Positions 1 to 42,401 of a stretch of DNA of 42,401 bases are shown piece after piece. The notes under the pieces were generated by a model that saw nothing but the letters and a program-made list of their open reading frames with translations, was not told the DNA's origin and made no database searches. Each line of letters starts with the position of its first letter. Position 1 is the first letter of the stretch. Origin of the DNA: Cyanothece sp. BG0011 (lineage in GTDB: Bacteria > Cyanobacteriota > Cyanobacteriia > Cyanobacteriales > Microcystaceae). The position numbers and the translations under genes were made by a program. The DNA lies in the NCBI RefSeq assembly GCF_003013815.1, contig NZ_PRLH01000148.1, forward strand, positions 1-42,401, read 5' to 3'.

Positions 1-1620
1 TGATCAATGGTGAAACTAGCGGCTTCTTGACGGGGTGGATACTCCTTAAAGGTTTCAAGGAACTGACCCACATACCCTTGAGCCGGTAGTAACAAATAAG
101 CGTGATCGAGATACCAGTCCCAATAGGTATTGGAGGTAAGCGTCGCTTTTTCGTAAGGGTCAGTGCGTAGGTTATATAACCAAGGAATACGAGTGGCCAC
201 AAACGGTTCACCCCAAAGGGCTAATGTTCCTTCTTTGCGTTGTTGAGCAAAGTGTACTTTCCAGTTATCGTAACGCAGGGCTAATAAGTCGCCATCGTCG
301 GAAAAGTAAAAATACTCGTCTCTTGGGCTTTCTTCTGTTTCCCCCGTTAAATAGGGTAAGAAGTTGTAACCGTCGAGATGGACTTTATAATTTTTTCCGT
401 CCGACTCGATAGCCTTTCAATAGTTTGTCTTTAACCTCAGTGTCACCGGCTGCAGCCAGTAATGTCGGCATCCAGTCTAGGTGAGAGACAATATCATTGG
501 AAACCGTTCCCGGCTCAATATGTCCCGGCCAACGTATCATGAAGGGAACACGAAACGCTCCTTCCCAACCGGTATCTTTTTCTCCTCGGAAGGGGGTCAT
601 CGCAGCATCGGGCCAGGTATTCATGTGGGGGCCGTTATCGGTGCTATAAATAACGATAGTATTGTCTGTGAGTCCCGCTTCGTCTAATGCGTCTAAGATT
701 TGACCAACATTTTTGTCGTGATCGATCATGGTGTCATGATAGGGAGACTGCCATCGTCCTGCTTGTCCTAAACTTTCGGGTTTGGTATGAGTGCGAAAGT
801 GCATATGGGTGAAGTTTGTCCACATGAAAAAGGGTTCAGCAGCGTTGGCGTGTTTTTTGATGTATTCGACGGAACGGTTAGCGATGTCGTCATCAATGGT
901 TTCCATACGCTTTTTGGTCAACGGGCCAGTGTCTTCGATGCGTCCATCGGCAAAACTATGAATGACACCGCGAGGACCATATTTTTTGCGAAACTCTGGA
1001 AAATCTTCGGGTGTGGGATAATCAGGGAGTTCGGGTTCTTCTTCTGCGTTTAAATGGTATAAGTTGCCGTAAAATTCATCAAACCCATGATTAGTGGGTA
1101 AAAATTTGTCTTTATCCCCTAAATGGTTTTTACCAAACTGAGCGGTATCATAACCTAAAGGCTTGAGCATTTCGGCAATGGTGGGATCTTCTTCCTGTAA
1201 ACCAATATCGGCCCCAGGCATTCCCACTTTACTTAAACCGGTGCGAAAGACGCTTTGTCCGGTAATAAAGGCAGAACGGCCGGCGGTACAGCTTTGTTCG
1301 CCATAATAGTCGGTGAATAACATCCCTTCTTCGGCAACTCGGTCAATATTGGGGGTTTTAAAGCCCATGAGACCCCTAGTATAAATGCTAAGGTCACTCT
1401 GACCGATATCATCCCCCCAGATAACGACAATATTCGGTTTTCCTGTGGTCATGCTTTCAACTAATGCGGGTGCCGGTTCATAAACTTGTGCTACAGCAAT
1501 ATGACTGAAACATAAGCTATCAACTAACAAAAAAGTGAGACTTAAGGCGATCGCACATAAACTTTTTATTATTGGTTTAAGCGATCGCTTGACCTCTATA
1601 GATTTTCTAGTTTTCATCAT
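1..1620 (-). pseudogene. Arylsulfatase, secreted, frameshifted and cut by the left window edge
   Basis: Sulfatase of the alkaline phosphatase superfamily, which hydrolyses sulfate esters. The first frame (385-1620, 411 aa) begins with a hydrophobic export signal ending near VAQVYEPAP, followed by the metal site WGDDIGQSD (about residues 68-76). The catalytic motif CTAGRSAFITGQ follows, with C111 as the cysteine normally converted to formylglycine. This frame stops early after LLKGYRVG. The minus-strand frame from 407 down to position 1 then continues the family C-terminus (NYKVHLDGYN, then FYFSDDGDL, then YNLRTDPYE) without a stop. A single extra base between 405 and 411 restores the join as LLKGY-ESDGKNYKV. 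The final residues lie outside the window. Either the gene is broken or there is a base error. Family assignment is firm; substrate is unknown. Confidence 0.88.
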
Positions 1621-1733
1621 AAAAAAGATTAAAAAGTGAATGCTTGCCCCTCAAAATAGCACACCTCAATCAATCTTCAAACTATTTTTTATAAAAGTAT
1701 AATAACTAAGCAATTTTATTAACCTAAAATTAA

Positions 1734-1910
1734 CTAAAAATGAAAACTTCCTGATAAAAAGGGATCATTCAGATTTTCTTCAAAACTTGAGGCAGATGAC
1801 TTAAAAGATTGATCGGTTTCAGGTTCAAGGGCGTTAACTGAGATAGTTGATAATAAAACCAGACAAGAACTAATTAAAAAACTCTTAGAGATAAACTTAT
1901 TGTAAATCAT
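1734..1910 (-). CDS. Small secreted protein, 58 aa
   Basis: A short minus-strand frame from ATG (1908-1910) to TAG (1734-1736). Residues 1-27 look like a signal peptide: basic start MIYNKFISK, hydrophobic core SCLVLLSTISV, and a likely cleavage after VNA. The mature part is about 30 residues, acidic and serine-rich (ETDQSFKSSASSFEENLND), ending in FLSGSFHF. I do not recognise a family. It lies alone between the DUF202 operon and the sulfatase, on the same strand as both. The signal-peptide pattern argues that it is real; coding status is otherwise unproven. Confidence 0.5.
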   Translation of the reverse strand: MIYNKFISKSFLISSCLVLLSTISVNALEPETDQSFKSSASSFEENLNDPFLSGSFHF

Positions 1911-1947
1911 TTATTTTGATTAGTAAATTATTTTAAATTTAATGTAA

Positions 1948-2074
1948 ATATAGCAATCAGGAATGATATATGAGAAGCAATTAAGACATAATAATATTAT
2001 GTCTCTACAAGAGGAATTGGTAGGGGGTTAACAGTGTTAACCCCTTTCTCACAACTGAAATCTGATTGCTATAT
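1948..2074. repeat. Inverted-repeat element, MITE-like (127 bp)
   Basis: Perfect 13-bp terminal inverted repeats, ATATAGCAATCAG at 1948-1960 and CTGATTGCTATAT at 2062-2074. Inside are two more hairpins: 1984-2004 (arms AGACATAAT/ATTATGTCT) and 2024-2044 (arms GGGGTTAAC/GTTAACCCC, loop AGT). No coding frame is present. It ends 10 bp from the stop of the last DUF202 gene, so it may also act as a transcript end. No target duplication was seen. Confidence 0.6.
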
Positions 2075-2083
2075 CATAGCTCA

Positions 2084-2473
2084 TTATTTAATAAATGGAC
2101 TAATAAGAATTCCCAAAAAAGCAATCATTCCTAAAAAAGCAAGAACATAAGCGACAATAAGAGTTGGTGATTTTCTAGACTGATAAAGTAAATCATTTTG
2201 TTGAATTCTCTTAAGTTGATGCCGATAATCAAAGGCAGCAGCTAATAAAGAAAAGGTTCCCAACGCAATAAAAGAAATACCTAAAATTCTCGATAATCGA
2301 ATAGGGTTAGGAATTCCCCCTAAGTTTTGATTAAGAATAGAGACAATTCTTTCAATACCAAAACCAAAACTAATTAAAGTTAAAGAAGTACGAATCCAGG
2401 CCATTAAAGTCCTTTCTTGGGCTGCTCGATTCCGTTCTTTTGCTAGTTCTGTACCAGGATTAGGATTTTTCAT
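2084..2473 (-). CDS. DUF202 (YidH-like) membrane protein
   Basis: A 129-aa DUF202 protein and the last gene of the four-gene DUF202 operon. The N-terminus TELAKERNRAAQERTLMAWI carries the family signature with repeated A-x-x-R/E-R-T heptads. Three membrane segments follow (about residues 29-48, 62-83 and 105-126). It starts 20 bp after the stop of the upstream paralogue. The family occurs widely as small inner-membrane proteins of unknown function. Of the three short paralogues here it is closest to the DUF202 head of the fusion protein at 3326-4675, sharing RAAQERTLMAWIRTSL, which points to duplication. Function unknown. Confidence 0.85.
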   Translation of the reverse strand: MKNPNPGTELAKERNRAAQERTLMAWIRTSLTLISFGFGIERIVSILNQNLGGIPNPIRLSRILGISFIALGTFSLLAAAFDYRHQLKRIQQNDLLYQSRKSPTLIVAYVLAFLGMIAFLGILISPFIK

Positions 2474-2493
2474 TTTAATTAATAGTTAATCGT

Positions 2494-2892
2494 TTAACCA
2501 ATACCCAAAAAAATGATTAATAAAGACATTAAACCAAAAATAATGATCGCTGAAACAACAATTATATTGAGATAGTGACTCGGATAAAAGAAATAATCAT
2601 CTCGTTTAATTGATTGTACCTCAAAGTAATGTTGGATCATAGCAATGATTAACAAAACGATACCCATAGCAATTAAAACTAAACTAATATAATGGGCTGA
2701 TTGTATGGTGATTAATGGACTTTTATCGGGAAATTTTTGTTGTAAAGCTTGGAAAATTTGGTCAATAGCAAATCCAAAGCCAATTAAAGTTAAACAGTTT
2801 TGTATCCAAGCTGTCATGGTTCTTTCTGCGGCTGCGCGATTCCGTTCTTTTGCTAATTCATTCGTTGGACCAATCATTTTATTTTGTGTCAT
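2494..2892 (-). CDS. DUF202 (YidH-like) membrane protein
   Basis: A 132-aa DUF202 paralogue, third gene of the operon. The N-terminal signature is NELAKERNRAAAERTMTAWI. Note NCLTL in place of the usual RTSLTL, so the arginine-threonine pair that closes the last heptad is lost (Q-N-C instead of R-T-S). Three hydrophobic segments follow (about residues 31-47, 65-87 and 107-130). It is spaced 14 bp from the upstream gene and 20 bp from the downstream one. The departure from the signature suggests it has diverged from its siblings and may be a non-equivalent subunit if they assemble together. That last point is inference. Confidence 0.82.
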   Translation of the reverse strand: MTQNKMIGPTNELAKERNRAAAERTMTAWIQNCLTLIGFGFAIDQIFQALQQKFPDKSPLITIQSAHYISLVLIAMGIVLLIIAMIQHYFEVQSIKRDDYFFYPSHYLNIIVVSAIIIFGLMSLLIIFLGIG

Positions 2893-2906
2893 AATTGTTC
2901 ATGATT

Positions 2907-3305
2907 TTAATTAACAATAGCTTGTCTCCAAATTGTTAAAAAGATACTAATAGAAAGTATCACCAATATTCCAGACACGATTATACCTAAAGAGTATCGA
3001 GGGGTATAATAATAGTCAGGTTGTTGCAGACGCTTTATTTCATTTTGATAGTCAAAGGATGCCATAAATATGGTAAAAGTTCCTGTTCCTATAATCAATA
3101 AACTAAATAGTTTAACGAGAAAGATAGAGTCATTTGAATCAGTTTCTACTCCTACATAAAGTTGATTAACGGTTTGTTCTAATCCAAAACCAATCCCAAT
3201 TAAAGCTACACTGGTGCGAATCCAAGCTAACAGAGTGCGATCGGCTGCAATACGGTTACGTTGTTTCGCTAATTCTGTTTGAAAATTAGGAGAATTATCA
3301 CTCAT
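2907..3305 (-). CDS. DUF202 (YidH-like) membrane protein
   Basis: A 132-aa DUF202 paralogue, second gene of the operon, starting 20 bp after the stop of the fusion gene. The signature is TELAKQRNRIAADRTLLAWI followed by RTSVALIGIGFGLEQ. Three membrane segments are visible (about residues 32-46, 62-85 and 103-126), with a charged loop NEIKRLQQPDYYY between the second and third. The same loop pattern occurs in the other copies. Tight spacing and common strand argue for co-transcription with the DUF202-transporter fusion. No function is established for the family. Confidence 0.83.
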   Translation of the reverse strand: MSDNSPNFQTELAKQRNRIAADRTLLAWIRTSVALIGIGFGLEQTVNQLYVGVETDSNDSIFLVKLFSLLIIGTGTFTIFMASFDYQNEIKRLQQPDYYYTPRYSLGIIVSGILVILSISIFLTIWRQAIVN

Positions 3306-3325
3306 TTTTGATTAGTTATTATTGA

Positions 3326-4675
3326 TTAATTATTAATTTTATTTTTAATCCAAATGTTATAAGGTAAAGCAAAAATAGCCCCTAAAACTGCATAAGCAGC
3401 AATGCCAGGAATAGCATTGGTTGCCCCATTAATAATAGCAATATACAAGGCTAAACCCACATTACGAGCAATAGTAGCAGTAGCTAGGGTAGAACGACTT
3501 TCTACCTTATCATCCACTCCCCCTAATAAGTGACCAATTATTAACCCTAACATCACGATTAAAGCAATATCAACAATCGTTTTCCAACCGACTGAAGGAA
3601 CAAGATTCAGACTAATTCCAAGGGAAAAAATAAGAACAAATAAGAACAAGGTATTAGCGACATTGAGTAATAAATCCCCAATTTCTTCACCCAACTCCGC
3701 CGATAGTTTCCGAATTAATAACCCCAGACTTAACGGTAATAATTGAACCGTTGCCACTTGTTTAGCCACTAAAAGAGAATCTATGGTTTCATTATTAGTA
3801 GAGAAAATCAATGAAAATAGAGACAAGATCAACGGGGTCACTATCACCGCTAATAATGATAAAATGACCTGTAAACTAGCAGCAAATCTAACATTTCCCC
3901 CTGACATAATAGTTCTTTTGGTTAATAGAGGGGGTGCCGGAGAAGCGGCTAAAAGGATTAAAGCGATCGCCGTATTTTTTCCTGGATTTAAAACTGATAA
4001 AATAACAGAAACCATCAAAGGAAAAATAACTAAAACCGATAACAAAGATTTCCCTAAAAATTGGGGATGGTTTTTCAGGGAAACCAAATCAGCTAAAGGG
4101 ATTTTAACCCCCATCGTTAACATAATCAGAAATATATTTAAAGCAATTAAATTTTGAATAACTTGACTATCTAGGGTGAAAATTTCTGCTAAGTTAAAAT
4201 CAACCGTTAATAAAGGAATAAAAGCGGCTAGGGCAATAAATAATAGAAGAATTCCCACCGTAAACCCTTGGGACCATCGGGGAACATATCGGTATTCTTC
4301 GGCTTCAATATTCTTAAGCGTCCGCCAATGAGTCACTAAAGAAGCAGCTAAGGCAAAGATTCCTAAACTCATCAGACTTAACCCTAACACCCGTTCTTCT
4401 GTTAAAGTATTAATGCCAGTTTTGGAGCCAGTTTTATTCAAATAGCTGAAAAAACGATCAATTCCAAAACCAAAGCTAATCATAGATAAGGAAGTGCGTA
4501 TCCAGGCCATTAACGTCCTTTCTTGGGCAGCGCGGGTTCGTTCCCTAGCTAAATCAGTGCGAGTTTGGGCTAAAACGTTTCTTTGTACTGCTAAATCCGT
4601 TCGAGTGTGCGCCAAATCAGTGCGCTGCAGGGCAAGCTCATTATTATTGGGGATGTTATTTTCTAGTTCAGACAT
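3326..4675 (-). CDS. Fusion: heptad-repeat DUF202 head + BASS-type transporter domain
   Basis: A 449-aa membrane protein and first gene of the operon. Residues 15-63 are seven consecutive heptads of pattern A-x-x-R-T-x-L (ALQRTDL, AHTRTDL, AVQRNVL, AQTRTDL, ARERTRA, AQERTLM, AWIRTSL). The last three are the normal DUF202 signature, so four look like an amplification. DUF202 membrane segments run to about residue 155. From about 165 to 445 a many-spanning domain resembles the bile acid:Na+ symporter (BASS) family, with NIFLIMLTMGVKI at its start and LLAASPAPPLLTKR, then SGGNVRFAASLQ, in the conserved core. The acid:sodium symporter assignment rests on this pattern; the substrate is unknown. 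A complete frame with no internal stop argues for a genuine fusion. Confidence 0.8.
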   Translation of the reverse strand: MSELENNIPNNNELALQRTDLAHTRTDLAVQRNVLAQTRTDLARERTRAAQERTLMAWIRTSLSMISFGFGIDRFFSYLNKTGSKTGINTLTEERVLGLSLMSLGIFALAASLVTHWRTLKNIEAEEYRYVPRWSQGFTVGILLLFIALAAFIPLLTVDFNLAEIFTLDSQVIQNLIALNIFLIMLTMGVKIPLADLVSLKNHPQFLGKSLLSVLVIFPLMVSVILSVLNPGKNTAIALILLAASPAPPLLTKRTIMSGGNVRFAASLQVILSLLAVIVTPLILSLFSLIFSTNNETIDSLLVAKQVATVQLLPLSLGLLIRKLSAELGEEIGDLLLNVANTLFLFVLIFSLGISLNLVPSVGWKTIVDIALIVMLGLIIGHLLGGVDDKVESRSTLATATIARNVGLALYIAIINGATNAIPGIAAYAVLGAIFALPYNIWIKNKINN

Positions 4676-4729
4676 GGATTTGATGGGGTGATTTTCATCA
4701 ATACTATAGTGCTACGCACGCTTGGAATG

Positions 4730-4815
4730 GGCAAGGATTCTCCCCCTATCAAAAGGGGGAGTTAGAGGGGGTGGCAAGGATTCTCCCCCTATCAAAAGGG
4801 GGAGTTAGAGGGGGT
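4730..4815. repeat. Two tandem 43-bp repeats with internal hairpin
   Basis: Two identical adjacent copies at 4730-4772 and 4773-4815, each beginning GGCAAGGATTCTCCCCC. Each contains arms CTCCCCC and GGGGGAG around TATCAAAA, so each copy folds into a strong hairpin. A partial third copy (AGAGGGGGTGGCAAGG) reappears at 5027 on the far side of the inverted-repeat element, which therefore inserted into this tandem array. Two units and no unique spacers, so it is not a CRISPR. Confidence 0.85.
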
Positions 4816-4816
4816 G

Positions 4817-5026
4817 CAATACTGCGTAGGTTTTGGATTTTGACTTTTCTTTAAAGTAAGCAGAGGAGCAGGGAGTAAGGAGCTTCGGAGATGGATTTTC
4901 GGTTTTCTCCCCCGCAAGAAAGCTCCCTTCTCCTCGCGCGTTCACGCTTGTCGGGGAACCCGACCGGGGTCGCTCGTCTCCCTTGCAGTTTCAACCAGGG
5001 TTTTGAGCTTAACCTGCGTAGTATTG
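4817..5026. mobile_element. MITE-like element, copy 1 (210 bp), with 10-bp flanking duplication
   Basis: Ends CAATACTGCGTAGG and CCTGCGTAGTATTG are near-perfect inverted repeats; the two mismatches become G-U pairs in RNA. It is flanked directly by the same 10 bp, AGAGGGGGTG, at 4807-4816 and 5027-5036, as expected for a target-site duplication. The interior shares blocks with the element at 41233-41391: AGCAGAGGAGCAGGGAGTA, TTTTCTCCCCCGC and CTCCCTTGCAG. No transposase frame is present, so movement would be non-autonomous. A GC-rich stretch (about 4935-4985) is absent from the other copy. The rest of this 501-bp intergenic region (4676-5176) holds only the tandem repeats and the ugd terminator. 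Confidence 0.75.
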
Positions 5027-5101
5027 AGAGGGGGTGGCAAGGGTAAGCTGTAAAAAGGTTTCAGGATTAGGAAATGTCCTAAACTGAATACGTAGGGCTA
5101 T

Positions 5102-5145
5102 AAAAAAAATGAGTAGAATATCTTAGTAATAAACATATCCTACTC
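5102..5145 (-). terminator. Rho-independent terminator of ugd
   Basis: On the minus strand, downstream of the ugd stop, GAGTAGGATAT and ATATTCTACTC form an 11-bp stem with one mismatch (plus-strand arms 5111-5121 and 5135-5145). A run of eight T residues follows (plus-strand A run at 5102-5109). Position and orientation fit the end of the uxs-ugd transcript. Confidence 0.75.
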
Positions 5146-5176
5146 ACTAACTTAATATTAAATAAAGAAAGATTAA

Positions 5177-6526
5177 TTAACGTCCAATTCCCACATAATG
5201 GAAACCAGCCATTTCTAACTTCGAGCGATCTAAGAAATTACGACCATCAATAATCACAGGGTTAGCCATGACTTGAGCCATTTTTCCGTAATTAAGGCTT
5301 AAAAATTCCTTCCAATCGGTGACTAAAACCAACGCATCACAGCTATCGGCTAACATTTCTGCGTCTGTTTCAATGAGGACATTAGATAAACCGTGACTTA
5401 ACCCAGATTGAGACACAATCGGGTCATACGCCTTAATTTTTGCACCGAGACGGTTTAACTGTTCGATGATGATTAAAGCCGGTGCATCGCGCATATCATC
5501 GGTATCAGGTTTAAAGGTTAATCCTAATAAACCGATGGTTTTTCCTTTGAGGATTTTTAATTCTTGTTGTAGTTTTTCAACGGCAATTAATCGCTGACGC
5601 TTGTTAACACTAACCGCAGCATTGAGTAATTCTGTCTCGTAATTGTAATCGTTAGCCGTATGAATTAAAGCGAGAACATCTTTCGGGAAACAAGATCCAC
5701 CCCAACCGATACCGGCTTGTAAGAACTTGTTACCGATACGAGAATCTAAACCGATACCAGCGGCCACTTGAGTCACATCGGCCCCAACGCGATCGCAGAT
5801 ATTGGCCACTTCGTTGATAAAACTAATTTTAGTAGCTAAGAACGCATTGGCCGCATATTTGATCATTTCTGCCGAGTTTAAGTCCGTTACCACCACAGGA
5901 ACGGGCGGTAAGCTTTGATCATCAGCAAACTTCCGGTCTACCAAAGGTTGATAAAGTTCTTGCATCATGGCGATCGCCTTATCATTGTTGCTACCGAGAA
6001 CTATGCGATCGGGGTTAAAGGTATCATAAACGGCTGAACCTTCCCGTAAAAATTCCGGGTTACTAACCACATCAAACTCCACATGAGTCGGAGAGTCTTC
6101 CCGTTTAGCCAACCCATCCATAACAATCATTCTTACCCAGTCCCCGGAACCGATAGGAACGGTAGACTTATTAACAATGACCTTGTAACCACCGTTTAGA
6201 TTTTCTCCGATACCTCGCGCCACTGCTTCAACGTAACGGGTATCGCTTTCACCGGTGGGTAAGGCAGGGGTTCCCACCGCAATAAAGAGGATTTCTCCGT
6301 GTTCAACACCGGCTGCTAAATCCGAGGTAAATTCTAAACGGCCTGATTCCATACAACTGTGCATTAATTCAGATAGGCCCGGTTCATAAATCGGAGACTG
6401 GCCCGACTTCATTAGTTTGACCTTTTCCTCATTATTATCGATACAAATAACATGATGGCCGATATGAGACAGACACACCCCAGTCACTAAGCCAACATAA
6501 CCAGTTCCAATGACACAAACGCGCAT
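5177..6526 (-). CDS. ugd: UDP-glucose 6-dehydrogenase
   Basis: A 449-aa cytoplasmic enzyme that oxidises UDP-glucose to UDP-glucuronate with two NAD+. The Rossmann motif GTGYVGLVTG is at residues 7-16 and the acidic ribose-binding end (ICIDNN) near 28-32. Conserved VNKSTVPIGSG is at 118-128, NPEFLREG at 156-163, the catalytic lysine in MIKYAANAFLATK (K223), and the nucleophile C279 in GWGGSCFPKD. Length is normal for the single-chain bacterial form. It lies 110 bp downstream of the UDP-glucuronate decarboxylase gene on the same strand. Together they convert UDP-glucose to UDP-xylose for cell-surface polysaccharide. A clear terminator follows. Confidence 0.95.
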   Translation of the reverse strand: MRVCVIGTGYVGLVTGVCLSHIGHHVICIDNNEEKVKLMKSGQSPIYEPGLSELMHSCMESGRLEFTSDLAAGVEHGEILFIAVGTPALPTGESDTRYVEAVARGIGENLNGGYKVIVNKSTVPIGSGDWVRMIVMDGLAKREDSPTHVEFDVVSNPEFLREGSAVYDTFNPDRIVLGSNNDKAIAMMQELYQPLVDRKFADDQSLPPVPVVVTDLNSAEMIKYAANAFLATKISFINEVANICDRVGADVTQVAAGIGLDSRIGNKFLQAGIGWGGSCFPKDVLALIHTANDYNYETELLNAAVSVNKRQRLIAVEKLQQELKILKGKTIGLLGLTFKPDTDDMRDAPALIIIEQLNRLGAKIKAYDPIVSQSGLSHGLSNVLIETDAEMLADSCDALVLVTDWKEFLSLNYGKMAQVMANPVIIDGRNFLDRSKLEMAGFHYVGIGR

Positions 6527-6636
6527 AAACTTTATCCTCTAAATTTATATTGTTTAAAGCCAGACTTTCTAGGGATGATACAACAACATCATTTTATGAG
6601 TTAGAAGTCTTTTAAACTAAGCTATCAAAAGACAGT

Positions 6637-7572
6637 TTAACTATTTTTTGACACCCGTTCTGCAAAATCCTTAATAGCCAATTCTAAACCGTCTTTTAAA
6701 GCAATTGTCGGTTCCCAACCCAGATAAGTTTTTGCTTTTGTAATATCGGGTTGTCTTTGTTTAGGATCATCTTGGGGTAGAGGTTTATAAACTAACTCAG
6801 CGTCAGGATTAATCCTTCCTTGAATCATTTGAGCCAGTTCTAAAATCGTGTATTCCCCAGGGTTTCCTAAATTAACAGGTCCAATATAATCCCCATTCAT
6901 CAGACGTATTAACCCTTCAACCAAATCAGAAACATAGCAAAAACTGCGGGTTTGAGAGCCATCCCCATAGATCGTTAAGGGTGTTCCTTTCAGGGCTTGT
7001 ACGATAAAATTACTCACAACCCGACCATCATTTTCTAACATTCTCGGCCCGTAGGTATTAAAAATACGAGCGACTCGAATGTCGGTTTTATGTTCTCGAT
7101 GATATTCAAACGCGAGGGTTTCAGCCACCCGTTTTCCTTCATCGTAACAAGCCCGTAACCCCGTACAACTAACGTTACCGCGATATTCTTCTGGTTGGGG
7201 ATGAACATCGGGATCACCGTAGACTTCTGAGGTAGAAGCTAAGAGGATACGTGCATTCACTCGTTTAGCTAACCCCAACATATACAAGGTCCCTAACACA
7301 TTAACTTTAATGGTTTTGACGGGATTATATTGATAATGAATCGGAGAAGCCGGACAAGCTAAATGATAAATTTGATCCACTTCTAAACGGATGGGTTCCG
7401 TAATATCGTGTCGGATCAATTCAAAATAAGGATTACCGAACCACTTAAGAATGTTCCGTTTGTGGCCGGTATAAAAGTTATCTAAACAGAGGACTTCGTG
7501 TCCCTGTGCCATCAAGCGATCAATGAGATGGGACCCAATGAAACCAGCACCACCCGTGACTAAGATTCTCAT
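6637..7572 (-). CDS. UDP-glucuronate decarboxylase (UDP-xylose synthase), extended SDR
   Basis: A 311-aa extended short-chain dehydrogenase/reductase. The NAD site [10 protein letters not shown] is at residues 7-16 and D31 closes the second strand, indicating NAD preference. The substrate loop is [14 protein letters not shown] and the catalytic set is TSEVYGDP with Y143 and K147 (CYDEGKR). The ACPASP and CYDEGKR blocks are those of UDP-glucuronate decarboxylases rather than of 4-epimerases. It makes UDP-xylose from the product of the ugd gene just downstream. The start is the ATG immediately before RILVTGG. About 298 bp without genes separates it from divergent pyk and must hold both promoters; I saw no confident boxes there. 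Confidence 0.9.
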
Positions 7573-7870
7573 GCAGTCTACAAGTTCAAAGTTGAAATTA
7601 ATATTAACTTACCCTTGGTTTGAGTTTTGGCCAACCCCTTGAGTTATTTATTTTGCTAGAGGATTCTAGTTTTTGAGGGTCGAGATTCCAATGATCCCTA
7701 AAAAAATAGCAAATTTTCTAACTCAAAGTAACCATTCATGAGATCCTAAGTAAAGACCCTATTTTGATAAATGTTCGTTATAGATATTGAATCAGAGGCT
7801 AAGATAGTCTCTTTTTGGTGACTTCTGACTTCTTGTATATTGATCGTTTCTCTCCTAAATTTAACTCCCT

Positions 7871-9649
7871 ATGTCCTTTTCTTCTATGGCTCGCCGAACC
7901 AAAATCGTAGCAACTATCGGCCCTGCTACTCAAAATAAAGAAATTTTACGTCAATTAATTTTAGCCGGGGCGACAACCCTACGACTCAATTTTTCTCATG
8001 GTGATCATGACTATCATCAACATAGTATTCGCCTCATTCGTCAAACGGCTTTTGAGTTGAATCAACCGGTTGCCATTTTACAAGACTTACAAGGTCCCAA
8101 AATTCGTTTGGGTAAGTTTGTCAATGGACCGATTACTCTTAAACCGGGAGACCCTTTTATCTTGACCAGTCGTCAAGTTGAATGTAATCAAACCATTAGT
8201 TCTATCACCTACGAATACCTATCCGAAGAAGTGCCTGAACAAGCCAGAATTTTAATGGACGATGGCAAAGTCGAAATGAAGGTTGAACGAGTGGATAAAG
8301 AGCATAAAGACCTTCATTGTCGGGTTGTGGTTGGGGGTGTCCTATCCGATAGTAAAGGGGTCAACTTTCCAGGGGTTTATTTATCCGTTAAAGCCTTAAC
8401 TGATAAAGATAAACAAGATTTGATGTTTGGTTTAGATCAAGGGGTGGACTGGATTGCTTTGAGTTTTGTGAGAAATCCTCAAGATATTCTTGAAATTAAA
8501 GAAATTATTGCTAATGCAGGAAAAAATGTGCCTGTCATCGCCAAAATAGAAAAACATGAGGCGATCGAAGATATGGAAGAAATTCTGGCTTTGTGTAACG
8601 GCGTTATGGTAGCCAGAGGAGACTTAGGGGTAGAATTACCTCCCGAAGATGTTCCTATTCTGCAAAAACGGTTAATTGCTACGGCCAATAAGTTGGGCAT
8701 TCCTGTCATTACCGCCACGCAAATGTTGGACAGTATGGCCAGTAACCCTCGTCCTACCCGTGCTGAAGTGTCTGATGTGGCTAATGCTATCCTAGACGGC
8801 ACTGATGCGGTCATGTTATCCAATGAAACCGCCGTCGGTAAATATCCCGTCGAAGCAGTGGCTACGATGGCCACCATTGCTGAACGCATTGAAAAGGAAC
8901 CCACAACCACTAAAATGATATCCGAGGAAAAACAGTCGATTACCAATGCCATTTCTTCGGCGGTTAGTCATATTGCTCAAGAACTCAATGCAGCGGCCAT
9001 CATGTCCTTGACAAAAACCGGTTCAACGGCGCGTAATGTCTCTAAATTCCGACCTCAAATCCCTATTTTAGCGGTGACTCCCCATGTGGATGTGGCGCGA
9101 CAATTACAGTTAGTTTGGGGGGTTAAACCTTTATTGGTTCTGGATTTAGCCTCAGCGACTCAAACCTTCCAATCGGCCATTAATGTGGCTCAAGAAAATC
9201 ATTTACTCAAAGATGGAGATTTAGTGGTAATGACCGCTGGAACCCTCCAAGGGGTGGCAGGGTCAACGGATTTGATTAAAGTCGAAATGGTCAAGGCTAT
9301 CCTGGGAAAGGGGGTGGGCGTTGGCCAGGCTTCGGCGAGTGGACGAGCTAGAATCGGCCATCATGCCAGAGAATTAGGTAATTTTGAACCTGGGGATATT
9401 TTAGTGGTTCCTGGAACCAACGCCGAGTTTGTGGATATGATGCGTAAAGCGTCTGGGATTATTACCGAGGAATCCAGTTTAACCAGTCATGCTGCTGTGA
9501 TTGGTTTACGGTTGGGGGTTCCTGTGATTGTGGGATTCAAAGAGGCAACCCAAACCATCCGACAAGGAGCAATTATTACGGTCGATGCTGAAAAAGGTTT
9601 TGTTTATTCAGGTATTGTTACCAGTAACAGTCATTATGGAGCAGTTTAA
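7871..9649 (+). CDS. pyk: Pyruvate kinase with C-terminal PEP-utiliser domain
   Basis: A 592-aa glycolytic enzyme that transfers phosphate from phosphoenolpyruvate to ADP. The N-terminal barrel starts KIVATIGPA and has LRLNFSHGD, then LQDLQGPKIRLG. The signature IAKIEKHEA, MVARGDLGVELP and TATQMLDSM follow. After the usual C-terminal domain (TKTGSTARNVSKFRP) comes an extra segment of about 100 residues carrying TSHAAVIG (H540). This is the swivelling phosphohistidine-type domain also found in PEP synthase and in the longer pyruvate kinases of cyanobacteria and bacilli. The start is the ATG at 7871; an ATG five codons later is an alternative. The DUF4346 gene follows after 52 bp. Confidence 0.95.
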   Translation: MSFSSMARRTKIVATIGPATQNKEILRQLILAGATTLRLNFSHGDHDYHQHSIRLIRQTAFELNQPVAILQDLQGPKIRLGKFVNGPITLKPGDPFILTSRQVECNQTISSITYEYLSEEVPEQARILMDDGKVEMKVERVDKEHKDLHCRVVVGGVLSDSKGVNFPGVYLSVKALTDKDKQDLMFGLDQGVDWIALSFVRNPQDILEIKEIIANAGKNVPVIAKIEKHEAIEDMEEILALCNGVMVARGDLGVELPPEDVPILQKRLIATANKLGIPVITATQMLDSMASNPRPTRAEVSDVANAILDGTDAVMLSNETAVGKYPVEAVATMATIAERIEKEPTTTKMISEEKQSITNAISSAVSHIAQELNAAAIMSLTKTGSTARNVSKFRPQIPILAVTPHVDVARQLQLVWGVKPLLVLDLASATQTFQSAINVAQENHLLKDGDLVVMTAGTLQGVAGSTDLIKVEMVKAILGKGVGVGQASASGRARIGHHARELGNFEPGDILVVPGTNAEFVDMMRKASGIITEESSLTSHAAVIGLRLGVPVIVGFKEATQTIRQGAIITVDAEKGFVYSGIVTSNSHYGAV

Positions 9650-9701
9650 TTTATCAATGAAGAATTAATAATTATTCGGTAAATCTACATCAAAAAATGT
9701 T

Positions 9702-10085
9702 ATGAACGAATTAGCACAAACCATTAAAAAACTTGATGATCAACTCTCCAAACGTCCTATTGCTCTTGATCCAGGAGGATATTTTATTATTTATATCGAC
9801 CGAGAAAATGAGCTTATTTGTGCTAAACATTTTACCAATATTATTAATGAAAAAGGACTAGCTGTTGACCCAGAAACCGGAGAAGTGATCGCAGCTAGGG
9901 GTAAAAGTAATCGCACTGCCCAAACCCTTTTTACTGGACGCAGTGCGAAAGAATTATGTATTAAAGTCATCGAAGAAAATCAACAGTGTCCCATCACAAT
10001 GTTCGATCATGCTGCTTATTTAGGCCGAGAATTTATGAAGGCAGAAATGGCATTAATTCAGGGAACCGAATATATACAAGATTAA
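9702..10085 (+). CDS. DUF4346 family protein
   Basis: A 127-aa soluble protein that I match to the cyanobacterial DUF4346 family. Conserved-looking stretches are LDPGGYFIIYIDRE, AVDPETGEVI and a C-terminal FDHAAYLGREFMKAEMAL. There is no signal peptide or membrane segment. It follows pyk by 52 bp on the same strand and may be co-transcribed. A bidirectional terminator-like hairpin lies just after it. DUF4346 is also found attached to dihydropteroate-synthase-like proteins in cyanobacteria, but no function is demonstrated and none is claimed here. Confidence 0.7.
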   Translation: MNELAQTIKKLDDQLSKRPIALDPGGYFIIYIDRENELICAKHFTNIINEKGLAVDPETGEVIAARGKSNRTAQTLFTGRSAKELCIKVIEENQQCPITMFDHAAYLGREFMKAEMALIQGTEYIQD

Positions 10086-10104
10086 CAATCAGTTATCAGT
10101 TATT

Positions 10105-10140
10105 CAGTGATCAGTGATAAATCAATTTAACTGATCACTG
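10105..10140. terminator. Bidirectional hairpin between convergent genes
   Basis: Arms CAGTGATCAGT (10105-10115) and ACTGATCACTG (10130-10140) are a perfect 11-bp inverted repeat with a 14-bp loop. It lies in the 69-bp gap between two convergent stops. There is no long T run, so it may instead be a small intergenic repeat; related half-sites (TCAGTTATCAGT, AACTGGTCACTG) flank it. Confidence 0.5.
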
Positions 10141-10154
10141 TTAACTGGTCACTG

Positions 10155-10751
10155 TCAACGTCTAGCAGCACAGTTATTTAAAGCTTGTAACACTTTATCG
10201 GGATGTTTTTCCATTAAAAAGGCCTCCCCTTCATAGGGTAAATCTTGGGGGTCATACAAATTTAACGTTTCCCAATCTGCTGACCCTAAACTGGCTAAAA
10301 TAGAGCGAAAGGTAGAGGAATCAGCATTCATAATCGGCACAACGACTCCATTATCTAACCCGGCAGCACAATCTTGTACAACGTGCCAACTTTCATGGGC
10401 TAACGTTTCAATATAAAGGTTAAAATCCTGTCGATTATTTTGACACATGGTCATTCGATTATAATCAGGCTGATAATATCCTAATAAACCGGCTTCACAA
10501 GTTTCGTAACTAATAGAAATTCCTACATTTTTTAAAGCGGTGAAAAACTTCTGCTCATAAAAATTATAACGGTTGGAATCATCCCCAGATAAATCAACAC
10601 AACCACCATTAGTAGTGATCATATAATTACCATAATCACAATTATTAAAATTACGGGAACTACTACGGGAATAATCTTGAGCAGTCGCTGAACCTGCCAT
10701 AATTACACTAGCAGAAACAAAAGTGGTCAACAGGGTAAGAGTGATTTTCAT
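10155..10751 (-). CDS. Secreted HExxH metallopeptidase-like protein
   Basis: A 198-aa protein from the ATG at 10751. The N-terminus MKITLTLLTTFVSASVIMAG then SATAQD is a typical signal peptide cleaved after TAQ or ATA. A longer frame back to 10838 exists but would bury this signal, so I reject it. Residues 119-123 are HESWH, a zincin-type HExxH motif, within LAHESWHVVQDC, and eight cysteines suggest disulfides outside the cytoplasm. Further zinc ligands cannot be assigned by eye. It is divergent from the aspartic protease gene and the two share a CRP-like palindrome. The metallopeptidase label is an inference from one motif and the export signal. Confidence 0.6.
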   Translation of the reverse strand: MKITLTLLTTFVSASVIMAGSATAQDYSRSSSRNFNNCDYGNYMITTNGGCVDLSGDDSNRYNFYEQKFFTALKNVGISISYETCEAGLLGYYQPDYNRMTMCQNNRQDFNLYIETLAHESWHVVQDCAAGLDNGVVVPIMNADSSTFRSILASLGSADWETLNLYDPQDLPYEGEAFLMEKHPDKVLQALNNCAARR

Positions 10752-10846
10752 TGGTTGATAAGGTCTAAAATAAAATTTATTATCAAGTATTCCCAAATCG
10801 CTGTTAAAAATTCTCCTTAAAAGCATGATTTTGATCACTGGTTAAA

Positions 10847-10862
10847 TGTGATACTTATCACA
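10847..10862. promoter_or_regulatory. CRP/SyCRP1-type binding site
   Basis: TGTGATACTTATCACA is a perfect 16-bp palindrome and an exact match to the CRP consensus TGTGA-N6-TCACA. That consensus is also used by the cyanobacterial cAMP receptor SyCRP1 of Synechocystis. It sits almost midway between the divergent starts, 95 bp from the metallopeptidase ATG (10751) and 95 bp from the aspartic protease ATG (10958). Confidence 0.65.
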
Positions 10863-10957
10863 GTCAAGCAATCATTATAAGATAACGTATTGTGTAAATT
10901 ATCATTATGGTTTTGGGCATATTAAACCATAAACCCCTCTAGCAGTTATTGATTATT

Positions 10958-11503
10958 ATGGCTATTAAACAAATTCTGAGTACCAGTATTGTCGTCACAG
11001 GGATGGTATTTGCTTCCTCTTTTGTGCCAACTCAAGCACAACAATCTTGTTTTTTGCAAGGGGCTAATGGGCAAAATATTGATCTCGGTCATCTTTGTGG
11101 GGGTGGCGGTTCTTCTAAACCTTCTGTATCCCCTCAAACTGGCGTATTTACGGTTCCTATCAAACGCAGACATTCTGGTATTCCTGTAGTAGATGTCACG
11201 TTTAATGGGCAACATACCTTTGAAATGTTGTTTGATACTGGGGCTAGTGGCATTACTATTAGCACGGATATGGCTGACGCGATGGGTTTAAAACCTCAAG
11301 CCGGCGCGTTTTCCCAAACCGCAGGGGGTGTGGTTCCTATTGGTTTAAGTACAGTATCTTCAGTTAAAGCAGGGGAACTCAGTTCGTCTAATCTACAGGT
11401 AGCTATTAACCCATCGTTACCCATTGGACTCTTGGGACAAAACTTTTATGGTCATTACGACGTAGTTATTAAAGAAACGACTATCGAACTACGCACCCGA
11501 TAA
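10958..11503 (+). CDS. Exported retropepsin-like aspartic protease
   Basis: A 181-aa protein from the ATG at 10958; an in-frame TTG nine bases earlier is less likely. A signal peptide is visible (IKQILSTSIVVTGMVFASSF, with cleavage near TQAQQ). A short Gly/Ser linker leads to a single-lobe aspartic protease domain: FTVPIKR, then FEMLFDTGASGITIS with catalytic D93 in DTGAS, and a final strand IGLLGQNFYGHYDVVI. This matches the bacterial clan AA group that works as a dimer. Its stop is 12 bp before the MoxR start, so it likely begins the protease-MoxR-LRV-VWA cluster. A CRP-type palindrome lies upstream. Confidence 0.85.
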   Translation: MAIKQILSTSIVVTGMVFASSFVPTQAQQSCFLQGANGQNIDLGHLCGGGGSSKPSVSPQTGVFTVPIKRRHSGIPVVDVTFNGQHTFEMLFDTGASGITISTDMADAMGLKPQAGAFSQTAGGVVPIGLSTVSSVKAGELSSSNLQVAINPSLPIGLLGQNFYGHYDVVIKETTIELRTR

Positions 11504-11515
11504 GGCAACCGTAAA

Positions 11516-12541
11516 ATGACCCCTACAGCCCTAAAAACCTATCTAGAAAGCCTTGTTACCCATAATCTTTACATTAGTACCATGATTTGGGGTGCGCCGG
11601 GTATTGGCAAGTCTAGCATTGTCTCTCAAGTTGCCCAGAATAATCAACTAGAGTTTATTGACCTACGCTTAAGTCAACTGGCCCCCACAGACTTAAGGGG
11701 TTTACCAGTTGCTATTGCCGAAACCAATAACTCCCCTCAAGGGTTATCAACTTGGTATCCCCCGGAGTTTCTCCCCAGAGAAGGGAAAGGTATTCTTTTC
11801 TTAGATGAACTTAATATGGCTCCTCCAGCTATGCAAGGGGTAGCGCAACAATTAATCTTAGATAGACAAGTGGGGGCGTATCAAGTGCCGGAGGGTTGGT
11901 TTATTTGGGCTGCAGGGAACCGTAAAGAGGACCGGGCTTCTGTGTTTGCCATGCCGTCTCCGTTAGCAAATCGTTTTTTGCATCTCAATGTAGCGGTCGA
12001 TTTTGAGAGTTTTAAAGCCTATGCCTTATTAAATGACTTTCATGAACAAATTATTGCCTTTTTGTCCTATCGAACCCCTTTATTACACCATCTTGACCCT
12101 CAAAACGCTGCTTGGCCGTCTCCTCGTTCTTGGGAAATGGCCAGTTCTCTCCATCAGGTTAACTTAGATATTGCGCCGGCGGTAGGAGAAGCAGCAACAG
12201 CAGAGTTTAATGCGTTTGTTAGTTTATACAAAAATTTACCAGATCTTAGTGAAATTTTAGCCGGAAATGGTCAACATATTGCTTTTTCTTCTGAACCTTC
12301 GGTGCGTTATGCCACGACTATTGGGTTAACGGTGAGAGCAAAAGATGTTAATGAAGCTTACAATGGGTTTCGCTGGTTAACCGATAAAGCCACTGCTGAA
12401 TGGGTACAACTCTATGCAACTGATTTATTTCGGCAACTACGGGTAAAAGGACAGTTAGGAAAATTAGCCCAACTGGTGCAAAAAGATAGTAAATTAAAGC
12501 AATTTTTCAAAGATTATCAAGAGTTAATGGGACTATTATAA
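11516..12541 (+). CDS. MoxR-family AAA+ ATPase
   Basis: A 341-aa AAA+ protein. Walker A GAPGIGKS is at residues 26-33 and Walker B ILFLDELN at 93-100 (D97, E98). The LRLSQLAPTDLRGLP segment before Walker B and sensor-1-like IWAAGNRKED fit MoxR/AAA_5 ATPases. MoxR ATPases act as chaperone-like remodelers and are normally encoded beside VWA-domain proteins. Here the VWA partner is at 14229-15422 and a solenoid repeat protein sits between them. It starts 12 bp after the aspartic protease stop. A hairpin follows its stop. The target is unknown. Confidence 0.88.
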   Translation: MTPTALKTYLESLVTHNLYISTMIWGAPGIGKSSIVSQVAQNNQLEFIDLRLSQLAPTDLRGLPVAIAETNNSPQGLSTWYPPEFLPREGKGILFLDELNMAPPAMQGVAQQLILDRQVGAYQVPEGWFIWAAGNRKEDRASVFAMPSPLANRFLHLNVAVDFESFKAYALLNDFHEQIIAFLSYRTPLLHHLDPQNAAWPSPRSWEMASSLHQVNLDIAPAVGEAATAEFNAFVSLYKNLPDLSEILAGNGQHIAFSSEPSVRYATTIGLTVRAKDVNEAYNGFRWLTDKATAEWVQLYATDLFRQLRVKGQLGKLAQLVQKDSKLKQFFKDYQELMGLL

Positions 12542-12556
12542 TTCTCCAATTTGTAG

Positions 12557-12577
12557 GGGCTTAATAATATTAAGCCC
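12557..12577 (+). terminator. Hairpin after the MoxR gene
   Basis: GGGCTTAAT and ATTAAGCCC form a perfect 9-bp stem with a 3-nt loop. It is followed by TTGAATTAATC, a weak T tract. It could attenuate transcription between the MoxR and LRV genes or stabilise the upstream message. Confidence 0.45.
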
Positions 12578-12609
12578 TTGAATTAATCATTATCAAGATT
12601 GATTTAATT

Positions 12610-13992
12610 ATGAATGAAAATTTTTCTGTTTTAAAACAAGAAGCAATTAATGAAAACACTTCGCCGAAAAGATTAGCAGAATTAGCAAATATTCCAGAAT
12701 TAGCTCATTTAGTTGCTCAAAATATTAATACTTCCCCAGAAACTTTAAATAAATTAGCAGAACATAATAATGAGAATATTCTCAAGGCTGTTGTTAGCAA
12801 TCCAAATACACCAACAGAAATTTTAATAGAATTGGGTAGTAAATTTCCTCAAGAACTAGCCAATAATCCTATTATTGATTTTTGGTTATTAGAAGATAAT
12901 AATCCTTTATTTGATCACAACAACTTCACAGTATTATTAGCTGAAAATCCCAATACTCCTATTAAACTATTAACAATATTAGCTGAAGCTTCAGATTATT
13001 GGATTCGTTCAGCAGTAGCTCTTAATTCTAATACACCTGTTAATGTATTAGAAAAACTAACTAATAGTCCTCGTAAAAATGTCTGCCATGCTGTAGCTTC
13101 TAATAAAAATACACCTATTAATTTATTAGAAAAACTAGCTAATAGTCCCGATGAAAATGTCCGTCGTCCTGTAGCTTCTCATGAAAATACACCTGCTAAT
13201 CTATTAGAAAAACTAGCTACTGATCCCGATAAGAATGTTCGTCATGCTGTAGCTTCTAATAAAAATACACCTGCTAATCTATTAGAAAAACTAGCTACTG
13301 ATCCCTACAGCTATGTTAATTGTGGTGTAGCTTCTAATAAGAATATACCTGCTAATCTATTAGAAAAACTAGCTACTGATCCCGATGAGAATGTTCGTCA
13401 TGCTGTAGGTACTAATGAAAATACACCTGTTAGTTTATTAGAAAAACTAGCTGATAGTCTCGATGAGTATGTTTGTCATGCTGTAGCTACTAATAAAAAT
13501 ACACCTGCTAGTGTATTAGAAAAACTAGCTAATAATCCCGATAATAATGTTCGTCATGCTGTAGCTGCTAATAAAAATACACCTGCTAGTGTATTAGAAA
13601 AACTAGCTACTGATCCTGATAAGTATGTTCGTAATTATGTTGCGACTCACGAAAATACACCTCTTAAAGTCTTAGAAAAATTAGCCTTTGATCCTTATAA
13701 GTATATTCGTTACGATATAGCTTGTCTTGAAAAGACACCTGTTAAAATTCTAGAAAAATTAGCTAATGATCAAGATAATAGTATTCGTCAAAGGATCGCT
13801 GATCACCAAAATACGCCTATTAGTATTTTAGAAAAATTAGCAACTGATTCCGATAAGAATGTTCGCTATTCAGTTGCTTATAACAAGAATACACCCGTTA
13901 AAATTTTAGAAAAATTAGTTAACGATCTTGACGAATCAGTATCTATAACTGCTCAAAAAAATCTAGAATCTTATAGAGATAAGATTACATAA
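12610..13992 (+). CDS. Leucine-rich-repeat-variant (LRV) solenoid protein
   Basis: A 460-aa protein built almost entirely of 26-residue repeats with consensus NTPxxLLEKLAxDPDxxV then RxAVAxNK. There are 13 clear copies from residue 115 to 452 and about three degenerate copies before that (NTSPKRLAELAN, then TSPETLNKLAEH, then TPTEILIEL). This matches the LRV/HEAT-like family, whose repeats form a right-handed helical solenoid; the first described example came from an Azotobacter nitrogen-fixation region. It has no signal peptide, membrane segment or catalytic motif, so a binding or adaptor role is likely. It lies between the MoxR ATPase and the metallopeptidase/VWA gene on the same strand, 68 bp after the first. 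Its DNA is AT-rich. Confidence 0.85.
   Translation: MNENFSVLKQEAINENTSPKRLAELANIPELAHLVAQNINTSPETLNKLAEHNNENILKAVVSNPNTPTEILIELGSKFPQELANNPIIDFWLLEDNNPLFDHNNFTVLLAENPNTPIKLLTILAEASDYWIRSAVALNSNTPVNVLEKLTNSPRKNVCHAVASNKNTPINLLEKLANSPDENVRRPVASHENTPANLLEKLATDPDKNVRHAVASNKNTPANLLEKLATDPYSYVNCGVASNKNIPANLLEKLATDPDENVRHAVGTNENTPVSLLEKLADSLDEYVCHAVATNKNTPASVLEKLANNPDNNVRHAVAANKNTPASVLEKLATDPDKYVRNYVATHENTPLKVLEKLAFDPYKYIRYDIACLEKTPVKILEKLANDQDNSIRQRIADHQNTPISILEKLATDSDKNVRYSVAYNKNTPVKILEKLVNDLDESVSITAQKNLESYRDKIT
12952..13965 (+). repeat. In-frame 78-bp tandem repeats encoding LRV units
   Basis: Thirteen in-frame units of 78 bp. Units 4, 5 and 6 (starting at about 13186, 13264 and 13342) share nearly identical DNA through the CTGCTAATCTATTAGAAAAA core and the following CTAGCTACTGATCCC. 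This indicates recent unit duplication rather than ancient divergence. Flanking units differ more. Confidence 0.8.
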
Positions 13993-14032
13993 AAAAGTCT
14001 AAAAATATATAAAAGTGTATCATAAAATACTA

Positions 14033-14157
14033 ACACCAGTTCTCAGAAATAACTAGAAAGATTGCTTCGGGGTATTTTTAGTAAAAGTCAAAGCTTACTG
14101 TTTATCTTACCCCTCGCAATGACGACTTAAGTTCCTAATAAGTTTTGAGAATTGATA
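14033..14157. repeat. Inverted-repeat intergenic element (about 125 bp)
   Basis: Outer imperfect arms CAGTTCTCAGAA and TTTTGAGAATTG enclose an inner stem ATTGCTTCGGGGTA (14061-14074) / TACCCCTCGCAAT (14108-14120). The inner motif, with its GCTTCGG and CTCGCAATGAC ends, resembles a dispersed intergenic repeat of unicellular cyanobacteria. It fills most of the 236-bp gap between the LRV and VWA genes and may separate their transcripts. Confidence 0.5.
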
Positions 14158-14228
14158 TAATTGTGTAATCTGTAAGTAAATCTTAACCTAAAAATTAATA
14201 ATAAATTGCTTATTTAAACTTTACTAAA

Positions 14229-15422
14229 ATGACTGAAAACTTTGAAAAAATCATTAGTGCATCTCGTCTTAGAGTTCGCATGAAATCACCTTTCTTTGCT
14301 ACTTTGTCACTCTTTGCTAATTATAGACCTTCTTATTGTATTGCTACTGCTGCAACCGATGGCAAAGATATCTATTTTAACCCTGATTTTCTATTATCTT
14401 TACCCAAAGCACAACAAGACGGATTACTATTACACGAATTACTTCATGCTGCTTTACTACATAATATGAGAAAAGGACATAGAGAAGCTAATCTATGGAA
14501 TATTGCTGCTGATATTGTTGTTAATGAGTTGATTGTTGAACAAGGGTTATTTGAATTACCAGAAGAAAGCATTCGTAAACCTGAATGGGAAAAAATGAGC
14601 GTTGAAGAAATCTATGATTTATTACTTAAAAATTCTTATGATTGCAAATTACCTAACCCTGATTTATTATCCCAACCTCCTGAAGACTGTCAAGGTGATG
14701 GTTCAAGTCATTCTAAAGATTCTGGACAAGAAAATAATAATACAAAAAGTAATCAATTGGATAGTTTAAATCAAGCACAAAAAGAACAATTAAAGTCACA
14801 CTGGAATAATGCTATGCAACAAGCAACTTTAATTCAAAGAACAAAAAATCAAGGAATATTACCAGCAGGAATTGAAAGACAATTACAAGAAATCTCTCAA
14901 TCGCAAATTGATTGGCGTAGTTATTTATGGAGATATTTAGTACAAACTCCTACTGATTTTCAAGGTTACGATCGCCGTTTTATTAGTCGAGGTTTATATT
15001 TAGATACGGTAGCAGGGGAATCGGTTCAAGTCTTTGTTTGTGTTGATACCAGTGGTTCTATTGGTGATCAAGAATTACACTTATTTTTAAGTGAAGTTGT
15101 AGGAATTTTAGGGTCATATCCTCATGTTAAATGTGAATTATATTATGCTGATGCAGATGTTTATGGACCTTTTTCTCTTACTTTAAATCAAACCATTCCT
15201 AAACCTCAAGGGGGTGGAGGAACCTCTTTTATTCCCTTCTTTGAAAAAGTAGAAAAAGATCGCGATCCTAACCTAGAAGGTGTTTGTGTTTATTTAACCG
15301 ATGGTTATGGAACATTTCCTAATAGTAAACCTGAGTTACCGACGCTTTGGGTAATTACTCCAGGAGGACTAAACTTAAATGAAATTCCTTTTGGTGAAGC
15401 AGTTAAACTCTATGTTAATTAA
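14229..15422 (+). CDS. DUF2201 protein: HExxH metallopeptidase domain + VWA-like domain
   Basis: A 397-aa protein. The N-terminal half carries HELLHAALLH (H69, E70, H73), a zincin motif of the DUF2201 putative metallopeptidase domain, with IAADIVVNE just after it. A polar low-complexity linker of about 40 residues (S149-Q188, many N, S, D and Q) follows. The C-terminal half is VWA-like: VFVCVDTSGSIGD, with the metal-ion adhesion motif D273-x-S-G-S, then a second acidic strand and a TDG turn (VYLTDGYG). VWA partners of MoxR ATPases bind the client while MoxR supplies energy. Here the matching MoxR is two genes upstream. No signal peptide, so cytoplasmic. Confidence 0.85.
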   Translation: MTENFEKIISASRLRVRMKSPFFATLSLFANYRPSYCIATAATDGKDIYFNPDFLLSLPKAQQDGLLLHELLHAALLHNMRKGHREANLWNIAADIVVNELIVEQGLFELPEESIRKPEWEKMSVEEIYDLLLKNSYDCKLPNPDLLSQPPEDCQGDGSSHSKDSGQENNNTKSNQLDSLNQAQKEQLKSHWNNAMQQATLIQRTKNQGILPAGIERQLQEISQSQIDWRSYLWRYLVQTPTDFQGYDRRFISRGLYLDTVAGESVQVFVCVDTSGSIGDQELHLFLSEVVGILGSYPHVKCELYYADADVYGPFSLTLNQTIPKPQGGGGTSFIPFFEKVEKDRDPNLEGVCVYLTDGYGTFPNSKPELPTLWVITPGGLNLNEIPFGEAVKLYVN

Positions 15423-15656
15423 CTATAAAATCTATTCGTTTTTTCTAGTTAAGGAGAGTCAAAACAATCTTAACCCTTTTTAATAGGGGAAAAATTTTAT
15501 CAATAAGCAAGGACTAAAGAACTTTCTGACATATAGCGACGCTTTTATGTGTATGTAATTAACAATAAGAAACTTAAATTATGATAATTATCCCATTTAC
15601 ATTAATATGATCGCTAAACTATAGAATAATTCGACTCACACTTATATTACCTGCTT

Positions 15657-17336
15657 ATGAGATGGTCTATTTTTAATCAAATTTGGCAATCTATTTTTAA
15701 ATCTCGCTTTTTACAATTATTTTTAGCTACTTTTTTCAGTGTTCTATTACTCAGTCATCCTTTATTTGCTTTTTCTCCTCCTAAAACAGAAATTCGAGGC
15801 GTTTGGTTAACCACCAACGACACCGAGACGTTACTGGACCAACCCAAACTAGAAGAAGCGATTGCTCAATTATCCCGTCTTAATTTTAATACAGTGTATC
15901 CGGTGGTCTGGAATTCCGGTTATACTCTATATCCTAGTGCGATCGCAGAAAGAGAGGGAATACAACCTTTTGTTCATAAGGGTTTTCAAGGACAAGATCC
16001 CTTGACAGATTTAATCGCCAAAGCACACGCTAAAGACTTATTAGTGTTACCCTGGTTTGAATTTGGGTTTATGGCCCCACCCAGTTCAGAATTAGCCAAA
16101 AAACACCCTCAATGGTTGACTCAGAAACGAGACGGTACTCAAACCACCATCAGCGCAGCTGGCGAGGTAGTATGGTTGAACCCCTTTCGTCCCGATGTGC
16201 AGAAATTTATTACTTCTTTAGTGATGGAAGTGATGGACTTATATGATGTGGATGGGATTCAATTTGATGATCATTTAAGCTTACCTAGTGAATTAGGTTA
16301 CGATCAATTTACAGTTAATTTATATAAAAAAGAAACAGAAAAAGATCCCCCTGCTAACCACGAAGATCCGGCTTGGTTAAAATGGCGCGCTGATAAATTA
16401 ACAGCCTATGTTTCTCAATTGAATCAAGCGATAAAAGCCAAGAAAAGTAATGCTATTTTTTCCGTTTCTCCTAACCCTTATGATACCGCTTATCAAGGTG
16501 CTTTACAAGATTGGTTTACTTGGGTAAAACAGGATCTTGTAGATGAAATCGTTGTCCAAGTTTATCGGCCAGATTTAGAGAGTTTTGTTAGACAAATAGA
16601 AAAACCAGAAATTAAAGAAACAAGGCAAAAAATACCCACAGGTATTGGTATTTTAACAGGGTTAAGAAATCGACAAATTGATATGGACTTTATACAACAA
16701 AAAGTTTTAGCAGCGAAACAAAATGGGTTAGGGGTTTCTTTCTTTTTTTATGATAGTTTATGGAATTATGCACCAGAATCTAAAGTAGAAAGACAAGAGA
16801 AATTTTTAGCCTTATTTCCCTATCCTGCTGAGAGAAAATTAGAAACCCTTCCCCCTTCACCTCCACCCCTACCCTTACCGACTCTAGAAACACCTGGAAT
16901 TCCAGAAAATACCACTAGAGTTGATGAATTTCAACCTTATCAAATCCCCAGAAATGAAAACTTTGATCCTTATAACCAAGTTCCGGGGGGAAGTCAAAAT
17001 AATCCGTCTAACCCACCTCAAGAAATTATTGTTCCTGTGGAAAATAATATACCTAATCAACCAGAAAATAATACTATTCCAGTTGAAACAAATGTTCCCA
17101 ACCAACCCCAAGAAAATAACACACCAGCAGAAACAAATAGTCCTAATTTACCTCCACCAATTATTATTCCAGTTGAAACAGCTACCCCTAATGAAGCAGT
17201 AGAAACTGTACCAGAATTTGAAGATAATCCTCCTTATCAACCATCAGAAGAAATTCCTTTTGATGAAGATTTTACCCCTTATCAACCCCCAGAAAATATG
17301 CCTATAGTTGATGAGATGAAACCCTATGAACCTTAA
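15657..17336 (+). CDS. GHL10-type glycoside hydrolase with proline-rich tail
   Basis: A 559-aa exported or anchored protein. Residues 15-40 are a hydrophobic signal or anchor (FLQLFLATFFSVLLLSHPLF). The catalytic-like domain begins EIRGVWLTTNDTETLL, with VYPVVWNSGYTLYPS, LLVLPWFEFGF and the strand VDGIQFDDHLSLP (paired aspartates). This matches the GHL10 (DUF187) family of putative glycoside hydrolases. After about residue 390 a roughly 165-residue tail is rich in Pro, Glu, Asn and Gln, with repeated PVExNxPNQP and xPYQPxE units, likely a wall-spanning spacer. It converges with and overlaps the amidohydrolase stop by 4 bp. A related gene, frameshifted, lies at 21589. Confidence 0.82.
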   Translation: MRWSIFNQIWQSIFKSRFLQLFLATFFSVLLLSHPLFAFSPPKTEIRGVWLTTNDTETLLDQPKLEEAIAQLSRLNFNTVYPVVWNSGYTLYPSAIAEREGIQPFVHKGFQGQDPLTDLIAKAHAKDLLVLPWFEFGFMAPPSSELAKKHPQWLTQKRDGTQTTISAAGEVVWLNPFRPDVQKFITSLVMEVMDLYDVDGIQFDDHLSLPSELGYDQFTVNLYKKETEKDPPANHEDPAWLKWRADKLTAYVSQLNQAIKAKKSNAIFSVSPNPYDTAYQGALQDWFTWVKQDLVDEIVVQVYRPDLESFVRQIEKPEIKETRQKIPTGIGILTGLRNRQIDMDFIQQKVLAAKQNGLGVSFFFYDSLWNYAPESKVERQEKFLALFPYPAERKLETLPPSPPPLPLPTLETPGIPENTTRVDEFQPYQIPRNENFDPYNQVPGGSQNNPSNPPQEIIVPVENNIPNQPENNTIPVETNVPNQPQENNTPAETNSPNLPPPIIIPVETATPNEAVETVPEFEDNPPYQPSEEIPFDEDFTPYQPPENMPIVDEMKPYEP

Positions 17337-18730
17337 TCTTTTATGGACATAATAATATCAGCTAAAGCTTGATTGAGATCAGCTTCATTTAGGGTTTGAC
17401 ATTGCCCATCAATAATAACCCATTTTCCAGCTACCATAACGGATTTTACTTGTTGTTTAGAAAGCCAACGTAAAAGCTTAGAATTATGACAAAATCCTCT
17501 TTGTCTTAAGGGTATTTGCTGATAATCAATAAGAACTAAATCAGCTAAATTACCTTTCTTTAGTTGTCCTATATTAACATTGTTTCCTAATGTTATTTCT
17601 ACGCCTTTCTGAGTTGCCATTGCCCAAATTTCTTCAGGTTTAATGGTAGTAGAGTTCATTCCTGGTTGATTAATTAATGTCCAAGCTAAACGCATTTCTC
17701 TTAAAAAATCTTGGTCATCATCTAACCCTAAACCATCTAATCCAATGCCAACAGAAATATTATTTGTTAACATTTTAGCAATAGGCGCAATACCACTTCT
17801 TAGACGAAGATTACTGCTAGGATTATGAACTATTTTAACATTTTTATTGGCTAAAATAGACAAATCTGATTCATCAATCCACACCATATGAGCGCAGGTT
17901 AACCAATGTCCTAAAACCCCTAATTTTTCTAGATGTTTAACAAAACTTTTACCCCAACATTCATAAGCATATTGACGTTGATATTGAGTTTCTAACAGGT
18001 GCATTTGCACTTTAGTATTGTGTTTTTTTGCCCATTCAACTGCTTCAATCATTAACTGATCACTACACCATTGTCCACCAGCCGGACTTACTTGAATTTT
18101 AACTTGATGATTGATAGTGTCATGATAATTATTAAATAATTGACTACAAATATCAAAATAATCTTGATTAGAAATTGGGGGAGTGTTTTGATATTTTTCA
18201 AAGTGTTGTAATAAAGAGGGAGATAAACAACTTAACACCTGATCTTTGTTAGTATAATCTAATAAATTTTGATCAACAATAGGAGGATGAAAAGCGACAC
18301 GAATACCAGCATTTTGATAACCTTTAATGGTGTCTGAAGCTTCTTGATACAGGTTATCCCAATTTCTAGGATTATGACTGTGGGAAACAGTTGTTACTCC
18401 TGATTTTAATAATGTAATTCCTTCAATACTGGCAGCTAAATAAGGATCAATATTAGGCAATTTTTCTAACTGTAATAACCATAATTCTAACCAACTATCA
18501 TCAATATTAAATCCCACGGGACTAATAACACGGCCATGATCATGGCTATTAACTAAACCAGGAATTAATAATAAGTTTTCTCCTCCAATAATATCAGTGT
18601 CAGGATATCGTTTTTTTAAGTTTTCAAACCTATCGACATCAATAATAACTTGTCCTTCAATATAAACCCCCCAATGGGTTAAAAACTGATCATTAATGAG
18701 AGTAATTCCTCCCCAGATAATTTGTTTCAT
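17333..18730 (-). CDS. Amidohydrolase (metal-dependent, cytosine deaminase/TrzN-like)
   Basis: A 465-aa amidohydrolase-superfamily enzyme. The first metal motif is LVNSHDHG (H63, H65), followed by SGVTTVSHS, the barrel histidine in MHLLETQ, a further histidine in TCAHMVW, and an acidic cluster GIGLDGLGLDDDQDF supplying the metal aspartate. The C-terminal KKGNLADLVLIDY strand is typical of deaminases and hydrolases acting on heterocycles (guanine, cytosine or triazine type). The substrate cannot be read from sequence. It is divergent from the 2-hydroxy-acid oxidase gene with a 142-bp gap. Its stop overlaps the convergent GHL10 stop. Confidence 0.85.
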   Translation of the reverse strand: MKQIIWGGITLINDQFLTHWGVYIEGQVIIDVDRFENLKKRYPDTDIIGGENLLLIPGLVNSHDHGRVISPVGFNIDDSWLELWLLQLEKLPNIDPYLAASIEGITLLKSGVTTVSHSHNPRNWDNLYQEASDTIKGYQNAGIRVAFHPPIVDQNLLDYTNKDQVLSCLSPSLLQHFEKYQNTPPISNQDYFDICSQLFNNYHDTINHQVKIQVSPAGGQWCSDQLMIEAVEWAKKHNTKVQMHLLETQYQRQYAYECWGKSFVKHLEKLGVLGHWLTCAHMVWIDESDLSILANKNVKIVHNPSSNLRLRSGIAPIAKMLTNNISVGIGLDGLGLDDDQDFLREMRLAWTLINQPGMNSTTIKPEEIWAMATQKGVEITLGNNVNIGQLKKGNLADLVLIDYQQIPLRQRGFCHNSKLLRWLSKQQVKSVMVAGKWVIIDGQCQTLNEADLNQALADIIMSIKD

Positions 18731-18872
18731 TATTAACTTTATATTTCTATTAATACTCTAGCTTATCTATAATTTTTCTATAAAAAATATTAATTTTCCA
18801 TGAGATAGTGAATAGGGTAAGCTATTATTTAATGATAACATTTAGTTGATTGATTTTTTAGTTTCTGTTTTC

Positions 18873-19955
18873 ATGATTAAACCCATTAACTTATTTGAAT
18901 ATGAATCCTTAGCCAAACAACAGCTTTCCTCAATGACATGGGGTTATTATAGTAGTGGTGCATTAGACGAAATTACTTTAAAAAATAATAGAAAATCCTT
19001 CAATAACTATCAACTTTATCCTAAAGTATTAGTCGATGTTAGTGAGATTAATTTATCTACAAAACTATTAGGTCAAACCTTATCAATGCCTATTGGAGTT
19101 GCACCAATGGCCTTTCAATGTTTAGCCCATGCTCAAGGAGAAAAAGCTACTGCTAAAGTATTATCTGACTTAAAAACTTTGCTCATTTTGAGTACATTAT
19201 CAACTACCAGTTTAGAAGAAGTAGCCGCGTGTCAAGAGCATAATTTAAGATGGTTTCAATTATATATTCATAAAGATAAAGGATTAACCAAAACATTAGT
19301 TGAGAGAGCAGAAAAGGCAGGTTACACAGCTATTTGTGTAACAGTAGATGCCCCGATGCTAGGAAAAAGAGAAATCGATATTCGGAATCAGTTTACTTTA
19401 CCTGCACCGTTAAAATTAGCGAATTTAGTAACTTTAAAAGATTTAGATATTCCTAATAGTAGTAATCAGTCAGGATTATTTGCTTATTTTCAACAACAAA
19501 TCGATCCGAGTCTTACCTGGAAAGATTTAGAGTGGTTACAATCTATTACTAAGCTTCCTATTGTTTTAAAAGGCATTTTAAGGGCAGATGATGCCCGTTT
19601 AGCCGTAGAAAACGGGGCAAAAGGTATCATCGTATCTAATCATGGAGGAAGACAGTTAGACGGCGCAATAACTACTTTAGAAGCGTTACCTAAAATTGTT
19701 GAAACAGTAAGAAATGAAGTCGATATAATAATGGATGGAGGTATTAGAAGAGGGACAGATGTATTTAAAGCCTTAGCATTAGGGGCAAAAGCGGTATTAA
19801 TTGGTCGACCGATTTTATGGGGTTTAACGGTTAATGGAGAAGCGGGTGTTAATCATGTTTTAGAGTTATTAAAAGATGAATTATTGTTGGTCATGACTTT
19901 AAGTGGTTGTCCTAGTATTGCTGACATTAATGATAGTTTTTTGCTTAAAAAATAG
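18873..19955 (+). CDS. FMN-dependent L-2-hydroxy-acid oxidase (lactate/glycolate oxidase)
   Basis: A 360-aa enzyme of the glycolate oxidase/lactate oxidase family, which oxidises L-2-hydroxy acids and passes electrons to O2. The start is the ATG at 18873; an in-frame TTG at 18846 is less plausible. Motifs: MTWGYYSSGALDEITL at the start of the barrel, GVAPMAFQCLAH, WFQLYIHKDK, CVTVDAPMLGKRE, VLKGILRADDA (K233) and the active-site SNHGGRQLDG (H257), then IIMDGGIRRGTDV for FMN phosphate. Whether it prefers lactate or glycolate cannot be decided by eye; diazotrophic cyanobacteria often use lactate oxidase. It may help scavenge O2. Confidence 0.9.
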   Translation: MIKPINLFEYESLAKQQLSSMTWGYYSSGALDEITLKNNRKSFNNYQLYPKVLVDVSEINLSTKLLGQTLSMPIGVAPMAFQCLAHAQGEKATAKVLSDLKTLLILSTLSTTSLEEVAACQEHNLRWFQLYIHKDKGLTKTLVERAEKAGYTAICVTVDAPMLGKREIDIRNQFTLPAPLKLANLVTLKDLDIPNSSNQSGLFAYFQQQIDPSLTWKDLEWLQSITKLPIVLKGILRADDARLAVENGAKGIIVSNHGGRQLDGAITTLEALPKIVETVRNEVDIIMDGGIRRGTDVFKALALGAKAVLIGRPILWGLTVNGEAGVNHVLELLKDELLLVMTLSGCPSIADINDSFLLKK

Positions 19956-19981
19956 TTTTGATTACTCTATCTTAGATTTGA

Positions 19982-21466
19982 TTACTCTATTTTGGAATAA
20001 ATATCATCCATAATTTCATCAAGAGGATTTTGTTGACGATTTTTGTCTTTTACTTTACTCTTTTTTAGAAAATAAACTAAATGAAATTTTGTAGTAAATA
20101 ATGAAGATATTATGTCTTGAAGTTTTAGGGGATACTTAATCATTTTTTGAGAAAATCGGTGATATTTTTTCTTATTTAGTATAGGAACTTTAGTGGCAAA
20201 GAAATCAAAACAAGCATAATAATCTGTCCATTCATATTTTTCGATTACTTGTTTAACTATCTTATTAACAAAATTATAATAAATAATTCCTTGTGTTCCT
20301 ATAGTATTTCCCAAGGAATAATATTTGATTTTTTTAGAAGATTCAATATGAGCGAGTAAATCTGTTGCTAAGAAACTACCAAAACTGTGACTTATAATTA
20401 TGATATCTTGATAATTATTTGAATTTAAGAAGATAGAATCTATTTGTCTCAGAAGATTTAGTCTTATTTTTACTCTTAATAGTTCTTTTCTACAATAATT
20501 ATTGACAAATAGATAAAATTCTAATACCTTATTAATTTCTTTTGATTTTGCTACTCCAACAATCCACAAAAATATAAATATAATGAGTAAACTATTTTTT
20601 ATATTATCAGAAGACATTGAAGGTATTGAACAGATTATTGGTTGAGTTGCTGAACATATTTGTAGCTTAACTGATTCTGGTAGTAAATGTCCATAAAAAT
20701 CAGGAAAAATAAAATTCAATAAATTTAATAAAATATTTAAAAACTTGATAAGTAATTCATTGAAAATCAATTTCAATAAATCAGTTACTTTAAAATAATC
20801 AGCTAGTAATACACAAAAATTATAAAAATAGTTAACAAATTCAAAAAATAATTTTAAACAATAAAATATGATTTCTTTTATGTTTGAATCATTGGAAAGT
20901 GGAATAACAGGAATAGTTATTTTTTCAAAAAACTCATAAAGAATAGAAAAAATAACAAACAAATTAATCGTCAATATATATAAAGAAAAGATGGGAAGAA
21001 AAATAAAATAAATAAGAGAAGAAGGAGTGGTAAAAGCAGAACATATATACACTCGATAATCTAACTGTATTTGAACTTTATCAAAGCTATCACTAAAAGA
21101 CGAAAAGAAGTTACAAAAATAGTTAAAAATTAATTTAAGAAAGTTCAAAATTGAATTAAATATATTACATAACAAATTCCATAAAAGAGTAAAAGTCAAA
21201 TAGGCTTGATAAAATGGATTAATAGATGTCTGACTATGACCAATATAGGATGACCAATCTATTTCATAAATATGAATAGATTTATTTTCTTGACAAGAAT
21301 GAGCAGTAATTGAGTTATGCTCGCATATCTCATTCTTTTGTTTTCTTTGTTGCCAAAGTTCAAGTTGATTCCAAATACCACAACTTAAAGATGATGTGCG
21401 AAAACCAGGAAATAACATCAAACCAGGAACTAAAACAATAGCTATTTTCTTCTTATTAGCTGACAT
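19982..21466 (-). CDS. Membrane-embedded lipase-like alpha/beta hydrolase
   Basis: A 494-aa protein of unusual build. The N-terminus IAIVLVPGLMLFPGF resembles the first strand and oxyanion loop of alpha/beta hydrolases. Residues about 100-300 are several hydrophobic, Phe/Leu/Ile-rich segments that look membrane-spanning (for example LLNLLNFIFPDF). A hydrolase-like segment returns near residue 355 with IIIISHSFGSFLATDLLAH, an S-x-S-x-G nucleophile elbow (S361) in place of the usual G-x-S-x-G, and a late FHLVYF may supply the histidine. So the catalytic fold seems to be split by a membrane insertion. It is very AT-rich compared with neighbours, which may reflect transfer. Function is not recognised beyond this. 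Confidence 0.55.
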   Translation of the reverse strand: MSANKKKIAIVLVPGLMLFPGFRTSSLSCGIWNQLELWQQRKQKNEICEHNSITAHSCQENKSIHIYEIDWSSYIGHSQTSINPFYQAYLTFTLLWNLLCNIFNSILNFLKLIFNYFCNFFSSFSDSFDKVQIQLDYRVYICSAFTTPSSLIYFIFLPIFSLYILTINLFVIFSILYEFFEKITIPVIPLSNDSNIKEIIFYCLKLFFEFVNYFYNFCVLLADYFKVTDLLKLIFNELLIKFLNILLNLLNFIFPDFYGHLLPESVKLQICSATQPIICSIPSMSSDNIKNSLLIIFIFLWIVGVAKSKEINKVLEFYLFVNNYCRKELLRVKIRLNLLRQIDSIFLNSNNYQDIIIISHSFGSFLATDLLAHIESSKKIKYYSLGNTIGTQGIIYYNFVNKIVKQVIEKYEWTDYYACFDFFATKVPILNKKKYHRFSQKMIKYPLKLQDIISSLFTTKFHLVYFLKKSKVKDKNRQQNPLDEIMDDIYSKIE

Positions 21467-21588
21467 TATTTTTACTCAATAAATGCCTAATTAATAACTT
21501 AATTATAATTTGTGCTTTTTAAAGCTAGAGTAAAAATTTGTTAAGATAGAAAGCCATTCATTACAATGAGGCTGGAAAGTAAAAATAG

Positions 21589-23069
21589 ATGAAAGGCCGA
21601 TCGCTTTCTCAAAAATTAATCTATCCGATGCTAGGATTATTAATCACCCTCAGTAACAGTATTTTCCCTCTATCCTCCATAAAAACAGCCACAGCAAGCA
21701 ATTATTGTCAACTTTCACCCCAAGCGATCGCTCAAAAAGAAAACCTCTTAAAAAACGCTTTAAAAGGCGATCGCCAGGCACAACAAACCTATCAAACTTT
21801 AATCCAAAAACACGCCTTAGAATTACGCCGTTGTCGTCAACAAACTTGGCCCCAAGAACAAGCTATTTGGTTACGATTATACCCCTGTGACGTGCGTCCG
21901 GGTTCCATTGATGCCGTGTTAGATCGTATCGTTAGTAAAGGGTATAATACCGTTTATATCGAAACCTTTGCCAATAGTCAGGTACTCCTACCCCCCGCAG
22001 ATAACCCCACCCCTTGGGATACCGTTATTAGGACACCAGGGGCCGAAAATGTGGATTTATTAGCCCAAACCATCAAAAAAGGACGAGAACGGGGCTTAAA
22101 AATGTATGCGTGGCTATTTACCCTCAATTTTGGTTACGCCTACGCCCAAAGAAGCGATCGCCAACAGGTTTTAGCTAGAAATGGCAAAGGACAAGATAGT
22201 ACCAGTTATGTTCACGATGGGGCCCAGGCGTTTGTCGACCCTATAACCGTCAGGCCCAAACGGACTATTATCGCTTATTAGAAGCAGTCCTTAAACGGCG
22301 ACCAGATGGCGTATTATTCGACTATGTACGCTATCCTAGAGGAACCGGAACCCACTCCGTAGCAGGAAAGGTCAAAGATTTATGGATCTATAGTTCGGCA
22401 TCTCTGCAAGCATTATATAATCGCGCCATGAATAATAAAGGTCGGGATCTCATTCATCGCTACGTTACCAAAGGTTATCTAACCGTTAACGATATCAAAG
22501 AAGTGGATCAATTGTATCCTAACGAAACCGTTCCCCTCTGGCAAGGTCGCACCACATCAGAGACAGCCTTCAATCAACCCCTAAACGTCCGATATCAACG
22601 CATAAAAGACGAAATCTGGTATTTAGTGGTTGCCCATGCAGCCCAAGGTGTCATTAACTTTGTTTCCTTTGCAGAATCAATCGTTAAACGCTATGGTATT
22701 CAGGCCGGGGCTGTGTTCTTTCCTGATGGTAATCGATTAGTGGGAGAAAAGGGGTTTGACTCCCGTTTGCAAGCATGGGATCAGTTTTCTGCTTCTCTAG
22801 AGTTTCATCCGATGGCCTATGGTTTATGCAAAGATGCTAATTGTATTGTAGAACAGGTAAAACGAGTGTTTCAGATGGCTTCACCGCAAACAAAAATTAC
22901 ACCTGCGATCGCCGGATCTTGGGGAAAAGCTGAAGCTAACCGGCCAGCATTAGAAACCCAAATGAAGGCTATTCGTACAGCATTTCCGCAACTAAAATCG
23001 ATTAGTCATTTTGCATTTTCTTGGCAAGAACCAGAAATTACTCAAACTAGAAGATCATGTCAAATTTAG
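21589..23069 (+). pseudogene. GHL10-type glycoside hydrolase, frameshifted
   Basis: One gene in two frames, about 493 aa if joined. The first part (21589-22281) has a signal peptide, WLRLYPCDVRPGSIDAVLDR, GYNTVYIETFANSQ and LKMYAWLFTLNFGYAYAQR, then leaves the family after QAFVDP. The second frame resumes at 22242 as YNRQAQTDYYRLLEAVLKRR, then GVLFDYVRYPRG, and continues to 23069 with VVAHAAQGVINFVSFA and the C-terminal barrel. One missing base in the CCC run at 22239-22241 explains the break. A start at 22428 would give only a fragment. It is related to the gene at 15657 but has a divergent N-terminus and no proline tail. It could be a pseudogene or a sequence error. Confidence 0.85.
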
Positions 23070-23090
23070 AATTTAGAATTTAGAATTTAG
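23063..23090. repeat. Four tandem copies of AATTTAG
   Basis: Perfect 7-bp microsatellite, four units. The first unit supplies the TAG stop of the upstream GHL10 frame, and the tract ends 12 bp before the ABC exporter start. Slippage here would change the leader of the exporter. Confidence 0.8.
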
Positions 23091-23102
23091 AAATAGAAAA
23101 TT

Positions 23103-24899
23103 ATGCCAAAAATCAAGAAAAGAAAAACCAATCAACATCCTATGCAAAGGCTTTTTGAATATGCAAAAGCCTATCGTCCTCTTATTTGGAAAGCTGTCGC
23201 TTGTTCTGTTATTAATAAAATCTTTGATTTAGCCCCCCCTGTAATTATTGGTGCTGCGGTTGATGTCGTCGTTAAACAACAAGATTCTTTAATCGCACAG
23301 TTAGGGTTTAAAGATGTTTTTGTACAATTATTAATTTTAACTTTTCTATCTATTATTGTCTGGGGATTAGAATCTTTATTCCAATATATGTATGAGCGAT
23401 TATGGCGTAATTTAGCTCAAAATATTCAACATGATTTAAGACTTCATGCTTATGGTCATTTACAAGAATTAGAACTTGCCTATTTTGAAGAAAGAAATAC
23501 AGGACTACTTTTATCAATTTTAAACGATGATATTAATCAATTAGAGCGTTTTTTAGATAACGGTGCCAATGAAATATTACAAGTCATTACCACCGTTATT
23601 ATTATCGGTGCAGCTTTTTTTATTGTCACCCCAGGAACTGCATGGATGGCCATGTTACCCATTCCTTTTATTTTATGGGGTTCGATTCGGTTTCAAAAAT
23701 TGTTAGCCCCTCGTTATGCTGATGTTAGGGAAAAAGTAAGTTTGTTAAATAGTCGTTTATCTAACAATATTAGTGGAATTACAACCATTAAAAGTTTTAC
23801 CACAGAAGCCTATGAATTAGACAGATTACGGCAAGATAGTCAAGCTTATCGAAAGAGTAATCAACAAGCGATCGCCTTTAGTGCAGCTTTTGTTCCTTTA
23901 ATACGAATTGTTATATTAGCTGGATTTACTGCTATTTTATTATATGGCGGGATGGAAGCCGTTGATGGTAAATTAGCGGTAGGAACTTATAGTGTTTTAG
24001 TGTTTATGACCCAACGATTACTATGGCCATTAACAAGATTAGGTCAAACCTTAGACCTTTATCAACGGTCAATGGCTTCGACAAATCGGGTAATGAACTT
24101 ATTAGATACCCCCTTAAGGATTCATACGGGAACCATTGCGTTACCCACAGAAACCGTACAAGGGAAAGTGAAACTTGAAAACGTTACCTTTGCTTATCAA
24201 GAAGGTCATCCGATTCTTAAAAACTTATCCTTAGAAATACCAGCCGGTCATCGGATTGGTGTGGTGGGTTCCACGGGTTCAGGAAAAAGCACTTTAGTGA
24301 AATTATTACTCAGATTATACGAAATTGATCACGGGAAAATAACCATAGATGATATCAATATTCAAGATATCTTTTTAGGAGATTTACGTAAAGCCATCGG
24401 CTTAGTCAGTCAGGATGTCTTTCTTTTTCATGGAACCGTCAAAGAGAATATTGCCTATGGAAATCCTAATGCTACAGATGCCGAAATAATGCAAGCAGCT
24501 AAACTAGCAGAAGCCCATGAATTCATAGAGAACTTGTATCAAGGTTATGATACTATTGTGGGAGAAAGGGGTCAGAAATTATCGGGAGGACAACGCCAAA
24601 GAATTGCCATTGCTAGAGCAATTTTAAAAGATCCACCGATTTTGATTTTAGATGAAGCAACCTCAGCCGTAGACAACGAAACCGAAGCCGCGATCGCTCG
24701 TTCCTTAGAAAAAATTACCACCCAAAGAACGACTATTGCGATCGCCCATCGCTTGTCCACCATTCGTCATTCAGATTGTATTTATGTGATGGAATTTGGA
24801 AAAATTGTCGAACAAGGAACCCACGAACAACTATTAGAAAAACAAGGTATTTATGCAGGGTTGTGGCAAGTACAAACTGGGGTGAGTCGTGAACATTGA
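23103..24899 (+). CDS. ABC exporter, fused permease and ATPase (MsbA/multidrug type)
   Basis: A 598-aa half-transporter. Six membrane helices occupy about residues 20-320 (for example VITTVIIIGAAFFIV and LAGFTAILLYGG), preceded by a basic, likely cytoplasmic start. The ATPase domain has Walker A GSTGSGKST (389-397, K395), Q-loop VSQDVFLF, signature LSGGQRQR (493-500), Walker B ILILDEATSAVD and switch IAHRLST, all intact. Such proteins work as homodimers or heterodimers exporting lipids, drugs or peptides; no second half-transporter is adjacent. It follows the GHL10 pseudogene on the same strand after a short AATTTAG repeat. Substrate unknown. Confidence 0.92.
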   Translation: MPKIKKRKTNQHPMQRLFEYAKAYRPLIWKAVACSVINKIFDLAPPVIIGAAVDVVVKQQDSLIAQLGFKDVFVQLLILTFLSIIVWGLESLFQYMYERLWRNLAQNIQHDLRLHAYGHLQELELAYFEERNTGLLLSILNDDINQLERFLDNGANEILQVITTVIIIGAAFFIVTPGTAWMAMLPIPFILWGSIRFQKLLAPRYADVREKVSLLNSRLSNNISGITTIKSFTTEAYELDRLRQDSQAYRKSNQQAIAFSAAFVPLIRIVILAGFTAILLYGGMEAVDGKLAVGTYSVLVFMTQRLLWPLTRLGQTLDLYQRSMASTNRVMNLLDTPLRIHTGTIALPTETVQGKVKLENVTFAYQEGHPILKNLSLEIPAGHRIGVVGSTGSGKSTLVKLLLRLYEIDHGKITIDDINIQDIFLGDLRKAIGLVSQDVFLFHGTVKENIAYGNPNATDAEIMQAAKLAEAHEFIENLYQGYDTIVGERGQKLSGGQRQRIAIARAILKDPPILILDEATSAVDNETEAAIARSLEKITTQRTTIAIAHRLSTIRHSDCIYVMEFGKIVEQGTHEQLLEKQGIYAGLWQVQTGVSREH

Positions 24900-24926
24900 A
24901 CAAGAGGAATAGAGGCTTAAACTTTG

Positions 24927-25211
24927 TTAATAAACTTCATCATGGGAACCGATCGCTAAGAGAACAATTTCTTCAGTTTTTAGCTCAGAATTGTCCATAA
25001 ACTGAAAAACAATCCGATTACTGTAGTCAATTGAACATGACCATTTATTGACAAGTTTTCCCTTAAGTTTATGGGTTTTCAAGCTAGGATCAAACGGATC
25101 ATTGATTAATCGTTCTAATGTTTGTTCAACCGTCTGTTTAATTGATGGGTTTTGACGCACTAAACGTTTAAGTTGACGGATAAAGTTAGGACTCCAAACT
25201 AATTCTCGCAT
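24927..25211 (-). CDS. RelE/YafQ-type toxin (putative mRNA interferase)
   Basis: A 94-aa protein with the RelE-fold pattern: RELVWSPNFIRQLKRLVRQN at the start, a helix IKQTVEQTLERLINDPFDP, the strand THKLKGKLVNKWSCSIDYSN and a C-terminal IVLLAIGSHDEVY. Members of the family cleave mRNA at the ribosome. The final SHDEVY carries the histidine and tyrosine common near the RelE/YafQ active site. Its start overlaps the end of the upstream antitoxin gene by 13 bp, the usual arrangement of type II toxin-antitoxin pairs. Activity is inferred, not shown. Confidence 0.8.
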   Translation of the reverse strand: MRELVWSPNFIRQLKRLVRQNPSIKQTVEQTLERLINDPFDPSLKTHKLKGKLVNKWSCSIDYSNRIVFQFMDNSELKTEEIVLLAIGSHDEVY

Positions 25212-25423
25212 TCTTCTAAAGCTTTCATTAAATCACTGACTGATCCTCGCTTAACGTTTCCTTGGGCATAATCTTGTTCTGATTGTTCAATATTCTTTAG
25301 TAATTCTTGTCTTTTGTGTTCTCGTAGGCGATTTTGAATAATTGTCAGTAACATTTCTTGTTCTTCAGGAGACAAGGCTTCAACGGTTTCAATGGCTTGC
25401 TGGAAGGTTGAGGTTTTGATCAT
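25199..25423 (-). CDS. Antitoxin of the RelE-type pair
   Basis: A 74-aa charged helical protein. The N-terminal segment FQQAIETVEALSPEEQEMLL resembles cyanobacterial antitoxins paired with RelE-like toxins. The C-terminal part is acidic (KNIEQSEQDYAQ, then DLMKALEECEN) and probably wraps the toxin. It comes first in the pair and overlaps the toxin start by 13 bp. Such antitoxins usually repress their own operon; I saw no clear operator upstream. The stress-protein terminator lies about 30 bp upstream, so the pair has its own promoter region. Confidence 0.75.
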   Translation of the reverse strand: MIKTSTFQQAIETVEALSPEEQEMLLTIIQNRLREHKRQELLKNIEQSEQDYAQGNVKRGSVSDLMKALEECEN

Positions 25424-25451
25424 TTTCCTAATAGTGAATCTAACTCATCAT

Positions 25452-25481
25452 TATAAAATAGTCCCCCTTTTACAGGGGACT
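25452..25481 (-). terminator. Rho-independent terminator of the stress-protein gene
   Basis: On the minus strand AGTCCCC and GGGGACT form a 7-bp stem (plus-strand arms 25460-25466 and 25475-25481), followed by ATTTTATAA. It lies just downstream of the minus-strand gene ending at 25516 and upstream of the antitoxin gene. Confidence 0.6.
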
Positions 25482-25515
25482 TTAAGAGAGTCTAGATTAA
25501 GATGGGTGGCTGAAT

Positions 25516-26262
25516 CTACCGCACCTTATCTCTTTCATTTCTTTTGTCTACAATCACTACGTCTGCCTCAGAGTCAATGTCTGTGTGCTTGGTTTCCGTA
25601 GGGGCTACTTCGCGATCGGTCTCCACCGCATCAACTCGCTCTGTTTTCCGCGCCCCTGTGGTTTCATCAAGATCCCGAGCAGCATAGATGTCAAACTCTT
25701 CGACAGGGTGATTGTGCATGATTGACGTAACTTGCTCAAGCTGTTCGTCTGTACCACTAACCATCAGTAGGTGTTCCCCAGCCTTAATGCGGTTTTCATA
25801 AACTTTGGCTTTCTCTTCAGGAATACCTAAACCAACCAAAGCACCGATAATTCCGCCTGTGGCAGCACCAATTCCTGCACCGGCAGCCGTAGAAGCGATC
25901 GCAGGAATTTCAACCCCCGCAGCCAAAATCGGACCAATACCAGGAATGCTTAACACACCAACCCCGACTAAAAAGCCACCCACAGCACCGAGGACTGTTC
26001 CAGAGGTGGCACCGGCGGCCGCTCCTTCTTTTGCTTCATTTCCATGTTCTTCAGTAACTTCTCTTGCCCCTTCGATATCATCAATATGACGGGTAATCAA
26101 AGAAACGCGATTCATATCATAGCCAGAATCTTTGATGGCTTTAAGCACTGCTTCGATATCTTCTCGATTTTTATAAACACCGACAGCCCGTTTGTAACGA
26201 GTATGGGTTTGATTGACCACGTTGGTATGTTCTTCACGAGTAACTTTCTTTTGCTGTATCAT
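25516..26262 (-). CDS. General-stress-type protein with glycine-rich hydrophobic core
   Basis: A 248-aa protein. Residues about 22-60 (KRAVGVYKNREDIEAVLKAI, then YDMNRVSLITR) match the general stress protein 17M-like (YflT) domain, an alpha/beta domain of stress proteins. Residues about 75-140 are glycine- and alanine-rich with two hydrophobic hairpins (GTVLGAVGGFLVGVGVLSIP and AGAGIGAATGGIIGALVGLG) that could insert in a membrane. A second alpha/beta segment follows (ENRIKAGEHLLMVSGT). The last 50 residues are charged and probably disordered. A strong AAGGAG ribosome site lies just before the ATG. Probably stress-induced, by analogy with the family only. Confidence 0.72.
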   Translation of the reverse strand: MIQQKKVTREEHTNVVNQTHTRYKRAVGVYKNREDIEAVLKAIKDSGYDMNRVSLITRHIDDIEGAREVTEEHGNEAKEGAAAGATSGTVLGAVGGFLVGVGVLSIPGIGPILAAGVEIPAIASTAAGAGIGAATGGIIGALVGLGIPEEKAKVYENRIKAGEHLLMVSGTDEQLEQVTSIMHNHPVEEFDIYAARDLDETTGARKTERVDAVETDREVAPTETKHTDIDSEADVVIVDKRNERDKVR

Positions 26263-26353
26263 ATTTTCTCCTTATTTTTGTGTTGACAACTGATTAAAAG
26301 TGACTTTAAATCAAAGTGTTTTTCTCATTGTGTTTAGCCTAAACAACAGTTCA

Positions 26354-27208
26354 TTAATCTTCTACTGCCGAAGGAAAGACTTCTTCTGCGACAATAACAG
26401 GTCTATCGGTATAGCTTGCTTCAAACTCTGCTGCTTCTTCTTGATCTAAACCCAAATTATATTCCTGTTCTAAAACAGCCAGATCAAAATCCATTAATCG
26501 ACCAGTGACTGTCACCGTTTCTCCTTCTTGTAGCGCAGTATTGTTTGACTTTAAGGCTCGGTCAACCCCGATAACCAGTAGTCCCTTATCATCAATCCAA
26601 CCTTCTTCATATAATGCGAAGGTATTGGAAGAGAGAATATGACCCACATCTCCTTCGACGGCAATCACTTGATCATAGAAGGGTTGAGGATCTCCTTCAG
26701 CTAACTGTTCAGGAGTCGGTGCAAGGGCAACGGATTGAGCGATAATGGCTGGCTCAGTTTCGTAGTCTCCAAATAGCTCATTATCGAGATCCAAACCATA
26801 ATCAGCTTCCACATCAGCAATGACAAATTCGACCACTTCTCCTGTCACCTGAATAGGAGTATCATCGGCCGGAAGGGTAACCGGTGTTCCAGGGGAGTTG
26901 ATCACAAGGACATTCGTGCCATCTTCCCCTTGTACCGCAAAGGCTTGGTCGCTGATTTCTTCTTGAACCCGAGCGCGAATGGTCACTTCTTGTCCCACAA
27001 CGATTTCCTCGCCCCCTGCCCCAGTCGCTCCTTCTAAATCATCGGTAGCGAGGTCTTCGGTGGTGACATTGGTTCTTCCTTCTTGAATGTCGTTGGGCGT
27101 GTTGCAACCAGGAAGAAGTAGTGTAGTTACACCCAGTGCAATTCCACCCAGATAGAGTCCTGCTTTTTTAGGTAAGTAAAAGCTATACTTATTTAAGTTT
27201 GACATCAC
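26354..27208 (-). CDS. Acidic lipoprotein with two repeated domains
   Basis: A 284-aa predicted lipoprotein. The signal ends in a lipobox LLPGC (C35), preceded by a glycine-rich hydrophobic stretch. Two similar domains follow. Each opens with a beta strand of pattern VTIRARVQEEI or VIAVEGDVGHI, then VTGEVVEF / VTVTGRLMDF, a helix VEADYGLDLDNE / LEQEYNLGLDQE, and a closing EPAIIAQSV / RPVIVAEEV. The pattern suggests tandem OB-like beta-barrels from an internal duplication. The protein is strongly acidic. It lies 91 bp upstream of the stress-protein gene on the same strand, and the two may respond together. No function recognised. Confidence 0.65.
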   Translation of the reverse strand: MMSNLNKYSFYLPKKAGLYLGGIALGVTTLLLPGCNTPNDIQEGRTNVTTEDLATDDLEGATGAGGEEIVVGQEVTIRARVQEEISDQAFAVQGEDGTNVLVINSPGTPVTLPADDTPIQVTGEVVEFVIADVEADYGLDLDNELFGDYETEPAIIAQSVALAPTPEQLAEGDPQPFYDQVIAVEGDVGHILSSNTFALYEEGWIDDKGLLVIGVDRALKSNNTALQEGETVTVTGRLMDFDLAVLEQEYNLGLDQEEAAEFEASYTDRPVIVAEEVFPSAVED

Positions 27209-27587
27209 TAATAAATACTTATTCTCGACAAAAAACTAAATTTAAATGTGTTTGATAAAGTACTTCAAAAAACCCATATTTCTTTCTTCAATACTACTTT
27301 AGATTTGTAGTGCATACACTCTACCTCAAGAAATATTTTTTCAATCAATCAGCTATTTTCTTCACAAAGCGTTATTCTCATATCTGATCCCTTCGATAAT
27401 CCCCCAATCCCCCACACCCCCCCTGCCCCCCTTTCAAAGGGGGGTGTGGAACTACGGAACAGAATTCATTTTGATGGTAACGGCTTAAGAAAGGGTCATT
27501 GTAATAATCCTAAGTCCGGCAAAATGGTAATATTCATAGATGGTGGGCGTGTAACGCATCCCGTCCCTTCATTGACAAGAGTAGACT
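27209..27587. other. Intergenic region between divergent lipoprotein and gatA genes
   Basis: A 379-bp gap that should hold the promoters of both genes. A strong hairpin CCCCCCTTT-C-AAAGGGGGG lies at 27426-27444. It is preceded by CCACACCCCCC, which can pair with GGGGGTGTGG as an alternative fold. No coding frame or confident promoter boxes were seen. Confidence 0.6.
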
Positions 27588-29036
27588 ATGACATCTATCC
27601 GAGAACTCCATCAACAATTAGTTAACAAACAACGATCGGCTGTTGAAATTACCACAGAAGCGTTAGAAAGAATCAACGCAGTCGACTCCAAAGTCAAAAG
27701 TTTCTTAGAAGTTACTGCTGATCACGCCCTGGAAACCGCTAAAAAAGTCGATGAAAAAATCGCCAATAACGAAGAAATTGGCCTGTTAGCTGGTATCCCC
27801 ATCGGTATTAAAGATAATCTCTGTACCACCGGCATTAAAACCACCTGTGGATCAAAAATTTTAGCCAATTTTGTCCCTCCCTATGAATCGACCGTCACCC
27901 AAAAATTAAAAGAGGCAGGGGCGGTTATGGTTGGTAAAACTAACCTTGATGAGTTTGCCATGGGGAGTTCTACGGAAAACTCTGGTTATCACGTCACTGC
28001 TAACCCTTGGGACCTTTCCAGGGTTCCGGGGGGATCATCTGGGGGCTCAGCGGCCGCTGTAGCTGCCTCAGAATGCGTGGTTGCCCTCGGTTCTGATACA
28101 GGGGGGTCGATCCGTCAACCGGCTTCTTTATGTGGCGTGGTGGGGCTAAAACCCACCTATGGGCTAGTGTCTCGCTTTGGGTTGGTGGCCTATGCCTCTT
28201 CTTTAGATCAAATTGGTCCTTTTGCCCGTAACGTCGAAGATGCAGCCATCTTATTAGGGGCGATCGCCGGTTACGATCCCAAAGATTCCACTAGCATCAA
28301 CACCCCCATCCCCGACTATACCCAATTCCTCAAACCCTCCTTAGAGGGGCTAACCATTGGTGTGATCGAAGAAACCCTAGGGGAAGGGATCGATCCGGTG
28401 GTGGGCAAAACTGTTAGAGATGCCATCGATCATCTCAAAACCCTAGGGGCAAAAGTGGTCAATGTTTCGTGTCCCCGTTTTCGGTACGGTTTGCCAGCTT
28501 ATTATATTATTGCCCCCTCAGAGGCTTCCTCTAATTTAGCCCGTTACGACGCGGTAAAATACGGCATCCGCGAAGAATCAGACACCCTCATCGATATGTA
28601 CACCAAAACTCGCGCTGTCGGCTTTGGGAATGAGGTTAAACGACGGATTATGATCGGAACCTATGCGTTATCGGCCGGTTATTATGACGCTTATTATCTC
28701 AAAGCGCAAAAAGTTCGCACCTTAATTAAACAAGATTTTGACGCAGGGTTTGAAAAGGTCGATGTGTTAGTGTGTCCCACTTCCCCCACCACTGCCTTTA
28801 AAGCAGGGGAAAAAACATCTGATCCCTTAAGTATGTATCTGTCTGATTTAACCACGATTCCCGTTAATTTAGCCGGTTTACCCGGTATGAGTATTCCTTG
28901 TGGGTTCGATGACAACAACTTGCCCATTGGTCTACAATTGATCGGCAATGTCCTCGAAGAAGGGAAACTGTTTCAGGTCGCTTATGCTTATGAACAGTCC
29001 ACGGATTGGCATAATCAATTACCTCCGTTACAGTAA
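27588..29036 (+). CDS. gatA: Glutamyl-tRNA(Gln) amidotransferase subunit A
   Basis: A 482-aa amidase subunit of GatCAB, which converts Glu-tRNA(Gln) to Gln-tRNA(Gln); cyanobacteria lack glutaminyl-tRNA synthetase and depend on it. The Ser-cisSer-Lys triad is visible: K75 in [10 protein letters not shown]150 in [14 protein letters not shown] and nucleophile S174 in [10 protein letters not shown]. Full length for the family, with the [13 protein letters not shown] motif before the amidase signature and the final LPIGLQLIG block. gatB and gatC are not in this window. GC content is higher than in neighbours, as expected for a core, well-expressed gene. Confidence 0.96.
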
Positions 29037-29055
29037 GGAGAATAATAATAGTAAT

Positions 29056-29114
29056 AATTGTTAGATGCTTATCTAAATGCTTATCATGGTTTGAAAATAG
29101 CATCATTAACAATT
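29056..29114 (+). terminator. Hairpin after gatA
   Basis: AATTGTTA-GATGCT (29056-29069) pairs with AGCATC-AT-TAACAATT (29099-29114), leaving a 2-nt bulge and a loop of about 29 bp, then TTATTGTT. A plausible transcript end for gatA, though the long loop makes it weak. Confidence 0.4.
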
Positions 29115-29156
29115 TTATTGTTACATTAAGACGCACAACTTGAGGATGATTCCTGA

Positions 29157-30050
29157 ATGATGATTAATCTTCTATTGAAAGGATTACTAAATAGTGTCGG
29201 TGTCGGAGTGATAGCCTATCTGATTGTTTGTTCGGCCTTGATTATGGGTCAAAATCGGCTCATTTTTAAGCCTACCTTGACTCTGGACAGGACTCCTGAC
29301 GATTTGGGAATGTCTTATGAAGATGTCTGGTTATCAGTGATGACTCCTCAAGGGAAAATAGAAAAAATACATGGTTGGTGGATTAACCCTAATGCTTACC
29401 CCGAAAAAGTCTTATTATATTTACACGGGATTGGGGGTAATATTAGTCATAATTTAGGCACGATTCAAACGTTTTATAATCAAGGTTTTTCGGTTTTTAT
29501 TATTGATTATCGGGGTTATGGTAGCAGTAAAGGTAAGTTTCCTACAGAAGCAGAAATCTACCGCGATTCTCAAGTTGCTTGGGATTATTTAACCCAAGAA
29601 CGTCGCATTAAACCGAAAAATATCTTTATTTACGGTCATTCTTTAGGGGGGGCCGTGGCCATTGATTTAGGGGTTCGTAAACCCCATGCAGCCGGCGTTA
29701 TTGTGGAAAATACCTTTACTTCCATGATGGATATGGTTGACCATTCAGGGTTCATTTACAGACTATTTCCCACTAAATTATTTCTGCATCAACGCTTCGA
29801 TTCTTTGGCCAAATTATCCTTATTAAAACTGCCTTTGTTGTTGATTCATGGAACCAGCGATCGCAAAGTTCCTTACCCCATGAGTCAAACCCTATTTGAA
29901 GCGGCTAGAGTCCCCAAAAAAATTCTTTTAGTCCCTGATGCTGGCCATCTTAATGTTAGTGCGATCGCCCCTGAAAAATATGTTCACACTATACAAGAAT
30001 TTGAACAATTAGTGAGTCACAATCAAAGACAATTAGCTTTAGAATTTTAA
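29157..30050 (+). CDS. Membrane-anchored alpha/beta hydrolase
   Basis: A 297-aa serine hydrolase of the BEM46/YfhR-like group. Residues about 8-27 form a hydrophobic anchor (LLNSVGVGVIAYLIVCSALI). The fold then shows LLYLHGIGGNISHN (oxyanion loop), FIIDYRGYGSSKG and the nucleophile elbow YGHSLGGAVA (S162). D235 in GTSDRKVP and H264 in DAGHLNV complete the triad. All three residues are present, so it should be active; the substrate is unknown, with esters or lipids typical. It lies downstream of gatA on the same strand but beyond a hairpin. Confidence 0.87.
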   Translation: MMINLLLKGLLNSVGVGVIAYLIVCSALIMGQNRLIFKPTLTLDRTPDDLGMSYEDVWLSVMTPQGKIEKIHGWWINPNAYPEKVLLYLHGIGGNISHNLGTIQTFYNQGFSVFIIDYRGYGSSKGKFPTEAEIYRDSQVAWDYLTQERRIKPKNIFIYGHSLGGAVAIDLGVRKPHAAGVIVENTFTSMMDMVDHSGFIYRLFPTKLFLHQRFDSLAKLSLLKLPLLLIHGTSDRKVPYPMSQTLFEAARVPKKILLVPDAGHLNVSAIAPEKYVHTIQEFEQLVSHNQRQLALEF

Positions 30051-30058
30051 AGGGGTCA

Positions 30059-30087
30059 TTTCATCCTGATTTCATATTTATCTGTCA
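30059..30087 (+). promoter_or_regulatory. Tandem TTTCAT response-regulator site upstream of the fusion-protein gene
   Basis: TTTCAT at 30059-30064 and again at 30070-30075, spaced 11 bp centre to centre, then ATTTATCTGTCA. The same arrangement recurs at 33652-33680 upstream of the RND pump gene. Direct hexamers one helical turn apart are the usual target of OmpR-family regulators. A tandem TTTCAT pattern has been described for the metal-responsive CopR of Synechocystis (from memory). It lies 38 bp before the ATG at 30126. Confidence 0.65.
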
Positions 30088-30125
30088 TGGTAGATCAATG
30101 AAATTATGGTCTTTTCCCTTGACTC

Positions 30126-31931
30126 ATGAGTGATACCCCTCAACCTACGGGTCAACTGTCCCATTCGACAGAACCCATATCTTTACTCTTAGAAGAAGCA
30201 TCGTTTAACCCTTTATCTTCTTCTGGAATGCTAACCATCGGAACCCTGGTTGTTATAGGGGTTGTTCTCATTCGGAGTACCCCTTTAAAGGGTTTATTTC
30301 CTGGAAAGGTGTTAGGTAGTCTCATCAGTAAGAAAACCGTGGGATTAGGGGTTTTTATGGCGTTGACAGGGGGTATTCTTCTGGTTACCAATCAATTAAA
30401 ACCAGCATCGTCTACGATGGATCACAGTGGTCATGGTGAAATGTCCCATGATGAAATGATGGCCGTGGATGGTTCCTTTAACCCCACTCCCGTCACCGTA
30501 GAAGTGGTTAAACCTCAATTATTAGAAGCTAAAGTACAATATACGGGAACCATTGAACCCTATCAGGTGGTCACCGTTTATCCGAGGGTTGCTGGACAAT
30601 TAACCAATTATTCCGTTTATCCCGGCGATCGCATTACGTCGGGCCAAACTTTAGCTCAAATTAGTGCAAGCGAACTGTTTACCCAAGTGGCCGAAGCTCA
30701 AGCAGAAACCGATACCATGCGAACGGCCTTAGAAGTGAGTAAAATTGAGATATTAGAACAAAAAAATAGTATTAAACAAATAGAAGCAGATTTAGGTTAT
30801 TTAAACAAAAAATTAGAACGTTTTGCCATGTTGGTGTCTGAAGGGGCGATTGCACAAGATGATTATGACGTAGTAGAAAGTGAAGTGCAAGCTAAACAGG
30901 CCATATTATCGGAAGCTAAGGTTAAATTAGCCCGTTTAGAGGCAAAAGTAATCAATGATCAAGCTAAAGTGCAACAAGCTAAGACAAAGGTTGCTACAGC
31001 TTCCGTTATGTCCAGTTACACTCAAATAGAAGCCCCAGTTACCGGTATTGTTCAAGAAAGAATGGTCGATCCGGGTATGGTAGTCCAACCAGGGATGGGA
31101 ATCTTGAAAATAGGAGATTATAGTCGCATTCGCTTGCAAGCGAATGTCGCGCAACATGATGCCACCAATATTCGTATAGGAACCCCCATTATTGCCAAAA
31201 TTCCTGGCACAACTGTTACGATTAATGGCCAAGTTACCAGTATTTTTCCCCAAAGCAACAGTCAAACCCGTACCGTTACCGTCGAAGCAGTGGTTAACAA
31301 CCCTGGGGGGGAGTTGCGATCGGGCCAGTTTGTGGAGATGGAGTTGATCACCCAACGTCAACCCAATGCGTTAATGGTTCCCTCTTCTGCTGTGGTGACG
31401 TTTGAGGATAACCCGGCGGTGTGGGTGGTGAATGGGGAGACAGCCACTCGCAAATTAGTTACATTAGGGATGATAAGTGGTAATAATATTCAGATTTTGC
31501 GAGGACTACGACCAGGAGATGCTGTTATTACCACAAGCCATCATAAGTTAATAGAAAATGCTACAGTAACAGTCATTAATCAAGGGAATAAGCCTTTAAT
31601 TTCAAATAATACTAGAATAAGTCAGCATAATGTTAGTATTAATTTAGTTAGTTCTCCAGCAGTTAAGATCGGAGATGCTCAATTTATCTTTGAAGTTATT
31701 GATAGTAAAACCAAAAAAAATTTACAGGTTAAACAGTTAGATATTAAAGCGACAATGCCCATGAAAAATATGGCTCCCATGACGGCAAAAGTTGAAGTTA
31801 ACCCTGAGTCACAAACAGGGAAATTTAAAGCAGAAACCTTTTTAGGAATGAAAGGAGAATGGACAATTTCTGTTGATATTAAAGATGATAATTATCAAGG
31901 CAAAAAAGACTTTAATATTGTAGTTGAATAG
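30126..31931 (+). CDS. RND efflux membrane fusion protein with C-terminal YtkA-like domain
   Basis: A 601-aa periplasmic adaptor of a heavy-metal-type tripartite efflux pump. Two hydrophobic segments (residues 35-50 and 72-87) precede a His/Met-rich stretch DHSGHGEMSHDEMM (99-112), a likely metal-binding motif. The fusion-protein core follows: barrel-sandwich start VQYTGTIEPYQVVTVYPRVA, a helical hairpin (about 190-300), then APVTGIVQERMVDPGMVVQP and SGQFVEMEL. The last 100 residues form a YtkA/FixH-like beta domain containing TMPMKNMAPM, closely resembling the lipoprotein encoded next. A tandem TTTCAT site lies upstream. Probable Cu, Ag or Ni efflux; the metal is inferred. Confidence 0.85.
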   Translation: MSDTPQPTGQLSHSTEPISLLLEEASFNPLSSSGMLTIGTLVVIGVVLIRSTPLKGLFPGKVLGSLISKKTVGLGVFMALTGGILLVTNQLKPASSTMDHSGHGEMSHDEMMAVDGSFNPTPVTVEVVKPQLLEAKVQYTGTIEPYQVVTVYPRVAGQLTNYSVYPGDRITSGQTLAQISASELFTQVAEAQAETDTMRTALEVSKIEILEQKNSIKQIEADLGYLNKKLERFAMLVSEGAIAQDDYDVVESEVQAKQAILSEAKVKLARLEAKVINDQAKVQQAKTKVATASVMSSYTQIEAPVTGIVQERMVDPGMVVQPGMGILKIGDYSRIRLQANVAQHDATNIRIGTPIIAKIPGTTVTINGQVTSIFPQSNSQTRTVTVEAVVNNPGGELRSGQFVEMELITQRQPNALMVPSSAVVTFEDNPAVWVVNGETATRKLVTLGMISGNNIQILRGLRPGDAVITTSHHKLIENATVTVINQGNKPLISNNTRISQHNVSINLVSSPAVKIGDAQFIFEVIDSKTKKNLQVKQLDIKATMPMKNMAPMTAKVEVNPESQTGKFKAETFLGMKGEWTISVDIKDDNYQGKKDFNIVVE

Positions 31932-32061
31932 GTTTATTGTTACTTATTGACAATGGGCAATCGTTAAGAAAAAATTAAGCTATTGAATTATTATTTTATT
32001 TATGCTAAAAATATGGACGACATAAATTAATTGTCTCTTCTATAGAATAAAAGGAAAAAAC

Positions 32062-32541
32062 ATGAAGAAAATCATTACTTTAATTTTACCGATTAGCATA
32101 TTAATGGTTGCTTGTGGTTCTCCTTCTACTGATAGTCAAACCCAGTTAGAAACTGCCCCTGAAACGGAAACAACTGCAACAGAAGAAAACGTAGAAACTA
32201 CCCCTGAAACTGACATAACTGCAACAGAAGAAAATACCGTCATGGTTGCTTTAGCCAGTCCAGAAGAAGAGATTTCGATGGGAGATGCAGAACTAATTTT
32301 AGAAGTTAAAGATAACACTTCTGGGGAAACTGTACCCGTTGAAAACATCGAAGTGAGTTCAACAATGCCCATGGAAGGAGAAGAACCCATGATTTCCAAA
32401 GTAGAGATTGAACCCACAGAAACCCCTGGACAATTTAAAGTTAAAACCAATTTTGGTATGGCTGGAACTTGGAATTTGGCAGCCAAGGTTAAAGACGCAA
32501 ACTATCAAGGGGAAAATGAGATTGTTGTAGAAGTTAAATAA
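32062..32541 (+). CDS. YtkA-like domain lipoprotein
   Basis: A 159-aa predicted lipoprotein with lipobox LMVACG (C18), then a Thr/Glu-rich linker with two similar blocks (TAPETETTATEENVETTPET, then DITATEENT). The C-terminal domain (about 65-159) is YtkA-like: ISMGDAELILEVKD, the Met motif TMPMEGEEPM, NFGMAGTWNLAAKVKDANYQ and a final strand VVEVK. It is plainly homologous to the C-terminal domain of the fusion protein ending 130 bp upstream (TMPMKNMAPM, FLGMKGEWTISVDIKDDNYQ). It may deliver or buffer metal in the periplasm for the pump. A purine-rich AAAAGGA ribosome site precedes the ATG. Confidence 0.8.
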   Translation: MKKIITLILPISILMVACGSPSTDSQTQLETAPETETTATEENVETTPETDITATEENTVMVALASPEEEISMGDAELILEVKDNTSGETVPVENIEVSSTMPMEGEEPMISKVEIEPTETPGQFKVKTNFGMAGTWNLAAKVKDANYQGENEIVVEVK

Positions 32542-32543
32542 CC

Positions 32544-32761
32544 GTAGGGTGGGCAAAGCCAGAATTGAGGTAAACTAATCTAGAATATAGATATCTTGCC
32601 CACCTAATAATAATCATGATAAGGGTGGGTAATAATCATGAGTTAACATTAAATCAAATTAATTATTCCCTTTGCCCACCCTACTATTTAATCTTATTCT
32701 GGTGGGCAATGATGGTAAGTTAATATTAAATCAAATAAGTTTCCCCATTTGCCCACCCTAC
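32544..32761. repeat. REP palindrome cluster left of the RAYT gene
   Basis: Alternating GTAGGGTGGGCAAAGCC (32544-32560), TTGCCCACCTA (32596-32606), AAGGGTGGGT (32621-32630), TTTGCCCACCCTAC (32671-32684), GGTGGGCAATG (32701-32711) and TTTGCCCACCCTAC (32748-32761) form nested inverted repeats. The last unit overlaps the TAG stop of the transposase gene. The same pattern is present to the right of the gene. Confidence 0.85.
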
Positions 32762-33333
32762 TCGCCGACTTGGTTGATAATATTAGAAAAATCTGGTGTT
32801 TTGGTCGACTTACCGTGACAACAACAACCCCATTCTAAAGAATAAAAACCTCTTTTTAGCCATTGATGAAAGCTGGAATATTCCCAATGATGGGGACAAG
32901 AAACTAATCCATGTTTAACAGGATTATAATGAATGTAATCTAAATGAGTTTTTAAATCTTTTTCATTTCTAATTGTATGTTCCCAAAAACGTCTTTGCCA
33001 TACATTACTTTCTCTGTGTTTGCGTCGTGACTCAGAAATGTTATTTACTGATCTTAACTGTCTGCCAATAGAACGAGTCAATAAAACTTTCATCCGTGAA
33101 ATCCGTTGAGAATAGTTACTATCATGTTTAGGTAATGACCAGATAAAATGTAAATGATTAGGTAGAATCACCGCCCCAATGATATCAAAAGGCTTTTCTT
33201 TTTTAACTTGAGAAACAGCAAGACGTAATTTAGCAACGTAATCAGGATCTTTAAATAAAGGAATACGTTGATAAGTTACAATCGTTAAAAATACTGTACT
33301 ACCTTTAAGATATAAACGACGGTAATTTGACAT
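32758..33333 (-). CDS. REP-associated tyrosine transposase (RAYT, Y1/IS200-like)
   Basis: A 191-aa HUH-type single-strand transposase from the ATG at 33333. The N-terminal strand is FLTIVTYQRIPLF, the metal-binding HUH motif is H60-L-H62 in PNHLHFIW, the catalytic tyrosine is Y136 in IHYNPVKHGL, and VWQRRFWEHTIRNE is typical of the family. A 40-residue upstream extension to 33453 would translate a REP palindrome and is rejected. The gene is flanked by REP clusters on both sides and its stop codon lies inside one. RAYTs act on REP sequences and are usually single-copy domesticated genes. It is antisense within the metal-efflux gene cluster. Confidence 0.88.
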   Translation of the reverse strand: MSNYRRLYLKGSTVFLTIVTYQRIPLFKDPDYVAKLRLAVSQVKKEKPFDIIGAVILPNHLHFIWSLPKHDSNYSQRISRMKVLLTRSIGRQLRSVNNISESRRKHRESNVWQRRFWEHTIRNEKDLKTHLDYIHYNPVKHGLVSCPHHWEYSSFHQWLKRGFYSLEWGCCCHGKSTKTPDFSNIINQVGE

Positions 33334-33417
33334 CTGAAATCTATTGAATTGAAGTGAAAATGATTTTAGAGTAACTAAACTTTTCCAGTCAAGGTCATTT
33401 ATAAAACTATCGTATCC

Positions 33418-33556
33418 GTAGGGTGGGCAAAGCCAGAATTTAGATGAATTCATCTAGAATATAGATATATTGCCCACCTAACACCTAGTAATCAGGGTGG
33501 GCAATGATTGTCAGTTAATATTCAATCCAATAATTTACCCCATTTGCCCACCCTAC
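33418..33556. repeat. REP palindrome cluster right of the RAYT gene
   Basis: GTAGGGTGGGCAAAGCC (33418-33434), TTGCCCACCTA (33470-33480), CAGGGTGGGCAAT (33493-33505) and TTTGCCCACCCTAC (33543-33556). The first 63 bp closely match the left cluster, including the TCTAGAATATAGATAT core. The transposase is therefore bracketed by near-direct copies of one composite REP element. Confidence 0.85.
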
Positions 33557-33584
33557 CATGAGTATTTGTAAAATTATCTTATTC

Positions 33585-33762
33585 GTAGGATGGGCAAAGC
33601 TAACTTAGAAATTAGTCAATTAAAATATAAATATCATTGCCTACCCTCCTATTTCATCCCTATTTCATAATTATCTGTCACCTTATTAATAATGGTTTAT
33701 TGGTGGGCAATTATCTTCACTTACTCATTAATATGAACAGTTACAGTGTTTGCCCACCCTAC
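33585..33762. repeat. Third, more degenerate REP cluster
   Basis: GTAGGATGGGCAAAGC (33585-33600), ATTGCCTACCCTCC (about 33635-33649), TTGGTGGGCAATTA (about 33700-33713) and GTTTGCCCACCCTAC (about 33748-33761) repeat the layout of the two better copies. This cluster contains the TTTCAT regulatory site and reaches to within 15 bp of the RND start codon. With the two clusters around the RAYT gene it fills the roughly 1.2-kb gap between the lipoprotein and pump genes. Confidence 0.75.
33652..33680 (+). promoter_or_regulatory. Tandem TTTCAT response-regulator site upstream of the RND pump
   Basis: TTTCAT at 33652-33657 and 33663-33668, separated by CCCTA, then AATTATCTGTCA. It matches the site at 30059-30087 at nearly every conserved position, including the trailing TTATCTGTCA (TTATCTGTCA in both). 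It lies 96 bp before the pump ATG, inside the third REP cluster, suggesting the pump has its own regulated promoter. Confidence 0.62.
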
Positions 33763-33776
33763 GTTTTGTAATCTAG

Positions 33777-36700
33777 ATGAAAACCTTTCTCACTCGGTGG
33801 TCTATTCGTAACCCTGTTATTACCCTTGCGCTATATATTGGGGTGATCATTTTATCTATTCTTACCCTTATTATTATCCCTGTGCGGATGATGCCTTATG
33901 TTGAGAGTCCCCTGGTAGCTGTGATCACCATGGCCGCGGGACAAACCCCCACAGAAATAGAAACCTACATCAGTAAACCCATTGAACAACGTCTGACGGT
34001 ATTGGATGGGGTGAGGTTTATCAGATCCAGTTCTCAACAAGATATGTCTTTAGTGACTATTCAGTTTGCTTGGGGGGGAGATATTGATAGGGCAGTGCAA
34101 GAAGTCCAAAGTGTGATGAAGGCAGCCGAAGGTGATTTACCTCTAGATGGCATAAATACCCGTTCTCACTGGGTTTTGCCTATAGATCCCCTAAATCGCC
34201 CTGTTTTGACTTTAGCTTTGAAAGGGGAAGGGTGGGACTCGGTACAGTTACGGGAGTTTGCCGATAATACTTTAGTCGATCGCCTGACACAAGTAATGGA
34301 TGTGCAAGCAGTGTCTATTTTTGGGGGATATCGCCGACAGTTACAGGTGATCGTTGATCGCCAAAAGTTAGCAGCTTATGGGTTATCTATCCTCGATGTT
34401 CGGGATGCCATCGATAAAAACAACGTTAGCGAGGGTGCAGGGGTCTTAACGAGGGGGGATACGGAAATCTTAGTTAGGGCGGATGATAGAGCCTTAAATG
34501 CCCAAATGGTGCGAGATTATCCCCTGTATGAGATGGGAGGTAGAATAGTCTATCTTCGGGATGTGGCAGAGGTCAAAGATACTTATGAAGAGAAACGCAG
34601 TGGTTATCGTTACAATGGTCAGTCAGCGTTAGCCGTAAATATCATTCAAAAACCTGATTCTAGTTCCCCGAAGGTGATAGAAAGGGTACGGAAAGAATTA
34701 GCAAAAATTGAAGCGCAGTATCCAGGAATTGAATTTCAAGAGGCTTATGATAATTCTTTTTTAGTGGGGTTAATAAAAGATAGTACCACGGGAGAATTAT
34801 TAATTAGTGTTTTGTTGGCAGGGATTGTTATTTTAGTTTTTTTAGAAGATTTTCGGGCAACAGCTATTGTCATGATTTCTATCCCGATGTCTTTAGCGTT
34901 ATCCATGCTGCCTTTTATTCCTATTTCTATGTCCTTAAATTCCTCAACTTTGGTGGGAATGATGATGGCGATCGGAAAATTAGTGGATGATTCTATTATT
35001 GTGATTGACTCCATTGATCGTCATTTAAAGTTAGGAAAAAGCCCCAGAAAAGCAGCCATTGAAGGGACGGGCGAGGTTTTTTTAGCTAGTGCAGCAGCCA
35101 GTTGTACCATGATTGTCGCTTTATTACCGACGGTTTTAGCCGGTGGTTTGACGGGGTTAATGTTTGTGGGGTTAGTGTATCCTATGGTGTTTGCTTTTAT
35201 TTCATCGTTGTTAGTTTCTATCACATTAATTCCCCTCTTAGCTGTCTTTTTTCTAAAACCTCTAGGTAAAACTAAAAATAAAAAAAAAACCTGGTTACAA
35301 TGGTTACTTAGTCCTTTCAGTTATGGGTTTATTGCTCTAGAAAAAGGTTACGGCTGGTTATTAAATCTTAGTTTGAAAAATCGAGAAATCACCTTAGCTA
35401 TAGCAGGAGCATTTATTGTTTTAGCCTTTGCTTTATATCCATTTATTCCACAAGAAATGATGCCATTAGGGGACTCAGGACAGTTTATAGCAACCCTAGA
35501 ACTAGAACCAGGGGTATCTTTTCAAAAAACCAATGAAACAGCCAAACAATTTGAAAATATTATCTTAGAACAGCCAGAAATTGATAAAGTTTCCTCAGAA
35601 ATAGGCTTTGAATTTACCCGCAATAGTACCTATTTTAGTGCTTATAGTATGGGTGGGGTCAACTCTGCATCAATGATAGTTACTCTCAAACCCGTGGGGG
35701 AACGACAACGGGATATTTGGCAAGTCATGGATGCAATAGAAACCCAAGCTAACGCAACCATACCAGGAATACGACGCATTGCCATGAAAGAGATGGGGGT
35801 AGATGTCATGGCCACTTCGGCTGGCCCTATACAAATTGCTGTTTATGGCGAAGATTTGAGCATTTTACACGATTTAGCCCAACAAGTTTTAACTATTGCC
35901 GAAAATAATCCCGATATCGTCATGACGCACACCAGTTCTAGTTTAAACCAACCGGAATATCAACTAAAAATTGATCGTCGTCGGGCCCAAGAGTTGGGGT
36001 TAAGTTTAGCAATGGTCACAGAACAAGCAAAATACGCTTTAAATGGGGGATATACCCGTAGTTTTTATAATCGTCCTAATTTACGGCAAAATACCATCTT
36101 AGTGCGCTACAATCAGCAAAATAGGGGCAATTTTCAAGATTTAGCTTCCACTTACATCACCACACCCAATGGGGAACAAATACCCTTATCAATGGTAGCA
36201 AGGTTAGAACCTTCTCAGGGACCCACGTTAGTGGAGAGGGTTAATGGCCGTCGGGTTGTCTACGTTAATGGCTTCTATCGTAAGCGTAATCCTGCCTCAA
36301 TGAACTTGTCAATGGCAGTAGCGATGCAAGCAGCAGAAGAGATTACTTTTCCCCCTGGTTATGGGTTAGACTCCATGGGGGATATGACAGATATGATGAT
36401 TGAATTTGATCGTCTATTAAAAGGTTTAGTGGTTTCTTTAGTGTTAATTTACCTTATTTTAGTGATTCAATTTGGTTCATTTATTCAACCTTTGGTGATG
36501 ATGTTATCTATTCCTTTCGAAAATTCTGAAAGTTGGTTTTATCCTTTTCAGCGTATCGAACGCGCTCTTTACATCGCTGCACGTTTAGGAAAAAATAAAG
36601 AATTTTTTAGTAATGTGATCAATTATATTGAGCATCTTTTAGATAAATACCAAGGAGAAGATCCACTCTTTTTCTCTGCTAAACTTATGAAACTTTTACA

Positions 36701-37334
36701 ACAACAACGTTTAGGTGATTTTAAAAAATACGCTCAAATGTCAGAAAAAGCTGCTCAACAATCAACACAATGGGATAGAGCAAGAGAATACTGGGAAGTA
36801 ACGAGTCGATGGTATGCACTAAATAAAGATCAAGAAAATCAAAAGCGTATTCAAATAAACATAGCAGAAACCTATGTAGAAGAAGCTAAAATCGCAGTGT
36901 CAAATTCAACACCAAACTATATGAGGGCAACTTTATGTCTTCAAAAAGCAATAGAAGCATATAGAAAAATCGGAGGAACAGGAGAAAGACGAGAAGAATT
37001 ACATAAGTTACTTCTTGAATATCAACCTCAGTCAATGTCTGAGATGGGGAAATTTTCTCAAAAAATTGATACCCGTCACATCGCTGAAAATGTGATAAAA
37101 CAGGTATCAGGCAAAAGCTTCCAAGAATCAATCATACAGTTAGCTTTAATGGGTTGTTCTCCTTCTGTAAAAGATTTACGATTACGAATTCAGGAGGATA
37201 TTCGGGATCATCCTTTCATATATACCATTGACGGAACTCTTCTGAATAGCGAAAGTGGAAAAAATGTAGCGAAAATTCCTTCTATTATTTCAGATGACTC
37301 TGAAACGTCAGAAAAAGCACTCGTCCTGAATTAA
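33777..37334 (+). CDS. Broken RND efflux pump fused in frame to a DUF4209 remnant
   Basis: A 1185-aa chimeric frame. Residues 1-914 are an RND permease: TM1 NPVITLALYIGVIILSIL, porter loops, TM4 GKLVDDSIIVIDSID, and TM7-9 up to IYLILVIQFGSFIQPLVMML. Normal pumps are about 1040 residues, and here the protein leaves the family right after SIPF at about nt 36518, losing the last three membrane helices. From residue 915 (ENSESWFYPFQRIERALYIA) it becomes a soluble helical protein unrelated to pumps and matching DUF4209-type proteins. The pump is therefore unlikely to function. The break could be a deletion, recombination or an assembly join. It belongs with the fusion protein upstream and rppA-rppB downstream. 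Confidence 0.8.
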   Translation: MKTFLTRWSIRNPVITLALYIGVIILSILTLIIIPVRMMPYVESPLVAVITMAAGQTPTEIETYISKPIEQRLTVLDGVRFIRSSSQQDMSLVTIQFAWGGDIDRAVQEVQSVMKAAEGDLPLDGINTRSHWVLPIDPLNRPVLTLALKGEGWDSVQLREFADNTLVDRLTQVMDVQAVSIFGGYRRQLQVIVDRQKLAAYGLSILDVRDAIDKNNVSEGAGVLTRGDTEILVRADDRALNAQMVRDYPLYEMGGRIVYLRDVAEVKDTYEEKRSGYRYNGQSALAVNIIQKPDSSSPKVIERVRKELAKIEAQYPGIEFQEAYDNSFLVGLIKDSTTGELLISVLLAGIVILVFLEDFRATAIVMISIPMSLALSMLPFIPISMSLNSSTLVGMMMAIGKLVDDSIIVIDSIDRHLKLGKSPRKAAIEGTGEVFLASAAASCTMIVALLPTVLAGGLTGLMFVGLVYPMVFAFISSLLVSITLIPLLAVFFLKPLGKTKNKKKTWLQWLLSPFSYGFIALEKGYGWLLNLSLKNREITLAIAGAFIVLAFALYPFIPQEMMPLGDSGQFIATLELEPGVSFQKTNETAKQFENIILEQPEIDKVSSEIGFEFTRNSTYFSAYSMGGVNSASMIVTLKPVGERQRDIWQVMDAIETQANATIPGIRRIAMKEMGVDVMATSAGPIQIAVYGEDLSILHDLAQQVLTIAENNPDIVMTHTSSSLNQPEYQLKIDRRRAQELGLSLAMVTEQAKYALNGGYTRSFYNRPNLRQNTILVRYNQQNRGNFQDLASTYITTPNGEQIPLSMVARLEPSQGPTLVERVNGRRVVYVNGFYRKRNPASMNLSMAVAMQAAEEITFPPGYGLDSMGDMTDMMIEFDRLLKGLVVSLVLIYLILVIQFGSFIQPLVMMLSIPFENSESWFYPFQRIERALYIAARLGKNKEFFSNVINYIEHLLDKYQGEDPLFFSAKLMKLLQQQRLGDFKKYAQMSEKAAQQSTQWDRAREYWEVTSRWYALNKDQENQKRIQINIAETYVEEAKIAVSNSTPNYMRATLCLQKAIEAYRKIGGTGERREELHKLLLEYQPQSMSEMGKFSQKIDTRHIAENVIKQVSGKSFQESIIQLALMGCSPSVKDLRLRIQEDIRDHPFIYTIDGTLLNSESGKNVAKIPSIISDDSETSEKALVLN

Positions 37335-37519
37335 TAGAAATATTTGGGGAAGATATTGTTTTTGACTTGAAAGGATTATTAGTTGATCGATGTGGTAATA
37401 ATCTCCGCAATCAAATGGCACATGGATTACTTGGATATGAGGATTTTTTCTCGGCTATGAATTGTTATTTATGGTGGTTAACATTACGCTTGTGTTGTCT
37501 CCCCATTATAAAATTATAA
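36519..37519 (+). pseudogene. DUF4209 protein remnant: 5' end missing and frameshifted
   Basis: The portion after the pump junction reads RIERALYIAARLGKNKEFF, then WEVTSRWYALN and ATLCLQKAIEAYRKIGG, a helical-repeat region. At about 37300-37319 the frame changes: the first frame ends EKALVLN at 37334. The continuation starts at 37319 as TRPELIEIFGEDIVFDLKGL and runs to the stop at 37517-37519. That continuation contains RNQMAHGLLGYEDFFS, whose R-N-x3-H pattern is the C-terminal hallmark of DUF4209 and resembles HEPN ribonuclease motifs. The 5' part of the gene is absent. The family is often met near defence genes; the role here is not established. Confidence 0.7.
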
Positions 37520-37670
37520 ATATTAATTTTCTTGGAAACTGTGTATATTTTATAGTCAACATTATGTTATGAATTAAACTATTCAAAGCATGAAAAATTC
37601 TAACTTGATCATTAGATTGCATTTTCTGTAAATAACGTTCTGCTTGTCTTAAAAGAATATAATCACGCAA
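37506..37670 (-). pseudogene. Truncated RelE-like toxin remnant
   Basis: A 54-residue frame beginning TTG at 37668-37670, overlapping the antitoxin stop by 8 bp. Its first 35 residues, MRDYILLRQAERYLQKMQSN then DQVRIFHALNSLIHN, match the N-terminal helix of RelE-type toxins. The rest (IMLTIKYTQF onward) is unrelated and stops at 37506. A normal toxin needs about 85-95 residues and its catalytic residues are in the missing half, so it cannot be active. It overlaps the tail of the DUF4209 remnant on the other strand by 14 bp. Confidence 0.6.
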
Positions 37671-37971
37671 AATCTTCTCCTAATAATTGACGCTTTAATT
37701 CTTGAGAATTAATACCCTTATCTTTTCCTGAAATATAATCTTTCCAAGCAGATTCACTTTGCTGAAGTTCTTCACTAGAGATGTATTCATCATCATCTAC
37801 TTCTTCTTTTAAATCATTTTCAAAGCCAACAATATTTAATAATTTTTTAGTCGCTTCATTATCTTCTTTTTCTACTAAATAAGCCAAAAAATCAGCAACA
37901 ACTATAAGCTTTTCTTCTGATAGTTGCTCAATATAGGACTGAATTTGCTGGCGAACTTTTAGATTACTCAT
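37663..37971 (-). CDS. Orphaned antitoxin-like protein
   Basis: A 102-aa protein. The N-terminal VRQQIQSYIEQLSEEKLIVV then ADFLAYLVEKED matches a common cyanobacterial antitoxin pattern, and the C-terminus is acidic and then basic (VDDDEYISSEELQQSESAWK, ending KRQLLGEDFA). It would normally be followed by an overlapping RelE-like toxin; here only the truncated remnant is present. Retention of an intact antitoxin beside a dead toxin could protect against a related toxin elsewhere in the genome, which is inference. Confidence 0.7.
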   Translation of the reverse strand: MSNLKVRQQIQSYIEQLSEEKLIVVADFLAYLVEKEDNEATKKLLNIVGFENDLKEEVDDDEYISSEELQQSESAWKDYISGKDKGINSQELKRQLLGEDFA

Positions 37972-38114
37972 AAATAAGTTATTCTATATCTTAATAATAT
38001 AATATCACACATTTAGGTTATTGATCCTTAATTTCATAGGTTTGAGAAAAAAGCTAACATAACAGTGCGATCGCTTGCTTAAGAAGACTAATTAACCGAG
38101 AAATTTTAAGAATT

Positions 38115-38226
38115 GTAGGGTGTATTAGCGTAGCGTAATACACCAAAAAACTCGATTCCGATGCGTTACGGCATAAAAAAGTAGAGGAATTAACCCACAA
38201 ATTATAGTTTACCTAACACACCCTAC
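38115..38226. repeat. Inverted-repeat element in the rppA upstream region
   Basis: It opens GTAGGGTGTATTAGCG and closes ACACACCCTAC, so the ends pair. The first 30 bp also fold alone (GGTGTATT / AATACACC around AGCGTAGCGT). The outer GTAGGGTG/CACCCTAC-type core resembles the REP units at 32.5-33.8 kb, but the interior differs. The rest of this 365-bp gap (37972-38336) holds one HIP1 site near 38048 and the rppA promoter. Confidence 0.6.
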
Positions 38227-38267
38227 TTTAATAAAAGATCAATGAAGAAAATAGTAACAAAAAAGTT

Positions 38268-38276
38268 TGCTATAAT
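38268..38276 (+). promoter_or_regulatory. Extended -10 promoter of rppA
   Basis: TGCTATAAT: a perfect TATAAT at 38271-38276 with the TG of an extended -10 just before it, about 60 bp ahead of the rppA ATG. No good -35 box is present at the usual distance, as expected for an extended -10 promoter that may need an activator. Confidence 0.5.
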
Positions 38277-38336
38277 AGTTGATAATATTTATCCATTTTA
38301 TAACTAAAGTTTATTTACTTAACTTTAAACAAATAT

Positions 38337-39032
38337 ATGCGTATTTTATTAGTTGAAGACGAACCAGACTTAGGCAGTGCCATTAAACGGGCTTTAATTC
38401 AACATAACTATATCGTAGATTGGGCGCAGGATGGAGAAGAAGCAAATGATTTGATAGAAATCGGATTAAACCTTTATACTATCGGTATTTTTGATTGGTT
38501 ATTACCGAAAATATCAGGCATTGATTTAGTCAAAAAAATTAGACAGCAAAACAGTTCTTTACCGATTCTAATCTTAACAGCAAAAGACAGAGAAGAAGAT
38601 AAAGTAATTGGTTTAGATGCCGGTGCCGATGATTATTTAGTAAAACCCTTTGGAATGGCGGAATTATTAGCAAGATTACGAGCATTACAACGTCGTTTCC
38701 CCACCATTAACCCTCAAAAGTTAACCGTAGGAAATATAACTTTAGACTACAGTAATTATACAATTTTCTATAAAGATAAAATAGGAAATAATCAACCGAT
38801 TCTTTTAACTAATAAAGAATTTCAACTATTAGAATATTTCATGAAACATCCTAATCAAATTGTTACCCGTGATCAGCTTCTTTCCCAACTCTGGGAATGG
38901 GGAAATGAACCGATGAGTAATGTAGTTGCCGCCCAAATCCGCTTGTTAAGACGTAAATTAGAACCATGGGGTATGGAAAATTGTATTGAAACTGTTTATG
39001 GATTAGGTTATCGTTTTTTAGTTAATAATTAA
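38337..39032 (+). CDS. rppA: RppA-type OmpR-family response regulator
   Basis: A 231-aa regulator. The receiver domain (1-120) has the acidic pocket VEDEPD (E7, D8), phospho-acceptor D53 in IFDWLLPKISG, T81 in LTAKD and K103 in VKPFG. The C-terminal winged helix (about 130-229) ends in LLRRKLEPWG and TVYGLGYRFL. The FDWLLP and DYLVKPFGMAELLARLRALQ blocks match RppA (NrsR) of Synechocystis, which works with RppB in metal and redox sensing. It is followed after 10 bp by the kinase gene. It is the natural candidate to bind the tandem TTTCAT sites before the fusion-protein and pump genes. Confidence 0.85.
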   Translation: MRILLVEDEPDLGSAIKRALIQHNYIVDWAQDGEEANDLIEIGLNLYTIGIFDWLLPKISGIDLVKKIRQQNSSLPILILTAKDREEDKVIGLDAGADDYLVKPFGMAELLARLRALQRRFPTINPQKLTVGNITLDYSNYTIFYKDKIGNNQPILLTNKEFQLLEYFMKHPNQIVTRDQLLSQLWEWGNEPMSNVVAAQIRLLRRKLEPWGMENCIETVYGLGYRFLVNN

Positions 39033-39042
39033 TTGTTGATTT

Positions 39043-40413
39043 ATGTTGTTTAAAACTGACGATTCAAAATTATTTCAACAAACAAAATTACGTTTAGCCA
39101 GTTGGTATATTGGTGGGATTAGTCTGATTTTAGCCATTATTGGTTTTGGGGTATATGAAGCCATTATTCATGCTCATCGTATCACCGTAGAAAAAGAATT
39201 AAAGACCGTTGCCGGAACCCTTCATGATAATTTTGAGATTATTCTTGATACTCCAGGAAAATTAAGTGACGACGTTGAACAGTTTTTTCCTAATTTATGT
39301 CTTGTTAATGCGTCTTGTCCTTCTTTAGATAATATTTCTAATTATCGTATTGGAACCATTGACAATGGACAATATTACTTACAAATTTTTGATCTTTCTC
39401 ATTATTTAATTGCCTATAGTCGAAACTATCCCGAAGGATTATCCTTAAAAGACCAGCCAGATAAACAGATAATTATTAAAGATGATCAAGGAATACGCTA
39501 TTTACAAAAATCTCATTTATTACACACCAATACAGGAGAAAACTGGGGCTATCTACAAGTTTCTAGAAGTCTTGAAGATTTTGATAATTACTTGAAAATG
39601 GTAGCCTTAATTTTATTATTAGGATTTCCTTTGGCTATTATTTTAATTGGAATTTCTGCCTGGATTTTAACAGGAATGGCTATGAAACCCATTGCTAAAT
39701 CTTATCAGCAGATTCAACAATTTACAGCCGATGCAGCCCATGAATTAAGAACTCCTTTAGCTGCTATTTTAGCCACCATCGAATCAACTTTGATGATGTC
39801 TCATTTACCCAAACAAGAATCTATCGATACGTTAGAAACAGTTTCAAGACAAACTAAAAGATTATCTAGTTTAGTATCAGATTTATTAATGTTATCTCGT
39901 TTAGATTGGCAGTTAAATCTTACGACTAATCATTCCTTAAAACAAGAAACAATTTGTCTAAATGATTTAATTGAGGATTTGTTAGAAGAGATCGCTTATT
40001 TAGCGGTTGCATCAAAAATAACGGTAACGTCACAAATTAACGTTAAATCTTCCTTAAAAATCAAAGGAAATACTGAACAAATTTATCGTTTATTATTTAA
40101 TTTAGTCATTAATGCTATTCAATATACTCCGATAGGGGGTCAAGTTAAAATTATTTTAGAACAACATAATAAATGTGCAGTAATTCAAGTTCAAGACACA
40201 GGAATAGGCATTGATAATAAGGAATTACCTCATATTTTTGAACGATTTTATCGCATTGATAAAGCTCGTTCTAGAGAAAAAGGGGGTTCAGGGTTAGGGT
40301 TATCTATCGCTAAAGCCATTGTTACTGCCCATCACGGAACCATTCAAGTCAAAAGTACCGTGAACAGAGGAAGTCTTTTTACGATTCAGTTACCACTGTT
40401 AGGTCAATTTTAA
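39043..40413 (+). CDS. rppB: RppB-type sensor histidine kinase
   Basis: A 456-aa membrane kinase. Membrane helices at about 18-40 and 185-210 bracket a periplasmic sensor of about 140 residues with a cysteine pair in FFPNLCLVNASCPSL, characteristic of RppB/NrsS. The phosphorylation site is H233 in TADAAHELRTPL. The ATPase domain has the N-box NLVINAIQYTP (N357), DTGIGID, FERFYRIDKARS and GGSGLGLSIAKAIV. All catalytic boxes are intact. It starts 10 bp after rppA, so they are co-transcribed. In Synechocystis the pair responds to nickel and affects photosynthesis genes; the ligand here is not known. Confidence 0.85.
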   Translation: MLFKTDDSKLFQQTKLRLASWYIGGISLILAIIGFGVYEAIIHAHRITVEKELKTVAGTLHDNFEIILDTPGKLSDDVEQFFPNLCLVNASCPSLDNISNYRIGTIDNGQYYLQIFDLSHYLIAYSRNYPEGLSLKDQPDKQIIIKDDQGIRYLQKSHLLHTNTGENWGYLQVSRSLEDFDNYLKMVALILLLGFPLAIILIGISAWILTGMAMKPIAKSYQQIQQFTADAAHELRTPLAAILATIESTLMMSHLPKQESIDTLETVSRQTKRLSSLVSDLLMLSRLDWQLNLTTNHSLKQETICLNDLIEDLLEEIAYLAVASKITVTSQINVKSSLKIKGNTEQIYRLLFNLVINAIQYTPIGGQVKIILEQHNKCAVIQVQDTGIGIDNKELPHIFERFYRIDKARSREKGGSGLGLSIAKAIVTAHHGTIQVKSTVNRGSLFTIQLPLLGQF

Positions 40414-40443
40414 TGTGAGTTTATCCCGAACTCCAGTTAGTTA

Positions 40444-41175
40444 TTATTTTTCGTTTTGTGAAGAAGAATTATTTTGAGCCTGATTAAAGGCTTGGCGATC
40501 GGGAAACAAAGTACATAATAATTGATTAATATAAACTTGACCCACCACAGGGGCAGTATTATTGTTCTTATCAGCAGGGATATTCGGTTTTGTGGGAATT
40601 TCAGGAATTTCCGGAACGTCTGTTACTTCTTCTATTTCGGGTTGGGAGTCTGCCCATAAGTCTTCCATTTCTTGGGCAAATTCAGGCTTATTGGAGCTAG
40701 TTTTCTGCGTTTGGGACTCTTCCTTTTGATGATTGGCAGTTAAATGACCATTGTCTGTCAAACCATTACCATTATTCTCTGCTTTGATTGCTGGTGAGGA
40801 CTGACTTTCTTTTTCGGGAAACTGACGAGAAGTATCACCGATTAATGATCCGGCTTCGATGGTGGTTCCTGACTCAAGAGAAGTATTAATCACCGTTGTA
40901 CAAGAACCAAGACAGACATTTTGACCAATGTTACCTTGACCAACAATGAGAACTCCCGCCCCTAACATCGCACCGGATTCTATTTCAATGTCTCCTTTAT
41001 AGGCATTAATTAGGGTTCCCATACCGATACAGGCCCCTGGGTGGATGACGATACGACAATTAGGCGCAGCTTGTAAAATGGTTCCAGGTGCGACAACAGC
41101 ACCCTCATGAATAATAACCTCACCCATAATCGAAACTTCTGAGCGACTGGGTGGCTGAATAAGGGGTAAAGGCAT
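40444..41175 (-). CDS. ccmN: Carboxysome assembly protein CcmN
   Basis: A 243-aa carboxysome protein. The N-terminal half is a left-handed beta-helix of hexapeptide repeats (for example VIIHEGAVVAPGTIL, GDIEIESGAMLGAGVLI), which binds CcmM. A polar linker of about 90 residues (Asn/Glu/Pro-rich, with EIPEIPTKPNIP) follows. The C-terminal amphipathic helix VYINQLLCTLFPDRQAFNQA is the encapsulation peptide that binds the CcmK shell. ccmM lies upstream on the same strand, but a 284-bp gap holding an inverted-repeat element separates them. Normal length for the family. Confidence 0.9.
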   Translation of the reverse strand: MPLPLIQPPSRSEVSIMGEVIIHEGAVVAPGTILQAAPNCRIVIHPGACIGMGTLINAYKGDIEIESGAMLGAGVLIVGQGNIGQNVCLGSCTTVINTSLESGTTIEAGSLIGDTSRQFPEKESQSSPAIKAENNGNGLTDNGHLTANHQKEESQTQKTSSNKPEFAQEMEDLWADSQPEIEEVTDVPEIPEIPTKPNIPADKNNNTAPVVGQVYINQLLCTLFPDRQAFNQAQNNSSSQNEK

Positions 41176-41232
41176 CAGATTATATTAAATAGCTTATGAC
41201 ATGGGAAGAAAGGTTGAGATGAGGGGATGATG

Positions 41233-41391
41233 CAATACTGCTTGGATAAGAATCAATGGTTTTCTTCTGAGAAAGCAGGGGAGTAGGGAGTAGGGAGTAG
41301 GGAGTAGGGTTTTCAGTTTTCTCCCCCGCCCCCTGCTCCGGTGCTCCCTTGCAGCATTAACCAACAACTTTCTGTTAACCGAGCAGTATTG
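41233..41391. mobile_element. MITE-like element, copy 2 (159 bp), between ccmM and ccmN
   Basis: Perfect 10-bp terminal inverted repeats CAATACTGCT and AGCAGTATTG. The outside flanks are similar direct repeats, GAGGGGATGATG on the left and GAGGATGATG on the right, matching a duplication of 10-12 bp with two bases changed. Interior blocks AGCAGGGGAGTAGGGAGTAG, TTTTCTCCCCCGC and CTCCCTTGCAG are shared with copy 1 at 4817-5026. The GGGAGTA unit is repeated four times here. The only open frame across it is low-complexity and not credible. Confidence 0.75.
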
Positions 41392-41459
41392 GAGGATGAT
41401 GAGACTTGCAAGGAAATCTCTCCACCACCCGATCACCTCATAACCTCACCACCTCGTCA

Positions 41460-42401
41460 CTAAGGACGTTGAATAATGGTTTCTAAGACACGCCGTTTGG
41501 CTTGAGGATCAATCCCAATCAAACGAACATATTCCCCTTGATGGTCTGCTAAACATCCCTCTAACGCTGCAATGACTTCGCTTTCACGGGTACTATCGAT
41601 AGGGGAGCAACTTTGCCAAGATTTGGTACGGAAACGACGCTTATCCGCGTGTTCTGTGCCGATTTTATAACCTTGGGAGAGTAAGGAACGCACTTGGGTA
41701 ACAGCTTCGCTGGTTAAATTACTGGTGGCTACCCGACCATTGCCATTGCTACTGGCTGAATAACTACGAGTTGTAGACGGTGCGGAGGCTGTGGCCGTAG
41801 CAGTGGCTGTTCTGTTACTACTGCGACTGATAGCATCTTCAGGCCGTTGAATAATGGTTTCAGCCACCCGTCTTCTGGCTTTGCTATCAATACCAATCAA
41901 GCGAACATATTCCCCTTGATGCTCGGCTAAACAGTTTTCTAGGCCGGCAATGACTTCGCTTTCATGGGTGCTATTGATAGGGGAGCAACTTTGCCAAGAT
42001 TTGGTTTTAAAACGACGCTTGTTAGCGTGTTCTGTGCCGATTTTGTAGCCTTGGGACAGTAAGCCACGAACTTGGGCGATCGCCTCAGCACTTAAGCCAC
42101 CACTGGCTGTTGCTGCGCTGCGTTTCCCTGCGCGAGGGGAGGCAACCCGACTATTGCTTTGAATGGTACCGGGTTCCCCTGGCCGTTGAATAATGGTTTG
42201 AGAAATTCTCCGCTTGGCGTTAGGGTCAACTCCAATTAAGCGAACATATTCCCCTTGATGTTCCGCTAAGAGTCCGTTTAATTGGTTGATCACCTCAGAT
42301 TCTCGCTTACTGTCAAAAGAGGGTCCAGTTAACCAGGATTTTGTTTTAAAGCGACGGGAACTAGCATATTCTGTGCTAATTGTCAAGCCCTGATGTAGTA
42401 A
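41460..42401 (-). CDS. ccmM: Carboxysome protein CcmM, partial (Rubisco small-subunit-like repeats)
   Basis: The C-terminal part of CcmM; the frame is open through position 42401, so the gamma-carbonic-anhydrase-like N-terminus lies outside the window. Three Rubisco small-subunit-like domains are visible, each with RRFKTKSW or RRFRTKSW, ESEVI, the block HQGEYVRLIG and IIQRP, joined by Ser/Thr/Ala-rich linkers. These domains bind Rubisco and condense it during beta-carboxysome assembly. The second and third carry the paired cysteines (QSCSP and ENCLA or EGCLA) that can form a redox-sensitive disulfide; the first visible domain has neither. ccmN follows downstream beyond an inserted element. 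Confidence 0.93.
   Translation of the reverse strand, partial: LLHQGLTISTEYASSRRFKTKSWLTGPSFDSKRESEVINQLNGLLAEHQGEYVRLIGVDPNAKRRISQTIIQRPGEPGTIQSNSRVASPRAGKRSAATASGGLSAEAIAQVRGLLSQGYKIGTEHANKRRFKTKSWQSCSPINSTHESEVIAGLENCLAEHQGEYVRLIGIDSKARRRVAETIIQRPEDAISRSSNRTATATATASAPSTTRSYSASSNGNGRVATSNLTSEAVTQVRSLLSQGYKIGTEHADKRRFRTKSWQSCSPIDSTRESEVIAALEGCLADHQGEYVRLIGIDPQAKRRVLETIIQRP

Follow-up and report, generated by a model that had tools for sequence, protein, structure and literature searches.

Four consecutive genes in the window (the whole 42,401-nucleotide stretch of Cyanothece sp. BG0011 DNA analyzed here) raise the question of which of them belong together and what such a set may do. All four open reading frames lie on the + strand, as do the domains and motifs described below, at the positions given in a preliminary description of this DNA. 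The first encodes an aspartic protease (10949 from a TTG start, or 10958 from an ATG start, to 11503; PF13650, 71.1 bits). It is followed by a MoxR-like AAA+ ATPase as the motor (11516..12541; PF07726, weak), a 460-residue alpha-solenoid protein (12610..13992) that belongs to the LRV family (PF01816 205.6 bits against a gathering score of 21.6; LRV_2 63.4 bits), and a DUF2201 protein with an N-terminal putative metallopeptidase domain and a C-terminal VWA domain (14229..15422; PF13203 124.9 bits, PF09967 64.2 bits). The preliminary description regarded the four as one system. This holds only in part: the association of MoxR, LRV, and DUF2201 is conserved, but membership of the clan AA protease is not supported, and only these three genes belong together.

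A system that includes the exported aspartic protease is extremely improbable. The arrangement that suggested it is real, with 12 bp separating the protease stop from the MoxR start on the same strand, and it also occurs in G010, a sister genome in which only a wreck of the module is left. However, this junction is common to these two genomes only. The protease is present in 32 of 49 family genomes, most of them lacking MoxR. Its absence from the side of MoxR-DUF2201 in relatives, which the preliminary description had named as evidence against membership, is what we found: a MoxR match occurs in four other genomes (G008, G009, G011, and G017), and each of them has both genes but on different contigs. 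In C. watsonii, the protease instead adjoins a divergent gene, the counterpart of the window gene at 10155-10838. It evolves slowly, like a housekeeping gene (dN/dS 0.10-0.14), and it is likely exported, whereas no export signal was noticed in the other three proteins. On the contig separation, the C. watsonii neighborhood, and the slow evolution, we reject it as a system component; it is most likely an unrelated bystander.

The association of the remaining three genes is evident from their linkage. Of 47 distinct cyanobacterial loci, 40 have an LRV gene no more than 5 kb away. This count omits the duplicates L086 and L107 and the non-cyanobacterial loci L082-L084 and includes some close relatives (the DUF2201 proteins of L072-L075 and L096 are alike to 97% or more, and so are those of L066 and L069). 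At 34 of these 40 loci the LRV lies within 1.2 kb, and at 35 an LRV is on the same strand. The locus also contains MoxR in 38 of the 47 cases, and several of the remainder are contig ends. The LRV genes are located upstream of the MoxR-DUF2201 pair, between its members, or downstream, with up to seven in tandem. On the DUF2201 tree, LRV position requires at least 18 label changes, compared with 6 for LRV presence. The linkage thus outlasts rearrangement. The tightest arrangement is that of locus L099 (genome G100), where seven LRV frames separated by 7-15 bp are followed by MoxR after a 31-bp gap and by DUF2201 with a 4-bp overlap; this nine-gene run is an apparent operon. When further open reading frames were clustered across the loci, the groups mostly reflected antisense artefacts or synteny within a lineage, and pentapeptide and WD40 proteins recur at some loci but not generally.

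The preliminary description also noted a hairpin and a repeat element as interruptions of the cluster. Both exist. The hairpin (12557-12577) has perfect 10-bp arms, and the repeat element (13995-14228) has 14 further partial matches in the genome (77-91% identity, covering ~14022-14164), while an exact 15-mer within it occurs once. Neither functionally separates the genes as far as is visible, since the three-gene linkage is kept in relatives that have neither. In a promoter and terminator scan (26 promoters found, 19.3 expected; 4 terminators found, 2.4 expected), no strong + strand terminator was located between MoxR, LRV, and DUF2201.

It could be argued that LRV genes and MoxR-DUF2201 merely collect in the same variable regions. 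Both are patchy, and although LRV_2 and DUF2201 occur together in 12 of 291 Cyanobacteriia genomes where 1.3 are expected (LRV_2 in 12 of 17 DUF2201 genomes and 10 of 274 others), the p-value of 5.5e-12 is too small because the genomes are not independent. Nevertheless, we consider such hitch-hiking very unlikely. The linkage recurs in many places of the tree and also in Thermus, the nine-gene run has gaps of only 7-31 bp, the N-terminal module of the LRV protein tracks DUF2201 as described below, and 142.7 kb of control DNA gave no further match besides the window's own LRV.

The motor probably belongs to the MoxR clade of AAA+ ATPases, judging from its profile score, its relatives, and its motifs. 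PF07726 scores 24.5 bits in one scan, below the cut-off of 27, and 26.6 bits, or 27.6 with in-frame neighbors, in another. Midasin is the sole PDB relative at E ≤ 1e-5. The P-loop (~11591-11614) is intact. Of 34 aligned homologues, 33 have its motif and 24 match the search pattern for Walker B (~11798-11809); K32 and E98 are invariant.

The DUF2201 protein has the properties of a VWA partner: it is encoded in the adjacent gene, matches PF09967, and carries a DxSGS motif, and a Foldseek search with its predicted structure (pLDDT 78.7) recovered the VWA fold. The MIDAS motif (15045..15059; DTSGS here) is present in 46 of 46 aligned homologues; D358 (15300-15302), which accompanies it, is invariant and T332 nearly so. 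The HExxH motif reported in the preliminary description is intact (HELLHAALLH; HExxHxxxxH at 14433..14462), and HE.LH....H is likewise found in 46 of 46. The N-terminal domain is a putative metallopeptidase that may be active; a zincin fold was absent among the 50 Foldseek matches listed for the model.

The third protein contains only LRV/HEAT-type repeats according to Pfam and NCBIfam. It has a constant N-module and, behind it, 13 repeats, each of 26 residues; its AlphaFold2 model has a mean pLDDT of 94.0. Sequence comparison found one solved relative, the Azotobacter LRV protein (PDB 1lrv, E 7.6e-7), likewise an LRV repeat solenoid. That protein carries an Fe-S cluster. In contrast, the N-module of the window protein lacks Cys, so that this feature is absent, and we reject an Fe-S protein of the 1lrv type.

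The N-module core (VSNPNTP...FPQELANNP...LLEDNNP; 12793..12906) contains a Glu (Glu95, 12892-12894) that lies at a helix end in the predicted model. It is present in 87 of 89 rows with a residue at this column, among 94 distinct rows kept from 713 HMM matches after dropping rows with at least 25 gaps, mostly single repeats. We propose that this near-invariant residue may act as a ligand of the VWA metal site. The core is present in 11 of 12 DUF2201-positive but only 2 of 12 DUF2201-negative LRV genomes (p = 6e-4), using a profile trained on the named loci only and a 45-bit limit chosen after the scores of an earlier N-module search were known, with G136 (44.1) and G160 (39.9) just below it. 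In that earlier search, the 55-bit limit was also chosen after the scores were known; lowering it to 45 bits would add G136 and G160. In G070 and G131, the pair has no adjacent LRV, yet a module-bearing LRV is encoded elsewhere in the genome. No N-module match was found in G252 or in the genomes of L079, L080, and L081, all of which lack an LRV near the pair. Several observations count against a docked recognition subunit: the linked LRVs of G160 lack the Glu, the L084 genome has Ala at this position, and G044 and G055 have the N-module while DUF2201 was not found. The adaptor role is further challenged by the 7 of 47 loci with no LRV nearby and by MoxR-DUF2201 pairs without LRV outside the present subgroup.

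In contrast to the constant N-module, the solenoid behind it (12952..13965, including a 78-bp tandem array of 11.4 copies at 13030-13922) has diverged, mostly on one helix. The most variable repeat positions are 14, 16, 17, 20, 21, 24, and 26; the second helix (16-24) carries five of these. LRV pairs have a dN/dS of 0.36-0.77, compared with 0.10-0.20 for MoxR and 0.14-0.29 for DUF2201. However, changes within the orthologous pair Cwat1/MO1 are not concentrated at the variable positions (8/63 versus 18/171). Between repeats, pN/pS at positions chosen in Crocosphaera is 1.38 (1.25-1.56) in the Crocosphaera set and 1.17, 1.13, 1.16, 1.41, and 1.73 in five other sets. Concerted evolution and AT-rich codon use confound these values, and the intervals of the Aphanothece and G160 sets include 1. 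The G107 and G198 sets come from DUF2201-negative genomes; the ratio is raised there as well, so variability is a general LRV trait, and we do not claim positive selection. The gene array itself turns over: in G100, 3 of 828 bases distinguish LRV3 from LRV6, and LRV2/LRV5 and LRV5/LRV7 are mosaic.

The preliminary description saw the fast-changing solenoid as an adaptor, and this is still the best reading of the evidence. We tentatively propose that the LRVs are interchangeable recognition subunits of MoxR-DUF2201, docked by their Glu on the MIDAS and presenting targets, probably in defense against invaders. MoxR and DUF2201 would form an ATP-driven remodeling machine that resembles other MoxR-VWA pairs but incorporates a putative metallopeptidase. 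The constant N-module would dock on it, most simply with the near-invariant Glu completing the DUF2201 metal site, and the variable helix face of the diverged solenoid would bind a target protein. MoxR would then pull on the complex of LRV and target, so that DUF2201 gains access to the target or to the LRV itself, and duplication and recombination of LRV genes would renew the recognition set. If this is correct, it would be a bacterial AAA+ protease-like machine whose specificity is supplied by a set of swappable solenoids, and a first role for DUF2201 and LRV proteins, for which the literature searched offered no function in such a context. The docking claim hinges on one named residue class. 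A stronger version, in which the recombining LRV bank programs an ATPase-metallopeptidase as a constant/variable immune repertoire of cyanobacteria, Synechocystis PCC 6803 included, for protein recognition and destruction, is rather unlikely.

The acidic residue has precedents that allow another interpretation. In Rea1, CbbO, and NorD, the metal site of the VWA domain is reported to bind clients through such a residue (PMC4660213, PMC9976466, PMC6624252, in the parts considered). The LRVs could accordingly be clients that MoxR-DUF2201 folds, assembles, activates, or cuts and that themselves act as sensors or effectors, with the N-module as a client tag. In Rea1, CbbQO, and NorQD it is the client that offers the acidic residue, and for VMAP systems, according to PMC10907252, Kaur et al. 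proposed that a peptidase cleaves one of the system's own components. Conversely, many diverged LRV copies per machine and variation on a helix face suit recognition parts better, and the LRV proteins that were scanned showed no effector domain. We thus consider the client role doubtful.

The trio is a variant of the MoxR-vWA ternary systems, with LRV as the third component. As far as the main text of Kaur et al. 2020 (PMC7159879) describes them, these conflict systems comprise VMAP, iSTAND, FtsH, and beta-propeller types, are common in cyanobacteria, and likewise combine a MoxR AAA+ protein, a vWA protein, and a linked third component, with diversifying parts and a proposed conflict role. Unlike in those systems, the third gene here encodes, by its Pfam and NCBIfam matches, an LRV solenoid to which a constant N-module is joined, and the vWA protein is a DUF2201 with its own putative metallopeptidase domain; the terms "LRV", "DUF2201", and "solenoid" are absent from that main text. 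The DGR-diversified MoxR-vWA targets of PMC10907252 are also, in the part considered, MoxR-linked diversified putative sensors of multicellular bacteria, including cyanobacteria, but there a reverse transcriptase acts on C-lectin domains, whereas here the diversity arises from duplication and recombination of repeat genes; no reverse transcriptase was noticed among the clustered neighbors of the loci. In CbbQ-CbbO, NorQ-NorD, and Rea1/midasin, an AAA+ ring likewise works with a VWA/MIDAS protein, which holds on to an acidic residue of a partner; in the source sections covered, these systems have no dedicated, multiplied solenoid partner and no HExxH domain is reported in the VWA protein. The literature searched contained no description of the trio, nor of swappable-solenoid recognition for MoxR-VWA systems.

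These last relatives raise the possibility of ordinary protein maintenance, with the LRVs steering the machine to the cell's own complexes, as CbbQO acts on Rubisco. In the sources as covered, the closest MoxR-VWA relatives of known function are maintenance factors, and the LRV arrays lie beside the core machine and not in defense islands alone. However, the module is patchy (6 of 50 family genomes), a relic in G010, and variable in copy number, and it has defense neighbors at some loci. We consider maintenance, like the client role, doubtful.

The defense-island setting, together with the patchy distribution, suggests a use of the recognition subunits against phages, plasmids, or other invaders. 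A known anti-phage system is not indicated: PADLOC models gave only weak matches, none naming the trio (protease versus PDC-M08B, E 1.7e-5; MoxR and LRV, E 0.013-0.021; DUF2201, none). Domain scans of the window trio found no trypsin- or caspase-like peptidase, cyclase, or TIR effector domain, and the phage records gave a single weak LRV match. The clearest setting is that of Synechocystis PCC 6803, a genetically tractable strain in which the idea is directly testable. There, the trio lies on the defense plasmid pSYSA among toxin-antitoxin genes, GmrSD, and CRISPR-Cas; SGL_RS00715 encodes the LRV, SGL_RS00745 the DUF2201 protein, and SGL_RS00750 MoxR. Defense neighbors are likewise found at L058, and a Thermus plasmid also carries the linked trio.

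The four genes claimed in the preliminary description were found where it placed them, on the + strand of the window: an aspartic protease (10949/10958-11503), a MoxR-like AAA+ ATPase (11516-12541), an LRV protein (12610-13992) and DUF2201 (14229-15422), which combines a putative metallopeptidase domain with a VWA domain. A Pfam scan identified the MoxR as a divergent member of its family, and the LRV protein consists of an LRV_2 region at the N-terminus followed by thirteen 26-residue repeats. The HExxH motif said to be intact in the VWA partner is indeed present (HELLHAALLH), together with DTSGS. The hairpin and the repeat element described as interrupting the cluster were likewise recovered, the former as a perfect hairpin at 12557-12577 and the latter as a dispersed element (about 14022-14164, between LRV and DUF2201) with 14 other partial copies elsewhere in the genome. 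A long ORF further along the window (19982-21466, - strand) matches no Pfam family at E ≤ 0.001 over the scanned portion, 20000-21466.

The association of MoxR, LRV and DUF2201 extends beyond the window. An LRV ORF or its N-terminal module (N-module) lies within 5 kb of the MoxR-DUF2201 pair at 40 of 47 distinct cyanobacterial loci, and within 1.2 kb at 34 of these 40, which include one N-module fragment (locus L059). These 47, all with this type of DUF2201, comprise loci from the named genomes, the class sample and the sister genome of the window (G010), minus two duplicates and three non-cyanobacterial loci; the scan of the named genomes with a DUF2201 alignment also returned 47 loci, and the two totals coincide by chance. 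The seven loci with no LRV nearby are L062, L079, L080, L081, L112, L114 and L117. Pfam confirmed LRV in all ten LRV ORFs scanned from other loci. The LRV genes stand between both core genes in Crocosphaera, upstream of the pair in Mastigocoleus and genome G100, downstream on the opposite strand in Nostoc, and on both sides in Calothrix and Aphanothece. On a quick DUF2201 tree, which fails to resolve 20 of its 43 inner branches and in which long branches meet, LRV presence changes 6 times and the position labels, which contig ends influence, at least 18 times. Three further groups of loci show no LRV in the stretches examined: outside the cyanobacteria, three closer loci (L082-L084) and nine more distant ones (L088-L095, L097), and within them, four loci with a distant DUF2201 type (L109-L111, L113).

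Co-occurrence was also evident at the genome level. Of 291 Cyanobacteriia genomes, 22 have LRV_2 (E ≤ 1e-4) and 17 have DUF2201 (E ≤ 1e-8); 12 carry the two together versus 1.3 expected (Fisher p = 5.5e-12), where related genomes are not independent and both counts are assumed, as the genome handles suggest, to refer to the same sample. LRV adjoins the near-type DUF2201 in 10 of 13 genomes of the class sample; two more (G070, G131) carry a module-bearing LRV elsewhere, and an N-module search of G252 found none. In control scans at unchanged thresholds, the single match in 142.7 kb of other DNA was the start of the window's own LRV within locus L020, and a set of 10,099 shuffled ORFs was free of matches.

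What the linked LRV proteins share is the N-module (core consensus NPNTPtdvLlkLgaeFPqelleNPvfsLLLLENPnl), matched by 91 of 93 LRV ORFs with a model that was trained on 56 of them and that plain repeats can also match weakly. Its near-invariant Glu, Glu95 in the window LRV, is present in 87 of 89 rows. Among LRV ORFs from outside the linked loci, the motif occurs in 4/8 from DUF2201-positive genomes or G009, which has a MoxR fragment, and in 0/15 with at least three repeats from nine DUF2201-negative genomes, a repeat filter that concealed two such genomes that do carry it. With a core model built from named loci only, 11/12 DUF2201-positive versus 2/12 DUF2201-negative genomes (G044, G055) exceed 45 bits (p = 6e-4); G160 falls short of this line and G136 lies just under it. 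In the class sample, 12 genomes reach at least 55 bits for the core, and 11 of these belong to the group of 13 with near-type DUF2201 (p = 3.5e-17, for a model that had already seen many of the genomes scored). The G044 core is letter-identical to that of plasmid pSYSA, and may therefore come from a relative of the plasmid in which the pair has been lost. Hyella patelloides (G334, locus L062) has a large dispersed repertoire, with 16 N-module matches over 15 contigs and none beside its MoxR/DUF2201 locus. The genomes of L082, L083 and L084, from outside the class, have N-module matches on contigs other than those of the loci, scoring 51.4, 50.7 and 42.7 bits with Glu, Glu and Ala, respectively, at the Glu position. 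MoxR-DUF2201 also occurs together with LRVs bearing the N-module in a metagenome bin (L083, L140) under the title Klebsiella pneumoniae, which is probably wrong for these contigs. Giant LRV frames of 35 and 46 repeats, with Gln replacing the N-module Glu, occur in two genomes of one genus (L100 9136-12756, - strand; L102 7262-11956, + strand). In genome G198 (L103 2825-9603), three LRV genes of another type, with a different N-terminus and without the LLLE core, directly follow a different AAA+ machine, an AAA+ ATPase with a DUF1257 protein.

The solenoid body behind the N-module is modeled confidently in the window LRV as a two-helix solenoid (AlphaFold2 mean pLDDT 94.0) of the HEAT/armadillo type, matching the PP2A scaffold and importin-alpha. 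The LRV genes, whose solenoid had been called fast-evolving earlier, change faster than the core genes, with dN/dS of 0.36-0.77 (28 pairs) versus 0.10-0.20 for MoxR and 0.14-0.29 for DUF2201. The most variable repeat positions are 14, 16, 17, 20, 21, 24 and 26, of which 16, 17, 20, 21 and 24 are on the second helix. At these seven positions pN exceeds pS in Crocosphaera (ratio 1.38) and in five other sets, not clearly in two of them, a ratio confounded by concerted evolution and AT-rich codons; the orthologues Cwat1 and MO1 show no excess change there (8/63 vs 18/171). In C. watsonii the two core genes flank three LRVs, and in Crocosphaera sp. MO_202.B2 they flank three (two short), with one more after. 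In G100, seven consecutive LRV genes separated by 7-15 bp precede MoxR and DUF2201. LRV3 and LRV6 of this array differ at 3/828 bases; LRV2 and LRV5 are 98% identical over the last 100 bases and 82% over the first 270, and LRV5 and LRV7 93% over the first 270 and 72% over the last 100. For 20 of the 21 pairs, similarity is higher across the first 90 residues than in the middle part. The multiplication and divergence of the LRV bodies make a role as adaptors somewhat likelier than one as clients.

The core genes are conserved in their motifs: HExxHxxxxH and DxSGS each appear in 46/46 DUF2201 rows, the P-loop pattern in 33/34 MoxR rows and our own Walker B pattern in 24/34. Midasin was the sole PDB relative of the window MoxR at E ≤ 1e-5, and a PDB sequence search with DUF2201 gave no relative at E ≤ 0.1. 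Foldseek matched the DUF2201 model (pLDDT 78.7) to VWA/integrin I domains, with no zincin among the 50 matches listed. In Rea1, CbbO and NorD the VWA metal site (MIDAS) is reported to bind an acidic residue of the partner. Since these proteins grip an acidic residue and the Glu-bearing module tracks DUF2201, the analogy suggests that the N-module Glu would dock at the DUF2201 MIDAS. A structural role for this Glu would serve equally well: in the AlphaFold2 model it lies at the end of helix 88-94, where confidence falls to about 72.

The aspartic protease, previously counted as a system member, is a bystander outside the module. Its relatives occur in 32/49 family genomes versus 5/49 for MoxR, and in all four other MoxR-matching genomes (G008, G009, G011, G017) the two are on separate contigs. 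In C. watsonii (locus L026), the protease forms a divergent pair with a homologue of window gene 10155-10838 (- strand), a putative metallopeptidase-like gene (weak PF20573/PF09768) that is also divergent from the clan AA protease (10949-11503, +) in the window. The protease-MoxR junction is common to the window and G010 only. Behind the G010 protease come the 12-bp gap and approximately the first 59 bp of MoxR, fused to an internal DUF2201 piece (L021 2056-2319); the remaining, C-terminal part of DUF2201 opens a different contig (L014 56-709). Since G010 alone has the same junction, with the module in fragments, the module arrived behind the protease before the two genomes split and has since decayed in G010.

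By architecture, MoxR-LRV-DUF2201 belongs with the ternary MoxR-vWA systems described by Kaur et al. (PMC7159879), not as a VMAP system; four types are given there, LRV in none, against which the LRV-bearing type is new. Searches of the main texts of open-licence papers yielded no account of the association among the papers listed and no paper joining MoxR with LRV; sll7029 is mentioned in PMC3516471. On pSYSA of Synechocystis PCC 6803, MoxR (SGL_RS00750) and DUF2201 (SGL_RS00745) overlap, and 4.2 kb away on the opposite strand lies SGL_RS00715, a 638-aa LRV protein with a hypothetical-protein annotation that scores 212 bits to Pfam LRV and 61.7 bits to the N-module core. Toxin-antitoxin genes, a GmrSD-type protein, cas1d, cas2 and cas4 surround the trio. 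The plasmid is called specialised in defence in PMC9978351, whose main text does not contain the words 'MoxR', 'VWA' or 'leucine'. On the Thermus oshimai plasmid pTHEOS01, an LRV-repeat ORF (Pfam 43.6 bits) overlaps the start of MoxR-DUF2201. A DpnII-type restriction endonuclease and a D12-class methyltransferase (L058 11381-13430, - strand) separate DUF2201 from a downstream LRV, with homologues by ORF clustering in L067, L068 and L071. A pentapeptide-repeat protein is found near the module in L057 (487-2865, - strand), which also contains WD40, and members of its cluster occur near the module in L054-L056, L069, L080 and L112.
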